The notes beneath the pieces are model-generated. The model worked only from the letters and a program-made list of their open reading frames with translations, had not been told where the DNA came from and made no database searches. This document shows, piece by piece, positions 1 through 64,000 of a DNA stretch of 64,000 nt. Each line of letters opens with the position of its first letter. Within the stretch, counting starts at the first letter, position 1. Made by a program: the position numbers and the translations under genes. Origin of the DNA: Tychonema sp. LEGE 07203 (GTDB lineage: Bacteria > Cyanobacteriota > Cyanobacteriia > Cyanobacteriales > Microcoleaceae); contig NZ_JADEXD010000007.1 of the NCBI RefSeq assembly GCF_015207285.1, positions 1 to 64,000 on the forward strand. The letters are read 5' to 3'.

Positions 1-128
1 ACAAACAATCTTAAGAAAATCTTAAATTACATGACTACGCTAGGAGACCGATCGAATCGCCCAAACGATTAGCGAGTATGCACTCCAGTTCCCCGGAACT
101 ACCCCGCAGGGGGTAAGTTCCGTTTAAT

Positions 129-398
129 GGATAAACGGGTGCGTCGAAACCGGGTTTTTTACCCGAATCTTTGGTTCTCAACCTCGATCTCTGTCAAAAA
201 CCCGGTTTCTTTAATCCTGGATAAACCGGTGCGTCGAAACCGGGTTTTTTACCCAAATCTTTGGTTCTCAACCTCGATCTCTGTCAAAAACCCGGTTTCT
301 TTAATCCTGGATAAACGGGTGCGTCGAAACCGGGTTTTTTACCCAAATCTTTGGTTCTCAACCTTAATCTTTGTCAAAAACCCGGTTTCTTTAATCTA
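129..398. repeat. Three tandem copies of a 90-bp repeat
   Basis: Units begin at 129, 219 and 309, each starting GGATAAACSGGTGCG and differing by only a few bases, mostly in the third copy. Each unit carries an inverted pair, GAAACCGGGTTTTT and AAAAACCCGGTTTC, so each RNA copy could fold into a hairpin. Because 90 is divisible by 3 the plus strand is open through all copies, but the peptide is just a repeat translation and is not annotated as a gene. A shorter relative (AAAAACCGGGTTTTT) occurs near 36024. Confidence 0.95.
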
Positions 399-432
399 AT
401 AGCCTCCAGCGCCTTGTTTAGTTTCCGAATTC

Positions 433-1401
433 CTAGGGTAAAGATTCGAGATATTGCAGGAAGTCGAGCAATTGTTCTGGGTTTAAAAAATGCCGTGCTT
501 CTTTGCCATAAGCTTGTTTGAGATAATCTTTTCCTTGGCTGGCAGTCCAGCCTAACCGCTTGATTTCCTCAGTTGTTCTGCTATAAATTTCCAGATATTC
601 TAGGAAATCTGCCAACTGTTCGCTAGAAAGTTCTCTCTGCGACGACTTCTCGAAAATGTGTTCCAAACACTGGCTTTGCTGATTTTTCTTCCATTGCAGC
701 TGCTTGATGATGCCGTCTATTTTGGCGATCGTATCAGAATCATCCTCGATCGCATCACTCGGAATTCCCACCGCTATCGGTTGCAATTCCCTGATTTCAG
801 CAGCACCCTGCGGCAGTTGGCTTTGGCTGGTATTCGGCACCTCCAGTTCCTCGATCGGTTCGCCGTAGCTGGAAGAAAGCCAAGCATCCGAGTCTATCTG
901 CTTCGGTACAAATTCAGCAGCCTCGACCCGATCGACCGTTGGCGGCTGCGGTTCCGGTACAGGCGCGATCGGCTCTTCATTTAATTTCGATTCTGTATTG
1001 ACATAATTGCTTTTGTGTGGTATTTCCTCTGTTTTGGTAACAGGCATTTCTAAAACAGGAAGAGGAGCAAGGGACTGAGGTACCGGAGGCGGAGGCGCGG
1101 AGGCAACCGCAACCGGAGCGACTGCGGCAACCGGAGGCGCGGAGGCAACCGCAACCGGAGGCGGAGATCCCGAAACGGGAACGGCGACAGGAGGGGTATC
1201 GGAAAATCCGAGGACAGCGATCGATCGCGATCGGGCGCGGTCTTCAGCATCCTCAACAGACTCAGCAGCCGACATACCAGTAGCGAGAGTTTTGCCGTCA
1301 ACCTGAACCAGACAGCGAACCACAAACTTGCCGTGATGAACAGTCAGCAACTCACAGATTAACTGTCCAGCGGGATAAAGGGCACGAAATTGAGCAAACA
1401 T
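433..1401 (-). CDS. Hypothetical protein with proline/alanine/valine-rich linker
   Basis: The 322-residue protein has three zones. Residues 1-67 form a compact segment with a conserved-looking stretch GKTLATGMSAAESVEDAEDR and ending in LGF, reminiscent of the double-stranded-RNA-binding or Rad52/Erf-like fold, although I cannot confirm this. Residues about 70-225 are a low-complexity linker with repeats of PPVAVASA. Residues about 228-322 are charged and helical, with two related blocks ending FLEYLE and FLQYLE; such blocks occur at the C terminus of some single-strand annealing proteins and cyanobacterial hypotheticals. ATG is the first plausible start, and the gene is divergent from the RNase gene 1 kb away. 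The function is unknown, and a nucleic-acid-binding role is only a guess. Confidence 0.75.
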   Translation of the reverse strand: MFAQFRALYPAGQLICELLTVHHGKFVVRCLVQVDGKTLATGMSAAESVEDAEDRARSRSIAVLGFSDTPPVAVPVSGSPPPVAVASAPPVAAVAPVAVASAPPPPVPQSLAPLPVLEMPVTKTEEIPHKSNYVNTESKLNEEPIAPVPEPQPPTVDRVEAAEFVPKQIDSDAWLSSSYGEPIEELEVPNTSQSQLPQGAAEIRELQPIAVGIPSDAIEDDSDTIAKIDGIIKQLQWKKNQQSQCLEHIFEKSSQRELSSEQLADFLEYLEIYSRTTEEIKRLGWTASQGKDYLKQAYGKEARHFLNPEQLLDFLQYLESLP

Positions 1402-2414
1402 AATTTTTTTACCCCGAAACCAAAAGGGGCTGATGACTTCAGTTTAGTACAGAACCGGGCGTTAGTTGCTTGATACTTCAACATTTATGGAAAACCGCAG
1501 GGCGGGCAACAGAAAGCGAGTCGTTGCTCGATCGTCCTGTTAAATCCCAAAAATCCCAAAAATTACCGTCAGCGCAGCCGAGAGAAAACAATTTTCGGAA
1601 AATACATATTCAACATACAATAAATGTAAGGTGAATCAACCGCGCCACCTTTGACAGAAAAACCCTATCCCACATCCGGCGGTTTAAGCTAACAAGCACC
1701 GAGGGGTCATTTCTACCTACAGGAAATGACACAGCAACTAGGCAAAAGTAGTAAAGTCTCCGGTTTTGTGTACCTTGCACTTTCTACAGCACAGATTGCT
1801 GCCGACTCGCTCGCTGCACCTCTGTCGGCAATTAGACCGCCTGCAAAAAAACAGAGGCATTTCTTACCGCTAGCTACTAGCAATTTTGCCGGGAGCAGGT
1901 AAATTCTTTGGCTTTAGCACAAGGCAAGAGTCACTTCAAAAGCCAGAAGAAAGCAGGAAAAAGGCAGAAGGAAAAATGCAAGAGACAGAAATGCAAATTT
2001 TCTCCCTCTCCACATCTCCATCTGCTCGTCCCCGATTCAACCCGTCGCTTTCAGCATCAAGCCATCTTTTAAGAACCGACAGGGGCTTTCTGACTTCGCG
2101 AAGAGCTCGGCGCTAACAGCCAAAAGCAAAGGAACCAAGGCTAAAAAACTGTATTGGGGAATAGGGTGCAAAGCAGTTGTCTGCACCGCCATTCGTCACT
2201 TGCAGACACACAGCAGACAATTAGCACTCTCGTCAGTGTCGGGAAAAAATCTGAAAAATTTCCTGCACAGGGGTAGCACCGACTGTGCAGGCATTTCTAC
2301 CTACTAACCGGGGTATTTGTAGTAGGAAGCAAGCACTGCGAAGGCGGAAAAGGGGGCGGCGGCTGATTTGCCAAAATTAGACTAATTGCTGGAAAAAAGA
2401 GGATCGATCGCTAC
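1402..2414. other. One-kilobase divergent intergenic region with hairpins
   Basis: No convincing gene is seen. Hairpins include GTCATTTC/GAAATGAC (1706-1730), CCTGCACAG/CTGTGCAGG (2262-2291) and CCTACTA/TAGTAGG (2300-2326). The 13-mer CATTTCTACCTAC occurs twice, at 1708 and 2292, both beside hairpins. The last two hairpins lie about 90-150 bases before the RNase R-like start and could be part of its leader or a small RNA. The 76-codon ORF at 1886-2116 looks like random composition. Confidence 0.5.
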
Positions 2415-4796
2415 ATGGAATTTTCTATCGCTGCACTGCTGGCAAATTTTACAGAAGACAAATTAGTGGCTCCCAAAGCACTGGAGAAAAAACTCGATTG
2501 CAACGACGCCACCAGTCAACTCAAACTTCAAATCGCATTAGAAGCTCTAGAGAAAATTGGCATATTAGTCAAAGACAAAGGGCGCTACCGCCGAATAGCT
2601 GAAGACGACGTAGTAGAAGCAAAACTGCGCTGTTCGAGCAAAGGATTTTGCTTTGCAATTCAAGATGCCGAAGGCTCAGAAGACGTTTACGTGCGAGAAA
2701 GTCACCTCTCAACAGCTTGGAACGGCGATCGAGTATTAGTCAAAATCATCAAAGAAGGCAGCCGCCGCCGATCGCCCGAAGGCGAAGTCATGCTGATCCT
2801 CGAACGCGCCAATCCCTCGGTACTGGCGCGAGTCAAGCAAACCGGCACCCCCACCGGCCGCGTCAGCTACAGAGCAATTCCCCTGGACGATCGGCTGCTG
2901 TTTGAACTAGACTTGCTCGCCAACGGCACAAACCTCCAAGAGGCGATCGACCATTTAGTACACGTCGAAGTCAAACGTTATCCCCTCGGCACCCATCGGC
3001 CAGTCGGCAAAGTAGTACAAGTCCTCGGTTCCGACGCCGAAGCAGCAGACGACCTCGACATCGTATGCTGCAAACACGACTTGCCGCGCTCCTTCGGGGC
3101 CGCCGTCATCAAAGCAGCCGAAAACTTGCCCAGCAAACTCAAAAAAACCGACATCAAAAAACGGTTAGATTTGCGGAACAGCCTGACAGTCACCTTTAGC
3201 AAAAACGAAGAAGGAGAAACCAACACCGAAAACGAAACCCCTCAAGTTCCAGAGGAAAATTTCTCCGAGGGAACAGCCGAAAACGAGATCGAAAACGAAT
3301 TCGACCCGACCTCATTTTTGTGCGATCCGCCCATAGAACGCGCACTGTCGATCGAAACCCTCAAGTCCGGCGGCTGGCAAGTAGCAATTCACATCGCCGA
3401 CGCAGCCGAGTACGTGCAGCCAGAAACCCCCCTAGACCGCGAAGCCCGCAAACGAGGCACTAGCGCCCATCTCGGAGAAAAAGTCATCCCCGTACAACCA
3501 CAAATCCTCAACGATCGCTGCTCGCTGCAACCAGACACCGAACGGCTGGCCTTCAGCATACTGCTGACCCTAGACGAATCGGGAGAACTCACAGAATACG
3601 AAATTCAAACCAGCGTCATTCACATTGACTACCAGCTCAGCTACGAACAAGCTCAAGCAATTATCGAATCAGACTCCGATGCCGAAGATAACCCTTTATC
3701 CTCCGCCCTCCGTCCTTTCCTAGATCAAATCTGGGCAGCCTCACGGGCTGCCAGACAAGCGAGACTCAAGCGGGGAGCATTTGAACTAAATTTGCCCGAC
3801 GCTAACTCTCACTTCGACGACGAAGGCGAATTAGGAGCTTTTGCAACGGCTCCCCCCGCCCAGTCGGCAGTCTCCGAGTTGGTCGTACTCGCCAACGAAG
3901 CTGTAGCCACGCACCTGCAAGCCTTGGGAGTTCCAGCCATCTACCGAGTCCAGCCGATGCCAGATCCTGCAGACATCCAGGAGTTCATCAAACTCTCCAA
4001 CAACCTCGGAGGCGAACTGTATCTCGAAAGCGAAGAAGAAGTTCTGCCCTTCGACTTCCAGCGATTTACCCAGCAGTTTGCCGGGCTCAAGTCCGAAAGA
4101 GTTCTCACCTACCTGCTGGAAGACACCATGAAGCCCGCAGTGTACAGCACAACTCCCAAGCCGCACTTCGGTTTAGCGCTGCAAGACGGTTACACGCGCT
4201 GCACCTCACCGCTTTCCCGCTACGCCGATTTATTGGTGCTGCGGGTGTTGCAAGCGGTGTTCGAGCAAGGGCGCAGCAGCCGCACAACTCGGGCCAAGGA
4301 AAAAGTCAACCTGCACCATTCCTCCTGTCACGGTCAAATTACTTGGAATGTCCTCCCCCCAGACTTGCACCACGAATTTGAGACAGAGTTTGCAGCAGCC
4401 GTGGTACACCTGACGGAACGCGAAAGGGTTGCGGAAGATGCCGAAAGCGATTTGCAGGGGTTGAAGAAAACCGGATTGATGAAAGAGCGCACCGGGCAAA
4501 CTTTCCAGGGTTTGATTACAGGGGTGCAGTCTTACGGTTTCTTTGTGGAAATTGAGGTGCGGCCGCCGGAGAGCGAACTGTTGCGAGTGGAAGGATTGGT
4601 GCACGTTTCTTCGCTGAAGGATGATTGGTATGAATATCGATCGCGCCAGCAAACTCTAGTCGGTCGCAAAAACCGCAATCAATACCGTTTGGGCGATCGG
4701 GTAGAAGTTCAAGTCAAAAGCGTAGATTATTACCGCCAACAAATTGATTTAGTTGCAGTCGGCGGCGGCAGCCAAGCTTTTGATGACGATGAATAG
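2415..4796 (+). CDS. RNase II/RNase R-family protein with altered active site
   Basis: The 793-residue protein has an N-terminal winged-helix/cold-shock-like region (about 1-200), an RNB domain (about 255-650) and a C-terminal S1 RNA-binding domain (about 695-785, motif GLITGVQSYGFFVEIE). RNB landmarks are clear: WQVAIHIADAAEYV, PLDREARKRGTSAHL, CSLQP, YTRCTSP. In active family members the aspartate cluster is of the type IDPPxAxDxDDALS. Here the equivalent reads CDPPIERALSIE near residue 304, so the DxDD part is missing, and an acidic insertion of about 50 residues precedes it. The later arginine of TSPIRKY/TSPIRRY is serine (TSPLSRY, near 597). By family knowledge these residues bind metal and cleave RNA 3' to 5'. 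I infer weak or no exonuclease activity, with RNA binding probably retained. The fold assignment is firm; the symbol rnr is not given because catalysis is doubtful. Confidence 0.9.
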   Translation: MEFSIAALLANFTEDKLVAPKALEKKLDCNDATSQLKLQIALEALEKIGILVKDKGRYRRIAEDDVVEAKLRCSSKGFCFAIQDAEGSEDVYVRESHLSTAWNGDRVLVKIIKEGSRRRSPEGEVMLILERANPSVLARVKQTGTPTGRVSYRAIPLDDRLLFELDLLANGTNLQEAIDHLVHVEVKRYPLGTHRPVGKVVQVLGSDAEAADDLDIVCCKHDLPRSFGAAVIKAAENLPSKLKKTDIKKRLDLRNSLTVTFSKNEEGETNTENETPQVPEENFSEGTAENEIENEFDPTSFLCDPPIERALSIETLKSGGWQVAIHIADAAEYVQPETPLDREARKRGTSAHLGEKVIPVQPQILNDRCSLQPDTERLAFSILLTLDESGELTEYEIQTSVIHIDYQLSYEQAQAIIESDSDAEDNPLSSALRPFLDQIWAASRAARQARLKRGAFELNLPDANSHFDDEGELGAFATAPPAQSAVSELVVLANEAVATHLQALGVPAIYRVQPMPDPADIQEFIKLSNNLGGELYLESEEEVLPFDFQRFTQQFAGLKSERVLTYLLEDTMKPAVYSTTPKPHFGLALQDGYTRCTSPLSRYADLLVLRVLQAVFEQGRSSRTTRAKEKVNLHHSSCHGQITWNVLPPDLHHEFETEFAAAVVHLTERERVAEDAESDLQGLKKTGLMKERTGQTFQGLITGVQSYGFFVEIEVRPPESELLRVEGLVHVSSLKDDWYEYRSRQQTLVGRKNRNQYRLGDRVEVQVKSVDYYRQQIDLVAVGGGSQAFDDDE

Positions 4797-4799
4797 TCT

Positions 4800-4839
4800 G
4801 TTGACAGTTGACAGTTGACAGTTGACAGTTGACAGTTGA
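4800..4839. repeat. Heptamer tandem repeat (TTGACAG)n
   Basis: Over five copies of TTGACAG follow directly after the stop of the RNase R-like gene. This is one of the short tandem repeat families found through the window. Confidence 0.95.
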
Positions 4840-5213
4840 TTTTCCTCAATACTTAGTTGTCATTGTCTAGCAACTAAGTATTGAGAGGTAGGCTGCCAAC
4901 TATACTCAGCAATCCTCAAAAAATAATTAATGACTAATATCCAATCCGATAGCATCGTCTGGCATCAAATCGAGTCAAAACTCAACAAGCACGGACGGTG
5001 CAACCGAAATCGCTCTAATTCATCTGCGTGAATCTGCGTTAATCTGCCCTCATCTGCGGTTAAAAAAAGAGAATTTTGCAACCGCAGATGACAAGGGATG
5101 GACGCTGATTCACGCAGAGGTCGAAAATAGAGATAGGAATAATTCCGATATTAACAGATTCGATCTAACAACTAATTACTAACAACAGTCAACCGTCAAC
5201 TCAAAAATAACTA
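4840..5213. other. Intergenic region with degenerate dispersed repeats
   Basis: It contains a degenerate copy of the TATCAAATCCGGT-type element end (4935-4957, with a partner GACGGTGCAACCG near 4994). It also contains an inverted pair built from CATCTGCG/CGCAGATG-type words (about 5025-5120; CATCTGCGGTT against AACCGCAGATG). A TAACAACTAATTACTAACAA stretch precedes ubiX. No gene was found. Confidence 0.5.
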
Positions 5214-5840
5214 ATGACGAATAACTACCCCCTAATTGTAGGAGTTACCGGTGCATCGGGACTGATTTACGCGGTGCGAACATTAAAATATCTCTTGGAA
5301 GCCGATCGCGCCGTGGAACTGGTAGCATCAAAATCTACCTACATGGTTTGGCAAAGCGAACAGAACATCCGAATGCCCGCAGAACCGACGCTGCAAGAAG
5401 AATTCTGGCGGGAAAAAGCAGGAGTACCCAATTCTGGCAAACTTCGCTGCCATCCGTGGCAAGATGTTGGTGCTAATATTGCTAGCGGCTCCTTTCGCAC
5501 CCAAGGAATGATGATTATTCCCTGTAGCATGAGTACACTAGGCAAGTTAGCAGCCGGATTGAGCTCGGATTTGCTCGAAAGAGCGGCCGACGTTCAGCTA
5601 AAGGAAGGGCGAAAATTGGTACTTGTACCTAGAGAAACTCCTTTTAGCTTGATTCACCTGCGAAATTTGACTACCTTAGCCGAAGCAGGGGCTAGAATTG
5701 TGCCAGCGATTCCCGCTTGGTATCACAATCCTCAAACTATTGAAGATTTGGTAGACTTTGTAGTGGCTCGCGCTTTAGATCAGTTAGGAATTGATTGCGT
5801 TCCTCTCAAACGCTGGAAGGAAGAAGAAGGGAGTCAGTAG
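5214..5840 (+). CDS. ubiX: Flavin prenyltransferase UbiX
   Basis: UbiX joins a dimethylallyl group to FMN to make prenylated FMN, the cofactor of UbiD-type decarboxylases. In cyanobacteria this supports plastoquinone head-group formation. The 208-residue length is typical. The FMN-binding start VGVTGASGLIYAVRTLKYLL, the central IPCSMSTLGKLAAGLSSDLL and LVPRETPFSLIHLRNL are classic family motifs, and PAWYHNPQTIEDLVDFVVAR closes the fold. The stop codon TAG lies inside the first copies of a TAGTCAG/TAGTCAT tandem repeat, so the repeat abuts the coding end. It is co-directional with the upstream RNase R-like gene and the downstream LapA-domain gene. Confidence 0.95.
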   Translation: MTNNYPLIVGVTGASGLIYAVRTLKYLLEADRAVELVASKSTYMVWQSEQNIRMPAEPTLQEEFWREKAGVPNSGKLRCHPWQDVGANIASGSFRTQGMMIIPCSMSTLGKLAAGLSSDLLERAADVQLKEGRKLVLVPRETPFSLIHLRNLTTLAEAGARIVPAIPAWYHNPQTIEDLVDFVVARALDQLGIDCVPLKRWKEEEGSQ

Positions 5841-6238
5841 TCAGTAGTCATTAGTCATTAGTCATTAGTCAACAGTTAGTTGTTAATTGTTAGTTGTTAA
5901 TTGTTAGTCGTTAGTCAACATCCAACAGTCGTTAGTTATTCCCCAATTCCCAATAACCAATTCCCAATAACCAATTCCCAATAACCAATTCCCAATAACC
6001 AATAACCAATTCCCAATTCCCAATAACCAATTCCCAATTCCCAATAACCAATTCCCAATTCCCAATAACCAATAACAACTAACCAACAACGAATAACCAA
6101 TAACCAATAACCAATTCCCAATAACCACTAACCAACAACCAATAACCAATAACCAACAACCAATAACCAATTCCCAATTCCCAACAACCAACAACCACTA
6201 ACCACTAAACAACAACCAATAACCAATAACCAATATTA
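5836..6238. repeat. Tandem repeat block (TAGTCAT, then CCAATAA/CCAATTCC)
   Basis: TAGTCAT and TTAGTTGTTAAT-type repeats occupy about 5836-5935. They are followed by about 300 bases of CCAATAA and CCAATTCCCAATAA units. Minus-strand frames through the block stay open only because the units contain no stop in that phase; they encode monotonous NWLLVIG peptides and are not genes. The whole ubiX-LapA spacer is repeat. Confidence 0.95.
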
Positions 6239-6243
6239 TTGAT

Positions 6244-7113
6244 ATGCGTCCTATATTATTGCTAGTAATTGTGCTTGGGCTGACTATTTTTGCCTTGCAA
6301 AATGTGGAGCCGGTTTTATCGCTGGTATTTCTGGGAATTCGATCGCCCGCATTGCCTTTATCTATCTGGATTTTGCTGAGCATGGCGGCGGGAGCAGTCA
6401 CGTCTTTATTGATTTCTGGTATGCTGGCTTTTTCAAATTACCTATCTCAAACGGGAAACCCCACCGGCCGCGACAGTCGCAACCGCGATGCTGTTTCACC
6501 AGACAGGAGAACGGCTTACGCGCCGCCTCCCCCTCCTAGAAAACAAGAGATTGACCCGGATTTCGATCGGGAAAATAGCCAAACTTCCTATCAAACTGAA
6601 TACGGGACACCGGCGGGTTACAGCGCCCGGACTTTTCAGCAAGAAACTCCGAACCCAGTTGGGGCGAAGAATTACGCTCAACCGGAGACTTATCCGGCGA
6701 CAGAGGATGAGGATGATTGGGTTTCTGATGGCTCTAAATCCGGCTCTGGCGGCGGCGATGATGATTGGGGGGACGATCGCGATTTTGCCGATCGACCGCA
6801 GGTAAATGACGTTGCAGCGGCAAATCCGAGGGATTACGAAACGAAACAGGAACCGAAAAGCAAGTCTTGGGCCGGCTCGGTGTACTCTTACGGCTATCGA
6901 GATCCGAACCAGTCGGGGGTGGGACAAACTGAGTCTGTCTACGATGCAGAGTATCGGGTGGTTGTTCCCCCGCCAGGGGCGATACCTCAACCGGTTGATT
7001 CGGAAGCATCAAAAAATCTTAGTCCAGAAGCAGAGGAGGATTGGGGATTGGATGAAAATGATGTATTTGAGGATGACGATCGCCCCAGCGGGCCGATCGA
7101 CTTGAAAAAATAG
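6244..7113 (+). CDS. LapA-domain (DUF1049) membrane protein with acidic tail
   Basis: Residues 1-67 form two hydrophobic helices (about 3-27 and 37-62) in the LapA/DUF1049 arrangement: ILLLVIVLGLTIFALQNVEP, then a short hydrophilic turn and SIWILLSMAAGAVTSLL. The remaining 220 residues are disordered, rich in Asp, Gly, Pro and Ser, with DDDW-like acidic clusters, and are probably cytoplasmic. In E. coli the LapA/LapB pair is linked to envelope biogenesis, but cyanobacterial LapA-domain proteins are mostly uncharacterised. The gene is 22 bases upstream of the preferred aroK start, which suggests co-transcription. The ATG follows the repeat block almost directly, so its promoter is either inside the repeats or further upstream. 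Confidence 0.85.
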   Translation: MRPILLLVIVLGLTIFALQNVEPVLSLVFLGIRSPALPLSIWILLSMAAGAVTSLLISGMLAFSNYLSQTGNPTGRDSRNRDAVSPDRRTAYAPPPPPRKQEIDPDFDRENSQTSYQTEYGTPAGYSARTFQQETPNPVGAKNYAQPETYPATEDEDDWVSDGSKSGSGGGDDDWGDDRDFADRPQVNDVAAANPRDYETKQEPKSKSWAGSVYSYGYRDPNQSGVGQTESVYDAEYRVVVPPPGAIPQPVDSEASKNLSPEAEEDWGLDENDVFEDDDRPSGPIDLKK

Positions 7114-7135
7114 CAAAATATCGGAGGATTTGGCG

Positions 7136-7687
7136 GTGGATTTGTTGAGGGGAGTTAATATCTATCTCGTCGGAATGATGGGTGCGGGAAAAACGACGGT
7201 GGGGCGGATTTTGGCAAGGGAATTAAAATACCGTTTTTTTGATACTGATGAATTAATTGTGCGAGTTGCTAATCAGTCAATTGCTGAGATTTTCGATCGC
7301 GAAGGGGAAGAGGCTTTTCGGGAATTAGAAACTAAGGTACTCAACGAATTGTCTGCTTATCAAAATTCGGTGGTTGCTACGGGCGGCGGTATTGTCGCCC
7401 GATCGACAAATTGGGGTTACTTACATTACGGTATCGTGGTTTGGCTGGATGTGCCTGTAGACCAATTGTACGATCGACTGCGATCGGACAGCACTAGACC
7501 CCTACTGCGGGAGGGCGATCTCAAATCTAAGCTGCAAAGCCTTTTCAACGAACGAAAGCGTTTTTACGCTCGAGCAGATGTCCGAGTTTGTACCAGCGGA
7601 GGCGAAAGGCCTCAAGAAGTGGCGCGTCGGGCGATCGAAGAAATCAAAAAAATTATTAAATCCGAAACCAGCCCCGATCTCAATTAA
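7136..7687 (+). CDS. aroK: Shikimate kinase
   Basis: AroK phosphorylates shikimate at the 3-hydroxyl using ATP in aromatic amino-acid synthesis. The Walker A loop GMMGAGKTTVG, shikimate-binding FFDTDELI, REGEEAFRELE, the ATGGG motif in SVVATGGGIV, and the lid R in STRPLL are all present. A TTG at 7130 extends the frame, but the ribosome-binding site GGAGG at 7123-7127 would be only two bases from it. GTG at 7136 is eight bases away, so I choose GTG and a protein of 183 residues. It is likely in an operon with the LapA-domain gene. Confidence 0.93.
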   Translation: MDLLRGVNIYLVGMMGAGKTTVGRILARELKYRFFDTDELIVRVANQSIAEIFDREGEEAFRELETKVLNELSAYQNSVVATGGGIVARSTNWGYLHYGIVVWLDVPVDQLYDRLRSDSTRPLLREGDLKSKLQSLFNERKRFYARADVRVCTSGGERPQEVARRAIEEIKKIIKSETSPDLN

Positions 7688-7911
<224 letters not shown>

Positions 7912-8271
7912 GGGTTAAACTCGGCTATTTAATACCAAGTTCCCAAAACAATGCAACTCTACGCAAGCTCCAAAGTCTTATATCATCACTCATTCTCTAT
8001 CGAAAATCTTTAATACCCCAATTTTGAATGGGAAAATGGTATGATTTGTGCCAATAAATAAAGTGGCCCTACCGCTAGAGGGCTGTAGGGCGCAAGGACA
8101 GTTAAACGCTAACCTGATTATCGGAAAATTTAGCATTGATGCTATCCTCCTATGTGACGATTTCACGATCGTCCATTGACTCATCAATTTTCCCGTATCA
8201 AAAAATGTAACCCAAGATCGATCGACTGCAACTTGTCTTATTCTAAAAATAATACCTCATGCATTCTGACG

Positions 8272-8296
8272 AGCAGCTCCCGAAAGCTGCTTTTTT
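8272..8296 (+). terminator. Rho-independent terminator-like hairpin
   Basis: AGCAGCT (8272-8278) and AGCTGCT (8285-8291) form a seven-pair stem with loop CCCGAA, followed by six T on the plus strand. No plus-strand gene ends nearby (aroK ends about 580 bases upstream). It may end an unrecognised small RNA or a long aroK 3' region. Confidence 0.7.
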
Positions 8297-8583
8297 ATTG
8301 GACAAAAATCGGTCATGGAGAATCTGTAGGCGAGATCGTACCCGATCGATTACCATCGCAAAAACGGATCGCCCGTGCCGAATGCGAGTCCGCACGCGAT
8401 CCGACCGGACACAACATCGCGAAGATGTAGAACTGCTATAATTGCGCCGATGGGGCGATCGGTTCGGGAGCGAGGCCTTGAAAAAAAACCGAGCAGTCTT
8501 CAATCACGGGCGATCGGATAGTTTTCGGCTAAATATCCGCTGCCAGTTGTAGAATTTGGTTGGGTGAATTTCCCGTTCCCCCT
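8297..8583. other. Gene-free stretch with many CGATCG sites
   Basis: There is a TATAAT-like box (8435-8440, TGCTATAAT) on the plus strand and a high density of GATCG words, but no coding-like frame on either strand. Confidence 0.4.
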
Positions 8584-9027
8584 TTAAGGTAATACGAGCT
8601 GGCCTGTTCTTGCCAAAAATTCTATCCCCCCGCCCAACCCCAAACCAGTCATAGAAACAGCCATTAATATCCCAAAAGTCCGCCATCTTTGGTGGCCAAA
8701 CATTTGAATATCTAGTCTTGCCAAAATTCCCGCTGAAATCAAGACTAAACCCGTCACAAAAATGTGCATCCAGGTAAGAACTACAACTGCTAGAAAAGCT
8801 CCTACAATAATCGAAATAAAAGCACCAGCATCACTCGATAGCCAGCGTACAATCAATCTTTTTATGTCTTTTAGCGGGAACGACAAAGAGATAGATAACA
8901 CGAAAACAGCAGTTACGGCTAAAAACCAAGTCAGGTGCGAGGGAACATCAAACTCTGATAATTTCCAGCCCAAAATAAAATAAGTAACAAAAAGTAGAGT
9001 TAGGGAAAGCCAAGAGTTTTTTTTCAT
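8584..9027 (-). CDS. Small integral membrane protein, unknown function
   Basis: The 147-residue protein has about four hydrophobic segments: roughly 6-22 (LSLTLLFVTYFILGW), 30-50 (LTWFLAVTAVFVLSISLSF), 68-98 (AFISIIVGAFLAVVVLTWMHIFV and the following helix) and 115-140 (FGILMAVSMTGLGLGGGIEF). There is no signal-cleavage site, no Cys pairs and no catalytic motif. Codon use matches its neighbours. The start MKKNSW is a natural membrane-insertion start. Similar orphan four-helix proteins are common in filamentous cyanobacteria, and I do not recognise a function. Confidence 0.75.
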   Translation of the reverse strand: MKKNSWLSLTLLFVTYFILGWKLSEFDVPSHLTWFLAVTAVFVLSISLSFPLKDIKRLIVRWLSSDAGAFISIIVGAFLAVVVLTWMHIFVTGLVLISAGILARLDIQMFGHQRWRTFGILMAVSMTGLGLGGGIEFLARTGQLVLP

Positions 9028-9222
9028 GTGATGGAAAGATTAGGGAAACCACGCAAAAAAAGATGAACTAGCCCAAAAACGGCAGCCCCCGACAAAACTA
9101 ACGGTAGATTCCAAAATTTTAGACTTTGGTTCAAGCTCCCAGATTCACGGCGCTGCAAGTAAATCGAAAATCTTCAATGCCCCAATCTCAAATCAACTGA
9201 GGCCGAGAAATTCCTGCACCGC

Positions 9223-9627
9223 CTAGAGGTTAGTAGAAATAGCTTGCACCGGACAAGTAGGGATGCACTGCTCGCAAACAATACAGCGCGATCGAGCAAA
9301 AGTTAATTTAAAGCTTTCTGGGTCTAGGGTCAAGGCTTGCGTGGGACATACCCCCGTACACAGGCCGCAGTGAACGCAGATATCTTCGTCTATAAGGATT
9401 TCTCGGCTGGCGAGGGAAACTCCGATATTTTGCGATCGCATCCAGTCGATCGCCGCTTCTAGTTGGTCGATGTCCCCCGATAACTCTAGCACCAGTTTGC
9501 CCACTTGATTCGGAGCCACCTGAGCGCGGATAATGTTGGCAGCAACATTAAAATCCTTTGCCAGTCGGTAGGTGACAGGCATTTGGATCGATCGTTGGGG
9601 AAACGTCAGCGTTACTCGTTTTTTCAC
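9223..9627 (-). CDS. NIL domain / 4Fe-4S ferredoxin protein
   Basis: Residues 1-75 match the NIL domain (ACT-like fold first seen at the C terminus of MetN-type transporters): VTLTFP, VTYRLAKDFNVAANIIRAQV, GKLVLELSG. Residues 80-134 contain two CxxCxxCxxxCP clusters (CVHCGLCTGVCP and CIVCEQCIPTCP), a bacterial 2[4Fe-4S] ferredoxin. The fusion is common in cyanobacteria and in archaeal methionine/sulfur genes. It probably transfers electrons to a partner that senses or uses a small molecule, and the specific partner is unknown. It is divergent from the thioredoxin-like gene at 9805 with only 177 bases between them. The opposition may be fortuitous. Confidence 0.93.
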   Translation of the reverse strand: MKKRVTLTFPQRSIQMPVTYRLAKDFNVAANIIRAQVAPNQVGKLVLELSGDIDQLEAAIDWMRSQNIGVSLASREILIDEDICVHCGLCTGVCPTQALTLDPESFKLTFARSRCIVCEQCIPTCPVQAISTNL

Positions 9628-9804
9628 GCATTTAGTCCTCAGTAATTTACCAGCAATTTTTCAGTTCTTATGTTTTAGCGCACTTTCTCTGGGTAGTGAC
9701 GTTAGCCAAATTATTTTTGAGAGATACCTGAATTTTTCAAAATGTGGTACGATCTAAAATTAAATTTAAAATAAAAACCGAAAATTAAAACCGCAATCCA
9801 TTTT

Positions 9805-10407
9805 ATGATCCCCAATTCGCCAAACTCAACTCCTGCCCCCGCACCGAAAAACTTGGAAGCAAAATCGGCAGCACAAATCAGAAACTTCCTAATTGTATTA
9901 GCAGCGATCGCCCTTTCGGTATCTGTTTTTTTAGGACTGGGAACTCAAACCCCCACAAATACCCTCACCGAAATGGCCAAAGCCTCCGCACCGCTGGAAA
10001 CAGCCTTAACAAACGGCAAGCCCACACTCATGGAATTTTACGCTAATTGGTGTACGAGCTGTCAGGCAATGGCCGGCGATTTGAGCGCCATCAAACAAAA
10101 ATATGCCGAACCGATGAATTTTGTCATGCTGAATGTAGACAACACTAAATGGCTGCCAGAAATCACCAAATATCGAGTAGACGGCATACCGCACTTTGTC
10201 TATTTGAACGATAAAGGCAGCAGAGTTGCTGAAACGATCGGCGAAATGCCGCGCACCATTATGGAAGCTAATTTAGAAGCTTTGATTGCCGGAAAACCCC
10301 TGCCTCACGCTCAAGCAACAGGTCAAGTTTCTGATTTTACCCCCGCCACAGGGCCAGTAAAAACCAGCAGTTCCGACCCCCGCGCCCACGGCAGTCAAGT
10401 ACAGTAG
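9805..10407 (+). CDS. Membrane-anchored thioredoxin-like protein (TxlA/HCF164 type)
   Basis: A Pro-rich N terminus is followed by one membrane helix (residues about 27-47) and a thioredoxin domain with the active site FYANWCTSCQAM (WCxxC). The domain then has VMLNVDN and the cis-proline segment VDGIPHFVYL. This is the TxlA/HCF164 arrangement: in plants HCF164 sits in the thylakoid membrane with its thioredoxin domain in the lumen and supports cytochrome b6f assembly. I infer a similar redox role here. The 200-residue length is typical. The C-terminal 30 residues are low complexity. The stop falls at the edge of a TAGTCAT-type repeat block. Confidence 0.9.
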   Translation: MIPNSPNSTPAPAPKNLEAKSAAQIRNFLIVLAAIALSVSVFLGLGTQTPTNTLTEMAKASAPLETALTNGKPTLMEFYANWCTSCQAMAGDLSAIKQKYAEPMNFVMLNVDNTKWLPEITKYRVDGIPHFVYLNDKGSRVAETIGEMPRTIMEANLEALIAGKPLPHAQATGQVSDFTPATGPVKTSSSDPRAHGSQVQ

Positions 10408-10466
10408 TTAGCAGTCAGTAGTCATTAGTCATTAGTCGTTAGTCATTTAGTCGTTAGTCATTAGTC
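10404..10466. repeat. TAGTCAT/TAGTCGT tandem repeat
   Basis: Repeats of TTAGTCAT, TTAGTCGT and AGCAGTCAG begin at the thioredoxin gene stop codon. Confidence 0.85.
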
Positions 10467-10850
10467 CAACGTCATCAGCAGTAGATAGCGTAGGGTGCGG
10501 ATCCATCAACAATCTGCTCGGGCAGCTCGAAAATCTGGCAGCGACGCACCCTACAAGGGCGGGTTTTACAGCAATCACAGCCTGAGACAAATAATCTCTT
10601 GACACTCCCCCACCCAACGGTAAATCGCAACAGCTTTCGGATAAAACAGTCGATCGCAACCTTAGCAAATCTTGATTGCGGGCGATCGACTACCTCTCAA
10701 GAAATATTGAAAAAATTTTATTGAGAATTTATTAAATATTATTATAATGGCAAAATGCGAAGTCTAAATACTCGATCGTTCCCGATCAAAAATAAAGCTC
10801 GATACAAATAATTTGATTGCAATCCCCCCGACTCATTCGGGAGCAGGCTG
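10467..10850. other. Intergenic region, no gene seen
   Basis: It contains an inverted pair GTAGGGTGCG/CGCACCCTAC (about 10490-10553) of the kind seen in dispersed cyanobacterial repeats, and an AT-rich stretch near 10710-10750. The minus-strand 73-codon ORF here is not coding-like. Confidence 0.4.
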
Positions 10851-11000
10851 ACTGATATCGTGGACGGTTGCATCGGAATAATAAAATCGAGTCAACAGTC
10901 AACTCTCAACAGTCAGTAGGGGCGGTGGATGGTGCGGGCGGGCCCTCTTAACCGTCAACCGTCAACAGTCACCTGACGGTGCAACCGGAATTGATATGAC
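10851..11000. repeat. Dispersed element copy upstream of RND gene
   Basis: The left end ACTGATATC...GGTTGCATCGGAAT (10851-10880) and the right end GACGGTGCAACCGGAATTGA (10975-10994, continuing TATGAC) are inverted relatives. Heptamer words (GTCAACAGTCAACTCTCAAC) fill the interior. It ends 32 bases before the RND start. Confidence 0.75.
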
Positions 11001-11032
11001 GCAGTAAATTCAAATCTAAAACCTAAAATCAA

Positions 11033-14000
11033 ATGAGCGCCGATAAACCCGGATTCAGCATCAGCAGCCTCTCAATCCGCCGCCACATCGGCACCCTGAT
11101 GCTGACACTCGCAATTGTAGTCGTGGGCATTTTCTACACCACCCAACTGCCCGTTGACTTGCTACCCTCCATCACCTATCCCCGCATCGGCGTGCGCCTA
11201 GACGCCCCCGGAATCTCCCCAGAAGTGGCCGTTGACGAAGTTACCCGCCCCCTCGAACAAGGACTTTCCGCCACCGAAGGAGTCATCCAAATTTTCTCCC
11301 GCACCCGCGAAGGACAAGTCAGCGTCGATTTATTCTTCAAACCCGGAGGCAACATCGACCAAGCCCTCAACGATGCCACCGCCGCCGTCAACCGCATCCG
11401 CAACCGACTTCCCGACAATGTGGAAGCCCCCCGGCTGTTCAAATCTGACCCTTCCCAGCAGCCTGTTTACGAATTTGCCCTCACTTCCAACTCCCTGCAA
11501 GGAGTTGATTTGCGCGTATTTGCCGACGAAGAATTATCCCGAGAATTAAACGTAATTCCCGGAGTAGCAGCAGTTGACGTTGCCGGCGGCGTACAGGAAG
11601 AAATTCAAATAAATATTGATTTAAATCGCTTGCAATCTTTAGGCGTTAGTATTTCCGATGTTTTAAACGCCCTCGAAGCCCGCAATCTCGATACATCCGG
11701 CGGGCGGCTGCGACAAGAATCGGCGGAACCTTTAACCCGTACCGTCGGACGATTTCGGAGTGCGAATGAAATTCAAGAACTTTCCTTCCAAGCATTGGGT
11801 GCTAATCCGCCAAAACGAGTTTTTTTGCGGGATTTTGCTAAAGTAATTGACGGTACAGAAGAAGAACGAGTTAAAGTATTTCTCAATCAAGAACCCGCTG
11901 TCAAAATTAGCATTCAAAAACAGCCTGACGCAAACACGATAACAGTTGTAGATGGCATCAAAAAGAAACTCGAAGAATTAAAAGAATCAGGACTAATCAC
12001 CGAAAGCACCACAATCGTTACTACCTCAGATGAGTCTAAATTCATCCGAAACTCTATCAGCAACGTCGCATTTTCGGGCTTGACTGGGGCTGTTTTAGCT
12101 GGCGCATCAGTTTTGCTGTTCCTCGCTTCCCTGCGCCAGACTTTTATTATTGTCTTGGCAATTCCCCTCGCAACTTTAATGGCGATTATATTGATGGGAG
12201 TTTTTCACCTGTCTCTGAATGTTTTTAGTTTGGGCGGTTTGGCTTTGGGTGTGGGCATTGTGGTCGATAACTCGATCGTTATGCTGGAAAATATTGTAGA
12301 AGGAACTAGCAATAAAAACAGGAAATTAACTGACAAGCAGTTGATCCAACAAGCAGAAAACAGCAGTCAAGAATTAGAATCAGCTTTGTTTGCTTCCACC
12401 ATCACTAACTTAGTTGCCGTACTGCCATTTTTGCTGATCGGCGGCTTAGTTTCTTTGCTGTTTAACGAACTAATTCTTACTATCAGTTTTTCCGTCGCCG
12501 CTTCTTTGATTGTCGGATTGACTGTTGTGCCGATGATGGCTTCTCGACTGCTACTATTGCCAGTATCCAGCGGTTTGAGCAATTTTTGGCCGCTGCGGGC
12601 ATTCAACGGATCTTTTACTAATGCTACCGCCGGCTACGGGAAATTTTTATCGGGAATAGTGCGCTGGCGGTTAATTGTAGTTGTACTGGCGATCGTTATA
12701 TTGGGCGGCGGCAGTTGGCAGATGGTCGGTCAAATTCCCCAGGAAATCTTACCTCAAATTAGTACCGGTCAAGCGAGATTGTTTGCTTTGTTTCCCGCAG
12801 GTACTAATTTGGAAACAAATCAAAGAGTGATGGCGGAAGTTGATAAAATCATGCTCGCTCAGCCGGAAACTGAATACACTTTGACTACGGTGGGCGGGCT
12901 GTTGTTCGGCAATAATACGATCGAGAATTTGCTGCGCGGCGGCAGTAATATTACACTAAAATCCGGCAGCAATAGCTTAGCTTTTGTCGAAAGAGTTAAT
13001 GAAGAATTGAAGAAAGTTAATGTACCTAAAAGAACTCGACTGCGGCTGATTCCTGAAAATGTGCGGGGTTTAGTTTTGACTAATTCTCCGGTGCGCGGTG
13101 CGGAGGTTGATGTTCTGCTTCAGGGCGAAAACGAGCAGTTATTGCTGGAAGCTGGCCGCGACATTTTGGAAACTTTGGAGGAGAAGGTAAAGTTAGCCCG
13201 CTTTCGCCCGGATACCGATCCGCCACAAGCGGAAGTGCAGATTCGCCCTAATTGGGAACAAGCCGAAATCTACGGGTTGAGTGCGAGGCAAATTGGTGAG
13301 ACAATTCAGACAGCAATTCAAGGCGCTATTCCTACGCAGTTGCAGCGGGGAAACCGTTTGGTTGATGTGCGGGTACAGTTCGATCGCGATTCTGTCAAGT
13401 CGATTTCGGAACTAAAGTTTATTCCTTTAACTGCGAGAAATAACACTCAGATCCGGTTGGGAGATGTGGCGAACATTCAAGTAGGAAAAGCACCGGGAGA
13501 AATTCAAAGACTCAACCAGCGGCAAGTTTTTTTGATTGCGGGAAATCTTAATAAGGGCGCAAGTTTGGGGGATGCTTTGAAACAAGTAAATGCTGTTTTG
13601 GCGGACATCAAATTGCCGCCGGGAGTGCGAGTGATTCCGAGTGCGGCGGCGGAAACTAACCGGGAATTGCAAAGTTCGCTGAAGATTTTGGGCGGATTGG
13701 CGGCGTTTTTGGTATTTGTGGTGATGGCGGTGCAGTACAATTCGCTTGTCGATCCGCTGGTAATTGTGCTGACGGTGCCGCTGGCTTTGGCTGGGGGGAT
13801 TTTGGGGCTGTACGCGACTAAAACTGCGATCGGCGCGACGGTGATTGTGGGGGCGATTTTGCTGGTGGGAATTGTGGTAAATAATGCGATTATTATGGTG
13901 GAATTGGCGAACCAAATTCGGGAAGACGAAAAGGTCGATCGCGCCACGGCAATTCTCATGGCTGCACCTCAACGTTTGCGTCCAATTTTGATGACAACTA

Positions 14001-14242
14001 TCACCACAGTTTTGGGTTTGTTTCCCCTAGCTTTGGGAATTGGAGAAGGTTCGGAATTTTTGCAACCTTTGGGGGTTGTGGTGTTTTCCGGTTTGTCGCT
14101 GGCAACGCTGCTGACACTGTTTATCATTCCGTGTTTTTACATTTTGCTGCACGATTTCTTCGGGATATTTGCAGGGAAGAAGAAACCGCAGGCGGTTGCT
14201 ATTCCCGTGCAGAAGGCGGGGCGAAAGAATGCGAATTTGTAA
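11033..14242 (+). CDS. RND-family efflux permease (AcrB/HAE type)
   Basis: The 1069-residue protein is of normal length for a proton-driven RND inner-membrane exporter. The N-terminal helix is followed by TTQLPVDLLPSITYPRIGV, a large periplasmic porter loop (about 45-340), helices 2-6, a second periplasmic loop, and helices 8-12 ending at LFIIPCFYILLHDFFGIF. The TM4 motif is VGIVVDNSIVMLENI, where many HAE1 proteins have VDDAIVVVEN, so one Asp of the proton relay pair is Asn. This variant is common in the wider HAE family. No membrane-fusion or TolC-like partner is adjacent, so the partner must be encoded elsewhere. The substrate cannot be predicted. Confidence 0.93.
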   Translation: MSADKPGFSISSLSIRRHIGTLMLTLAIVVVGIFYTTQLPVDLLPSITYPRIGVRLDAPGISPEVAVDEVTRPLEQGLSATEGVIQIFSRTREGQVSVDLFFKPGGNIDQALNDATAAVNRIRNRLPDNVEAPRLFKSDPSQQPVYEFALTSNSLQGVDLRVFADEELSRELNVIPGVAAVDVAGGVQEEIQINIDLNRLQSLGVSISDVLNALEARNLDTSGGRLRQESAEPLTRTVGRFRSANEIQELSFQALGANPPKRVFLRDFAKVIDGTEEERVKVFLNQEPAVKISIQKQPDANTITVVDGIKKKLEELKESGLITESTTIVTTSDESKFIRNSISNVAFSGLTGAVLAGASVLLFLASLRQTFIIVLAIPLATLMAIILMGVFHLSLNVFSLGGLALGVGIVVDNSIVMLENIVEGTSNKNRKLTDKQLIQQAENSSQELESALFASTITNLVAVLPFLLIGGLVSLLFNELILTISFSVAASLIVGLTVVPMMASRLLLLPVSSGLSNFWPLRAFNGSFTNATAGYGKFLSGIVRWRLIVVVLAIVILGGGSWQMVGQIPQEILPQISTGQARLFALFPAGTNLETNQRVMAEVDKIMLAQPETEYTLTTVGGLLFGNNTIENLLRGGSNITLKSGSNSLAFVERVNEELKKVNVPKRTRLRLIPENVRGLVLTNSPVRGAEVDVLLQGENEQLLLEAGRDILETLEEKVKLARFRPDTDPPQAEVQIRPNWEQAEIYGLSARQIGETIQTAIQGAIPTQLQRGNRLVDVRVQFDRDSVKSISELKFIPLTARNNTQIRLGDVANIQVGKAPGEIQRLNQRQVFLIAGNLNKGASLGDALKQVNAVLADIKLPPGVRVIPSAAAETNRELQSSLKILGGLAAFLVFVVMAVQYNSLVDPLVIVLTVPLALAGGILGLYATKTAIGATVIVGAILLVGIVVNNAIIMVELANQIREDEKVDRATAILMAAPQRLRPILMTTITTVLGLFPLALGIGEGSEFLQPLGVVVFSGLSLATLLTLFIIPCFYILLHDFFGIFAGKKKPQAVAIPVQKAGRKNANL

Positions 14243-14279
14243 AATGTAGTGTCAGCAAATACGCGCTTTCCCGCAATCC

Positions 14280-14410
14280 GGCAGGGGTTTAAACCCCTGC
14301 CTCATAGCGAAAGTCGGTTAAAACCGACTGTAGGTTTTGACGGGAAGTGCGATCGATTTCAGTCCTCTTTCAGAGGACTTTCGCTATGAGACAGGGAATT
14401 CATTCCCTGT
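14280..14410. repeat. Cloverleaf-like nested inverted repeat
   Basis: The hairpins are GGCAGGGGTTTAAACCCC-type (14280-14301), AGTCGGTT/AACCGACT (14312-14329), AGTCCTC/GAGGACT (14361-14379) and ACAGGGAA/TTCCCTGT (14391-14410). A long-range perfect 15-base pair, CTCATAGCGAAAGTC (14301-14315) with GACTTTCGCTATGAG (14376-14390), encloses the middle two. It lies 38 bases after the RND stop. Confidence 0.85.
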
Positions 14411-14598
14411 CGGACTGTCGGACTTACAAAGAATACCGATACAGCATTTAATGTTCAGTTGAACCGCCTAAAATGAGTCTGTAAGGTCGTCATTACATAT
14501 TTTTTCACCCCCCAAGATAAATTCAAGACTGACGCAGCATACGATAAATGATGCAAGATTTCAGTTAAAATAGAGCTTATTTACGCTGAAATATCTTT

Positions 14599-15729
14599 AT
14601 GCTAATTTTACCAAAACATGAAAGACAAATTGACTGGTCGTTCTCATTTATAAATCAACCCATTAATTCCAAGTGGGCGACGATTGTCAGTGGCGATCGC
14701 AAAAAAGTCACTTTAGTCGATCGCAACTTGTCGCCAAAATACGAATACCAGCTTCCCGACGCAATTAGCTGTTTAGCCACCAGCCCCGAAGGCGATATGC
14801 TGGCAGCAATTATGGCAAATGGCAATCACTTAGCAATTGTGACAGCAGAAAACCAGCTAGTTTTTGAAGAACAGCTACCTAATCCTCCTGTTAAGTTTTC
14901 ACATTTGCATAACAAGAATGGATTTCAGGACTGCTGGTTTGATGCAGACGGCTTGCGTTTTTGGTGCATGAAATTAATTGAATTCAAGGAAGTCGAGATT
15001 CAAATTCGCGATACCAATTCGTGGCAAATTAAGCTAAAACTTTTGCTCAAAAACCCTTTTGGATGGAGTTCCTTCTCGTTTCACCCGCACCCAGAAAATC
15101 AAATTTTAGCTCTTTCGGCTGCTGCGGGTCAGGACGGACAGCAAATCTACTGGCTTTATGATGATGGTATGAAAATTCACACTGTGGAGGTTCCCTGTCT
15201 CTATGACACAACTCCTCCAGAATTTCATCCTGCTGGCGGCGAATTTTTCGTTATAAATAATTACGATGGACAAATCAGCCGATTCACTTTTCCTGACTGC
15301 AATCTACTTGGAATATGCGAATGCCCTTGTGAAGATTCGGATGATTGCTTTAGGTACTCTATGTGCTACCTATCAGATAATCGCCTTCTAGTCAACACAG
15401 ATGAAGGGAGAATGTACATCATCGATATTGACAAAATGGAGATATCAGATGAACTGATTTTAAGCGGTCATGAACCGCGTCCGTGTAAAGAACTTTACCC
15501 TACTCTCAAGGATCTTAAAGAACAGCTTTGCAGCGACTTGGACTGCTTTTATAGATTTGATTCAGATAGCATTCTTTCCGTTCACTCACAACTGCCGAGT
15601 CAAAAGCCTGACTCTAAACAGAAGACATTAGTTATCTTCGGGGGAAAAGAGCTGTTTGGTTCCTTGACGAAGGTACAACAATCCGCACCCTACAGTAAAT
15701 TATTCATTCAATCTTTGGGAATCTCTTAA
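14599..15729 (+). CDS. Hypothetical beta-propeller-like protein
   Basis: The 376-residue soluble protein has no signal peptide or membrane helix. Repeated segments of about 45 residues have a WD/YVTN-like pattern: TIVSGDRKKVTLVDRNL, DAISCLATSPEGDMLAAI, FHPHPENQILALSAAAGQ and SDNRLLVNTDEGRMYIID. This suggests a divergent six- or seven-blade propeller. Cysteines cluster in ICECPCEDSDDC (about 238-249) and elsewhere, which is unusual for a cytosolic propeller. I see no enzymatic domain. It stands alone between repeat elements, so its context gives no clue. The family is unrecognised. Confidence 0.7.
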   Translation: MLILPKHERQIDWSFSFINQPINSKWATIVSGDRKKVTLVDRNLSPKYEYQLPDAISCLATSPEGDMLAAIMANGNHLAIVTAENQLVFEEQLPNPPVKFSHLHNKNGFQDCWFDADGLRFWCMKLIEFKEVEIQIRDTNSWQIKLKLLLKNPFGWSSFSFHPHPENQILALSAAAGQDGQQIYWLYDDGMKIHTVEVPCLYDTTPPEFHPAGGEFFVINNYDGQISRFTFPDCNLLGICECPCEDSDDCFRYSMCYLSDNRLLVNTDEGRMYIIDIDKMEISDELILSGHEPRPCKELYPTLKDLKEQLCSDLDCFYRFDSDSILSVHSQLPSQKPDSKQKTLVIFGGKELFGSLTKVQQSAPYSKLFIQSLGIS

Positions 15730-15833
15730 GGATTTTGAATTTTCAATAACAGGCAAGATGCCTGTTCCACAAAGAAAGAATCAGTTTTATTGTGGGGAGT
15801 AGGGGTTGGGCATCCTGCCCGCCCCTAACGCGA

Positions 15834-16024
15834 CTGATATCAAATCCGGTGGCATCGGAATTAACATTACCCACAATCAGGACACGGCAGTGCCGTTTCC
15901 CTACAATTAATCGGGCGATATTTAAATCTCTGATGGAGTGCTGATGATTATTTTGGAGTAGGGAAACGGCATTGCCGTGTCCTCCGTTGCCTATCATCTC
16001 GCTCATGAAACCGGAATTGATATG
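15834..16024. repeat. Dispersed element containing a 25-bp inverted repeat
   Basis: The outer ends are CTGATATCAAATCCGGTGGC (15834-15853) and ATGAAACCGGAATTGATATG (16004-16023). Nested inside, 15880-15904 and 15958-15982 are inverted with 24 of 25 bases matching (GGACACGGCAGTGCCGTTTC and partner), each arm itself being partly palindromic. Confidence 0.85.
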
Positions 16025-16126
16025 ACGCACCCTACGAGAATTAGTCTGTCAGGTGTATTTGACATCATACCTTTATATGTTACAATATGTACTACACGCA
16101 AATTAGCAGAAGAAACTTAAACCAAA

Positions 16127-17308
16127 ATGCCCTACGAAAAATTAGAAATATCAACCCCAAAACCAGTATTATCTTGGGCAAATCACGCCCTGGGCGAAAA
16201 AGAAACCAAGATGGCCGCCAATGTCGCATCTTTGCCCTTTGTATTCAAACACGTAGCACTAATGCCCGACGTACATTTAGGAAAAGGTGCTTTAGTCGGT
16301 TCAGTAATTGCCACAAAAGAAGCGATTATTCCGGCGGCTGTGGGCGTGGATATTGGCTGCGGGATGGCGGCCGTAAAAATGCCTTTCACCGCCAACAAAT
16401 TAGAAGGCAAACTCAAACAAATTCGCCTCGATATCGAAGCAGCAATTCCCGTCGGATTTGCTGAAAACAAAGAAGTGGAAAAATCTGTCACCAACTGGCA
16501 GAAATGGAGCGATTTCAAGGAACTTCATCAAGGCGTGCAGCACCAAGATAATAAAGCCTTAAAACAGTTAGGTTCCCTGGGAGGCGGCAATCATTTTATT
16601 GAGGTTTGTGTTGATACGGAAAACTTTGTTTGGCTGATGCTGCATTCCGGTTCTCGCGGCATTGGAAATTTGCTCGCACAGCAGCATATCGAGACGGCGA
16701 AAGATTTAGCTAAACTGGCAGAAATTAATCTGGCTGACAAAGATTTGGCTTATTTTGTGGCGGGTACGCGGGAGTTTGCGGCTTACTGGCACGATTTGCA
16801 GTGGGCGCAGGATTATGCTCGTTTTAATCGCGATATAATGATGAATCGGTTTAAGCGGATTGTGGAAAAGCACGTGGCGGGCGGCAAATCTGTTAAGCCG
16901 TTATTAGAGGTGAATTGCCACCACAATTATGCGGAAAAAGAGGTGCATTTTGGGGAAGATGTGTATGTTACTCGCAAGGGTGCCGTGCGGGCGGATGTTG
17001 AGGATTACGGGATTATTCCGGGTTCGATGGGGGCGAAGTCTTTTATTGTTAAAGGGAAGGGAAATGTTGAAAGTTACTGCAGTTGCAGTCACGGTGCGGG
17101 GCGGTTGATGTCTCGCACTAAGGCGAAAAATGTATTTACTCTTGATGATTTTGTGCGGCAGACTGACGGGGTTGAGTGCCGCAAAGATGAGCAATTTTTA
17201 GATGAAATTCCTGGGGCTTATAAACCGATTGAGGAGGTGATGAATCAGCAGTCGGATTTGGTGGAAGTGGTGGCGACTCTCAAGCAAGTGGTTTGCGTTA
17301 AGGGGTGA
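16127..17308 (+). CDS. rtcB: RNA-splicing ligase RtcB
   Basis: RtcB joins RNA 2',3'-cyclic phosphate or 3'-phosphate ends to 5'-OH ends using GTP and Mn2+, in tRNA splicing or RNA repair. All signature blocks are present: MPDVHLGKGALVGSV, VGVDIGCGM (metal Asp and Cys), GSLGGGNHFIEV, LHSGSRGIGN, EVNCHHNYAE, RKGAVRA, IPGSMGAKSFIV, and SCSHGAGRLMSR, whose His becomes guanylylated. The 393 residues fit the shorter RtcB subgroup. No archease or RtcA gene is adjacent. The downstream gene is convergent. The stop is 13 bases before a dispersed element. Confidence 0.95.
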   Translation: MPYEKLEISTPKPVLSWANHALGEKETKMAANVASLPFVFKHVALMPDVHLGKGALVGSVIATKEAIIPAAVGVDIGCGMAAVKMPFTANKLEGKLKQIRLDIEAAIPVGFAENKEVEKSVTNWQKWSDFKELHQGVQHQDNKALKQLGSLGGGNHFIEVCVDTENFVWLMLHSGSRGIGNLLAQQHIETAKDLAKLAEINLADKDLAYFVAGTREFAAYWHDLQWAQDYARFNRDIMMNRFKRIVEKHVAGGKSVKPLLEVNCHHNYAEKEVHFGEDVYVTRKGAVRADVEDYGIIPGSMGAKSFIVKGKGNVESYCSCSHGAGRLMSRTKAKNVFTLDDFVRQTDGVECRKDEQFLDEIPGAYKPIEEVMNQQSDLVEVVATLKQVVCVKG

Positions 17309-17320
17309 CAGAAATTGGTT

Positions 17321-17479
17321 TATATCAATTCCGGTTGTGCCGTCAGGTGACTGTTGACTGTTGACTGTTGACAGTTGATTGTTGACTGTTGACTGTTGAC
17401 TGTTGACTGCTGACTGTTGACTGTTGACTGTTGACTGTTGACTCGATTTTATTATTACTATGCAACCGGAAACGATATT
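17321..17479. repeat. Dispersed element with TTGACTG heptamers inside
   Basis: The ends are TATATCAATTCCGGTTGTGC (17321-17340) and TGCAACCGGAAACGATATTA (17461-17480). The interior has about 14 copies of the heptamer TTGACTG (17347-17441). It lies between convergent genes. Confidence 0.85.
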
Positions 17480-17585
17480 ATTTGTACTTGACTTACCTGA
17501 AAAGTTGTGTATGGGAAAAGGGGGGAAATCAAGTTGCTTTCGATTTCCTCCTGTTGACAAATGCTTTGTTTTGTGAGGCTATTTG

Positions 17586-17957
17586 CTAACAAGCCATCTG
17601 CTTCCACTCAATTTCTAGCAAGCGCATCAATCTTTCGTCGCCTTTGGCTTTGGCTACTTGCTGTCGGCGATCGAGAATGCTGCAAATATGCGCCCGGTGG
17701 ACTTGGGCTATATCCTTAAGTGTTGGGGAAGATGGAGTCGCCGCTGCGCTGCTAGCTGCTGCGATATCCTGCTGGGCTTGAAAATTTTGCTTTGTGGTAG
17801 AGTTTGCGCTCCCGTATTTTTGGGGCACGGGAATGTGTCTGGGATACCGATAGTTCCAGTCTCGATCTCGTCGATATTTGCCCGCGATTTCGCCTTGGAT
17901 GGTATCGACTGTCGGAATGTCGTATTCGTAGTTTGCGCCGCGATAAGTGAGTTGCAT
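17586..17957 (-). CDS. DUF4278-domain protein
   Basis: The protein opens MQLTYRGANYEYDIPTVDTI, the conserved start of cyanobacterial DUF4278 proteins. An upstream ATG three codons earlier (17966) is possible, but family members begin at MxLTYRG, so 17957 is chosen. The middle carries an RRDRDWNYRYPRHIPVPQ segment, then a low-complexity Ala/Ser/Gln linker. The C terminus LMRLLEIEWKQMAC is helical. The function is unknown. It is convergent with rtcB across a repeat element. Confidence 0.8.
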   Translation of the reverse strand: MQLTYRGANYEYDIPTVDTIQGEIAGKYRRDRDWNYRYPRHIPVPQKYGSANSTTKQNFQAQQDIAAASSAAATPSSPTLKDIAQVHRAHICSILDRRQQVAKAKGDERLMRLLEIEWKQMAC

Positions 17958-18099
17958 ATTTTTCATATTGAGATAAAAAGAGCAGTCAGGTCAGGTGTGA
18001 TTTTTGTACCTAAAAAGGTTTGAGTTTCTGTATTCAATTATACTTTTTTTTAACTAAAATGCGTTAGTTACACAAATTAATATTGAGAGGCGAAAAGAA

Positions 18100-18133
18100 C
18101 TCGATTAAGCCCGCGACTGCGGGTTTAATCGAG
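18100..18133 (-). terminator. Strong 15-bp hairpin downstream of BON gene
   Basis: CTCGATTAAGCCCGC (18100-18114) pairs with GCGGGTTTAATCGAG (18119-18133) with one G-T pair and a four-base loop. On the minus strand it follows the BON-domain gene and leads into TTCTTTT; on the plus strand it is followed by CTTTTGAGTTTTTTT. It could act in both directions. Confidence 0.75.
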
Positions 18134-18187
18134 CTTTTGAGTTTTTTTGCTCGCCGCCAGAAGTGAAACTGCTGCGGTTCCAAAGAA

Positions 18188-18532
18188 CTACCCGACTGTC
18201 ACTTGATCCGTTTGGACTGCCGTCGCGCCCTCTTCAGCAGAGGCGATCGCCACTAACTTGTCGAGAATTGCCTGACTGGCAACTTGACCTTTGAGGACAA
18301 CCGTGCTGCTGAGCTGAGCCACATAAACAGTCTCGATATCAGCAACTTCTGAATCGCTGTCAAAAGCCAAAGCTACCCGCTTCGCCAAGCCGCTTTCGTC
18401 AAAATTGCCGTCCGGGCCGACTTTAGCAGGAGCGATCGATTGGGCTTGGGCTGCTTGCTGTACTACTTGTGTCATCGGTTGAGCCTGGGGTTCAGGCTTT
18501 TCGAGTCCGAACAGTCTTTTAAACCAACCCAT
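18188..18532 (-). CDS. BON-domain-like small protein
   Basis: The 114-residue protein starts MGWFKRLFGLEKPEPQ, an amphipathic, basic N terminus. It has a short Gln/Ala linker and a C-terminal domain (about 40-114) with the BON pattern VYVAQLSSTVVLKGQVASQA followed by LVAIASAEEGATAVQTDQVTV. BON domains bind membranes or ligands in periplasmic and cytoplasmic proteins. No signal peptide is visible, so a peripheral membrane location via the N-terminal helix is an inference. A strong hairpin follows the gene. It stands alone. Confidence 0.7.
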   Translation of the reverse strand: MGWFKRLFGLEKPEPQAQPMTQVVQQAAQAQSIAPAKVGPDGNFDESGLAKRVALAFDSDSEVADIETVYVAQLSSTVVLKGQVASQAILDKLVAIASAEEGATAVQTDQVTVG

Positions 18533-18618
18533 AGTAGTCTCCTGAAAATATACTTTTTACAAAGATAGCTCTAGAATTCCCAAAGACTCGTAATTGTTGC
18601 AAAACTAAGCGAAATTTA

Positions 18619-18789
18619 TCAAAAATTTTTCCCGGCAGACTTTAAAAATTCTGGTAGTGCTGCAAGATCGGGGTTTTGATAGCGGTGGGTCAAATTATTT
18701 AGCCGAACTTGAGTTAATATTATTCGGACACAGGATTTTTTGTCCTCGCTACAAACGCGGTAGATAATATTGTTGGGCTTCTGACCAAT
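18619..18789 (-). pseudogene. Start-less coding-like frame overlapping methyltransferase 3' end
   Basis: A 56-codon open stretch runs from just after an upstream stop to TGA at 18619-18621, shifted from the methyltransferase frame and overlapping its last 41 bases. It has no ATG, GTG or TTG near its beginning. The peptide looks protein-like, including KPNNIIYRVCSEDKK, VRIILTQVRLNNLTHRY and NPDLAALPEFLKSAGKNF. I interpret it as the C-terminal remnant of a former downstream gene. Alternatives are a frameshifted tail of the methyltransferase region or chance. Confidence 0.35.
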
Positions 18790-20017
18790 TTAGTTTCAGC
18801 AATGAATCATCTCCACTGGGAAGCTGGAAACTCGGCTTAATTGCTTTTACGCCCAAAGCGTTAATAATCTGCGCTGCTACAGCTTTCGCCAGCAGCGGGG
18901 GTACAGAATTGCCAACTTGGCGGAAACCGTGCCATTTTGTGACGTGAAATCTAAACCAGTCAGGATAGGAATGCAGCCGCGCAGCTTCTCTGACTGTAAT
19001 GCACCGAGGGACGATCGGGTGAATCGGCCTTGGCGAAGTATAAGCGCCCCTCGCCCTGTCGGTGCCAGCCCTGAGAGTGTTGCAAACTCCGTCGGGGTGC
19101 AGCTTGTAAAAACGGCTGATCGGCTCTTTTTCGCCGTAGGCGGAGGCTGCAAATCTTTCCATACATTCTGCAGAATGTTTTGTGCGCCGACTCGAAGAGA
19201 GGATTTGTCGATCGTACTGGCGATCGTAACCATAATCATTTTCAAAATCATCGAATCCGCGCAAAAAACTCGCGTAATCGCTGCTGCAATTTCCGTACTC
19301 TGCCACTACCCAATCTTGGTGCAGCAACTCGCTGTACTTTTCCACTTCCGGCAAATCTCCAATCGCATCCCAAACAGTCGGAACAGCAGGTAAATTAATT
19401 TTTTTATAGCGTTTAGGAAGTTTCTTTTTCGGTAGCATAGTAGTTGGCTGAGGATATTTTGGCAGCTCAAAGTCTTTTTTGCACCCAATCAGAAACAATC
19501 GTTTGCGAGCTTGCGGCACTCCGTAGTGAGCGGCATTCAGAACTTGATAATTTTCTTCTACTTGATATCCCGATTCCCCAAAAGAGCTAATTAAAAGATT
19601 CAGAAGTTCCTTGTGTTTGCCGGCCACAATTCCCGGCACATTTTCCATGACAAAAAACTTTGGTTTCAATTCCAAAACTAAGCGTAGAAAGTGAAAAATC
19701 AGAGAATTTCGCGGGTCATCCACGTCGCGCTTTCCCATCAGCGAGAATCCTTGACAGGGCGAACCGCTGATTACTACGTCTATCTCCCGCTTGCCGATCG
19801 CAGATTTGTTCCTAATTTCCGCTCCTGTTAGCTGTGCGACATCTTTGCACAAAATAGAACACATCGGGAAATTAAACTCGTGTGTAGCGCAGTGAATTGG
19901 GTCAATTTCGACGGAAGCAAGTACATCAAAACCGGCTTGTTCAAAGCCGAGAGTCATGCCGCCCGCGCCTGCAAATAAATCAACAGCGATCGGTCGCTTT
20001 TTCCGATTGCTCGACAT
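18749..20017 (-). CDS. Orphan DNA (cytosine-5) methyltransferase
   Basis: The 422-residue single-domain enzyme transfers methyl from SAM to cytosine C5. Motif I is VDLFAGAGGMTLGF, motif IV (catalytic Cys) is SGSPCQGFSLMG, motif VI is FVMENVPG, motif VIII is QARKRLFLIG, and motifs IX-X are RCITVREAARLHSYP and FRQVGNSVPPLLAKAVA. A variable target-recognition region lies about 200-330. No restriction endonuclease or Vsr gene is beside it, so it is probably a solitary methylase. Solitary m5C enzymes that modify CGATCG (the core of HIP1) are known in cyanobacteria such as Synechocystis, and the window is rich in that site. CGATCG specificity here is inference. It is 23 bases from lpxB on the same strand but downstream in the other direction, so lpxB does not depend on it. 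Confidence 0.95.
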   Translation of the reverse strand: MSSNRKKRPIAVDLFAGAGGMTLGFEQAGFDVLASVEIDPIHCATHEFNFPMCSILCKDVAQLTGAEIRNKSAIGKREIDVVISGSPCQGFSLMGKRDVDDPRNSLIFHFLRLVLELKPKFFVMENVPGIVAGKHKELLNLLISSFGESGYQVEENYQVLNAAHYGVPQARKRLFLIGCKKDFELPKYPQPTTMLPKKKLPKRYKKINLPAVPTVWDAIGDLPEVEKYSELLHQDWVVAEYGNCSSDYASFLRGFDDFENDYGYDRQYDRQILSSSRRTKHSAECMERFAASAYGEKEPISRFYKLHPDGVCNTLRAGTDRARGAYTSPRPIHPIVPRCITVREAARLHSYPDWFRFHVTKWHGFRQVGNSVPPLLAKAVAAQIINALGVKAIKPSFQLPSGDDSLLKLNWSEAQQYYLPRL

Positions 20018-20040
20018 AACATTTAAATACTAAAATTGTT

Positions 20041-21213
20041 TTAAGAAGCTGTCTTTAATTTAACATTTTTCATGATTTCGGCAGCCGCGCGATCGCACAC
20101 CCCCAAATCTCCGAGACTTTCGCGCATTTGGCGATAACCCGCTTTGGTTTCCTGGCGCCGATCGGCATTTTGCAGCAATTCCAGTGCGTGTTTGACGATA
20201 TTTTCCACAGTAGCATCGTCTTGTAGCAACTCCGGGACGATCGGCTTCATTTCCACCAAATTCGGCGGAGACATAAAAGGAATCGAAAATTTCAGCACGT
20301 GGCGAGCAATCATCGCTGTAATCGGACTGACGCGGTAAGCAACAACTTGCGGAACGTCCAGCAAAGCTAATTCCAAATTAACAGTACCAGATTTCGCGAT
20401 CGCCAGATCGGCAGCAGCCAAGATTTCCAGAGTTTGATTTTCCAATAAAGTAGCCCGCAAACCGTAATTCTCGATCGCCTGTTCGATTTTGCTCCCAAAA
20501 GCTTGGTTAGCAAGCGGAATCCAAAAATGAACCTCCGGCAATTGCGCTTGAATAATTCGAGCAGCCTCAAATATAACCGGCATCAGGTACTTGAGTTCCT
20601 GCTTTCTAGAAGCCGGAATTAGAGCCACTGACACCTGTTCCGGCCCAATTCCCAAAGTTTTGCGGGCAGCTTCCCGACAGGGCGCAGATTGAATTCTATC
20701 CACCAAAGGATGACCTACCCAACTCACTTCGGCTCCTTTTTCCCGATAATAACTAGCTTCCTCGGGGAAAATTGCCAAAATGCGATCGGAAATACTGACA
20801 ATCAGATTTGTATTGCGAGGAGAAATCGACCAAACCCATTCTTGAGGTGCGATATACCAAACCACGGGCAAATTTGGCAAACAGCGGCGAATGTAGCTAC
20901 CAATACCGAGATTTGGAGTCAAATAATCAATCAATACAACCGCATCCGGGGAGGATTTTTTTAGATATTGTTTAGCTTTTTGCTGAACTTGGATTGTCGG
21001 CCAAATATACGGCACTGATTCTATAAGCCCCATAGAACCAATACCCACAGTATCGCCCAAAATAGTAGCGCCAGCTTCCGCCATGCGCCGCCCGCCCAAA
21101 GCTGTTATTTCTAACTCAAAACCAGCAGCGACAGCGTGACGTTTTAAGGCCGCAACTAACAAAGCTCCTTGCAAATCGCCAGAAACCTCACCAGTGCTGA
21201 TAAAAATTTTCAT
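20041..21213 (-). CDS. lpxB: Lipid-A-disaccharide synthase
   Basis: LpxB (GT19) joins UDP-2,3-diacylglucosamine to lipid X to form the lipid A disaccharide at the inner membrane. The 390-residue length is normal. The start MKIFISTGEVSGDLQGALLV is diagnostic, followed by GIGSMGLIESVPYI, VLIDYLTPNLGIGSYIR, YYIAPQEWVW-like VWYIAPQEWVWS, FPEEASYYREKGAEVSWVGH and LIPASRKQELKYLMPV. The sugar-nucleotide region is AKSGTVNLELALLDVPQVVAYRV. It follows lpxA on the same strand after a 370-base gap, longer than the usual tight lpxC-fabZ-lpxA-lpxB spacing, so co-transcription is uncertain. Confidence 0.95.
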   Translation of the reverse strand: MKIFISTGEVSGDLQGALLVAALKRHAVAAGFELEITALGGRRMAEAGATILGDTVGIGSMGLIESVPYIWPTIQVQQKAKQYLKKSSPDAVVLIDYLTPNLGIGSYIRRCLPNLPVVWYIAPQEWVWSISPRNTNLIVSISDRILAIFPEEASYYREKGAEVSWVGHPLVDRIQSAPCREAARKTLGIGPEQVSVALIPASRKQELKYLMPVIFEAARIIQAQLPEVHFWIPLANQAFGSKIEQAIENYGLRATLLENQTLEILAAADLAIAKSGTVNLELALLDVPQVVAYRVSPITAMIARHVLKFSIPFMSPPNLVEMKPIVPELLQDDATVENIVKHALELLQNADRRQETKAGYRQMRESLGDLGVCDRAAAEIMKNVKLKTAS

Positions 21214-21583
21214 ATTTTCAATTAAACTCTGATTTTAAGCGGGTGAAATTTGTTGTAACAATTCAGTTACAGCATCATATTGATCTGGCATATTAGCACA
21301 GCGCAGGAGTAATTATACCTCTTGCATAAATCTTTGATGCGAGTCAGTCAACCGCAGATATAAGGCAGATAGACACAGATAGACGCAGATAATTTTTAGG
21401 TAAGAGAGTGATTGAATTCAAGATATCTCATCTATCTAGAATATTGCTACAAAACAAAATTTGGCTTGTTTCTACGCGCCCGCAGTTTCAGGTACGTCGC
21501 CGCTTGAAAAGTTGATTGAATTTAGGGATTTTTTATGGCGGCGCACCCTACAAGTATTGTTGCATGATTTTTCACGCTCGGTA
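21214..21583. other. lpxA-lpxB spacer with degenerate repeat words
   Basis: No gene was found. It contains CTCTTGCATAAATC (near 21319), related to the inverted-repeat end at 27006, and an ACCGCAGATA/AGACGCAGATAA stretch (about 21350-21390) also seen near 5085. Confidence 0.4.
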
Positions 21584-22378
21584 TTATTTCTTACCAGGAA
21601 TTAAACCGCGCCGCCCTTTGCTGACAGACTGCTGCACAAATCTCTGCAGGTGTTGCAAGTGGGGATTTTCTGGCAACAAATCCAACTGTTCCAAAGCTTG
21701 ATTTAGGGTGTAGCCAGAATGGTATAAAATCCGAAAAGTTTTCTTCAAAATTAGCAAATCTTCTGGGGTTAAACCGGCGCGTTCGAGGCCTATTTTGTTG
21801 ATTGCTCGCACTCTCGAAGGATTTCCCTCCACTAGCATATAAGGAGGTACATCTCGATCGATCCTGCTCAAGCCGCCCACCATCGACAAGCGGCCGATGC
21901 GGACAAACTGGTGAACGCCCAAAACCCCGCTCAGTCGGGCTTGGGACTCGATTTTAACGTGTCCGGCCAAGGCTACGGCATTGGCGATAATTACCTGGTC
22001 TCCGAGTTCGCAATTGTGACCGACGTGAACGTAAGCCATCAACAAATTACGATCGCCAATTGTGGTGCTTTCTCCCGCTCCAGTAGCGCGGTTGATTGTC
22101 ACGTATTCCCGAATCACATTGCTGTCGCCAATTGTTACCCTAGTCAGCGAACCTTCATATTTCAAATCTTGAGGTTCCAGGCCAATCGCCGCACCGGGAA
22201 AAATTTGATTGTTAGCACCTATTTCTGTTAGCCCATCGATAATTGCATGAGCGCCAATCTTAGTCTCTGGCCCGATTTTCACTCTTTCGCCAATTACAGC
22301 ATAAGCGCCCACTTCTACAGTCGGGTGCAGTTCGGCGCGGGGATGAATCACAGCAGTTGGGTGAATCAAAGTAAGCAT
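21584..22378 (-). CDS. lpxA: UDP-N-acetylglucosamine O-acyltransferase
   Basis: LpxA adds a 3-hydroxyacyl chain to UDP-GlcNAc, the first step of lipid A synthesis. The 264-residue left-handed beta-helix is built from hexapeptide repeats (IHPTAVIHPRAELHPTVEVG onward) and the trimer active-site stretch VHVGHNCELGDQVIIANA with its catalytic-type histidine. The C-terminal helical part includes NKIGLERAGLTPEDLLILKK and YTLNQALEQL. Its entire 268-base upstream spacer to the histidine-kinase gene is tandem repeat, so transcription must start in the repeats or read through from the kinase. fabZ and lpxC are not beside it, unlike the common gram-negative arrangement. Confidence 0.95.
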   Translation of the reverse strand: MLTLIHPTAVIHPRAELHPTVEVGAYAVIGERVKIGPETKIGAHAIIDGLTEIGANNQIFPGAAIGLEPQDLKYEGSLTRVTIGDSNVIREYVTINRATGAGESTTIGDRNLLMAYVHVGHNCELGDQVIIANAVALAGHVKIESQARLSGVLGVHQFVRIGRLSMVGGLSRIDRDVPPYMLVEGNPSRVRAINKIGLERAGLTPEDLLILKKTFRILYHSGYTLNQALEQLDLLPENPHLQHLQRFVQQSVSKGRRGLIPGKK

Positions 22379-22383
22379 TTTTC

Positions 22384-22637
22384 AGTTGTTAGTTGTCCGT
22401 TGTCCGTTGTCAGTTGTCTGTTGTCAGGAAAGCAGTTGTTAGTTGTTAGTTGTTTGTTGGCTGTTGGCTGTTGTCTGTTGACTGTTGTCTGTTGGCAGTT
22501 GGCTGTTGGCTGTTGTCTGTTGGCAGTTGGCTGTTGACTGTTGACTGTTGACTGTTGACTGTTGACTGCAACCAATAACTAATAACCAATAACCAATAAC
22601 CAATAACTAATGACTACTGACTACTGACTACTGACTA
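22384..22637. repeat. Heptamer tandem repeats between kinase and lpxA
   Basis: Units are TTGTTAG, CTGTTGT, TTGGCTG, TTGACTG, CCAATAA and GACTACT. The block runs from six bases before the lpxA start to about ten bases after the kinase stop. Confidence 0.95.
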
Positions 22638-22646
22638 CTGACTACT

Positions 22647-24059
22647 TTAAGCTAAGGGTAGCAAAATTTCAAATTCAGTGCCCCTGCCTAATTCCGATCG
22701 CATTCTGAATGCACCGCCGTGTTTGCCCGTCACGATTTGATAGCTAACTGCTAAACTGGTTTCTTTGAGGGCCCGTTTTTCGGCAGAAAATGATTCTATG
22801 ATTTTTTTGTGCTTGCTAGGTGGCATTCCTGGCCCGTTATCTGCTATGCGAATCGAAACCCAGCGCTCGTGAAGTTTGTCCAAGTCGATCGCGGGTTCGG
22901 GACAGCACACTTGAGTTGTAATCTCAATTTGAGGCTGGCGATCGAAGTCTTTGATTCCTCCGCCATTGAACTCTTTCGCCAATTCTTGACCGACTGCTTC
23001 GTTAATTAATGTATGGATAGCATTGGTCAAGATATTCATAAATACTTGGTTTAGCTGTCCTGCATAGCACGGCACCGGTGGTAGGTGGCCGTAGTTTTTT
23101 ACTACTTGGATTTCTCTGGTCAAACGACTTTTGAGCAGCAAGAGTATGCTGTCTATGTTGGCGTGCAAGTCGGTCGGTTTCGGATAAATATCGTCGATGT
23201 GGCAGAAGTTTTGCAAACTGGTTGCCAATTTACTCAAACGTTCGGCTCCGGCTTTGATGCTGGCAACAGTTCGGAGGAAATCGTTTTGCAAAAAGTCGTA
23301 GTCTATCTTTTCTTTGAGCCTTGCTATTTCTGGCGGTTGTTCGGTACAGTGCGCGTCGTAAACTGAGAGCAACTCCATCAAGTTTTTGCTGTAGTCGCTG
23401 ACGTAGGTTAAATTCCCCCAAATAAAGCCTACCGGATCTAAAATTTCGTGGGCGACTCCGTTGATTAAACGCCCTAAACTTGCCATTTTTTCGCTTTGAA
23501 TCATTTGTGTTTGGGCTCTTTCGTAGCGGACTTGAGTTTCTATGCCGCGAATTTGCCAGTAGGCGATGTTTAGTGCGTGAGGGTCTAAGAGTCGGTAAGA
23601 TTGGGGGTTTATTTGGACGACGATTGGTTCTGGCTGCAATTCGGGCGATCGGCGCAGAGCTTGCGGAGCTGCTGTCAAAATTGTTGTACTCTCTGCGAGC
23701 AATAATATTTCGACGCGAGCGTAACTGTAGAGAACTTTTAGTGGCAGGTGCAAAAATAGCTCTGGGCCTTGGGGTTTGAGCAAATATTCCAGCAGTTGTC
23801 TGCGGGATATCATGCCAGCAAACTCTCCTGCTTCGAGCAAGACGACTCCCGGCACTAGGGGATTCTGTTCAAAGATTTCGGCAACGACTGCGGCCAAGCA
23901 GCTCGATTTTACCTGAAAGTCATACAGGGGCAAATCCCAGAGGGTTGATTCTAAGGAAAGGTCTTGATGGCTGCCTTCGGAGAGTGAAGGGCTTTGTAGT
24001 TTGGAACTGAATGTATTTGCCACTGGAACTTTTAGTTGCCGAAACGCCCGCTCATCCAA
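22647..24059 (-). CDS. Degenerate histidine kinase paralogue
   Basis: The 470-residue soluble protein has a CBS-like N-terminal sensor half (about 35-160: VPGVVLLEAGEFAGMISRRQ), a helical linker, and HisKA (SEKMASLGRLINGVAHEILD, His204). A HATPase_c-like domain follows (N box NQVFMNILTNAIHTL, G1 DNGPGMP). Compared with its intact neighbour at 24136, the H box HEIRNP is HEILDP. The F/G2 region GKGSGMGLAI is replaced by ALKETSLAVS, removing the glycines that normally wrap ATP. The final HGGAFRMRSELGRGTEFEIL is kept. I infer impaired ATP binding or kinase activity. It lies 76 bases downstream of the paralogue on the same strand, pointing to tandem duplication with later decay or a change of role such as a decoy or heterodimer partner. 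Confidence 0.88.
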   Translation of the reverse strand: MDERAFRQLKVPVANTFSSKLQSPSLSEGSHQDLSLESTLWDLPLYDFQVKSSCLAAVVAEIFEQNPLVPGVVLLEAGEFAGMISRRQLLEYLLKPQGPELFLHLPLKVLYSYARVEILLLAESTTILTAAPQALRRSPELQPEPIVVQINPQSYRLLDPHALNIAYWQIRGIETQVRYERAQTQMIQSEKMASLGRLINGVAHEILDPVGFIWGNLTYVSDYSKNLMELLSVYDAHCTEQPPEIARLKEKIDYDFLQNDFLRTVASIKAGAERLSKLATSLQNFCHIDDIYPKPTDLHANIDSILLLLKSRLTREIQVVKNYGHLPPVPCYAGQLNQVFMNILTNAIHTLINEAVGQELAKEFNGGGIKDFDRQPQIEITTQVCCPEPAIDLDKLHERWVSIRIADNGPGMPPSKHKKIIESFSAEKRALKETSLAVSYQIVTGKHGGAFRMRSELGRGTEFEILLPLA

Positions 24060-24135
24060 ATGAAATGAAACCCTGCTACTAAGCTAGCTTACCATTTTAC
24101 CGCAGGAGCGAATTTAAAGAATGTTCTTGAGTTAA

Positions 24136-25491
24136 TCATGTTTTGCGAACTATTGGCAGGAGAATTTCAAATTTGGTGTTCTGGCCGGGTTGCGATCGCA
24201 ATGAAAGTTCGCCGCCGTGCTTTTCGGTGACGATTTGATGGCAGATGGCCAGCCCCATACCGCTGCCTTTACCTGCTGGTTTTGTCGTAAAAAAGGTGTC
24301 AAATATTTGCTGCTGATTTTCTGGGGGAATGCCGGGCCCGTTATCGGCAATCTCAATTGCGGCCCGCTTGCCGCGTTCGGTTTCTATGACTTTAGTGGTA
24401 ATTTCGATTTGGGGCTGCCAGTTGTCCGAGCACTGGGTCTGTATTTCTCTATCTGCTGCGTACTCTGTGAGGGCGTCTAGAGCGTTAACTAACAAATTCA
24501 AAAATACCTGACTCAACTGACCGGAGTAGCCGCTAACTAGGGGCAGTTCGCCGTAATTTTTTACGACTTCTATGTTATTTTTAAAGCGATTTTTTAGAAT
24601 TAACAGCGTCATTTCCACGCATTCGTGAATGTCGGTCTCCACTAGCTTTGTCTCGTCCATGTGAGAGAAGTGGTGCAGCCCGTTAACTATTTTGAGCAAT
24701 TGCGAGGCTCCCAACTCCATCCCTTCTAAGGTGACAGGCAAATCTTCTTGTAAAAAATCAAATTCAATTTCTTCTTTGAGGGCATCAATTCGGGGACAGG
24801 GTTCGGAATATTCTTCTTCATAAGCTGACATTAACTGCAACAAGTTTTCAAAATAGGACAGCAGAAAAGTCAAATTGCCCCAAATACAGTTCAGCGGGTT
24901 TCTAATTTCGTGGGCTACTTCTGCGACAATTCTGCCCAAACTAGCCATTTTTTCGGTTTGGATGAGTTTGGATTGTGTTTGTTTTTTGAGCAGCTTGTTT
25001 GTGATTTGGTGAATTCTGGATTGAGCAACCATTAATTGGTGTACGTCTAACAGTTTGTAAGTCTGGGGTGCTACTTCCACTACTACGGGTTCGTAAACTA
25101 ATTCTGCCGATCTGTAAAGAGATTCCTGGGCGGCTTCTACTATTAATTTACTGCCGGGAAGCACCAGCAGCTCTTGCTTGGAAAACCTGTACAATACTTC
25201 TATAGGTCGCTTGAAAAACATTTCTAACCCGTAGCGGCGGTTAACTTTTTCAAAAAATTGACGCCTGGATATGATGCCGACAAAATTACCCCGATCGGTC
25301 AAAATGACGCCGGGAAGCATGGAATGTCCTTCAAAAGCCTGGGCTACTTCTTTTGCCTGTTGAGTTAATTCAATTTGGCAGTTGTAAAGAGGCAGGTCTA
25401 GGAGGGTTGATTCTAAGGATATATTCCAAGTACAAATCTCAGGTATATGCAACACTGATAACTCCGAGCTAGTCTCACGCACAGCAAACAT
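24136..25491 (-). CDS. Histidine kinase with CBS-like N-terminal domain
   Basis: The 451-residue soluble sensor kinase has an N-terminal half (about 25-155) with the signature LPGVILTDRGNFVGIISRRQ and FFKRPIEVLYRF, a CBS-like sensor module shared with its neighbour. HisKA has an intact H box, VAHEIRNPLN (His194). HATPase_c is complete: NQVFLNLLVNALDAL-like N box (SQVFLNLLVNALDAL), DNGPGIPP, FFTTKPAGKGSGMGLAI. No membrane segment and no response regulator lie nearby. It probably autophosphorylates on His194 in response to a cytoplasmic ligand, and its partner regulator is unknown. It is upstream of the degenerate copy, likely in one transcript. Confidence 0.92.
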   Translation of the reverse strand: MFAVRETSSELSVLHIPEICTWNISLESTLLDLPLYNCQIELTQQAKEVAQAFEGHSMLPGVILTDRGNFVGIISRRQFFEKVNRRYGLEMFFKRPIEVLYRFSKQELLVLPGSKLIVEAAQESLYRSAELVYEPVVVEVAPQTYKLLDVHQLMVAQSRIHQITNKLLKKQTQSKLIQTEKMASLGRIVAEVAHEIRNPLNCIWGNLTFLLSYFENLLQLMSAYEEEYSEPCPRIDALKEEIEFDFLQEDLPVTLEGMELGASQLLKIVNGLHHFSHMDETKLVETDIHECVEMTLLILKNRFKNNIEVVKNYGELPLVSGYSGQLSQVFLNLLVNALDALTEYAADREIQTQCSDNWQPQIEITTKVIETERGKRAAIEIADNGPGIPPENQQQIFDTFFTTKPAGKGSGMGLAICHQIVTEKHGGELSLRSQPGQNTKFEILLPIVRKT

Positions 25492-26353
25492 AGATGAAAC
25501 CCCTGTTAAATTTTTTATTGATTGATAACTTGAGTTGCTATTAATTGGTAACGGGTAGTTGGTAGCGGGTAATTGCTAATTTGTCAAACTTTAACACCAC
25601 CCGACGGAAAAAACCCGATCGCGCTAGCACTGTCTGCTAACGATTTTGTTTTTAAATCAATGTTAAACGACCGAAGCTTTTGCGGAACTTACGGAACTCT
25701 GCTTTAAACTTTTTACCATGATATACCCTGCGATCGCGTGTTTTCCGAAAATTGTAAAAATCTATAGATAGATTTGTGCGATCTGTTACAGGATTTTCCG
25801 CTGCTGGTAGGGAATTGGAGAACAGCGATAGCGGGTTATCGGTAAAATATACTGAGATGCTTTGAGGGTTCGACGGGCACTCTTGGCATCGTCTCAGAAG
25901 CTTGAGGCACCAACGCTGAAGACTTGCAGCAAAAATCGGAATTTTACTGTATTTAAGCAAAAATGCAAATGCAGGCAAGTTTTCAACTCCAACTCCAACA
26001 ACCTCTACACCGCAGTTTGCGAGCCCAACCGCAGCCAAGCTTCACCGCATCGAACACTCACCCAGATTGAAGCCGCGCCACACTGCTTGGACGATCGCCT
26101 TATCCGTTGCTGCGCGGCTTTCGATCCGATCGGGTTTTGGTCGATCGCCCGTCTCCGCACGCCAGCATTTACAGCGTACTCCATGTAAATGCAGTACGCC
26201 CCCAAGCGGGTTTCTCGAACATAATTCAGTTTACAAGCGACAACTGTAAAGAAACCCAGCTAGGAGAGTCTGTACTTCACAAACCTGACCGATCTCATCT
26301 TGATTTGTACCCACCTAGTTGGTATATAAAAACGAGTTAGTCAAGGGCGAGTC
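25492..26353. other. Gene-free stretch of 860 bases
   Basis: Overlapping ORFs of 60-128 codons on both strands have no coding character. It contains an overlapping palindrome near 26164-26200 (GCATTTACA/TGTAAATGC and GCGTAC words). The DUF1257 gene is convergent-side to it; no RNA gene was recognised. Confidence 0.4.
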
Positions 26354-26728
26354 TTAAACCCATCTACCCACAACAACCCTCACCGTTCCATCTGCCAAAG
26401 TTTCCTCTTCTTCAACATGAAAACCCTCCGACTGCACCGCCGCCATCAACTGGTGGCGCGCGTATCTCTGACTAATTGAATTGACAAATTCCTGCTGGTT
26501 AATTCTAGCGCCCCAAAAATCCGCCACCAATTCGTAACGATCTCCGTTGCGGCGAAAACCCAAATCGTAACCGTTGGATTGCCTGATCGCGTACTCGGCA
26601 TTAGTTTTGTCGCCCCGATAACCCCGCACTTCAACATTCAACTCTACCTTGTAACCCAACTCTTCCAACACTTGATGCAGCAGTTCGCCGTTTTTGATTT
26701 GAACCTCGATCGTTGTGAAGTGTGACAT
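26354..26728 (-). CDS. DUF1257 / Ycf35-like protein
   Basis: The 124-residue protein begins MSHFTTIEVQIKNGELLHQV and has YKVELNVEVRGYRGDKTNAE, YDLGFRRNGDRYELVADFWG and FVNSISQRYARHQLMAAVQ. This is the DUF1257 family, encoded as ycf35 in red-algal plastids and conserved in cyanobacteria. The function is unknown. It is soluble, with no cysteine motif. The ATG is followed by a normal coding sequence, and the upstream region is AT-rich with TTTTATTATAATAG near 26760 on the opposite strand. Confidence 0.9.
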   Translation of the reverse strand: MSHFTTIEVQIKNGELLHQVLEELGYKVELNVEVRGYRGDKTNAEYAIRQSNGYDLGFRRNGDRYELVADFWGARINQQEFVNSISQRYARHQLMAAVQSEGFHVEEEETLADGTVRVVVGRWV

Positions 26729-27005
26729 ATCACTTTCAGATTTTTGTGTAAAACGCTGATTTTATTATAATAGCCTAAACAGCTACCGTCAATAAATTAG
26801 GAATTGTGCTGTCAGACCAGATTCTCAGGATAAATATAGGGTTTTGCAAACTTGCACCTGCTGGTCAATCCGGTTGAAAAGCGCTTTTGCATCCAACTTC
26901 CTGCAATTACCAAATTTATTTTTTTACTTCGATCCACTAACTACAAAAAAAGCAATTGTAATCCAGCGCCAGCAATTAGGAAATAATTATTTCCCCCTCA
27001 TTAAA

Positions 27006-27130
27006 TAGACCTCTTGCAAAAGTCCTTTTAATCAAATTTTGGGACGGGCTCGCGTGCCCATCCCACAAGAAAAAAGATTTTTGTGGGATGGGCTCTCTTG
27101 CTCGTCCTAACTATTTTTGCAAGAAGTCTA
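27006..27130. mobile_element. MITE-like element, 125 bp
   Basis: The terminal inverted repeats are TAGACCTCTTGCAAAAGT (27006-27023) and ATTTTTGCAAGAAGTCTA (27113-27130). Inside is a second inverted pair, TGGGATGGGC with GCCCATCCCA. There is no coding capacity. Related end words occur at about 21317. Confidence 0.75.
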
Positions 27131-27208
27131 ATGTTTAAATCTCAAATTTTAAATGTCAAATAGTATGATGGCAGACAATTATAACCAACTCAGAGAATAT
27201 GATAGCGA

Positions 27209-27452
27209 CCCTAAATCATTTGTGTAATTTATGGTAGGGTTATTCCCGCGCCGGTTGCTCCGGGGTAGGTACTCTTAGCACTGCCCCTACAAATCTACTC
27301 GTTACCAGGAAGAGCCTGGTAATGCTTCTGGGGCTCCGAAGAGCCTCCTTTTATCTGGCAACTTGCAGGAGAGAGGACTTTCGGAGGTGTTTAAGTTATT
27401 AAGTTTTCGATCCTTAGCACTGCCCCTACAAATATGCACGAATCATTTAGGA
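27209..27452. mobile_element. MITE-like element, about 240 bp
   Basis: The imperfect ends are CCTAAATCATTTGTGTA (27209-27225) and TGCACGAATCATTTAGG (27435-27451). Inner direct or inverted words include AGCACTGCCCCTACAAAT (about 27271 and 27418) and the palindrome TTACCAGG...CCTGGTAA (about 27302-27323). The latter is related to 48519-48537. The left end sits within a short ORF. Confidence 0.55.
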
Positions 27453-27991
27453 TTGTTATAGTAACAAACATTTTTTGTGATTGATTGCGAGGAAGCATCT
27501 CACCCTGGCAATAAGTATTGCTTTAACGGCTGGGGATCTGTCGCGATCTCGTTTGCGGATATATCACCAAGCGAGGTATTCAAGGGCTCGCACTTTCAAA
27601 TCCAAAACACAGATACTCCCTAGGGAGCGTATCATCGCACTTTTGTTAGCGATGGCTATATTTCCAAATTCCCGATTGCCGATTCCTGAGTGCGTGAATA
27701 TACGCAAACAATATTATAACTTTATAATTGTATGTGTTGTGCCAGCGGAAAATTGCGAAACTTCTTTTTGCAGCACTACACATACTTACCGTGAAAATAC
27801 GGATTTGCAGCCATTGTTTGGCTAATTATCAATCTCTAAATAATCAGCCCACAGCCTGCTCTAGCAGCAATTGCGGAATGGATTAAACTAGATTTAGACT
27901 ATCCTATCTGGCTCGGATGAGTATCACAGCGAACTGTAATATTTGACTTAAAAAGTTTATGCTTAAAAGATAGCCCGGGATTAAATATAAA

Positions 27992-30382
27992 GTGCATTCC
28001 AAAGTAAGTATGTCACACTGCAACCAATCCATCGGTCGATCGCCAAATCCAGCAGAAATGTACGAAAATGCTGCGATTTGGCAGCAAAAAGCCGATCGGC
28101 TAACGTTAGAATTAAGCAACACCCGCGCCCAGCTCCATGCCGAAATCGATCGGCTAAAACAAGAAAACGACACCCTGCACGCCGCCCTCAATAGTTCCCC
28201 GACTTTCCTGTGGGCAACCGACAAAGACGGCAGGTTAACTGTTGTATCCGGCAAAGGATTAGAAAATTTGGGACTCAAACCGCGTGCAACTGTCGGGCAG
28301 TCAATTTTTGAAGTTTACGGCAGCCAGCCAGATATCTTAGAAAATATTGCCTCGGTACTAGCAGGAAACGATCGCACTTGGAATGCCCGACAGGGGCATT
28401 TTATCCACGAAATTCGATCGGCAGCGCTGCGAGATGCAAAGGGGGAAGTTGTCGGGGCTGTCGGTGTTTCTACTGATATTACCAACCGCCAAAAGTCGAT
28501 CGCAACTCTCGAAACAGCAAATCAAGAATTAGAACACAAACTTCAGCAGCAAGCAGCAGTCTTGAATGCAGCACTTGCCGCCAGCGAAAAAAAGTACCGC
28601 AACCTCGTAGAAACATCCCAAGAACTTATTTGGTCGATCGATATTCAAGGCATCTTAACCTTTGTCAATACCGCCTCCAAACGCATCTACGGTTACGAAC
28701 CCCCAGAAATGATCGGCCGCCGCTTTACCGAATTTTTGGTTCCCCAGCAAAAAACCAGACAAATAGAAATATTTGCCGAACTTTTAGCGAGAACCAGCAT
28801 TCAGCCACAAACCCCCAATTCTCCCTACGAAATAGAACAGGTTCGCAAAGACGGTACCCCCGTCCACCTGCGCGTCAACAGCATCGTCAACCAAGCTGAA
28901 AACGGCGCTATTTTAGGTTTGTGCGGCACCGCCACAGATATTAGCGATCGCAAGCGATCGGAAGAAGCACTCCAAGAAGCCACAGACCAACTTCGCGCCG
29001 TCTTGGATGCCGTGCCCGGACTGATTTCTTGGATCGGTTCAGATTTGCGGTATATAGGAGTCAACCAGCACCTAGCAACCTCATTCAAACTATCTCCAGA
29101 AAGCTTTGTAGGTCAAGAAATCAACTTTCTAGAAAAAGGATCGAGTTTTGGAGAACTGATCCGAAACTTTTTTGACAGTTCATCTCAGCAAATCTGGCAA
29201 GAAATAGACATAGAAATTAACGGCAGCATCCGCAATTATTTGATAGTAGCTCAGAAATACCATCAGGGAACCGCAGCAGTTTCGGTAGGAATAGACATTA
29301 CGGACCGCAATCGCGCCGAAGCTCAAAAAACCGAATTAATCGCTTCTCTGCAAGAATCTGAACGCAAATTACGCAGCCTTTACGAAGCAACCAGCGACGC
29401 AGTAATGCTGCTCGACGAACAAGCATTTTTTGACTGCAACATAGCCACCTTAGCAATCTTTGGCTGCGCCAGTAAAAAACAATTTTATGGAAAGAAACCC
29501 AGCGAATTTTCCCCGCAATTTCAGCCTGGCGGACAAGACTCATGCAGTTTAGCCGCGCAGAAAATATCCACAGCAATGCAAACAGGTAGCTGTCGCTTTG
29601 ACTGGGTGCACAAACGGCTAGACGGTTCAGAATTTCCCGCAGAAGTGCTGTTAAATGCAATGGAAATTAACGGGCGCAAAGTAATTCAAGCAGTAGTGCG
29701 AGACATTACAGATCGCAAACGCGACGAAGATCGGATCAAAGCATCCCTCGCCGAAAAAGAAGTCCTCCTCAAAGAAATTCACCACCGCGTCAAAAACAAC
29801 CTTCAAGTAATTTCCAGTTTGCTCAAACTTCAGTCCCGCTACATCCAAGACAGCCGGGTTACTGAAATGTTAAAAGAAAGTCAAAACCGAGTCAGATCGA
29901 TGGCTTTAGTTCACGAACAATTGTATCAATCCAAAGACTTTTCCAACATTGACTTTACCGAATACATCCAAAATCTCGCCCACAATTTATTCCAAGCTTA
30001 TGAAATTCATGCAGAAGGCGTAAAATTGCAAACAAATATTGCGCCCTGTTCTATGAATATCGATACGGCAGTTCCTTGCGGTTTAATCATCAACGAACTC
30101 GTGACAAATTCCCTCAAGTATGCTTTTAAAAGACAAACTCAAGGTAAAATTAAAATAGATTTTACTTTAGACAATAACGATGCTTGCTTGCTAACAGTGA
30201 GCGACAGCGGAATTGGTTTTCCTCAAGAGTTAGATTATCGCAATGCCCGAACATTGGGTTTGCGGCTTGTCGGCTCTTTAGTCAAGCAAATCCGGGGGAA
30301 AATAGAACTTTTGGAAACAGCAGGCACGACTTTTAAAATAACATTTTCAAAACCAAAACAGCCCTTTTCGGATACAATATAA
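27992..30382 (+). CDS. Multi-PAS sensor histidine kinase (HisKA_2 type)
   Basis: The protein has up to 796 residues. An N-terminal coiled coil (about 25-65) precedes four PAS units: about 66-160; 200-320 with LVETSQELIWSIDIQGILTF; 330-430; and 465-585. Several end in the PAC motif DITDRK. HisKA_2 follows (EIHHRVKNNLQVISSLLKLQ, phospho-His near 596), and then HATPase_c (INELVTNSLKYAF, DSGIGFP). No membrane helix is present, so it senses an intracellular signal. The frame opens with GTG at 27992, but ATG at 28010 gives MSHCNQSIGR; neither has a strong ribosome site. Its stop overlaps the ATG of the next gene in ATAATG, so the two are translationally coupled and form a kinase-regulator pair. Confidence 0.93.
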   Translation: MHSKVSMSHCNQSIGRSPNPAEMYENAAIWQQKADRLTLELSNTRAQLHAEIDRLKQENDTLHAALNSSPTFLWATDKDGRLTVVSGKGLENLGLKPRATVGQSIFEVYGSQPDILENIASVLAGNDRTWNARQGHFIHEIRSAALRDAKGEVVGAVGVSTDITNRQKSIATLETANQELEHKLQQQAAVLNAALAASEKKYRNLVETSQELIWSIDIQGILTFVNTASKRIYGYEPPEMIGRRFTEFLVPQQKTRQIEIFAELLARTSIQPQTPNSPYEIEQVRKDGTPVHLRVNSIVNQAENGAILGLCGTATDISDRKRSEEALQEATDQLRAVLDAVPGLISWIGSDLRYIGVNQHLATSFKLSPESFVGQEINFLEKGSSFGELIRNFFDSSSQQIWQEIDIEINGSIRNYLIVAQKYHQGTAAVSVGIDITDRNRAEAQKTELIASLQESERKLRSLYEATSDAVMLLDEQAFFDCNIATLAIFGCASKKQFYGKKPSEFSPQFQPGGQDSCSLAAQKISTAMQTGSCRFDWVHKRLDGSEFPAEVLLNAMEINGRKVIQAVVRDITDRKRDEDRIKASLAEKEVLLKEIHHRVKNNLQVISSLLKLQSRYIQDSRVTEMLKESQNRVRSMALVHEQLYQSKDFSNIDFTEYIQNLAHNLFQAYEIHAEGVKLQTNIAPCSMNIDTAVPCGLIINELVTNSLKYAFKRQTQGKIKIDFTLDNNDACLLTVSDSGIGFPQELDYRNARTLGLRLVGSLVKQIRGKIELLETAGTTFKITFSKPKQPFSDTI

Positions 30383-32043
30383 TGTCAAGTAAAAAAATTC
30401 TGATAGTGGAAGACGAAAGCATTATTGCGGAAGACATTTCCGACAGCTTAATATCTCTAGGATATAAGATTACTGCTATTGTATATTCTGGAGAAGAAGC
30501 AATTGAATCGGCAAAAGAATTTCGACCGGATTTAGTTTTGATGGATGTTAACCTGCAAGGAGAAATTGACGGAATTACAGCAGCAGAAGAAATTAGATCG
30601 CACTTTCAAATCCCGGTAGTTTATCTGACGGCTTATGCGGACGAAAACACTTTGCGGCGGGTGAATACAACCAAACCCTTCGGCTATATTGTCAAACCAT
30701 TTGAGGAAAAAAACTTGCACACAACTATTCAATTAGCTCTCCACCGACATCAGCACGACTGCTTGACAAACTTGCCAAACCGATCGCTGTTGCGAGAACT
30801 GCTGAGTCAGGTATTAGACAAGCACAAAAAAATGCCAGCAATGATTCCGGTTATGACTCTTAGTTTAGATAAAATTAACAGGATTAACAGTACGTTGGGA
30901 CACGATATTGGCGACTGCGTACTTTGCAAAATTGCCGATCGACTGAGCAACTGCACCGAGAACATTAATATTGTGGCTCGTTTGGAAGCTGCCGAATTTG
31001 CAATTGTTCTCGAACCAGTTGCCAAAAAACAGGATGCTGCCAAGATTGCTCAAAAAATTTTAGATATTGTAGCCCAACCTATGATTGTCAAAGGCACGGA
31101 ACTCTATGTCACGGCGAGTGTCGGCATTTCTTTATCTCCGGGCGACGGCAGCAGTGGAGACGAACTGCTGAAAAATGCTTGTACAGCTATGTACAATTCT
31201 CAGGAAAAAGGCGGAAACAAGTATCAATTTTATACAGCAAAAGCGGCGAATATTTCTCTCAATAAGTTTGTCCAAGAAAATTGCCTGCGTAATGCTTTAA
31301 AACGCTCCGAGTTTGAAGTTTACTACGAGCCGCAAATAGAAATTAAAACTGGAAAAATTATTGGTGCTGAAGCCTTGGTGCGCTGGAACCATCCAGAAAG
31401 AGGCAGAGTTTCTCCAGGAGAATTCATTCCAATGGCTGAAGAAATGGGCTTGATTGCACCGCTGGGCGAATGGGTGTTAGAGACTGCTTGCAGGCAAACT
31501 AAAGCTTGGCAAACTGAGGGGTTGCCTCCGCTGCGGGTAGCGGTAAATGTGTCGGCCCGCCAGTTTGAACGCAAAAATTTGACGGAGAGAGTGAGCGAGA
31601 TATTGAAAGAAACTAATCTCGATCCTAAATATCTGGAATTAGAATTGACTGAAGGTCTGATTTTGCAAGACGAAGCGGCAGCAATTCGAGCTTTTAAGGT
31701 GTGGAAAGATATGGGAATTCGGATAGCAATTGATGATTTTGGGACGGGGTATTCTTCTTTGAGTTATCCAAAACGCTTTGCATTTGATGCGCTCAAAATT
31801 GACAAGAGTTTTATTCGCGATATTGCGGACGATTGCCAAAATGCAGCAATTACAATAGCGATTATTCAAATGGCGCATTCCATGAAGATGACAGTGATTG
31901 CTGAGGGGGTAGAAAATCAGCGGGAACTTGCTTTTTTGTGTTCGCACGATTGCGACGAAATTCAAGGCTATTTTTTCAGTCAGGCTTTGCCAAAGGCTGA
32001 GTTTGAGGCGTTGCTCAAAAGCGATAAGTGTTGGGATTTATAG
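30382..32043 (+). CDS. Response regulator with degenerate GGDEF and intact EAL domain
   Basis: The 553-residue protein has a receiver (1-120, acceptor Asp55 in LVLMDVNLQGE, PFGYIVKPFEE), GGDEF (about 130-285) and EAL (about 300-545). The GGDEF signature is RLEAAEF near residue 200, so diguanylate cyclase activity is unlikely; such domains can bind GTP and regulate the EAL. The EAL domain keeps GAEALVRWNHP, ELTEGLI, DDFGTGYSSL, KIDKSFI and IAEGVE, so c-di-GMP phosphodiesterase activity is predicted. Partner: the kinase upstream, with a one-base overlap (TAATG). The receiver-type PF-GY-V matches those paired with HisKA_2 kinases. Confidence 0.94.
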   Translation: MSSKKILIVEDESIIAEDISDSLISLGYKITAIVYSGEEAIESAKEFRPDLVLMDVNLQGEIDGITAAEEIRSHFQIPVVYLTAYADENTLRRVNTTKPFGYIVKPFEEKNLHTTIQLALHRHQHDCLTNLPNRSLLRELLSQVLDKHKKMPAMIPVMTLSLDKINRINSTLGHDIGDCVLCKIADRLSNCTENINIVARLEAAEFAIVLEPVAKKQDAAKIAQKILDIVAQPMIVKGTELYVTASVGISLSPGDGSSGDELLKNACTAMYNSQEKGGNKYQFYTAKAANISLNKFVQENCLRNALKRSEFEVYYEPQIEIKTGKIIGAEALVRWNHPERGRVSPGEFIPMAEEMGLIAPLGEWVLETACRQTKAWQTEGLPPLRVAVNVSARQFERKNLTERVSEILKETNLDPKYLELELTEGLILQDEAAAIRAFKVWKDMGIRIAIDDFGTGYSSLSYPKRFAFDALKIDKSFIRDIADDCQNAAITIAIIQMAHSMKMTVIAEGVENQRELAFLCSHDCDEIQGYFFSQALPKAEFEALLKSDKCWDL

Positions 32044-32176
32044 CGCAATACCGTTGGGTTTTGTTCCTAAACAAATCTATGTATATAGCCTTTCTCAGAA
32101 AGATGAGGTGCTAGGAGTGGGCATAGGGCATGGGGCATAGGGCATGGGGCATACCTCACCAAGCTTGAGAACCTAC

Positions 32177-32273
32177 AATCAGCATTTAAATTGCATATTT
32201 GGGGCGGGCTAGAAGCCCAACCCCTACTCCCCACAAGAGTCTAATTATTTTAGATGCAATTTAAATGCTGATT
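32177..32273. mobile_element. 97-bp element with 19-bp perfect terminal inverted repeats
   Basis: AATCAGCATTTAAATTGCA (32177-32195) and TGCAATTTAAATGCTGATT (32255-32273) match exactly when inverted. The interior is the GGGGCGGGCTAGAAGCCCAA type, also seen (inverted) near 15795-15830. It lies between the EAL gene and the convergent msrP gene. Confidence 0.8.
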
Positions 32274-32376
32274 AGCCGATCTGCGGTGCAAACTCTTGAA
32301 GGGTTCGCGCTGCAAATACAAAACACAGATGCTCCCCTCAATTCTTCAATTCTTCAATTTTTACAGTCTGACTGGT

Positions 32377-33363
32377 TTAACTGTAAAGACTTGCCACATA
32401 TTCGCCATAACCGTTATAGGGCAAAGTCGGGCGAGTTTCCCACGACCAACTGTTACCGGGCCCGACGATTCTTTCGCTGGCTTGGGACCATCTGGGGTGA
32501 GGTTTGTTGGGGTTGACATTTGCTTCAAAAGCGTATTCGTTGGGGCCGATTGTATTCCAAAAAGTGGCGGGTTGTTTTTCGACAAATTCAATTTTGACGA
32601 TCGACTTTGCGCCCTTAAAACCGTACTTCCAAGGAATCACTTGTCGCAGCGGCGCACCGTTTTGTTTTGGTAGCTGCCGCCCGTACAGCCCTGTGGCAAA
32701 AAATGCTAAATCGTTTGCCATTTCTTCAATTCGCAGACCTTCGGTGTAAGGCCAAGGATAAAATTGTGACATCAAACCGGGGCCTGGAGTAATTTTTGGG
32801 TCATAAAATGAGGTGAAGCGAACGAATTTAGCATTTGATTGCGGTTCGACATCAGCCAGGAGCAATTTCATGGGAAATCCGACCCAAGGAACTACCATTG
32901 CCCAGGCTTCTACACAGCGAAATCGATACACTCGTTCTTCGATGGGAAATTTTTTGTAGATGTCGTCAATGTCGTAAGTGCGGGGATTTTTTACTAAACC
33001 TGCTACTTCTACTTTCCAGTTTTCTGTTGGCAAAGCTTGAGCGGCTTGCCAAATAGATTTTGTGCCGCCGTATTCGTAAAAGTTGTTATATTTTGTAGCT
33101 AAGGCTTCGTCGGTAATTGCTCGATCGACCTTTGCGAAGTTAGAATTCCGGGTCAATCCCGAATATGCTTGAGTCGAGCCTTTATCCAGAGCCGTTTGTG
33201 AGCTGTCGCCGCTGCTTTGACAGCCGGTCAGCGGCAGCAGGGAAGCAGTCACGCCAGCGCCTATTAAATTGGTCATGAAGCGGCGGCGGTTGAGAAATGA
33301 TGTTTCTGAGGTAATTTGGGGATCGATAATTTCCCAAGGTTTAGGAATGCGAATGAAGGGCAT
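32377..33363 (-). CDS. msrP: Protein-methionine-sulfoxide reductase catalytic subunit MsrP
   Basis: MsrP (YedY) is a periplasmic molybdopterin enzyme that repairs oxidised methionine. The 328-residue protein starts MPFIRIPKPWEIIDPQITSE and has a Tat signal NRRRFMTNLIGAGVTASLLP about residues 26-45. The molybdenum-ligating Cys lies in YRFRCVEAWAMVVPWVGFP, and PKQNGAPLRQVIPWKYGFKG is typical. The sequence LTGCQSS after the hydrophobic part could also look like a lipoprotein site, but a Tat substrate is more likely. No msrQ heme partner is adjacent. It is convergent with the EAL gene. Confidence 0.94.
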   Translation of the reverse strand: MPFIRIPKPWEIIDPQITSETSFLNRRRFMTNLIGAGVTASLLPLTGCQSSGDSSQTALDKGSTQAYSGLTRNSNFAKVDRAITDEALATKYNNFYEYGGTKSIWQAAQALPTENWKVEVAGLVKNPRTYDIDDIYKKFPIEERVYRFRCVEAWAMVVPWVGFPMKLLLADVEPQSNAKFVRFTSFYDPKITPGPGLMSQFYPWPYTEGLRIEEMANDLAFFATGLYGRQLPKQNGAPLRQVIPWKYGFKGAKSIVKIEFVEKQPATFWNTIGPNEYAFEANVNPNKPHPRWSQASERIVGPGNSWSWETRPTLPYNGYGEYVASLYS

Positions 33364-33803
33364 AAGTAATAAGTTAAAAGTTAGTAGTTCATCGGGCTAA
33401 TTTCGCCCAAATTTCAATGTTTTAGTCGATTTGAGGTTGGAGATTGACTCCAGAGAACGGAGAATAGCAGAGTGCTGGCAATTCTGCGCGATGGCTGGGT
33501 TTGGCTGCGAGCAAAATTACTGTATTGGCAATGACAGTATAGCTTAATTCGGTAAGCGGGAGTCGAGCAGAACAATGTCACAGCAGGCGGGCGATCGAGC
33601 TATTAAACCTCGATCGCAAGAAACTCAGCAATAATAATTAACACCGGATCGATCGCAGGAATTGTGGCTAAAATCTGGGAAACAATTATCATAAAGCAAA
33701 GATTCAAATTATTTAATTTGTCCACAGGAAGCGGCACGCACCGCCCCGCTTTCCTCCCCCACAGCTCTAGTAAGTCGGACGGGAGTCTCCAGCGGAAAGA
33801 GAA
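33364..33803. other. Divergent intergenic region, no gene seen
   Basis: It is mixed AT-rich and GATCG-rich sequence with no heptamer repeat. It is bounded by the starts of msrP (minus) and the kinase/WD40 gene (plus). Confidence 0.4.
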
Positions 33804-35882
33804 ATGAGTTACTGCATCAATCCCAATTGCCAGAATCCAGAAAATCTCGATCGCGCGACAGTTTGCACGAGTTGCGAGTCGAACTTGCTGCTAAAAGGGC
33901 GCTACCGAGTCTTTCACCCCCTCGGTCAAAATCTCGGTTGCCGCACCTTCTTAGCAGTCGATGAAGACCAACCAGCGCAGCCCCGCTGTGTAATTCAACA
34001 GTTCTGCGGCCGACAGCAGTCAGTCGCCGACAGTGGCGCACAGCTAAACCGGAGATTTCGCGGCGGAGCCAGCATCCTCGACGAGTTGGGCAAACATCCC
34101 CAAATACCAAAACTGCTGGCATCTTTTGAAGTCGAAGGCAGCGAGTATTTAGTGCAAGAATACATCCCCGGTCGCAATTTAGCCGATCGACTTTCAGAAA
34201 AAGGTGTTCTTAAAGAAATTCACATTTGGTATCTGCTGAGCGAATTGTTGCCCGTCCTGCAACTTGTTCACGACAATCAACTAATTCACGGAGATATCAA
34301 ACCGTCCAATATTATTCACCGCAAAACATCCCAAACTAGCCTAGCAACGGCCGGGAAAGAGGATGTACGCACGCTACCCTGCGAGGAAGAATCGGGGCTG
34401 GTTTTAGTCGATTTCGGCGGGGCAGTTCCCGCCAACAGCAGACCGCTAAAAACAGAAACAGTGACTGGTTCTGCCGAATATGCGGCTCCCGAACAAATTA
34501 AAGGTCAAGCTATTTTTAGCAGCGACATCTACAGTTTGGGCGTGACTTGCATTCACTTGTTAACGGGAATGTCGCCCTTTGATTTGTTTGATATCAAAAG
34601 CGACAGTTGGGCCTGGAGGCACTATTTGAAAGTACCGGTTTCGGCCAGACTCGGCCGCATCCTGGATAAAATGGTAGAACGAGAAGTATCAAAACGCTAT
34701 CGATCGACCGAAGCAATTCTCAAAGACTTGAAATACGGCCCGACACCGATAGACGCCATCGCCAGCAAACCCAGATGGACTTTAGCTTTGTGGGGAGGAG
34801 CGGCAGTTGCCCTGATTTCAGTGGTGCTGGGTTCTCGTTTGCCATCGACAGTACCGTCGGCTTTCACTTCTTCCGAGCCGGTTTCTACAATTCCCGACAT
34901 TCGGTTCGATCCGCCCCCCATGCAGAATTTCAGCCGTCAGGAATCGCAGTCAGGGCCAGCAGTACGCACTCTAGCAGACCGAGAAAACCCCGTGTGGGCT
35001 GTAGCAGTCACTCCCAACGGCCGCGTCATAGTCAGCGGGAACAATGACGGCACAATTAGCCTGCTGCACAAGCGTCACGGCAAAGTCCTCAAAACTATAG
35101 CAGCACATTTGGGGCCCGTGTGGTCTGTGGCTGTCAGTCCCGACGGCAGGACGATCGCCAGCGGAGGCGCAGACGGTACGACTAAATTGTGGAATTTCTA
35201 TTCCGGCAAGTTAATTCGGACATTGGACGGGGACAAAGACGGCGTGTTCTCAGTGGTTTTCAGTCCCGACGGCCGAGCCCTCGCCAGCGTCGGCAAGGAC
35301 AAAACTTTGAAGCTGTGGGAAGTCGAAGGCGGCGCTGAGTTGGAAACTCTCAAGCGGGTTTTTGACGAGGTGCAGTCGGTGGCTTTCAGTCCCGATCGAG
35401 AAACTTTGGCGATCGGCAGCAGCGACGGTAAGATCGAGATGTGGAACTGGCAGACTGGAGAATTGAAAGAAACTCTTTGGGGTCATTCCGAGGCGGTTTG
35501 GTCTCTGGCCATCAGCCCCGACGGTCAAACTCTCGCCAGTGGCAGTTGGGACAAGACGGTGAAGTTGTGGGATATCAGCCCAAATCATCAGTCCCGGCAG
35601 CCCAACGGTTCTCTGCTGCGGACTTTAATCGGACATTCCGACAAAGTTAAGTCCTTGGCTTTCAGTCCCGACGGAGACAAGCTAGCCAGCGCCGATTTGA
35701 GCGGGACAATCAAGCTGTGGCGGATGAGTCCCGGCGAGCGGTGGCAGATGAATCCCGCCGACACGGTGGGCACGCTGAAGGGTCATTCTACTTGGGTGGA
35801 ATTGGCTTTTAATCCTCAAGACAAAACTCTGATCAGCGGCAGTTTTGACGATACGATTAAGGTGTGGCGGCTGTCTCCTTGA
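33804..35882 (+). CDS. Zinc-ribbon/protein-kinase-like/WD40 protein, probable pseudokinase
   Basis: This is the typical cyanobacterial layout: an N-terminal CxxxxC...CxxC ribbon (YCINPNC...CTSC), a kinase fold (about 33-310), one membrane helix (about 327-346) and a WD40 propeller (about 395-692, seven repeats like VWSLAISPDGQTLASGSWDK). In usual family members the loop is GQGGFGRTFLA and the ATP lysine is in CVIKQF. Here they read GQNLGCRTFLA and CVIQQF (Gln65). The alpha-C glutamate region reads RGGAS rather than QEA. HGDIKPSNII (about 162) and VDFGGA (about 204) remain. I infer loss of the Lys-Glu pair and weak or no phosphotransfer, with the propeller acting as a periplasmic or cytosolic scaffold. 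A 20-bp hairpin follows the stop. Confidence 0.93.
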   Translation: MSYCINPNCQNPENLDRATVCTSCESNLLLKGRYRVFHPLGQNLGCRTFLAVDEDQPAQPRCVIQQFCGRQQSVADSGAQLNRRFRGGASILDELGKHPQIPKLLASFEVEGSEYLVQEYIPGRNLADRLSEKGVLKEIHIWYLLSELLPVLQLVHDNQLIHGDIKPSNIIHRKTSQTSLATAGKEDVRTLPCEEESGLVLVDFGGAVPANSRPLKTETVTGSAEYAAPEQIKGQAIFSSDIYSLGVTCIHLLTGMSPFDLFDIKSDSWAWRHYLKVPVSARLGRILDKMVEREVSKRYRSTEAILKDLKYGPTPIDAIASKPRWTLALWGGAAVALISVVLGSRLPSTVPSAFTSSEPVSTIPDIRFDPPPMQNFSRQESQSGPAVRTLADRENPVWAVAVTPNGRVIVSGNNDGTISLLHKRHGKVLKTIAAHLGPVWSVAVSPDGRTIASGGADGTTKLWNFYSGKLIRTLDGDKDGVFSVVFSPDGRALASVGKDKTLKLWEVEGGAELETLKRVFDEVQSVAFSPDRETLAIGSSDGKIEMWNWQTGELKETLWGHSEAVWSLAISPDGQTLASGSWDKTVKLWDISPNHQSRQPNGSLLRTLIGHSDKVKSLAFSPDGDKLASADLSGTIKLWRMSPGERWQMNPADTVGTLKGHSTWVELAFNPQDKTLISGSFDDTIKVWRLSP

Positions 35883-35905
35883 TTTTTTCATCCCAGGGGC
35901 GATAA

Positions 35906-35961
35906 ATTTTTGAACAATTCCCAACTAAATCAAATATTCTGGTTGGGAATTGTTCAAAAAT
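35906..35961. terminator. 20-bp perfect hairpin after kinase/WD40 gene
   Basis: ATTTTTGAACAATTCCCAAC (35906-35925) pairs perfectly with GTTGGGAATTGTTCAAAAAT (35942-35961). It is too long and A/T-ended for a simple terminator, and could be both terminator and dispersed element. Shorter kin occur at 41052-41081. Confidence 0.7.
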
Positions 35962-36164
35962 CGGCGATTTCAATCCCGCCTGTACAAACTTTCTCCCATT
36001 CGCCGGCGGGTTAAATATCGGGTAAAAACCGGGTTTTTCGCCCCAGGCCCGAGATCGAATCCGCTACAGAAAAAATTTTAAAATTTATATCATAATATCT
36101 GGAATAATCGCGCTTGCTAGCTAACATCTATGGTAAAGTAGAGTCGGCTGTTAAAGTAAAATCT

Positions 36165-36710
36165 ATGACCGTAAATTCCGAATTAACAGACCAGTATTTG
36201 TCAGCGGGCGAAAACTTCCAGAAATCAGGAAAATTTGAGGAGGCGATCGCCCAATACCAAAAAATACTAGCACTCAAACCGGATGAGGCGGTTGCGCGCA
36301 ACAAGATAGCAGAAATTTATTACGCGCAACAGAAATATGTAGAGGCGATCGCCTCCTGTTACCAAACACTGCGCCAGCAACCAAATTTCGCCCCCGCCTA
36401 CAAAACCCTAGGCAATATCTTGCAAGCCCAAGGCAAAATAGAAGCGGCGGCGCGCGCCTACTCAAAGGCGATCGAATTTGACCCCAATTTGGTCGCAGCC
36501 TATGTTAACTTAGGCAGTATGTTTTACAAACAAGGCTTGCCGGATGATGCCATCACTTACTACCAAAAAGCGATCGCCCTGCAGCCAGATTTAGCCGCCA
36601 CTTATTGGAATTTAGGCAAACTTTTGGAAGAGCAAGGGCGAATTAATGAAGGTTTATTTTATCAAAAAAAAGCTCTAAATTTACAACCGGATTTAGAAGC
36701 AACTTACTAA
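36165..36710 (+). CDS. TPR-repeat protein
   Basis: About five tetratricopeptide repeats run through the 181 residues (LDxAIxxYQKxLALxPD pattern): FEEAIAQYQKILALKPDEAV, EAIASCYQTLRQQPNFAPAY, AAARAYSKAIEFDPNLVAAY and DDAITYYQKAIALQPDLAAT. The ATG at 36165 is chosen over an upstream TTG at 36114 because the earlier residues are not TPR-like. The protein stops in mid-repeat (QPDLEATY), where many cyanobacterial TPR proteins continue into a methyltransferase or sulfotransferase domain, so it may be a truncated relict or simply a short adaptor. The neighbour is a membrane protein of unknown role. Confidence 0.85.
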   Translation: MTVNSELTDQYLSAGENFQKSGKFEEAIAQYQKILALKPDEAVARNKIAEIYYAQQKYVEAIASCYQTLRQQPNFAPAYKTLGNILQAQGKIEAAARAYSKAIEFDPNLVAAYVNLGSMFYKQGLPDDAITYYQKAIALQPDLAATYWNLGKLLEEQGRINEGLFYQKKALNLQPDLEATY

Positions 36711-36783
36711 CAAATAACACTGGCTGAAGAGCCAGGTCAAAGTTAGAATAATTTAATTATCAATAAAAGCAAGCTGTAACGAT

Positions 36784-37701
36784 ATGAACATCAACCACAA
36801 TCCGCTGGAATTCATAACCGCTAAAGTACAAGAAACTGTTGCCGACACCCAAAATTTAGGCAACCAAATTGCTGCTAAAGTTGAGGAAAGTGCAACTGTA
36901 TTAACCGCGTGGGTACAGTCAGCGCCAAGTTCAATGGTTAGTGCGGGGGCGATCGCCAGTCAAGAAGCTTTTAAAATAGCACATAACATCCGTTTTGAGA
37001 ACCTGCCAACAAACCTGCAATGGAAATTTGCGAGGGCTGGGATGCGCGACGGCATCCGAAACGTTCAAGAAGCAGCAAAAGTATTTGAATCCATACCCGC
37101 CCAAATTCGCGCCCAAGGCCCCGAGGCAATTCGCAACTTCTGTCAAGATAAAGATTGGAGTCACATCCAAGCACGGGTGAATGGAGGCGGAAACGAAGCT
37201 GCTAACGGGATTTTTGAACATTTTTGGGTGAATCGCGCCCGCGGCGGTAAAGACATGACTGTCGCAGAATTAGCAGTCGCCAAGCAAGTCTTAGCGGATG
37301 CAGCGTTTAAAGCAGCAGTTGCTGAAGTTGTTGGGGCTGCAATGAAAGGGGCGATCGCCTCCGCAGTAATTGAGTTAATATTTTCGATCTTAGAAAACTC
37401 GCTATTGTGCGTTGAAGGCAAAATTACCCAGTCAGAGTTAGTCTCAGAAGTCGCTACCGCCACCGCCAAAGCTGGCATTGCTGGCGGTGCAATTACCGCG
37501 ATTCTCTTAACACTCTGCATGATATTTCCCCCGATTGCCGCGCTTTTAGGTGCCGCTGCGATGCCCTTGGCGGTTGCAGGTGTTGGTTTTATGGGAATTC
37601 GCGGCTGGGAAATTTTTTGTCAGGGCGATCGCATATTTGGTATTACTGAACAAGCACAAAAATTTCTGGGGATGACTGAACAGTTGACTGTTGACAGTTG
37701 A
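36784..37701 (+). CDS. Hypothetical protein with HNH-like motif and glycine-rich membrane helices
   Basis: The 305-residue protein has three parts. Residues 1-110 are helical and coiled. The central segment (about 120-162) reads DWSHIQARVNGGGNEAANGI then VNRARGG, spaced like the His...Asn...Asn residues of HNH-type nucleases; this is my reading, not a verified domain. The C-terminal half (about 177-290) has Ala/Gly-rich hydrophobic helices including AIASAVIELIFSILENSLLC and ITAILLTLCMIFPPIAALLG, plausible membrane or pore segments. The last codons (TVDS) come from a CTGTTGACAGTTGA heptamer repeat, so the stop is supplied by the repeat. Possible roles, such as a toxin-like or structural membrane protein, are speculation. 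Confidence 0.75.
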   Translation: MNINHNPLEFITAKVQETVADTQNLGNQIAAKVEESATVLTAWVQSAPSSMVSAGAIASQEAFKIAHNIRFENLPTNLQWKFARAGMRDGIRNVQEAAKVFESIPAQIRAQGPEAIRNFCQDKDWSHIQARVNGGGNEAANGIFEHFWVNRARGGKDMTVAELAVAKQVLADAAFKAAVAEVVGAAMKGAIASAVIELIFSILENSLLCVEGKITQSELVSEVATATAKAGIAGGAITAILLTLCMIFPPIAALLGAAAMPLAVAGVGFMGIRGWEIFCQGDRIFGITEQAQKFLGMTEQLTVDS

Positions 37702-37714
37702 CTGTTGACTGTTA
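37681..37714. repeat. TTGACTG repeat overlapping a gene end
   Basis: CAGTTGACTGTTGACAGTTG overlaps the last codons and stop of the HNH-like gene and continues to 37714. Confidence 0.9.
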
Positions 37715-37822
37715 TGATACCCGAATCAAACCGTTTATGAAGCGCGGATTGAAGGCTCTATTCATGATAGTTATTTATGTCCGCGCTTTTGGGTGGCGGT
37801 TGCTTGTAGCAACATTTTCAAA

Positions 37823-37930
37823 TGATATCAATTCCGGTTATATCGGAATGATTAAACCACAGAGGGCACAGAGGACACAGAGAAAGAGAAGAGAGAGATA
37901 ATAATTCCGATGTCAACGGATTTGATATGA
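37823..37930. repeat. Dispersed element copy with CACAGAGGACACAGAG interior
   Basis: The ends are TGATATCAATTCCGGTTATA (37823-37842) and the inverted GATTTGATATGA at the right. The interior, in reverse, shares CTCTGTGTCCTCTGTG with 57725-57837. The DUF3288 start lies just beyond. Confidence 0.85.
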
Positions 37931-37948
37931 TTGGGAAATATAAATAGT

Positions 37949-38242
37949 ATGGATTCAGTAGAAAAAACTCAAGATCAGCAGCATCCGCAATACAAGCGCG
38001 ATCGAGCCACAGTCGATAGTTTATTAACAGGAGAAGCAACCGACTACAATTTATCGGAATTAGCAAGATTAATCATTCGCTACCGAGGCTTTCCCGGCGC
38101 TAGAGATATTCAATCAGACTTAAAGAAAGTCCTGCAACAATGGAATCATACCGAAGAAAGTCTTTACGAACAAACCCGTAAAGTTCACGCCACAGGTGAA
38201 GTTTACAGGAAACAAAAAAGCGACCAAGAAGATTGGGCATAA
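37949..38242 (+). CDS. DUF3288 protein
   Basis: The 97-residue soluble protein has QDQQHPQYKRDRATVDSLLT, SELARLIIRYRGFPGARDIQ and a charged C terminus ending EDWA. It is the DUF3288 family, found in cyanobacteria; function unknown. The frame is open from a TTG at 37931, but this start would lie in the dispersed element, so ATG at 37949 is chosen. It stands alone. Confidence 0.85.
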   Translation: MDSVEKTQDQQHPQYKRDRATVDSLLTGEATDYNLSELARLIIRYRGFPGARDIQSDLKKVLQQWNHTEESLYEQTRKVHATGEVYRKQKSDQEDWA

Positions 38243-38426
38243 GTTGAGAAACCTGGTTTTTGGTCGTTGCTGCGGGCTGTTACAAAGTACGAGCGTAAAA
38301 AAAACGGTTTCTGACGGGCCCTGCGTCTACGACTATTCAAGTGAATTGCGATCGCCTCAAATCAAACTCAAAGGCGATCGCACTTAATTCCACTCAACTA
38401 TGCCCGAAAAGCCCGCGCTACAGAAA

Positions 38427-38578
38427 CTACCTTACAACAAAAACATTTGCCGTAATATCGCTTTGAGCAACCGCTTGAACCATACCTAAATAGTTAGTGC
38501 CGAGGTTAATTCCCCTAGCACTGACAGCAACTCCTCCATTCAGATTCAAACTTACAGCTTCATTAGTTTCTAAGCACT
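38427..38578 (-). pseudogene. Start-less coding-like remnant behind VMO-I-like gene
   Basis: About 48 codons are open to TAG at 38427-38429, following a stop codon with no ATG or GTG at the beginning. The peptide reads like a secreted or beta-rich protein: TNEAVSLNLNGGVAVSARGI and NYLGMVQAVAQSDITANVFV. I interpret it as the C-terminal leftover of a lost gene. Chance cannot be excluded. Confidence 0.3.
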
Positions 38579-38597
38579 AAATCGCCCGTACAGCTCT

Positions 38598-39545
38598 TTA
38601 TTGACAAGCTACCCTAGTAAAATACATCCCACAACTCGGGCAGGATGTCCAGCTTCCTGTGCTTGGATCGAATTGCAATGTACCCCTGTTGCTTCCATTT
38701 GCAACTTGGAAGTTCACAGCCTTTCCATATCCCCTCAACCGACAAAACGTATCTGCCCCCAATTGGCGTGCGTTAGCATCTAGCCCATTAGCACCTTTTA
38801 GCGCTACATCAATTGGGATACCATTTTCACCGACAGGATTTTCAAAAAGGCGGATGCCACTGTTATCGGCTTTTGGCGTTGGAGTTGGTGTAGGCTTTGG
38901 TGTACCTTGGCTAATCGGTTGTGGTAATTTGCACCAGGTAAACTCTAAATCATTCAAAGCGGTATCATCTCCCCTTCCTTGCTGACCTTCAACTTTCGCA
39001 CGAACACCACAAATTGCGGAATTCGGCGGACCTGTTACCCAATTTGGTGTCCAAGCTCCCCATTGAGCTCCACCAGATGCTTCAATTACAGTGCTATTAC
39101 TACAGCCAAAAGTTACAGAATTTGCTGCTGTATCATCACCATTGCCTTGTGGTCGTTCTACTTTCAGTTTAAATGCTGTTGCATAACTTCCTTTCGGGCA
39201 ATTAGCTCCTTCACCCCAATTTCCCCAAAATCCCGGATGTGGTACAATCCGCTCGACCATGTTTCCAGCACGATTGTAACAATATAAAGCAACAGCATTG
39301 AGTGCAGTATCGTCACCCCCACCTTGATTCGGTTCAACCCTCATCGAATATCCACCAACGTAGCTACCACCAGGGCAATAAATTGCGGTAGACCATCCTC
39401 CCCAAGGTGTGGCATTAGGAGCATTTTTTACCCCAGTAATGTCATTGCGAAAAGAAGCAGCACTAGCCGTTAAAGTGCTAGTTATCAGAGAAAGCGCTAA
39501 ACTGCTGGCAATCCATACATTATTTTTCACAACTAAACCTCTCAA
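38598..39545 (-). CDS. Secreted VMO-I-like beta-prism protein
   Basis: A signal peptide (about 1-30, ALSLITSTLTASAA) precedes a domain (about 40-200) that resembles vertebrate vitelline membrane outer layer protein I (VMO-I). It shares WGxW, CPxGSYxxGYSMRVEPNQ, three GDDTALN/GDDTAAN motifs (near 78, 136, 192), and ICGVRAKVEGQQGRGDDTAL. The three-fold pattern matches the beta-prism of VMO-I with paired cysteines. A Pro/Thr linker (KPTPTPTPK) leads to a C-terminal domain (about 228-315) with Cys pairs (CRLRGYGKAVNFQV, SCPSCGMYF). VMO-I is known mainly from eggs; bacterial members exist but are little studied. Possible carbohydrate binding or a cell-surface function is inference. The name comes from motif memory, and confidence in the domain is high. 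Confidence 0.9.
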   Translation of the reverse strand: MRGLVVKNNVWIASSLALSLITSTLTASAASFRNDITGVKNAPNATPWGGWSTAIYCPGGSYVGGYSMRVEPNQGGGDDTALNAVALYCYNRAGNMVERIVPHPGFWGNWGEGANCPKGSYATAFKLKVERPQGNGDDTAANSVTFGCSNSTVIEASGGAQWGAWTPNWVTGPPNSAICGVRAKVEGQQGRGDDTALNDLEFTWCKLPQPISQGTPKPTPTPTPKADNSGIRLFENPVGENGIPIDVALKGANGLDANARQLGADTFCRLRGYGKAVNFQVANGSNRGTLQFDPSTGSWTSCPSCGMYFTRVACQ

Positions 39546-39673
39546 TTGTGATGATTGTGGTCAATCGTCAGGGGAGAATTTTTACACTACCCGATAGCAA
39601 AGGCGGTTAAAAATTAGGTGAAAATGAAAGAGCGACTGTCAAAGTTCAAGAATGCACTAAATTGTAATACCCT

Positions 39674-40168
39674 TTACTCTGTTAAATTGTAGGTAAAATT
39701 CCTAGCATTGCCTGTGTTCACCTCAACAAAACCCTTAAATTCTCCTCTACCACCGCAGCGTTGGTCGGCAAGACCTATGGTGAATGCTTCCCGGATAGTA
39801 CAGAAATTGTGATCGCCTCCCCACAGCCCTCCATCTTCACCTTTTGCGTAAACGTAATAAACGCTGTTTCTCACCCTCAGTTCATGAGGATAAACTTGAG
39901 CGCATTCACCAGAACTTAGACTCCACCACCCTTCAGAAGTCCAACCTCTTGAACGTTGGGGGGGAGCATTTCCAAATATGTCTGGTTTTCTCGCGTTTAT
40001 ATCTAAATAGGCAAAAGCAACGCTAACTTTTTGGGTTGATTTGTTACACACTGTAAACCAAGCGTGCGCTGCTGAAGGAAATGAGAAAGTCAAAGCTAAG
40101 AATGTAGATGAACTAATAAGTAGGGTTGTAGATGAGCCAAAAATTAGAGAAACAATGTTTTTGAACAT
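39674..40168 (-). CDS. Secreted DUF1036 protein
   Basis: The 164-residue protein has a signal peptide (about 1-36, ending SAAHAW). The body reads FTVCNKSTQKVSVAFAYLDI, RGWTSEGWWSLSSGECAQVY and YYVYAKGEDGG, a DUF1036 pattern: a small beta-rich secreted domain with a few cysteines. The function is unknown. It lies next to the VMO-I-like gene on the same strand, 128 bases upstream of it, so both could form a secreted-protein cluster. Confidence 0.85.
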   Translation of the reverse strand: MFKNIVSLIFGSSTTLLISSSTFLALTFSFPSAAHAWFTVCNKSTQKVSVAFAYLDINARKPDIFGNAPPQRSRGWTSEGWWSLSSGECAQVYPHELRVRNSVYYVYAKGEDGGLWGGDHNFCTIREAFTIGLADQRCGGRGEFKGFVEVNTGNARNFTYNLTE

Positions 40169-40375
40169 AACGAAACTCCTTATTTATTACTGAGCGCGTT
40201 TTGCTTGCTCTTCCGACTGTTCCGGCTGCAATAAATGCACTTGCAATATTCCCCGCCCTATCCTCTCTAATAGTTACGATGCCGATAAGTTCATGGATTG
40301 AGCGATCGATCCCTTGTCCGTCCAGCCCCCTCATCCTTGCGGTTAATCCCCTGTTTTTTTATGGGGATTTAGTTT

Positions 40376-40612
40376 CTAACCAATAAATTCACTGTCACTA
40401 CTCATTTTTTTAATCCTACCTAAAATTTGTTTTTTCTCGGAACTTTTGCTTTTTTGACTTGAAGCTGCACCCAATGGATTTATAATCAAAAATGCCAGCT
40501 CAGGCTGAGATAGCAGATATTTAATATCCAAAATCTTTCTACAGAGCCTGCGCGAGTCACCTGTGCAGTTATGCTGAAATCTGGAACTAGATGCTAGCCG
40601 TATCTGTAGGTT
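40376..40612 (-). pseudogene. Start-less coding-like frame, possible gene remnant
   Basis: There are 78 codons open between stops, ending TAG at 40376-40378. The peptide looks coded: RRLCRKILDIKYLLSQPELA, FLIINPLGAASSQKSK, and KKQILGRIKKMSSDSEFIG. No ATG, GTG or TTG stands near its start, and sequence upstream is repeat and random. I interpret it as the C-terminal remnant of a lost gene. It lies upstream of the DUF1036 gene on the same strand. Confidence 0.35.
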
Positions 40613-41350
40613 TTACAGAAGGCGATCGCACTTTGTGGAAACACAAATAAATGCAACTAATAAACTAATTTACGTAAAACTTGCTGAACTTAGGAACGAG
40701 AAACTATTGGTAGGGCAATTCATGAATTGCCCTACACAAAATAGACTTTACACCTAAATTTTTCGCCTGTTTTAAATTCTCTTTTTACAACCGCGCGTAA
40801 TAGACGGAAGTCTGCCTAAGTTAGTTTATTTCTGTTTGCTTACTTACCTATTTTACAATTTCCCAATACAATTTCAACAGTTTATTTATATAGATATATA
40901 ATCCTTCCACTAATTAAAAATAAAGAAAACTTATTTTATGGCGATCGCCCTACGGCTTGAGTTCTGAAAGATTAAGATTTTCTCAACAATAGTCGCTACT
41001 TTTTCCCCGCACAAGCGGGCAACTTTTTACCAGCGCAAAATTTGTGATTTACCCCAACCAAATCAAAAATTATGGTTGGGGCTTCCGATATAGTGATGGT
41101 ACGAGCGAGACCGAGCTATTTTCTGATGTATTCTAGCTTCTTTAAGGGCTAATATTGTTTCCAGTTGGATCGGAATTATATATTTGGATGGTCAGTGCGA
41201 GCGAGACGCTCGCGCTACTGTATGATTCCGATTTAACCGGATTGGATATAACTTTTTCTGGCACTATCGCCCTTTTTCTTAACAGACTTCTTGGCAGAAA
41301 CAGATGAGAGTTTTGACTCAGACGATTGTTGCTTCGCTTTTATTGGTTGC
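40613..41350. other. Long gene-free stretch with palindromes
   Basis: It contains an exact 26-base palindrome GTAGGGCAATT... at 40710-40735, a CCCCAACCA/TGGTTGGGG hairpin at 41052-41081, and a partly conserved TCGGAATTATATA / GATTCCGATTTAACCGGATT element pair near 41168-41252. No ORF is convincing. Confidence 0.55.
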
Positions 41351-41400
41351 ATATCGCTAACCCCACCCATAATCTTTGATTTGGGTGGGGTTAGCGATAT
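41351..41400 (-). terminator. 19-bp perfect hairpin downstream of secA
   Basis: ATATCGCTAACCCCACCCA (41351-41369) pairs with TGGGTGGGGTTAGCGATAT (41382-41400). It lies 27 bases after the secA stop on the minus strand. There is no long T run, so factor-independent termination is uncertain. Confidence 0.6.
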
Positions 41401-41426
41401 CATTTCCCTTCAACTGTTAACTATCC

Positions 41427-44243
41427 TCAAACCATCTCTGGCGAAACTTCCATTGCCGGCTGCGGCTGGAATTGGAACAGCGAATAAACCACGTTGCGGC
41501 GGATATCCGTCATCATGTCCAAAAACAGCTCGTAACCTTCAGTTTTGTACTCGATTAACGGGTCTTTTTGTCCGTAACCGCGCAACCCGACAGACTCGCG
41601 CAAAGCATCCATTTGCTGCAAGTGTTCCCGCCACAAAGTATCAATTTGCTGCAAAATAAAGAACCGCTCAGCATCGCGCATCAATTCCGCTCGGATGGTA
41701 TTAACTTCCGCTTCTTTCATGTCGTAAGCGTTGCGGACTTGTTCGTGGAGGAAAGTTTTAATTTCCTCAACTGACAAATCATCTAATTGATCCGGAGTCA
41801 TGTCAGCTAGGAGATAAACAAATTCCTTCACTTTGCTGACAAGTTTGTCGAGTTCCCATTCTTCTGAAGGTAATTCAGGATTGATGTATGCTCCCACGAT
41901 GTCGTCCATCGTTTGTTCCGCATATTTAATTACCTGTTCCTTCGAGTCCAAACCTTCCAAGACACGGCGGCGTTCTGCATAGATTGCTCGACGCTGGTTG
42001 TTCATCACTTCGTCGTATTCAAATACCTGCTTGCGGATGTCGTAATAGTAGGTTTCGACTTTTTTCTGAGCGCCTTCGAGGGAACGGGTAAGCATTCCAG
42101 ATTCGATCGGCATATCTTCCTCAACACCGAAAGCCTTCATCATACCGGCCACCCGATCGCCACCGAAAATCCTGAGCAAATTGTCTTCCAAACTCAAGAA
42201 AAACCGCGTAGAACCCGGGTCTCCTTGCCGTCCCGCCCGGCCCCGCAACTGATTGTCAATGCGGCGCGATTCGTGGCGTTCGGTACCGATGACGTGGAGG
42301 CCTCCCAACTGCACAACCTCATCATGTTCGCTGCTGGTAAAAGCATCGTACTCGCCGCGAGTTAAATTGTAAGCTTCCCGCAATTTTTGAATTACGATGT
42401 CTTTGGTTGGTGCTTTTTCCGAGGCTACAGCCACGATATCATCGGCTTGTAATTCCGTGAGCGATCGCTCCCCGTACTGCTTCACCGCCAATTCCACCGA
42501 CGTTTTGAGCAGTTGCTCAGCATCTTTCGATAGCTGTGTGGGGAAAATCTGCGCCGAAGCTTTCCAAGACTTGACCTTTTTGGCGGTTTGACCAAAACCT
42601 TGAGCTGCGGGGCGGCCGCCAATACCGGGAACTTGCACCAGCGAAAACCCTTCTTCATCCTCCGGCTGCACGATCCGGGGCATCAAATATTCCCGCAACT
42701 TAAGCCGCCCCATGTACTCAGAATTACCGCCCAAAATGATGTCTGTACCGCGTCCGGCCATGTTAGTGGCGATCGTCACAGCGCCTTTGCGTCCGGCTTG
42801 AGCGATAATTTCCGACTCCCGTTCCACGTTTTCCGGTTTCGCGTTGAGCAAATTGTGAGGAATCTTGAGTTCTTGGAGCAGCCGCGACAGCAACTCGGAT
42901 TTTTCCACGCTCGTGGTACCCACCAGCACCGGGCGACCGAGTTCGTGCATTTCAGCACATTCTTGGGCGATCGCCTTCCACTTCCCGGCCTCCGCCTTGT
43001 AAACCATATCCGAAAGGTCAGCGCGGCTCGTCACCCGGTTTGTGGGAATTAGCGTCACTTCCAGATTGTAAATCTTCTCAAACTCCGTTTCCTCTGTTTT
43101 CGCCGTCCCAGTCATTCCCGACAGTTTCGGATAAAGCAAAAAGAAATTCTGATAGGTAATCGTCGCCAGCGTCTGAGTTTCCGGCTGAATTTCCGCCCGT
43201 TCCTTCGCTTCGATCGCCTGGTGCAAACCGTCGCTCCAGCGCCTTCCGGGCATCACCCTGCCCGTAAACTCATCGACAATCACCACTTCGCGATCGGCAT
43301 TGACAATGTAGTTAATATCCTTAATAAACAATTCCTTCGCCTTAATCGCATTAAAAATGTAATGCGCCCAAGGGTCAGCCGGATCGTACAAATCCGTAAC
43401 GCCCAACAACCGCTCAGCTTCCCCAAACCCTTCATCGGTCAACAGCACGTTCCGCGCCTTTTCGTCAACCTCGTAATGTTCCTCATTTTCCTTTCTCAGA
43501 GCAGCAGCCACCTCCGCCGCCCGGATGTATTTCTCGCTGGGGCGTTCCACCTGGCCCGAAATAATCAGAGGTGTCCGAGCTTCATCGATCAGCACCGAGT
43601 CAACCTCATCAATCACGCAGAAATTAAAAGGACGCTGGACTACATCTTCCATGACAGTAGCCATGTTGTCCCGCAAATAATCAAAACCCACTTCGCTGTT
43701 CGTCGCGTAGGTAATATCGCAGTTATAATTTTTCTTGCGTTCCGCCTGATCCATGCCCTGCTGGATCAGCCCCACCGTCAATCCCAAGAAGCGGTGCACC
43801 TGCCCCATCCATTCCGCGTCCCGCCTTGCGAGATAATCGTTGACGGTGATGATGTGTACGCCTTTACCGTTGAGGGCGTTGAGGTAAGCCGGCAGCGTCG
43901 CCACCAGAGTTTTGCCTTCACCAGTTTTCATTTCGGCAATTTGGCCTTTGTGCAGGATGATGCCGCCGAGGAGTTGGACATCAAAGTGGCGCATTCCCAA
44001 AACCCGCTGTCCCGCTTCCCGCACCACTGCAAAAGCTTCTGGCAAGATTTCGTCTAGGATTTCTTTCTCTTCGTTGAGAGATTTAGCTTTTGCCAGACGT
44101 TCTTGAAATTCCGCTGTTTTGCCTTTCAGGTCGTCGTCTGAGAGGGTGCGGAAGTCTTCTTCCAAAATATTGATATCAGCTACCCAAGGCTGAAATTTTC
44201 TCAGTTTGCGCGCGTTGGGATCGCCTAGCAGATTTTTAAACAT
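41427..44243 (-). CDS. secA: Preprotein translocase ATPase SecA
   Basis: SecA drives protein export through SecYEG. The 938 residues match the cyanobacterial form. The N terminus [20 protein letters not shown] is followed by the Walker [41 protein letters not shown] (DEAD-like box), [31 protein letters not shown] and [20 protein letters not shown]. The HSD/HWD end is RQGDPG...[11 protein letters not shown], without the C-terminal zinc-binding Cys motif, as usual in cyanobacteria and plastids. It has no operon partner; the region upstream is a repeat and pseudogene. Confidence 0.97.
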
Positions 44244-44558
44244 GGCAGGAGAGGCAGATTTTTAATAATTTAGCTATTAGCTTTCAGGGTTACGGGCTGT
44301 AGTGTTAGCCACAGAGTTTACCTTTCCCGATTGTAGCAAGCATTGGGTCTGCTCAGGAGTCGAAGGCGTCTTTGGGGGCGATCGATTTTAGATTTTAGAT
44401 TTTGGATTGAAGAATTGATTCCTCTTGCCCCCTCCCGATTAAGCAAATCATTTCCAGAAACTATTGAGTAAGGGCGTTATGCGGGCAGTTTGTGGATGAG
44501 GTGTATAGCCCGAAGGCGGATGAGGAGATTTTAGAGCAACGGGAAGTCATTGTAGTTA

Positions 44559-44661
44559 TGTCATTCTGAGCGAAGAATCTCGATCGATTCTTCCCGGAGT
44601 TTACTTGCAGAACCCTTCACTCCGTTCTGCCAGTAAACTCCGGGTCGGGATCGGAATGACA
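44559..44661. mobile_element. TGTCATTC-ended MITE-like inverted repeat
   Basis: The ends are TGTCATTC and GAATGACA. A 21-base inner inverted pair, CCCGGAGTTTACTTGCAGAA...(44593-44613) with the matching strand at 44624-44644, differs at one position. Its TGTCATTCTGAGCGAAGAAT words are a widespread bacterial dispersed repeat. No coding capacity. Confidence 0.8.
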
Positions 44662-44698
44662 GACAATAGATGCGTAAGTCCTGTACTCAACAAAACGG

Positions 44699-44956
44699 TT
44701 ACTCAGTTTTACTGACGAACTTATAAGCTTGATAACCTCCGTAGGTTAAAAGTGCCCCTGCTGCCACAATTCCTGCAACTGGGAGAGTCACAGGAGCAGC
44801 CACAATAGTTGTTGCTGTCGTTGTCAAGCCCAACCAACCTGCGACACCAGCAGCAGGCACTGTTGCAGTAGTGGCTATAAGTACGGTGGCAATTGTAATT
44901 TAACCGAATGACTAACCACCAAGTGCAGCGATTCCAGCGATCGACTCGTTTTTCAT
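44699..44956 (-). pseudogene. Broken small Gly/Ala-rich membrane protein gene
   Basis: The frame from ATG at 44956 reads MKNESIAGIAALGG, then TAG, four codons later TAA, and then stays in the same frame: VPAAGVAGWLGLTTTATTIV, PVTLPVAGIVAAGALLTYGG and YQAYKFVSKTE to TAA at 44699-44701. Without the two stops it would be an 85-residue hydrophobic, glycine-zipper-like peptide with two membrane helices, like small bacteriocin-type or structural membrane peptides. There is no start codon after the second stop. I interpret it as a pseudogene; a selective stop readthrough is less likely. The glycine-rich helix resembles the C-terminal half of the protein at 36784, though only in composition. Confidence 0.75.
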
Positions 44957-45213
44957 TTCTCTAACTATTGTGATAATTGTATATTTTATTTCATAACTTA
45001 CCGGATATTTTGTGTGCTGTCAATATCGAATCTAAAATAATCATGATTTTCCAGTGTTTGTACCGGGCTGCGGCGCAGCATTTTAAAAGATTGATAATCT
45101 CAACTATAGCACTTATCAGAAAGATGAGGTATGTTTTATGCCCTATGCCCGATGCTTTTAGGCCCTATGCCCGATGCCCGACATTACCTCATCTTTCTGA
45201 GAAAGGCTATATC

Positions 45214-45630
45214 TCAAGATTTAGGACACACTTCAAACGCTAATTGCGATCCATAAAAACAAACATCAAACTCATTTAAAAAATTAGTTCGCCCTAAAAG
45301 AATCGGAATATTATTCACCCTAGTCCAGGCAAAAACTAACTGAACTGGATCGAAGTCCCCTACTTTTGCTAAGACTAATAACCCTTTCGTTTCAGCACTC
45401 GCTAAATTTCCCGCTAAAGTAACAGAAAATCTTTGATATTCCCAAATTGCCCCTAATTGCACCCCAACATTATAGGGCAAAACATTTACGCTAGCTCCTG
45501 TATCCAGTAAACCCATAACCTCAACAGAACGATTTTGATAAGTTAGTGTTAAAGGCAGATACGGAACATCAGCTAAAACACCTGACTCATCTCGTTTAGG
45601 TTGAAAAGAATGTCGCCTACCATTAAACAT
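45214..45630 (-). CDS. Retropepsin-like aspartic protease
   Basis: The 138-residue protein has the single catalytic signature LLDTGASVNVLPYNVG (DTGA) and the beta-strand and flap pattern LGAIWEYQRF then PILLGRTNFLNEFDVCF. Single-DTGA enzymes of the retroviral or clan AA type act as dimers; bacterial members are frequent in cyanobacteria, mostly without assigned substrate. There is no signal or membrane helix. It overlaps the end of the upstream small gene by eight bases, so the two are translationally coupled. A possible housekeeping or defence role is unknown. Confidence 0.85.
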   Translation of the reverse strand: MFNGRRHSFQPKRDESGVLADVPYLPLTLTYQNRSVEVMGLLDTGASVNVLPYNVGVQLGAIWEYQRFSVTLAGNLASAETKGLLVLAKVGDFDPVQLVFAWTRVNNIPILLGRTNFLNEFDVCFYGSQLAFEVCPKS

Positions 45631-45868
45631 TTTGAGTTTGTTTTTGTTCGGTTTCTAGTAACTGCATTAATTGCTCTGCTGCACTATTAGAAGTATGCAC
45701 GGAATACATGATTTCAGCAGATTCGTTGCCCATTACAATTCCTTCTTCTTTCGCCAATTCTGCTATTAAAAACAGCATTATTTGAAATTTATCAGTACGG
45801 GACAATTGCTGAAGTTGGCTTAATAATTCAAGATTTGACATAAAACGCCATTGAATTGGTTTTTTCAT
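45623..45868 (-). CDS. Small helical protein paired with aspartic protease
   Basis: From the ATG at 45868 the product is about 81 residues (MKKPIQWRFMSNLELLSQLQ onward); an ATG at 45841 (MSNLELL) is also possible, and I cannot decide. It has RTDKFQIMLFLIAELAKEEG and ends EQKQTQNV. The frame continues upstream to 45952, but that part is MEQAGEPVQ from the repeat arm plus LEIDTTVLEWFKSQGRGK, a BrnA-like antitoxin fragment, so it is not used as a start. The eight-base overlap with the protease suggests a conserved pair, but no function is known. Confidence 0.6.
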   Translation of the reverse strand: MKKPIQWRFMSNLELLSQLQQLSRTDKFQIMLFLIAELAKEEGIVMGNESAEIMYSVHTSNSAAEQLMQLLETEQKQTQNV

Positions 45869-45869
45869 T

Positions 45870-45925
45870 TTACCACGACCTTGAGATTTAAACCACTCCA
45901 AAACAGTAGTATCAATCTCTAATTC
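45870..45925 (-). pseudogene. BrnA-like antitoxin fragment
   Basis: The in-frame stretch LEIDTTVLEWFKSQGRGK resembles the dimerising or DNA-binding helix of BrnA-type antitoxins (for example IDxDVLxWFKAQGKGYQT). It begins at the inverted-repeat arm and ends before the next ATG, so it is a truncated relic of about 18 codons. No BrnT toxin gene was found nearby. Confidence 0.45.
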
Positions 45926-45927
45926 CT

Positions 45928-45994
45928 GAACAGGCTCTCCGGCCTGTTCCACAAAGAATGAATTTGATTGTGGAACAGGCCGGAGAGCCTGTTC
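45928..45994. mobile_element. 27-bp perfect inverted-repeat element
   Basis: The arm 45928-45954 (GAACAGGCTCTCCGGCCTGT then TCCACAA) is an exact inverse of 45968-45994, with a 13-base loop. A related word, GCCTGTTCCACAAAGAAAGA, occurs near 15761. The element provides the spurious start of the fragment above. Confidence 0.85.
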
Positions 45995-46024
45995 TTGAGA
46001 ATAGTGTAAGATGTGAGATTAACC

Positions 46025-46963
46025 CTACTCTTCAACAGGCCTGGGCACTTCGTAAGTCAGGAAGTCATAAGCCATTTTCGTATTCGGAAAAATGGCCTGG
46101 GCTTCCTTGAGCAAATCATCTAGGACGATCGCATTTCCTGGAGCGTAACGCGGGCTAAAATGCGTCATAATTAATTGTTTTGCCCCAGCGAGCAAAGCAA
46201 CTTGAGCCGCCATTGTTGAGGTTGAATGCAGGCGATCGAAGGCCATTTGAGCATCCTGATGGGCAAAAGTCGCTTCGTGCACCAACAAATCGGCATCCTT
46301 TGCTAATTCCACCGCCCCGTCACAAAAAACTGTGTCTGTACAATAAACAAACTTCCGCCCAATTATATCCGGGCCGCAAAAATCGCTACCTTGAAACTGT
46401 CGCCCGTCCGATAACTTTACCGTCTTTCCTTGTTTTAATTGACCGTAAATTGGCCCGGAAGGAATACCCGCAGCCTTGGCTTTTTCTACATCAAAATGTC
46501 CGGGACGATTTTTCTCAGTTACTCGATAACCAAAAGCAGTTACTCGGTGCTTTAAAGGAGCGCAACTAACAATATATTCGTCATCTTCATAAACAACTCC
46601 CTCGTGACTTTTGTGTACCTTTACCGGGTAAGAAAAATGAGTTTGAGAATAGCGAACGCCAGCTTGCAAATATTCTTCTAGTCCCGGTGGCCCGTAAAGA
46701 TCGATGCGCTTGACATTCCCCGCCAAACCGCAGCTAGCCAGCAAACCCATTAAGCCGAAAATGTGGTCGCCGTGCAGGTGAGTGATGAAAATACGGCTCA
46801 GTTGGCTGACTTTGAGCTCGCTCCGCAGAAACTGATGCTGAGTTCCTTCGCCGCAGTCAAACAGCCAGAGTTCCGCTCGCTGGGGCAAACGCAGGGCGAT
46901 GCTGGAAACGTTGCGCGATCGCGTCGGCACGCCGGAGCTAGTTCCGAGAAATGTAATCTGCAA
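46025..46963 (-). CDS. rnz: Ribonuclease Z
   Basis: RNase Z cuts the 3' trailer of tRNA precursors. The 312-residue enzyme has the start [20 protein letters not shown], the metal motif [30 protein letters not shown], and the conserved [18 protein letters not shown]. The exosite and C-terminal [20 protein letters not shown] and TMAAQ are present, then [10 protein letters not shown]. This is the normal short (single-domain) form. It is divergent from the SpoIID/LytB gene. Confidence 0.95.
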
Positions 46964-47229
46964 GAGTCAAATCACCTCAATTAAGTCTTAAAAAATATGT
47001 TACATATATCCAGAGTGCGGCAAATCCGACATAGATCAAATAGTCGCAGGCAGGAACCGGGATAAATCGCTGTTGCTGCGAGCATCGAGTCGTTCCAATC
47101 TTTTTTGACGCACAAAGTGCCAAACCCAATTCTAACGTTTTCTTTCTGCCGTTCTCCTTCCTTTTTCCCGAACCAAACCTTCCCCTTAAAAATTCTCAAA
47201 CTCGTACAGCACAGGAGGAACTTTTTCAG

Positions 47230-48402
47230 ATGCAGCCAGGAGTGTTATTTGCTTCGTTTCTTTCGAGATTAACAAAACGCTACTTTTGGATTTCTCTGTT
47301 GTTTTGGCTGGTAATGGTAGCCCCAGCACAGGCGGCGCTGATCTTGCGAGTGGCGGTACAAGACGGCGCAAGTCAGATCAAAGTCGGCAGTTCTACTAAG
47401 GCTGCAATCCGCGACGGTAGCGGGCGCAATTTGGGGGAACTGTCTGCCAACAGTTCTGGATCGGCTCAATTTCGATCGGGCAAGGTGGCGATCGGGCGCT
47501 GGGCCGCCAATCAAATTTGGATCGAGCCGACCGGGAACGGGTATGTTTGGATTGGCGATCGGTGGTATCGCGGACGCACCCTTGTAGTTCCCGAAAAAGG
47601 AGCCTTGACCGCAATCAACTACGTCGATATCGAACAGTATCTCTACAGCGTTCTCGGTGCCGAAATGAGCGGCAATTGGCCTCTGGAGGCCTTGAAAGCC
47701 CAAGCAGTCGCCGCCCGTTCCTACGCTCTCCACAAGCGCCTCAAAAGCGAAACCGAACTTTACGATGTAGACGACACTCAGTCCTCGCAGGTTTACAAAG
47801 GACTGCAAACAGAATCTTCGGGTACTTATAGCGCAGTCGATGCCACCGCAGGTCAAGTTCTCACCTACAACGGTCAGATTATTTTAGCCGTTTTCCACTC
47901 CGCGTCTGGAGGACATACCGAAAATGTCGAGGATGTTTGGACTCAACCCCTGCCTTACCTGCGGGCTGTTCCTGATTTCGACCAAGGTGCGCCGGTTTAC
48001 CAGTGGAAAGAAACTTTTTCCCGCGCTCAAATCAGCAGCAAGATTTCCGGCGTCGGTAACGTCATCTCGATGAAGCCGGAACGCACTACCGCTTACGGCA
48101 GCGTTTTGAGGATGAAAGTAGTCGGAGATGGCGGTTCTAGGGTGATGACTGGGGCAGATTTGCGTCGGGTTCTGAGTTTGAGGAGCACCCGGTTTACCGT
48201 GATTCCTCAGTATGCAGGCGGGAGCGCCAGGAACAGCGGCCAAGCTCCTACGAGTTTTCAAGTTGCTGGTAAAGGTTTCGGTCACGCTGTGGGCATGAGT
48301 CAGTGGGGAGCTTACAATTTGGCCAGGCAGGGATACGGCTACCAGCAGATTTTGTTGCACTATTACCGGGGTGCTGCTTTGGCTAGAATTGCTGTTCAGT
48401 AA
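47230..48402 (+). CDS. SpoIID/LytB-domain protein, secreted
   Basis: The 390-residue protein has a signal segment (about 1-36, YFWISLLFWLVMVAPAQA) and the SpoIID fold: INYVDIEQYLYSVLGAEMSG, WPLEALKAQAVAARSYALHK, VYKGLQTES, FHSASGGHTENVEDVW, and GKGFGHAVGMSQWGAYNLAR. In Bacillus, SpoIID is a peptidoglycan lytic transglycosylase with a catalytic Glu; the EAL in WPLEALKAQAVAARSYAL region carries this Glu. It probably trims peptidoglycan in the periplasm. A good AGGAGG ribosome site (47213-47218) precedes the ATG by 11 bases. Confidence 0.92.
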   Translation: MQPGVLFASFLSRLTKRYFWISLLFWLVMVAPAQAALILRVAVQDGASQIKVGSSTKAAIRDGSGRNLGELSANSSGSAQFRSGKVAIGRWAANQIWIEPTGNGYVWIGDRWYRGRTLVVPEKGALTAINYVDIEQYLYSVLGAEMSGNWPLEALKAQAVAARSYALHKRLKSETELYDVDDTQSSQVYKGLQTESSGTYSAVDATAGQVLTYNGQIILAVFHSASGGHTENVEDVWTQPLPYLRAVPDFDQGAPVYQWKETFSRAQISSKISGVGNVISMKPERTTAYGSVLRMKVVGDGGSRVMTGADLRRVLSLRSTRFTVIPQYAGGSARNSGQAPTSFQVAGKGFGHAVGMSQWGAYNLARQGYGYQQILLHYYRGAALARIAVQ

Positions 48403-48428
48403 CTGCTCGGAAGAAGGGAGAGTTTACT

Positions 48429-48541
48429 GGTTGAACTGGCTCCCAGGCTCTTTTAACTGGTTCCCAGGCTCTGCCTCGTCGGCTGCGAAGATGGAGGCAG
48501 AGCCTCCGGATCTGCATTACCAGGCAGAGCCTGGTAACGAG
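48429..48541. repeat. Dispersed palindromic GGCAGAGCCTGG repeat
   Basis: It contains CCCAGGCTC twice and TTACCAGGCAGAGCCTGGTAA (48518-48538, given here as TTACCAGG/CCTGGTAA). The same palindrome in diverged form occurs near 27302 within the element at 27209-27452. Confidence 0.7.
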
Positions 48542-48545
48542 TAAA

Positions 48546-48770
48546 ATGACTAATGACTGTTGACTGTTGACTGTTTGGCCAATGCCCTGTTTGACCAATG
48601 ACTAATGACCAATGACTAATGACTAATGACTAATGACTAATGACTAATGACTAATGACTAATGACTAATGACCAATGACTAATGACTAATGACTAATGAC
48701 CAATGACTAATGACCAATGACTAATGACTAATGACTAATGACTAATGACTAATGACTAATGACTAACTAC
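48546..48770. repeat. TAATGAC heptamer block
   Basis: About 30 copies of TAATGAC and CCAATGAC variants fill the space to 14 bases before the DUF4177-like start. It sits between two co-directional genes. Confidence 0.95.
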
Positions 48771-48783
48771 ATTAAGGATAACT

Positions 48784-49050
48784 ATGCAAAAGTGGGAATA
48801 CTTTTTTGTGGATGCAAATATGTATCCTTTTGGCAATAAGCTGATTAGTTTATATGTAAATGGTGAGGAATTGCGAGATTGGAAACAAGGCTCGCTGCAT
48901 CTATTTGTCAATCAGTTGGGGGAGGAGGGGTGGGAACTTGTGGCTGTGCGCCACGACTCGAAGTACGACCAAAATTCTTTGATTTTTAAACGTCCTAAAA
49001 CTGTTAAGAAAACTCGGAGTACGAAACAGTCTCAGGCACAGCAAACTTGA
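48784..49050 (+). CDS. Small DUF4177-like protein
   Basis: The 88-residue protein begins MQKWEYFFVDANMYPFGNKL and has LHLFVNQLGEEGWELVAVRH, the LNxLGxEGWELV hallmark of DUF4177-type proteins. It has a basic C-terminal tail (KTVKKTRSTKQSQAQQT). The function is unknown. Its ATG is preceded by AAGGATAACT, with a weak AAGGA ribosome site, directly after the heptamer block. Confidence 0.8.
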   Translation: MQKWEYFFVDANMYPFGNKLISLYVNGEELRDWKQGSLHLFVNQLGEEGWELVAVRHDSKYDQNSLIFKRPKTVKKTRSTKQSQAQQT

Positions 49051-49130
49051 CCTAGCTCAATCTAATATTCATCGAATTTTAGATGTTGACTCAAAATCAT
49101 TAATTAATTTCAAATCGCCCAATAGAAAAT

Positions 49131-50438
49131 CTAAACTCCATCGATTCGCCGCTGCCATTCGGCATCTATTTTGGCTGACTGTTCTAGTTCTTGTTGGGTT
49201 AATTCGGTTTCTGTTGTATAAGCTAAGTCTTCTCCTGTGAGAACGTTTTCTGCTGCAAATTCCCTCGCGTAGCTTAATTTTTGCTGCAAGTTGGCATCTG
49301 GTTGGTTTAATAACGCGGCTCGCTGCTGCCGCTCTTGATTCCGGGTTTCTATCTTGCTATTTTTCCACTGAATCCAGAAGTACCTAATTAAGGGAATTGT
49401 CAAAAATCCGATGCCGTAAATCAGCAGTAGTGGATAGATACCGCTGACGAAACCGATAAATCCACTGGCGATCGCACTTTTTGTTAATAAATTCCCCAAA
49501 ACTAACGCACCGACAAGATTTACGGCTCCCAACCCTGCCGCGAGCATGACTTGGCCGGAGCTGGCGTGGCTGAAACGCCACAGCATTTCTCGCAAATAAG
49601 CTCCTACTGGTTGAGGATTTTTTTGGACTGCTGTGGTTTGCAATTGCGGAAAATGGTAGACTATTTGTCCTTCGGGACTGACTTCGGGGCGGCCGTCAAA
49701 ACGCGCGAGAGCCGGCAGCATATATTCTTCGTATTCTCGCGCGTATCCTTGTCCGAGATTGTCGAGATAGGGCGCTATTTGTTCGGCGACTACGGCACCT
49801 CGGTTGTTGCGAATTGCGGCGGCAATATCGCTCCACTTGCGCTCTTCTAAATTGTAATTTGGATTGCCATCTCCAAATAGAAAGGAGAAAACTGCTTCCA
49901 GAAAACTCATCTGGGGTTTTTGGCCGCTTAAGCGCGATTGCTGCTGGTAGTAAGGTTCGTTATGGTTCCAGTAAAATATCCAGGGTAACTCGTTCCAGAA
50001 GTAGGGAAAAAAGAAAAATCCGCCGCCTCTGTTACCGTCGCTTCCGCCTCCGCCTCCGCCTCCGCCGTTATTGTCGCTGTTCATGCTGGAGAGTAAAAGA
50101 GTGATGGCCACAAAAATTAAGAGAATGGAAGCTACCAGCACTATGCCAAAAGATACTCGAATCAGGTAAAATAGAATTTTCCAGATTTTTTGCCACCATT
50201 CCTGCAACTGCAAGCGAAAGAATTTGTTTCGCAAAATATCTCGAAAGTTGTTGGGAAATAGGTAGGCAATGTCGCCGGATTCTGCTACTTGCAGGTGACC
50301 GCCTGCTTCGGAGGCGAGGGTTAACAGTTCTCGCTGGGCAAAATTAACGTCTAATCCAGCTTTTGCTGCCACGTCTCCAACCGTAACGCGGTAGCCAAGT
50401 TGCTCGACGGCTTGCATAATGGTGGGATTCGGAGCCAT
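49131..50438 (-). CDS. Conserved cyanobacterial/plastid-type membrane protein
   Basis: The 435-residue protein has an N-terminal winged-helix-like part (about 1-70, VTVGDVAAKAGLDVNFAQRE and LQVAESGDIAYLFP). A membrane helix lies about 90-116 (LIRVSFGIVLVASILLIFVA), and a nine-residue glycine tract (GGGGGGGG then GSDG) and GGGFFFFPYFWNELPWIFYW follow. Further helices lie at about 296-360. The middle segment contains YNLEERKWSDIAAAIRNNRG and VVAEQIAPYL. I do not recognise a function; similar proteins are found in cyanobacteria and chloroplasts to my knowledge. The nearest genes give no clue. Confidence 0.75.
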   Translation of the reverse strand: MAPNPTIMQAVEQLGYRVTVGDVAAKAGLDVNFAQRELLTLASEAGGHLQVAESGDIAYLFPNNFRDILRNKFFRLQLQEWWQKIWKILFYLIRVSFGIVLVASILLIFVAITLLLSSMNSDNNGGGGGGGGSDGNRGGGFFFFPYFWNELPWIFYWNHNEPYYQQQSRLSGQKPQMSFLEAVFSFLFGDGNPNYNLEERKWSDIAAAIRNNRGAVVAEQIAPYLDNLGQGYAREYEEYMLPALARFDGRPEVSPEGQIVYHFPQLQTTAVQKNPQPVGAYLREMLWRFSHASSGQVMLAAGLGAVNLVGALVLGNLLTKSAIASGFIGFVSGIYPLLLIYGIGFLTIPLIRYFWIQWKNSKIETRNQERQQRAALLNQPDANLQQKLSYAREFAAENVLTGEDLAYTTETELTQQELEQSAKIDAEWQRRIDGV

Positions 50439-50829
50439 AGGTTTCTCTCTGTGAAAATTACCCGTTTGTTTTATTATATATTGCGGGAATTCAAGCTGGT
50501 TTTGACTCGCAGGTTTGTAAATTTTTTTGATGATGCTCTTGACTTTTGCGCGAAATATTGCTATGGTTTTTGCCCGATCGCCCGTAGAGTGCGGTCAATA
50601 GGTTAAAGAAATGTGGTTTTTTTTGGCAAGTCTGGCAAGAGTTATTTAAAATGGATGGGATTTGCACTCTTTTGCACCTCGCAAGCGCGTGTTTTCAGGT
50701 TTGCAGTTGTGTCTCACCAGCGTTGGCAAGCGTCGGCGGCCGGACGGAACCGAAACAGTCGCAAAACTCTTAATAGGAAAACTTTACAGGCTAACATTTT
50801 TGATTGGCCGTTAACCAAAGAATCGAATT
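50439..50829. other. Divergent intergenic region upstream of ycf3
   Basis: No gene or repeat recognised. AT-rich stretches near 50470-50530 could hold promoters for both flanking genes. Confidence 0.35.
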
Positions 50830-51351
50830 ATGCCCAGAACTCAACGCAACGATAACTTTATTGACAAAAGTTTCACGGTAATGGCCGATATCATCCTGAA
50901 GATTATGCCGGCGAAAAAGCAGGCTAAGGAAGCTTTTGCTTATTATCGGGATGGTATGTCGGCTCAATCTGATGGAGAATATGCTGAAGCGCTGGACAAT
51001 TATCAGGAAGCGCTGAAGCTTGAGGAAGATCCTTACGATCGCAGTTACGTGCTGTACAATATGGGTCTGATCCATACTAGCAACGGCGAACACGATAAAG
51101 CTTTGGAGTATTACAGCGAAGCGCTTGAACTCAATCCCAGAATGCCGCAAGCGCTGAATAATATTGCGGTGATTTACCACTATCAAGGGGAAAAGGAAAA
51201 AGAAGCTGGCAATGTGGAAGCGGCGGAAGGGTTGTTTGATAAAGCTGCGGATTATTGGAAGGAGGCTATTCGCTTGGCACCGAACAATTACATTGAGGTG
51301 CAAAATTGGCTGAAGACGACAGGGCGATCGCAAATTGATGTGTATTTTTAA
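50830..51351 (+). CDS. ycf3: Photosystem I assembly protein Ycf3
   Basis: Ycf3 is a TPR protein needed for photosystem I assembly at the thylakoid membrane. The 173-residue sequence starts [20 protein letters not shown], and three TPRs follow ([60 protein letters not shown]). The end [20 protein letters not shown] is conserved in plastid Ycf3. Length and order match the family. Confidence 0.96.
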
Positions 51352-51354
51352 CTG

Positions 51355-51545
51355 TGATGGGCATGGGGCATGGGGCATAGGGCATGGGGCATAGGGCATA
51401 GGTAATTGGTAATAGTTAGTAGTTAATAGTTAGTAGTTAGTAGTTAGTAGTTAGTAGTTTCTCTAATAACAAATAACCAATAACCAATAACCAATAACCA
51501 ATAACCAATAACCAATAACCAATAACCAATAACCAATAACCAATG
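51355..51545. repeat. GGGCATA and CCAATAA tandem repeats
   Basis: GGGGCATAGGGCAT units (51355-51402) are followed by TAGTTAG and then about eleven CCAATAA copies (51475-51545). The same GGGCAT motif occurs near 32118-32153. The block extends to close to the gatC start, with CCCAATT copies (51588-51614). Confidence 0.9.
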
Positions 51546-51617
51546 CCTCCGCTTCGCGCTCGCCCAATGCCTCCGCAACGCTAGAGCCCAATTCCCAATT
51601 CCCAATTCCCAATTTTT

Positions 51618-51899
51618 ATGATTGATAAAGAAGAAGTTCGGAAAGTAGCCAATTTAGCCCGGTTGGAATTAACGCCTGAAGAAGAAGAACAGTTTACCGT
51701 TCAGTTGAACGGTATTTTGGATTATTTTGAGCAGTTGAGCGAACTGGATACGACTAAGGTAAAACCGACTACTCGGGCGATCGATGTTAGCAATGTAATG
51801 CGATCGGACGATTTGCAACCTTTTGCTGATGGAGAAAGTATTTTGGCTGGTGCTCCCGATCGCGATGGGGAGTTTTTCAAAGTGCCTAAAATTATGTAG
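51618..51899 (+). CDS. gatC: Aspartyl/glutamyl-tRNA amidotransferase subunit C
   Basis: GatC helps fold GatA in the GatCAB amidotransferase that converts Glu-tRNA(Gln) to Gln-tRNA(Gln). The 93-residue protein starts MIDKEEVRKVANLARLELTP and has EEEEQFTVQLNGILDYFEQL and VKPTTRAIDVSNVMRSDD, then LAGAPDRDGEFFKVPKIM. The C-terminal FFKVPKI is diagnostic. It is not adjacent to gatA or gatB. Its upstream spacer is all repeat. A CTGGAGGGGT/ACCCCTCCAG hairpin (51933-51967) lies after the stop. Confidence 0.95.
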   Translation: MIDKEEVRKVANLARLELTPEEEEQFTVQLNGILDYFEQLSELDTTKVKPTTRAIDVSNVMRSDDLQPFADGESILAGAPDRDGEFFKVPKIM

Positions 51900-51932
51900 G
51901 ATTCCCGCTACGCAACTAACTGAGGAAAATCT

Positions 51933-51967
51933 CTGGAGGGGTGGGCTACCAATACCTACCCCTCCAG
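51933..51967 (+). terminator. GC-rich hairpin after gatC
   Basis: CTGGAGGGGT (51933-51942) pairs with ACCCCTCCAG (51958-51967). No T run follows, so termination is uncertain. Confidence 0.5.
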
Positions 51968-52102
51968 ACAAAACTAACTGTGGAATATGCTGTAAGCAAG
52001 GGCGGGAAAAGCAGTCCCACTCACCAATTTTCTGATAAAAACCCAACACAATCTCACTCGTAGCGATCGATATTTAAAGTTTTTTTGGGTTAAAAAATAG
52101 TC

Positions 52103-52819
52103 ATGTACGTATTAATTGGTGGAGCTGGAATGATGGGGCTGAGTTTAGCCCAGCATTTATTAAAACTCGGTCATACGGTGGCAATCGTCGATGCGGACCC
52201 GCTTGCGTGTCGCTTTGCTCGTGAAAAAATTGGAGTGATGGCTTTTGAAGGCAGTGCTGTGAGCATGACGGTTCTTCTGGAAGCCGGAATTAGAAAAGCA
52301 AACGCAGTCGTTACAGCACTCAGCGATGATGCACTGAATTTAGCGCTGATCGCCCTATCTAGAAGCTATGGTATTTCCCATATTGTGGTGCGAATGCGCG
52401 ATCGCGAATTCCTGGAAGCCTATCGCCTTACTGGAGCCAGTCACATCATCAGCACTGTTGATTTGGCAGTTGCATCAATGGCGAATGCGATCGAATATCC
52501 TCAAATTGAGTCGATGATGCACTTTGAACACGGGCAAGTCGAGGTGCTAAAGCTGCCGGTTCCAGGTGATTGCAACGTGGCAGGGCGCACTGTTGCTCAA
52601 ATTGCTCTAGACTCTGGTTTTCCCACAGGTTCGCTGATTATTGGTTATCAGTGTCATGCCTGCGCCAATCTGGAGATTCCGAACGGCAATACAGTTCTTG
52701 AAGCAGGTTCTACCATCCTCGTAGTTACTCGTCCAGAGCTAGTTCACTCCATGATTGATTACCTCGGCATTCGCGCTAGTCATCTTCCAGCGTTAGGAGT
52801 TTCTCATCCAAATCTTTGA
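52103..52819 (+). CDS. TrkA-type NAD-binding regulator of cation transport
   Basis: The 238-residue protein has a Rossmann TrkA_N part (1-125; MYVLIGGAGMMGLSLAQHLL, TVAIVDADP, VVTALSDDALNLALI) and a TrkA_C (RCK_C) part (about 150-225; VAGRTVAQIALDSGFPTGSL). RCK proteins bind NAD(H) or ions and gate K+ or cation channels. Its 3' end overlaps the convergent antiporter by 44 bases, and a link between the two ion-handling proteins is plausible. The GxGxxG dinucleotide loop GGAGMMG is intact. Confidence 0.92.
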   Translation: MYVLIGGAGMMGLSLAQHLLKLGHTVAIVDADPLACRFAREKIGVMAFEGSAVSMTVLLEAGIRKANAVVTALSDDALNLALIALSRSYGISHIVVRMRDREFLEAYRLTGASHIISTVDLAVASMANAIEYPQIESMMHFEHGQVEVLKLPVPGDCNVAGRTVAQIALDSGFPTGSLIIGYQCHACANLEIPNGNTVLEAGSTILVVTRPELVHSMIDYLGIRASHLPALGVSHPNL

Positions 52820-54410
52820 TGTAAGGCTCAACCAGATCCTCTGGGACAATTCGCTTGCGGAGCGCATCGCTAACGGCTCCTTTTTCTGCTAGAAGCAATC
52901 GCCGTCGAATCCTGTCTAGCCCGCTGCGATCGCCCTCTACTTGCCCTGCTTGATGTTGATTGTAAAAATCGCGCAGCATTCGCTCAGACTGTGCTACTCG
53001 TGCTTGATACGATGCCCGTAACTCCTCGTAAACTGACTTCGGCAATACGCCTGATTTCAGCAAACTATCTAGCTCATCTTGAGCCGCTTTGCAGGCAATC
53101 AACTGAACTTGTAGGTGCCCAGCTTCCTGCAATACATCAGAAACACGGCTGATTTTTAGCCGTTTTACCAGCCAGGGTAAACTCAATCCCTGTCCGACGA
53201 GGGAGAATAAAACTGCACCGAAAACCAGCGCAATGATGTTATCCCGTCCTGTCAGTGCCAGAGGAATACTGAGGGCCAGTGCCATTGAGAGTGAGCCTTT
53301 GATGTTTCCCAGAAACATAACGTGTTGCCAGCGCAGGGGAATCGGACGATCGAACCATCGCAGCCCCCCTAACAACAGATATACCGAGAGAATCCGTGCC
53401 AGTTGATAGGCGAAAATGACGAACAGGATGGATGGCAAAATTCTCCACAGCGTCAGCGGGTTAATCTCAATGCCGATCAGCAGAAAAATAAATGTATTGA
53501 CCCCAAAACCAGCGTACTCCCAGAAGCTGAGTAATGTAATTCGATCGGAGGCTGATGTACTGCGAGAAAGCCCTAAATTGCCAAAAATGAGTCCGGCGAT
53601 AACCACGGCCACCGCACCGGACACCCCCAAAAATTGCCCAATTTGGAATGTTCCTAACGCCAGGGCAACGGTCAGTAAGAGACTGCTCAACGGGTCATTT
53701 AATCGAACAAATATCGGCAGAATCAAGTAACCTAAGATGACACCCACGAGTCCCCCACCCAAGGTAACCACTAGCAGTTCCTTAAGTCCTCCTACGACGG
53801 TAAGAGAACCTGTAGCATAAACGACTAGAATCAAATTGAATGAAACCAGGGCAGCCGCATCATTGAAGAGGGTTTCTCCTTCCACGATGGTGGACAGCCG
53901 GGAAGGCACGCGGATCTCTTTAAAGACTGCGATCATTGAGACTGTATCGGTATTTGCCAGAATGACTCCGATCAGCAATGCCGGAATCCAGTCTAGCCCT
54001 AGCCCAAATTTAACCAAAACAGCGATAATGCCTGATGAAACGATCGAACCCGGACCGGCCAGCAGGGCGATCGGCTTAAAGGTGCTGCGGAGACGGCTGA
54101 TATCTGTATTGATCGCTGCTTCAAAAATCAGAATTGGTAGGAAAAGATTTAATACTAAAGATGGATCTAAACCAATTCGACGCGACAGTACCTCGGTAAT
54201 GGGCAAGCCTGCTAAAACTAAGCCTGTGACATAGGGAATTCGCAACCGTTGGGTTGCGAGTGCCACGACAGTTGCTATCAGCAGCAGAACGATCGAGATG
54301 ATGACCAATTCGGGAATGGCTCCTGCGGCTTCACTATTTGTAGCAGGATTGCTGCCCAAGGAAGGTTGTTGGGCTACAATCGAGCCGATCGCCGATACTC
54401 CTGTCATCAA
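52776..54410 (-). CDS. CPA1-type Na+/H+ (K+/H+) antiporter
   Basis: The 544-residue protein has about 12 helices (about 28-420) with LIFEAAINTD, ILANTDTVSMIAVFKE, TLFNDAAALVSFNLIL and GVSGAVAVVIAGLIFGNLGL, all typical of the NhaP/CPA1 family. It has a cytoplasmic tail (about 420-544) of charged helices including RRRLLLAEKGAVSDALRKRI. It exchanges Na+ or K+ for H+ across the membrane, but ion selectivity cannot be told from sequence alone. The start is MMTGVSAIGSIVAQQPSLGS. The gene end overlaps the TrkA-type gene tail-to-tail by 44 bases. Confidence 0.94.
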   Translation of the reverse strand: MMTGVSAIGSIVAQQPSLGSNPATNSEAAGAIPELVIISIVLLLIATVVALATQRLRIPYVTGLVLAGLPITEVLSRRIGLDPSLVLNLFLPILIFEAAINTDISRLRSTFKPIALLAGPGSIVSSGIIAVLVKFGLGLDWIPALLIGVILANTDTVSMIAVFKEIRVPSRLSTIVEGETLFNDAAALVSFNLILVVYATGSLTVVGGLKELLVVTLGGGLVGVILGYLILPIFVRLNDPLSSLLLTVALALGTFQIGQFLGVSGAVAVVIAGLIFGNLGLSRSTSASDRITLLSFWEYAGFGVNTFIFLLIGIEINPLTLWRILPSILFVIFAYQLARILSVYLLLGGLRWFDRPIPLRWQHVMFLGNIKGSLSMALALSIPLALTGRDNIIALVFGAVLFSLVGQGLSLPWLVKRLKISRVSDVLQEAGHLQVQLIACKAAQDELDSLLKSGVLPKSVYEELRASYQARVAQSERMLRDFYNQHQAGQVEGDRSGLDRIRRRLLLAEKGAVSDALRKRIVPEDLVEPYIKDLDEKLLTLEDD

Positions 54411-54516
54411 CTCGTTTTCCTCAAAGCAATTGATAGATTAACTGTGGTTTTAGTCTACAGGAGACGGTTCACTCTACTGTAGACGCAACTGCAATGTACG
54501 TGGTTTATTTGGATGA

Positions 54517-55074
54517 ATGCCGATGAAGCTGAAACAGCATTTTTGGGTTGGTTGGGCGATCGGGGCGATCGTCATTACCTCTTGTTCAGACCAAACTACC
54601 TCACAAAGACAACAACCTGATACAAAACGTGAAACTTCACTGAGATCGGTCACGTTAGATCGAGCAAAAGTTGTGATGGGACAAACCTTATATGTACCTA
54701 TTTACTCACATATTTATCACTACAACAACCAGGATCGTGTGATGAACTTGTCAGCCACACTGAGTATCCGCAATACCGACTTGACAAATTCGATTATTAT
54801 AACTTCCGTGCGTTACTACGATACCGACGGGCAATTGATCGGGCAGCAAATTAAGAGTCCGCTAGAACTAAAGCCGCTTGCTTCTACAGAATTCTTCATT
54901 GCAGCAGATGATACAAGGGGAGGATCGGGTGCAAACTTTATTGTGGAGTGGGTTGCAGAGAAAATAGTGTATGAGCCTGTCATTGAAGCTATCATGATTA
55001 GTACCTCTTCTTCGCAGGGCATTTCCTTTATCAGTCCCGCGAAAGTTCTCAAACAGTACAAAATTCAGAAGTAA
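54517..55074 (+). CDS. DUF3124 lipoprotein
   Basis: The 185-residue protein has a lipoprotein signal (AIGAIVITSC, Cys about 23) and a body with GQTLYVPIYSHIYHYNNQDR, LSATLSIRNTDLTNSIIITS and RYYDTDGQLIGQQIKSP. This is the DUF3124 pattern: a beta-sandwich secreted protein of unknown function. ATG at 54517 is used; ATG two codons later is possible. Its stop TAA is the start of a dispersed element copy. Confidence 0.85.
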   Translation: MPMKLKQHFWVGWAIGAIVITSCSDQTTSQRQQPDTKRETSLRSVTLDRAKVVMGQTLYVPIYSHIYHYNNQDRVMNLSATLSIRNTDLTNSIIITSVRYYDTDGQLIGQQIKSPLELKPLASTEFFIAADDTRGGSGANFIVEWVAEKIVYEPVIEAIMISTSSSQGISFISPAKVLKQYKIQK

Positions 55075-55225
55075 TATCAAATCCGGTAGCATCCCAATTG
55101 TAAAATCGAGTCAGATCGAATCCGCGCTTCACCATCCTGTATTCATCTCTCTCTTGTCTTCCTCTGTGTTCTCTGCGCTCTAGCACCGGTTAAATCACCT
55201 GACGATGCAATTGGAAACGATATGA
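55072..55225. repeat. Dispersed element copy starting in a stop codon
   Basis: The ends are TAATATCAAATCCGGTAGCA (55072-55091) and GATGCAATTGGAAACGATAT (55203-55222). The interior has CTCTCTTGTCTTCCTCTGTG, related to 57725-57837 and 37823-37930. The TAA at its left edge is the stop of the DUF3124 gene. Confidence 0.85.
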
Positions 55226-55409
55226 TTTTCGGTTAGTCGCTTTCAACCTTTCAACCCGTCACAACTGGGTACATTTACAGTGCGGGGCTTCGCACGACCA
55301 AGGTTAAAATTTTCCGATGTTTGTTTATCGTTTAGTTGGCAGGTTCTCCTGTGCGGCTGCACCGTACAGGAGGGCTTGTGAGAGGAGCTGGAACTCTGAC
55401 AATTTCTTG
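55226..55409. other. Intergenic region, no gene seen
   Basis: It contains a CTGTGCGGCTGCACCGTACAG palindrome-like stretch near 55350 (arms CTGTGCGG/ CCGTACAG, 21 bases overall), but no clear ORF. Confidence 0.35.
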
Positions 55410-56690
55410 CTAAATTCTCACTCCAAAAGATGCGGCTAATTCCCGTTCTGGCTGCATACCAACTGTTGGCGGCATCGATCGATGTGCTACCTGTTCGATT
55501 AATTGTAATTGCTGCGGCAGCATTTTAGCTAAACTGTAGCGTTCTAGGGCAGTTTGACGGGCCCTGACGCGAATTTCTGCCATGCGGGTAGGATGGTCTA
55601 AAACTTCGTCAATGCGATCGGCTACTTGTTTCGGCGAGAAGTAATCGACGATTAAACCGTTCTCTCCGTCGCGGATAACTTCTCTCACTGGCCCGGTGTC
55701 GGAACCGATTACTAAACATCCTGCCGATAAAGATTCAATCATCGACCAAGATAGCACGAAAGGTCTGGTTAAATAAACGTGTACGTCGGATGCTTGAATT
55801 ACTTTTAAATACAGTCCGTAGGGTAGCGGGCCGACAAAGTGAACTCGCGACAAATCTAGCGGCACTTTTTTGAGCATATAGTCTTTGTAAGACTCGCCGT
55901 TTGGTAACGAACGGCCGTAACAAACTCTCTCAGAACCGACAATTACAACGTGACAGTTGGGGCGGCGTTCTTGCAAATAGGCGATCGACTCAATGAACTC
56001 TGGAAAGCCCCGATAAGGTTCCATTCCCCGCGATACATAGGTGACAATTTCATCAACGCCGGACAAATCTAAGTTGGGCAAAATTAGTTTAGCGCCCGGA
56101 TCTGGTTTGAAGTAATCGGTGTCTACGCCGTCGTGGAGTACGGACAATTTTTGCTGCAATTCTGGAGGAAATTGCGATCGCTGCCAGTATGTAGGCGACA
56201 AACCCCAATCGCAAGAGTATAAATCGATCAAAATCGGCGCATTTTTGATTCTAATTCTCGCCATGTCGTCAACTGTTAAAGGTTCCGCCGGATCGAAATC
56301 TGCGTCGGAACCGATCGAGTGATAAAACCACTCGAAATAACACAAAAGCGGCGTATTTGGAAAAGCTTCTTTGACAAACAGTGTCGGCCCCCAACCGGAA
56401 TGTCCGCAAATAATATCGGGTACAAAACCGTCTGCTTTAAGTTGTTCTGCCATTCTAAATACGGCTTGTCCGTAGATGACGGCACTTTCTAAAGGGCGGA
56501 CGTATTGGTGAGTCTGCGGGTTAGGTTCGCGGCTTGGTGTAAATGCTGCTTTGCGAACGCCGGGAATGTTCCATTCGGGACGCTCGTTTTTAGTGCCAAA
56601 AACAATCTGATTTTTTGGATCTGCGCCTAAAGCTGTGATAATGTGGCGGTACTGGGCGGGGAAGTTTGGGTGAAGAAATAATGCTTTCAT
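55410..56690 (-). CDS. Glycosyltransferase family 4
   Basis: The 426-residue protein has the GT-B fold. It starts MKALFLHPNFPAQYRHIITA, with HSGWGPTLFVKEAFPNTPLL, VLHDGVDTDYFKP and a donor domain VTYVSRGMEPYRGFPEFIES. The SLSAGCLVIGSDTGPVREVI motif carries the typical E of the EX7E region, and NGLIVDYFSPKQVADRIDEV follows. GT4 enzymes transfer sugars from nucleotide donors and retain anomeric configuration; the acceptor is unknown. It belongs to a minus-strand carbohydrate cluster with the methyltransferase and giant fusion. Confidence 0.92.
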   Translation of the reverse strand: MKALFLHPNFPAQYRHIITALGADPKNQIVFGTKNERPEWNIPGVRKAAFTPSREPNPQTHQYVRPLESAVIYGQAVFRMAEQLKADGFVPDIICGHSGWGPTLFVKEAFPNTPLLCYFEWFYHSIGSDADFDPAEPLTVDDMARIRIKNAPILIDLYSCDWGLSPTYWQRSQFPPELQQKLSVLHDGVDTDYFKPDPGAKLILPNLDLSGVDEIVTYVSRGMEPYRGFPEFIESIAYLQERRPNCHVVIVGSERVCYGRSLPNGESYKDYMLKKVPLDLSRVHFVGPLPYGLYLKVIQASDVHVYLTRPFVLSWSMIESLSAGCLVIGSDTGPVREVIRDGENGLIVDYFSPKQVADRIDEVLDHPTRMAEIRVRARQTALERYSLAKMLPQQLQLIEQVAHRSMPPTVGMQPERELAASFGVRI

Positions 56691-56696
56691 TGAATG

Positions 56697-56935
56697 TTGA
56701 CTGTTGACTGTTGACTGTTGTCTGTTGACTGTTGACTGTTGTCTGTTGACTGTTGACTGTTGACTGTTGACTGTTGACTGTTGGTGATTTGTTAACTCTT
56801 ACCAATAACAACTAACTGATGACTCCTAACTGATGATTACCAAGAGAACCCGCACGGGGGAACCGCCCCTACCAACTGACTCCTAACTAATGACTAATGA
56901 CTAATGACTATTGACTAATGACTACTGACTGGTGC
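56697..56935. repeat. TTGACTG repeats and TAATGACTAC repeats
   Basis: TTGACTG and TTGTCTG copies run 56697-56782. TAATGACTA-type units run 56884-56935 and overlap the methyltransferase 3' end, coding its last residues VSSH and supplying the TAG stop. Between them is a mixed region with one CCCCTACC word. Confidence 0.9.
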
Positions 56936-57643
56936 TTTGCAGATCCAGACGCAATCTCGCGGGACAGATTCGGTGTTTTTCAGGATGATTTCATAGTTTA
57001 AATGGTTGAGAAATTTTTCCATAATTGTATCGGTCATAATTGAGAATGCAGTGCCATCTCTGCGTCCCAGCAAGTTTTTATCCCACTCGCTGGCGAATTT
57101 TTCCCAACCTAATTCGCTGAGAATATTGGTGTGGTGAAACACGCAAATTCGATCGCCCCGCAGCAGTTTGGGAATGCGAGTCAGGTAGTTGAATATGTCT
57201 ACCGGCTCTACGTGTACCATTGTATCGTAGCAAAAGCAGACATCCGCTGCACCGGGGGTGATGCCGTCTAATGTTAAACCGTCGAGTTTGACGTAGGAAA
57301 CGCGATCGTCTCCCAAGCGCGATCGGGCGGCTTGCAGCATTTGACTGGAAATATCGGCACAAATTAGGCGATCGCAATATTTCAGCAGCAGCGAACCAGT
57401 TTTTCCGCCGCCGATACCAATTTCTAAAACCCGATGTTCTTTTTTGATATACGGCGCTATAAATTGCTGTTCGATCAGCGCTTCGTATTCAGCTAAGGAG
57501 TTGGCGGCACCAGCAGCTTTACCTATCCATTCGTCGCCAATATGGGCAAGTTCGGCATTAGTTTTTTGCCACTCTTGGGCGTAACTGTCCCATGCGGTTT
57601 CATAATCTACTCTTGGGCGATCGGTCATTTTTTCATCAATCAT
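56915..57643 (-). CDS. Class I SAM-dependent methyltransferase
   Basis: The 242-residue protein starts MIDEKMTDRPRVDYETAWDS. Motif I is VLEIGIGGGKTGSLLLKYCD, motif II CADISSQMLQAARSRLGDDR, and the motif IV region AADVCFCYDTMVHVEPVDI. C-terminal beta strands follow. The substrate is unknown; its position in a glycosyltransferase cluster makes a sugar or glycan methyltransferase likely. The final codons and stop lie in the TAGTCAT repeat. Confidence 0.9.
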   Translation of the reverse strand: MIDEKMTDRPRVDYETAWDSYAQEWQKTNAELAHIGDEWIGKAAGAANSLAEYEALIEQQFIAPYIKKEHRVLEIGIGGGKTGSLLLKYCDRLICADISSQMLQAARSRLGDDRVSYVKLDGLTLDGITPGAADVCFCYDTMVHVEPVDIFNYLTRIPKLLRGDRICVFHHTNILSELGWEKFASEWDKNLLGRRDGTAFSIMTDTIMEKFLNHLNYEIILKNTESVPRDCVWICKAPVSSH

Positions 57644-57724
57644 TTTTGATTATTTTATAGTATAGATGTCTGGATTCTCAATATGTTCCGCAAGTCTTCA
57701 TTTCTCATTCCCCTGTGCTACCAA

Positions 57725-57837
57725 TTATATCAAATCCGGTCTTCATTAGTAGAATAATTCATCTCTCCATTCTCTCCCTCTGTGTCCTCTGTGTTCTCTG
57801 CGGTTTAATAATTCCGGTACAGCCGGATTTGATCTTA
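57725..57837. repeat. Dispersed element copy with CTCTGTGTCCTCTGTG interior
   Basis: The ends are TATATCAAATCCGGTCTTCA (57727-57746) and AATTCCGG...CCGGATTTGATC (57809-57834). It lies between the methyltransferase and the giant fusion gene. Confidence 0.85.
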
Positions 57838-57874
57838 CCAATTATCAATGCCCTGTTGGCCCGATACCCAATGA

Positions 57875-60800
57875 TTAATGACTGCTGAAATATGCTTCGC
57901 AAAAAATCTCTGCATAAGCTTGAGTCATTTCCTCAAAAGTATTCAGTGAATCCAAGACATATTTAGCATTTCCAGCTAACTGCTGGCGCAATGCTTTATC
58001 CTCCAATAAACTCATCAAAGCTGCAACTAACTCTTCCGGGCGATCCGGCGTATAAAACAAACCGTTAATTCCCGGCCTGACTTGTTCTTTGATTCCAAAA
58101 ACAGGCGTTGTAATAATTGGTAAATCGCAAGCCATCGCCTCCAAAATCACTCTCGGAAAACTTTCGATGCGAGAAGTACAAACAAAAATATCCGCCGCTT
58201 TGTAATATTTTACTGTCTCTGAAGTTTCAGAAACTACTGTCACCCTTTGCCGCAATTCTTCCGGCAATTGGGCTACCAAATCGGCTAATTTGTTGCTGTA
58301 AATACTCGGCCGATCGCCCACAATGAAACACCTAATTTTATCGTGACATTTTTCAGGCAAAAGTGAAAGTGCCTTAACTAAATCCTGCTGGCCTTTGCGT
58401 TCGCACACTGTCCCCAGCAGCAAAATTACCACATCTTCGGCTGCAACACCTAAACTTTTTCTGGCAACTTCTGAAGTATCCAAATTTTCCAGTTTGCTCA
58501 CATCTAAACCGTTGTGAATCACTGTAAAATTGTGGTGGCTGTTGAGAGGCAAATACCTGTCCCGCGTTGCATCCGCCACAAAAATCACCTTGTAAGGAAA
58601 GCGGAAACATTCCAAAGCTCTCGCCGCAATCTCCGAACCAAACCTATTAAAATAAGTTTGCCAAGGTTCGCTTTCGTGCACGTTCCACACCGTCGGAATT
58701 CCGATTTCCTGCGCCGCATCAACTACGAAGAAATTTTCTAAAGTATTGGCATAAATTGCATCTACTTTTAAACTTTCAATGTAATTGCTAAAACTGCGGA
58801 TAGCTTCATCGTAAGCATCGCGTTGATAGATGTGTTCGAGGGGATTGTCGCGCACAATGACTTGAATTCCCTGCTGTTCGTAAGCTTGACGCAGGGGGCC
58901 GTCTGTGGTGCAAAGTACGATCGGCAAAATCGCACCCTCAGCCGCCAATTTCACCGCAATTTCGTACTGGTGCAGCGGCGCACCCGTAAAATCCAGCGAA
59001 TTGCTGCACATCAAAACTTTGATAGGATGAATCAGATTCTCTGCTTCTCCTACCAACAAACCAGCATCAGAAACTTCCAGTGTATAACCCTCTTCCTTCT
59101 TCCCTCTTCCTTCTTCCTTCTTCCCTCTTCCTTCTTCCTTCTTCCTTCTTCCTTCTTCCTTCATAAAAACCCGTCGCGGTTGAATATGAAAATACTCATC
59201 TTCCAAAGACAAATGAGGACTGTAAAAACCATCATTTTTTCCCGCATACTTGCGCCTAAAAGCTGCAACTTCTTGAGGATTGTCAGTAAAACCCCTAGAA
59301 GTTCCCTCCTTGTGTAACAACTCCGCATCGGGACAGTAAACGCACCGATAACCGCGTTCTAACAATCGGTATCCGTAATCTGCATCGTTGTAAGCAACAG
59401 CAAAATTCTCCTCATCAAAACCGCCCAATTCTAAGAACAATTGACGCGGAGTAATCGTGCAAGCGGCTGTTACCGCCGAGTAATTTCGCGCCACCATTGC
59501 TTGAGAAAGATAGCCTCGATTATTCTTGTCCATCAGCTTAAAAGCGTGACCGGCCAAACCGTGATGCAGCCCGTGAATTATGCCGGCGTGTTGAATTCTG
59601 CCGTCGGGATATAACAGCCTCGCGCCGACTGCACCCACAGCAGGAATTTGAGCGTATCCCACCATTTGGCTGAGCCATCGCGGGTTAATTACTTCAGTAT
59701 CGTTGTTCAAAAACAACAGGTATTCGCTGTCAACTTGTTCGACAGCGCGGTTGTTAATTGCCGCAAAACTAAACTTGCCTCCAGGATTTTTAATTCGCAA
59801 AACTTGACAACTTAACTGATTTAAATATTCCAGGGTTTTGGGGTCGTCGCTTTCGTTGTCAATGACCGCAATCTGATAATTTTTGTAGGTTGTAATTTCG
59901 AGAGAATCGATACAGGCTTTCAGCAGTTTAACTTGATTTTTAGTAGGAATAATCAAAGTTACTGACGGGCCATCATCAGGGAAATCCTGGGCAAATATGC
60001 CCAAATTTTCTGCGATCGCCCAGGCGTGCTGAGCGACAGTTCCCTTGATTTTTCTGCGGTTTAGTGCGTCTTGAATGGCTTGTTGACCTGCGGAAAAACT
60101 GGATGGTTTCGCTGCTCCTGATACTGCTGTAGAGCCGGGTGCAGTTCGCCAGTGATACAGCACTAGCGGCAGGTGGGCGACGTGGCGAGAAATTTCGGTT
60201 GCTCTTAGGGCAAAATCGTAATCCTGCGAGCCTTCAAAGCCTAGCCGCAATCCGCCTATTTGTTCAAAAATTTCTTTTTTGACGGCGCACAAATGACCTA
60301 GATACATATAGGAAAGCAGCAGTTCTGGCGACCATTCGGGTTTGAATTGCGGGGAAAATCGGCGACCTTTGGTGTCGATTTTGTCGTCGTCTGAGTAGAG
60401 AAAATCGGTGGTTGGATGGGTGGCAAAATATAAGGCGACTTCGCCTAATGCGTCGGGAGTTAGTTCGTCGTCGTTATCTAAAAACAGGATGATGTCGCCT
60501 GTGGCGAGGGCGGCGGCGCTGTTGGTGGCGGCGCTGATGTTGCCGTTTTCTGTGCGAAATGTGATGCGGATACGATCGTCCTTTGCGGCCCAATTTTTCA
60601 AAGTTTCAGCAACCCTAGCGTCGGTGCTGCAATCGTCGGCGATGCAGAGTTCCCAGTTTTGATAAACTTGATTGATTGCGCTGTCGATCGCACTTTCGAG
60701 AAAATCTATCTGCGGATTGTAAACTGGCATTACCACCGAGATTTTTGGCAGCGCTTCCCCACAGGATTTTAACCGAGAAATCAGGTAATCGCGCGCGCGA

Positions 60801-63220
60801 TCGTTCCACTGATTCACCTGCAGCCAAGCATCATACCTATCAATCGGTGAAGCAAGCACAAAACCCGCTGGTGGCAGCAAATCTCCCGGCGCAGTAAACT
60901 GTTTTTGCTGCTTGTAAATCTTCCCAAACTGACGCATCACCTTCACAATTTCCCAAGGCATCGGCACAATTCTGCCGAGACGCTGTTTTCTCTCCCTCGC
61001 CCGCTGCCGGATTGCCTCTACAAAACTCGAAAACTCCTCAAATTTATCAGCACTTCGCTGCCAAATATGGTTGCGCCGCACCGTCAATATTTTCGGCGCT
61101 TGAAAATACAAAATTTCCCCATTTTCTAACTCGGCTTGCAGAGAAACGTGCCATTCACCCGGAGGCAAATTGACAAGCGCCTCAAAGCCGCTTTCCGAAC
61201 TGTTCACCCAGTCAGGAAACACTTGGCCGACATCTTTTCGGCGCAAACCGTAGGCGCATTCTACAGAAATATCGCCGCACAAAAGACTTAATTTAGCAAT
61301 TTTGCGATCGTGGTGACAACACCAACCAGCAAACAAAACTTGACCCTGACGCTGTTCCCACACCACCGGTACATCTAGCGACGCTTGAATCGTTGAAACT
61401 AACAGCGGATAAGCTGCCAAAAAATGCCATTTTCCTCCCTCATCTTGCGCTTCCAACAACACCTCGTGCCGTCCGGCGGGAGCTTGCAATTCAATTGTAA
61501 AACCAGATTTTTTTGCAGACTCAATATTAGAATACCAGCCAGCTATATCGCTTCTTTCCAAACCGCAAACAGCGGCAAAACTATTATTTTTAATTCTGGC
61601 GCGGACGGCTTTAATATCTTTTTTTGTGTTAAAAACCCAACCCACAATTAGCAGGTGGGAATCGTTAACTTGCCAAGTAGTTGGTTGGTCTAAAGAAAAA
61701 ATAAATTTTGGGAATAGATCGCGGATTTTGTGCTTGAATTCCCACCATTTTTCTCTAAGTTTCCACCAGTCAGAAGACTTGATAGCAGCAAGTTCAGCCT
61801 GGATTTTAGCATTTTCTTGCCGGGATTGTTCCAAATCTTGCCGAGTTTGACTCTGGACTGTTTCTAAACGCAGTAATTCAGTTGATTGTTGCTCGAATTT
61901 AAATTCTTTTTCTTCAAACTTGACCTGAGTTTTTCCTAACTCTGCTTCTAATTCTAAGATTTTTGCTAAGGCTATTTTAAATTGCGATTCTTGGCCGGCA
62001 AGCTGTACCTGAGTCTCCCCTAATTCTGCTTCTAATTCGAGCAGTTTTGCTAAGGCTTCTTGAAATTGAGATTCTTTGCCGTCAAGCTGTACTTGAGTTT
62101 TTCCTAATTCTGTTTCTAATTTCAAGACTTTTGTTAAGGCTTCTTGAAATTGCGATTCTTGACCGTCAAGCTGTACCTGAGTCTCTCCTAATTCTGTTTC
62201 TAATTCGAGCAGTTTTGCTAGGGCTTCTTGAAATTGAGATTCTTTGCCGTCAAGCTGTACTTGGGTTTCTCCTAACTTCGTTTCCAATTCCAACACTTTT
62301 GCTTGAGCTTGTTGAAATTGTTCTTGCCATTGTTTGACTTCTAAATTGCTGGTTTTGTGCTGTTTTTCCAGCAAGCGGATTTTTAGCCAATCTTCAAAAG
62401 GCCCGACAGGAGATACTGGAAAATGAATAATTTGGTCATTCGACAATTTAGATTTGCTGCTGAGATTGCCGGCTTTGGTTTCTAAAAGTTGATATAGTTC
62501 TAACGCTTCGGGGAAATATTGTTCTATTAAGCTCGGTTTGTGACTTTTGACAATATCGTTGACTAATAAAGATGCTTCAAAGTTGTAGGCTGGTATTGCA
62601 CCTAAGTTAACGTTAAATTTTTCGTTGACTCGATCGATAAAAAATTCGGGAGTGTTGCCGATCGGGTAAACGTTGGCCAGCAGACAGCGATCGGGAAAAC
62701 TTTCAGACAATTCTAAGATTTGTTGGTTGTAGTGCAGCCACATTTTTACTGCCATTTCGGGATGCTGCAGCAAGCTGATATCGGTTCCCCGGCGGTACAG
62801 CGAATCGACTACTTCCCAGGGCGATCGATAAACGCAGATAAAATTAGCTTCGGGGAGCAATTTTAGCCAAAAATCCCAAAATAGGGCGGTTCGCGGGTCT
62901 TTCCAGCCCCAATGCTTGTCAGGAAGTTGATTTTGGTCGATCGCCCGTTTAGCAATTTCCACATATTCCGCTGCTACCGGAATTGTTTTTTCTAGCGTGC
63001 AGCCGAGTTCATCTATGCCGTGCGATCGCAAAACACTCTTGTGAAACTCAACAAAATCAACATTCTCGAAATGACCTTTGACATTTCCCACCGCCGGGCC
63101 CACTAACTTTTTACCAATATCAACACCGACTTTCTGAAACAAAGAAGCCGTTAAAGAAGTACCGGAACGGTGCATTCCAGTAACAATAAAAACCGACGGT
63201 TTGCTGTCATTTGTACTCAC
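57875..63220 (-). CDS. Giant multidomain sulfotransferase/GT2/GT2/GT4 protein
   Basis: The protein has about 1781 residues from GTG 63220, preceded by GAGGGAG about eight bases away; a TTG at 63253 adds 11 residues and lacks a site. The domains, in order, are: sulfotransferase-like (about 1-270; FIVTGMHRSGTSLTASLFQK, YRSPWEVVDSLYR); a coiled coil with five 28-residue repeats (about 300-450; VQLDGKESQFQEALAKLLEL); two beta-sandwich units (about 505-720); GT2 (about 820-1075; ISVVMPVYNPQIDFLESAID, FLDNDDELTPD); and a second GT2 (about 1085-1350; TLIIPTKNQVKLLKACIDSL, LFLNNDTEVINP). An acidic/basic insert of EEGRGKK repeats follows (about 1352-1378), then GT4 (about 1398-1781; VLMCSNSLDFTGAPLHQYEI). 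It probably assembles and decorates surface glycan in a complex; the N-terminal fold may act as sulfotransferase or be non-catalytic. Confidence 0.9.
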   Translation of the reverse strand: MSTNDSKPSVFIVTGMHRSGTSLTASLFQKVGVDIGKKLVGPAVGNVKGHFENVDFVEFHKSVLRSHGIDELGCTLEKTIPVAAEYVEIAKRAIDQNQLPDKHWGWKDPRTALFWDFWLKLLPEANFICVYRSPWEVVDSLYRRGTDISLLQHPEMAVKMWLHYNQQILELSESFPDRCLLANVYPIGNTPEFFIDRVNEKFNVNLGAIPAYNFEASLLVNDIVKSHKPSLIEQYFPEALELYQLLETKAGNLSSKSKLSNDQIIHFPVSPVGPFEDWLKIRLLEKQHKTSNLEVKQWQEQFQQAQAKVLELETKLGETQVQLDGKESQFQEALAKLLELETELGETQVQLDGQESQFQEALTKVLKLETELGKTQVQLDGKESQFQEALAKLLELEAELGETQVQLAGQESQFKIALAKILELEAELGKTQVKFEEKEFKFEQQSTELLRLETVQSQTRQDLEQSRQENAKIQAELAAIKSSDWWKLREKWWEFKHKIRDLFPKFIFSLDQPTTWQVNDSHLLIVGWVFNTKKDIKAVRARIKNNSFAAVCGLERSDIAGWYSNIESAKKSGFTIELQAPAGRHEVLLEAQDEGGKWHFLAAYPLLVSTIQASLDVPVVWEQRQGQVLFAGWCCHHDRKIAKLSLLCGDISVECAYGLRRKDVGQVFPDWVNSSESGFEALVNLPPGEWHVSLQAELENGEILYFQAPKILTVRRNHIWQRSADKFEEFSSFVEAIRQRARERKQRLGRIVPMPWEIVKVMRQFGKIYKQQKQFTAPGDLLPPAGFVLASPIDRYDAWLQVNQWNDRARDYLISRLKSCGEALPKISVVMPVYNPQIDFLESAIDSAINQVYQNWELCIADDCSTDARVAETLKNWAAKDDRIRITFRTENGNISAATNSAAALATGDIILFLDNDDELTPDALGEVALYFATHPTTDFLYSDDDKIDTKGRRFSPQFKPEWSPELLLSYMYLGHLCAVKKEIFEQIGGLRLGFEGSQDYDFALRATEISRHVAHLPLVLYHWRTAPGSTAVSGAAKPSSFSAGQQAIQDALNRRKIKGTVAQHAWAIAENLGIFAQDFPDDGPSVTLIIPTKNQVKLLKACIDSLEITTYKNYQIAVIDNESDDPKTLEYLNQLSCQVLRIKNPGGKFSFAAINNRAVEQVDSEYLLFLNNDTEVINPRWLSQMVGYAQIPAVGAVGARLLYPDGRIQHAGIIHGLHHGLAGHAFKLMDKNNRGYLSQAMVARNYSAVTAACTITPRQLFLELGGFDEENFAVAYNDADYGYRLLERGYRCVYCPDAELLHKEGTSRGFTDNPQEVAAFRRKYAGKNDGFYSPHLSLEDEYFHIQPRRVFMKEEGRRKKEEGRGKKEEGRGKKEEGYTLEVSDAGLLVGEAENLIHPIKVLMCSNSLDFTGAPLHQYEIAVKLAAEGAILPIVLCTTDGPLRQAYEQQGIQVIVRDNPLEHIYQRDAYDEAIRSFSNYIESLKVDAIYANTLENFFVVDAAQEIGIPTVWNVHESEPWQTYFNRFGSEIAARALECFRFPYKVIFVADATRDRYLPLNSHHNFTVIHNGLDVSKLENLDTSEVARKSLGVAAEDVVILLLGTVCERKGQQDLVKALSLLPEKCHDKIRCFIVGDRPSIYSNKLADLVAQLPEELRQRVTVVSETSETVKYYKAADIFVCTSRIESFPRVILEAMACDLPIITTPVFGIKEQVRPGINGLFYTPDRPEELVAALMSLLEDKALRQQLAGNAKYVLDSLNTFEEMTQAYAEIFCEAYFSSH
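59085..59163. repeat. In-frame simple-sequence insertion in giant gene
   Basis: CTTCCTTCTTCCCTCTTCCT-type repeats code the EEGRRKKEEGRGKK track between GT2 and GT4. Confidence 0.9.
61900..62310. repeat. 84-bp tandem repeat within coiled-coil coding region
   Basis: About five copies of an 84-base unit (coding 28 residues, VQLDGKESQFQEALAKLLEL...) with few differences. The unit fits four heptads. Confidence 0.9.
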
Positions 63221-63356
63221 AATTTCTCTCCCTCGCCCTAATTCCCACACCAACTTTACTCGTTACACTCTTGTTGCCAAAAAATGCAACTTTAGGCAAA
63301 ATTTCAACCTTGTTCCATCACGGTATTCCCAATCGGAAATTTCAAATTTTCCCGTC

Positions 63357-64000
63357 TTATTCTCCCGCTACCCCCAGCAACCGCTTGACTTGAAACCAGC
63401 CGCTTCTCAGCTTCCAGAACTTGCTGCTTTCCATTGCCAAAACTCGATTCTGCGATCGCTCTAATTCTTGCTTGAGATGAATTAGCTGATTTTCAGTTTG
63501 CTCCAACTGCATTTGCACAGATACTAACTGAGTTTGAGTTTGTTCCAATTGCGTGTGAGCTGAGACTAACTGAGTTTGAGTTTCTTCCAACTTCGTTTGA
63601 GTTTCTTCTAACTTTGGTTCCGTAATCATTAACTTACTTTGACTTATCTCCCATGCTATTTTAGCCGCCTCTAACTGAGTTTCAACCAACTTGAGTTTTT
63701 CATGAGTAGAGCCCAACAAAGACTGCGATTGCCGTTGGCCCACCAGCGATTTCACGCTGCAAATTTCCAGAATCCATTCCCAACCGCAGTTATTGATTGC
63801 TTTAACTGTCAACACATCCTCCGGTGTCACAGTATTTTTCGGCAAATAACAGTTCCAACCAGACTGCAAAATTGCATCTTTTTTAAAATAGTCAGCCACA
63901 TCCCGGCGATCGTAAAAAGGCTCGCACCTCTGCACCAACTCACCGTTTACCAGCACCTGCACCTCCTCAATTCGGCCGTCCGGATTCACATCAGCCGCCC
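63357..64000 (-). CDS. Partial coiled-coil protein, 5' end outside window
   Basis: The open frame continues to the window end (upstream codons read AAD before VNPDGRIEEVQVLVNGELVQ), so a GTG at 63989 is not the real start. The visible 214 residues are a beta-rich segment (about 1-80) and a coiled coil (about 85-190) with TKLEETQTQLVSAHTQLEQT repeats, ending with KFWKLRSGWFQVKRLLGVAG. This ending KFWKLR..W recurs as DWWKLREKWWEFK after the coiled coil in the giant protein, so the two proteins likely share origin. The family is unrecognised; a glycosyltransferase or methyltransferase domain may lie upstream. Confidence 0.8.
   Translation of the reverse strand, partial: AADVNPDGRIEEVQVLVNGELVQRCEPFYDRRDVADYFKKDAILQSGWNCYLPKNTVTPEDVLTVKAINNCGWEWILEICSVKSLVGQRQSQSLLGSTHEKLKLVETQLEAAKIAWEISQSKLMITEPKLEETQTKLEETQTQLVSAHTQLEQTQTQLVSVQMQLEQTENQLIHLKQELERSQNRVLAMESSKFWKLRSGWFQVKRLLGVAGE

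Follow-up and report, generated by a model that had tools for sequence, protein, structure and literature searches.

The zam Locus

The window, by which we mean the whole 64,000-nucleotide stretch of Tychonema sp. LEGE 07203 DNA analyzed here, carries an RNB-family gene with an ATG start and an uninterrupted reading frame for 793 amino acids, followed on the same strand by genes for a flavin prenyltransferase, a LapA-domain-like membrane protein, and shikimate kinase (Table 1). Pfam recognizes an RNB domain (E 5.9e-79) together with OB_RNB, CSD2, and S1 in the encoded protein (hereafter the window protein), and the AlphaFold2 model and structure matches likewise show the RNB fold with CSD1, CSD2, and S1 all present. 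The preliminary description of this DNA had read the protein as full length and uninterrupted, with RNB fold and S1 domain kept, and it was right on these points.

Table 1. Features of zam and the genes that follow it in the window
Feature	Position	Strand	Description	Basis
zam	2415..4796	+	very probable RNB-family pseudonuclease, Zam ortholog, 793 aa	C73/C79, tree position among Zams
N-terminal helical/winged-helix-like region, residues 1-64	2415..2606	+		AlphaFold2: H5-9, H20-26, H32-48, E51-54, E57-60
CSD1, residues 65-133	2607..2813	+		Pfam OB_RNB 70-127
Redox cysteines C73, C79 in RCSSKGFC	2631-2633, 2649-2651	+	within CSD1	
CSD2, residues 134-262, ending in TFS 260-262	2814..3200	+		Pfam CSD2 178-227, alignment
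Acidic insertion with CDPP, residues 263-307	3201..3335	+	predicted largely disordered, lineage-specific	pLDDT, alignment, dN/dS
RNB domain, residues 307-616, with E308/R309, H352, S601	3333..4262	+		Pfam RNB, alignment
S1 domain, residues 691-780, near-invariant GLVHVSSLKDDWYEY...LVGRK	4485..4754	+		Pfam S1 692-779, invariant columns
ubiX	5214..5840	+	UbiX family flavin prenyltransferase	NCBIfam TIGR00421/NF004685 above cutoff
LapA-domain-like membrane protein	6244..7113	+		Pfam LapA_dom, weak, below cutoff
aroK	7130..7687	+	shikimate kinase	Pfam SKI

Short tandem repeats of 7 bp (GTTGACA, AGTCATT, GTTAGTT, CCAATAA, TCAACTC) fill the intergenic stretches flanking zam, ubiX, and the LapA-like gene, forming arrays at 4800-4839, 5832-5915, 5950-6235, and 7795-7877; translation of the one at 5950-6235 gives a spurious ORF built of NWLLGIG-type repeats. 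In the zam-ubiX spacer (5023-5118) lies an imperfect inverted repeat of 45 nt that encloses a 6-nt loop. At 128-396, beside a slr1353-family gene, a 90-bp unit stands three times in tandem, almost unchanged (96% matches), and yields a 90-aa repeat ORF. A promoter/terminator scan around zam returned nothing above chance.

Identity of the Gene and Its Known Family

We identify the gene as zam, which cyanobacteria carry as their second chromosomal RNB-family gene, on the basis of its profile match, its place in the tree, the cysteine pair C73/C79, and the zam-ubiX-lapA-like-aroK block that the window has in common with distant cyanobacteria. In a quick tree in which E. coli RNase R and RNase II form long branches, the window protein falls on the Zam side of the branch that separates Zam from Rnb and RNase II/R (SH-aLRT 100); C73 and C79 are numbered exactly as in Zam of PCC 7002 and PCC 6803, and the score against the TIGR02063 RNase_R equivalog (466.2 bits) lies below the curated cutoff of 597.85 bits. 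A paralog in the same genome, Rnb (L002), keeps an intact TIDDESTTEIDDG motif and, going by that motif, is presumably the active nuclease of this genome.

Because Thomas et al. described Zam in 2022, our protein belongs to a known family whose active-site degeneracy is already on record (PMC9145284). That study set Zam apart as an RNB clade of cyanobacteria in which the site is degenerate and redox cysteines are essential, and classed it as a nonfunctional nuclease with a redox-regulated function. For Zam of PCC 7002 and PCC 6803, a cysteine requirement, a redox mobility shift, and deletion phenotypes were reported, the last affecting the synthesis of phycocyanin and the ratio of the photosystems; the redox-dependent function in photosynthesis and the acetazolamide phenotype are documented in these two species only. 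Purified PCC 7002 Zam, a protein that aggregates, had no nuclease activity and did not bind RNA, and the Lys/Arg and Phe contacts of the L12 loop are conserved in Zam CSD1 (PMC9145284).

The window protein resembles Zam of Synechocystis PCC 6803 (Sll1910) and Synechococcus PCC 7002 (A1543) in its domain order, its degenerate RNB site, its CSD1 cysteines C73/C79, and its membership in a near-universal cyanobacterial ortholog group; it differs from them in the 45-aa acidic insertion between CSD2 and RNB that marks its clade and in the residues SPER at the four catalytic positions. What is new here is that none of 97 Zams has the full Asp quartet, that a clade keeping the last two of these acids also keeps R500 and Y253, and that ubiX lies downstream of zam.

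A Degenerate Active Site

We aligned 97 Zams (the window protein and 96 others) with 25 active-type RNB proteins (E. coli RNase R and RNase II and 23 others) by MAFFT L-INS-i, using RNase R numbering for the catalytic acids, such that D272/D278/D280/D281 correspond to RNase II D201/D207/D209/D210. Positions 272, 280, and 281 are D in each of the 25 active-type sequences, position 278 is D or E, and the catalytic Arg and Tyr are present in all. In the window protein, S262, P306, E308, and R309 stand in place of the four acids, S601 in place of RNase II R500, and H352 in place of Y253. The loss of DxDD and the change of the first Arg of TSPIRKY to Ser (TSPLSRY, residues 597-603), both claimed in the preliminary description, are thus confirmed in an alignment that includes E. 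coli RNase R/II and cyanobacterial RNB proteins. The same description had set CDPPIERALSIE in the place of the expected IDPPxAxDxDDALS; the location (residues 303-314) stands, and the register does not, since CDPP is not the homolog of IDPP. The homologous strand instead ends in TVTFS (258-262), with TFS (260-262) as the counterpart of TID, and we rejected CDPP as the start of a canonical motif on this ground. CDPP closes an acidic insertion of about 45 aa, found in such form only in the window's own clade, within which CDPP, SDPP, and WDPP alternate.

Could the insertion itself supply the missing ligands, which the preliminary description had named as the case that would overturn its reading (acids at about residues 262-300 filling the metal site)? 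Residues 269-294 are predicted to be disordered (pLDDT < 50), the insertion is clade-specific and weakly constrained, and D304 is not conserved beyond the clade, all of which makes substitute ligands from this segment unlikely. A sequencing error or frameshift was also considered and rejected because closely related Microcoleus/Tychonema genomes carry the same degenerate motif. In RNase II, D209N alone abolishes activity and leaves RNA binding intact (PMC3293843). With the Asp quartet and the catalytic Arg both lost, and likewise the Tyr that sets the product, the window protein is very probably unable to hydrolyze RNA.

Distribution and Decay of the Site Across Zams

A profile built from 70 Zams and run on 390 sampled Cyanobacteriia genomes matches 389 of them, a handful weakly and probably via Rnb; beyond Cyanobacteriia, a search with the window protein gave weak RNB matches only. 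Among the weak matches, G344 (one contig of 4.19 Mb), G352, and G321 each have one RNB gene, of the Rnb type, and hence apparently no Zam. Two further low scorers, G292 and G474, are fragmented assemblies with one RNB protein each, and the divergent Zams of the f46 genomes still carry RC[ST]SKG[FY]C and LKDDWYxY/F. A Gloeobacter-like genome encodes a third RNB protein (L200, G336:C77) with intact DxDD and TSPLRR, distinct from both Rnb and Zam.

The full four-acid quartet occurs in 0/97 nonredundant Zams, a count that takes in picocyanobacterial rows (f25) whose RNB region is highly divergent and uncertainly aligned; the commonest quartets are KSDD (14) and DADD (12). D280 and D281 are kept together in 33 of the 97, and these proteins have Arg500 (32/33), Tyr253 (32/33), and in part D272 (15/33), but never an acid at 278 (0/33), whereas the remaining 64 have Arg500 in 14 cases and Tyr253 in 24. 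Among the 87 non-picocyanobacterial Zams, position 278 is acidic in 8, never alongside D280/D281, and the D280 position (RNase II D209) holds an acid in 76, as it does, with E308, in the window protein. Proteins in the DD state group together on the tree, with two changes, so the retentions are not independent events, and an independent-pairs test for joint loss of DD and Arg/Tyr had too few contrasts. Since regain of the full motif is unlikely, we infer an early loss of the acid at 278 followed by parallel losses elsewhere. One genome whose Zam keeps D272, D280, and D281 (L103) has an Rnb gene that reads in two frames in its assembly (L182, G209:C84, ~1490-1510).

C73 is found in 96/97 Zams and C79 in 94/97. 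With one Zam lacking C73, three lacking C79, and another (L198, G330:C228; RIRYSRGSYW) lacking both, the redox switch cannot be strictly universal, and L198 offers a natural test of the redox-switch model.

Selection and Conservation

The window gene was compared with its counterparts in four same-genus genomes, and Rnb was compared in the same genome pairs. Whole-gene dN/dS of zam is 0.09-0.17, with residues 1-262 at 0.05-0.07, the C-terminal/S1 part (617-793) at 0.01-0.06, the RNB domain at 0.13-0.27, and the acidic insertion at 0.23-0.74 (0.15-0.74 over all our estimates), a contrast between parts that is consistent in all pairs. The corresponding values for Rnb (N-terminal 0.14-0.23, RNB 0.08-0.30, C-terminal 0.07-0.11) amount to a tendency only, because in the pair with G197, it is the RNB domain that has the largest value. 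The gene is under purifying selection and the protein is maintained; these values reject a recent pseudogene. Across the 97 Zams, columns at least 90% conserved make up 55% of CSD1, 51% of S1, and 8% of RNB, and Rnb shows the reverse, with the RNB domain as its conserved part (27% versus 1% and 11%). From such patterns, the selected surfaces of Zam appear to be the OB domains. The proposal that this is a maintained pseudoenzyme, perhaps an RNA-binding regulator, fits a Zam ortholog that is under purifying selection and present nearly throughout Cyanobacteriia.

Gene Neighborhood

Of the 130 zam loci with sufficient flank, 95 have ubiX downstream and on the same strand, picocyanobacteria included; the median distance is 214 bp (BLAST ends), and ubiX is never on the opposite strand. 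In the 49 loci with full 5-kb flanks, the downstream same-strand neighbors are ubiX (40), the LapA-like gene (41), and aroK (22), and a slr1353-family gene lies divergently upstream in 31. In Nostoc PCC 7120, alr1240-alr1241-alr1242 form one transcription unit (PMC10287535), an order that matches zam-ubiX-lapA-like in the Nostocaceae-like genome G040. The Zam paper makes no mention of ubiX or an operon (PMC9145284), and no earlier zam-ubiX link was apparent in a literature search judged mostly by title.

Related Folds

The AlphaFold2 model, made with 70 sequences (pLDDT 88.4, pTM 0.85), finds its best structural matches in RNase R (8cdu, 5xgu, 7dcy), the S1 domain alone being a common fold that was given no weight. 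RNase R (E. coli Rnr, B. subtilis RnR; 5xgu, 8cdu) is the closest solved fold and shares the N-terminal helical domain and the CSD1-CSD2-RNB-S1 order; unlike RNase R, the window protein lacks the Asp quartet, the Arg, and the Tyr and falls short of the equivalog cutoff. Yeast Ssd1 (7am1) was matched as well (Z 35.2, rmsd 4.4, 614 residues aligned) and is, by analogy, the closest functional parallel to Zam that we can draw, with its nuclease fold without an active site and its conserved cold-shock domains. The likeness is convergent, because Ssd1, unlike Zam, descends from Dis3L2 in fungi. To our knowledge, Ssd1 has no redox cysteines and no link to RNase E. In its lineage, catalysis was lost repeatedly and the cold-shock domains were conserved (PMC8097288); RNA is bound on the outer face of these domains (PMC8934651).

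Alr1240 and the Question of Activity

One report sits uneasily with a dead nuclease. Zhou et al. 2020, as cited in PMC10989914 and PMC10783494, reported exoribonuclease activity for Alr1240 of Anabaena PCC 7120. The first of these, a review, presents Alr1240 as an active RNase II that degrades unstructured RNA and that also binds RNase E, at its catalytic domain, and stimulates it. Alr1240 was identified as Zam by Thomas et al. (PMC9145284), and synteny with G040 agrees: it is a Zam ortholog. Yet Zams of its presumed family, the Nostocaceae-like f6, have no quartet and mostly read ENAL or ENAF at the DDAL position. The conflict therefore remains, and either the activity of recombinant Alr1240 came from elsewhere or the Zam site is noncanonical.

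Proposed Mechanism and Alternatives

In total, we favor a reading, to which we give a probability of roughly 0.7, in which Zam is an inactive nuclease maintained as an adaptor with a redox switch, one that would bind RNA and/or RNase E, the binding being the step that we supply by inference. In this model, an RNase R-like fold is retained, the RNB domain would serve as a scaffold for three OB-type domains (CSD1, CSD2, and S1), and these domains would carry the selected function. The redox pair C73/C79 sits in the CSD1 loop that contacts RNA in RNase II, and we posit that binding of RNA or RNase E is what the switch controls and that the properties described for PCC 7002, PCC 6803, and Anabaena would apply to the window ortholog. 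Counting against the model are the activity reported for Alr1240, the acid that most Zams retain where RNase II has D209, the lack of RNA binding by purified (and aggregating) PCC 7002 Zam, and a cysteine pair that is not strictly universal.

It is improbable, in our judgment, that Zam is still a nuclease, i.e., a weak single-strand-specific exonuclease in which E308, perhaps D304, or a rearranged site holds the metal. The identification of Alr1240 as Zam, its reported RNase II-like degradation of unstructured RNA (PMC10989914), and the prevalence of an acid at D280 would all fit such an enzyme. However, an acid at 278 is rare and never accompanies D280/D281, the window protein has S, R, and S where D272, D281, and R500 would be, D304 is not conserved beyond its clade, and no other folded part is under less constraint than the RNB domain. 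Purified PCC 7002 Zam was inactive, though aggregating (PMC9145284), and for a recombinant preparation, carryover of E. coli RNase II/R would be a simple alternative source of activity. A gene decaying without function on its way to loss is scarcely credible: the active site and parts of RNB do diverge fast, and G344, G352, and G321 carry Rnb alone, but the pattern of selection refutes this reading, with the whole gene under purifying selection and CSD1 and S1 some of its best-conserved stretches, and the near-universal profile matches and the deletion phenotypes in two species (PMC9145284) stand against it as well.

An Ssd1-like role, in which Zam would be an RNA-binding translational regulator working through the outer CSD face, independently of RNase E and gated by redox, is a more serious contender, albeit still an unlikely one. 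The architecture is of the same kind, with cold-shock domains conserved and catalysis lost (PMC8097288, PMC8934651), Ssd1 is among the structural matches, and the L12-loop contacts are kept in Zam CSD1 (PMC9145284); on the other side, the only biochemical partner reported for Zam is RNase E rather than any RNA.

Returning to the redox-switched adaptor, we tentatively extend it to an evolutionary scenario that we hold to be possible, if doubtful. The Zam ancestor may have had two functions, as a nuclease and as an adaptor for RNA/RNase E gated by redox; loss of the acid at 278 would have come in or near this ancestor, and the rest of the site would have decayed separately in many cyanobacterial lineages, much as fungal Ssd1/Dis3L2 proteins underwent parallel, separate decay. 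A leptolyngbyoid-type clade with D280, D281, Arg500, and Tyr253 (and D272 in about half) may still bind metal or RNA 3' ends to some degree, and the zam-ubiX pair, ancient in this view, would tie the Zam regulator to flavin-prenyl/quinone metabolism.

Thus, what looks at first like a striking catalytic loss in one Tychonema protein is a conserved, previously described trait of a near-universal cyanobacterial protein.
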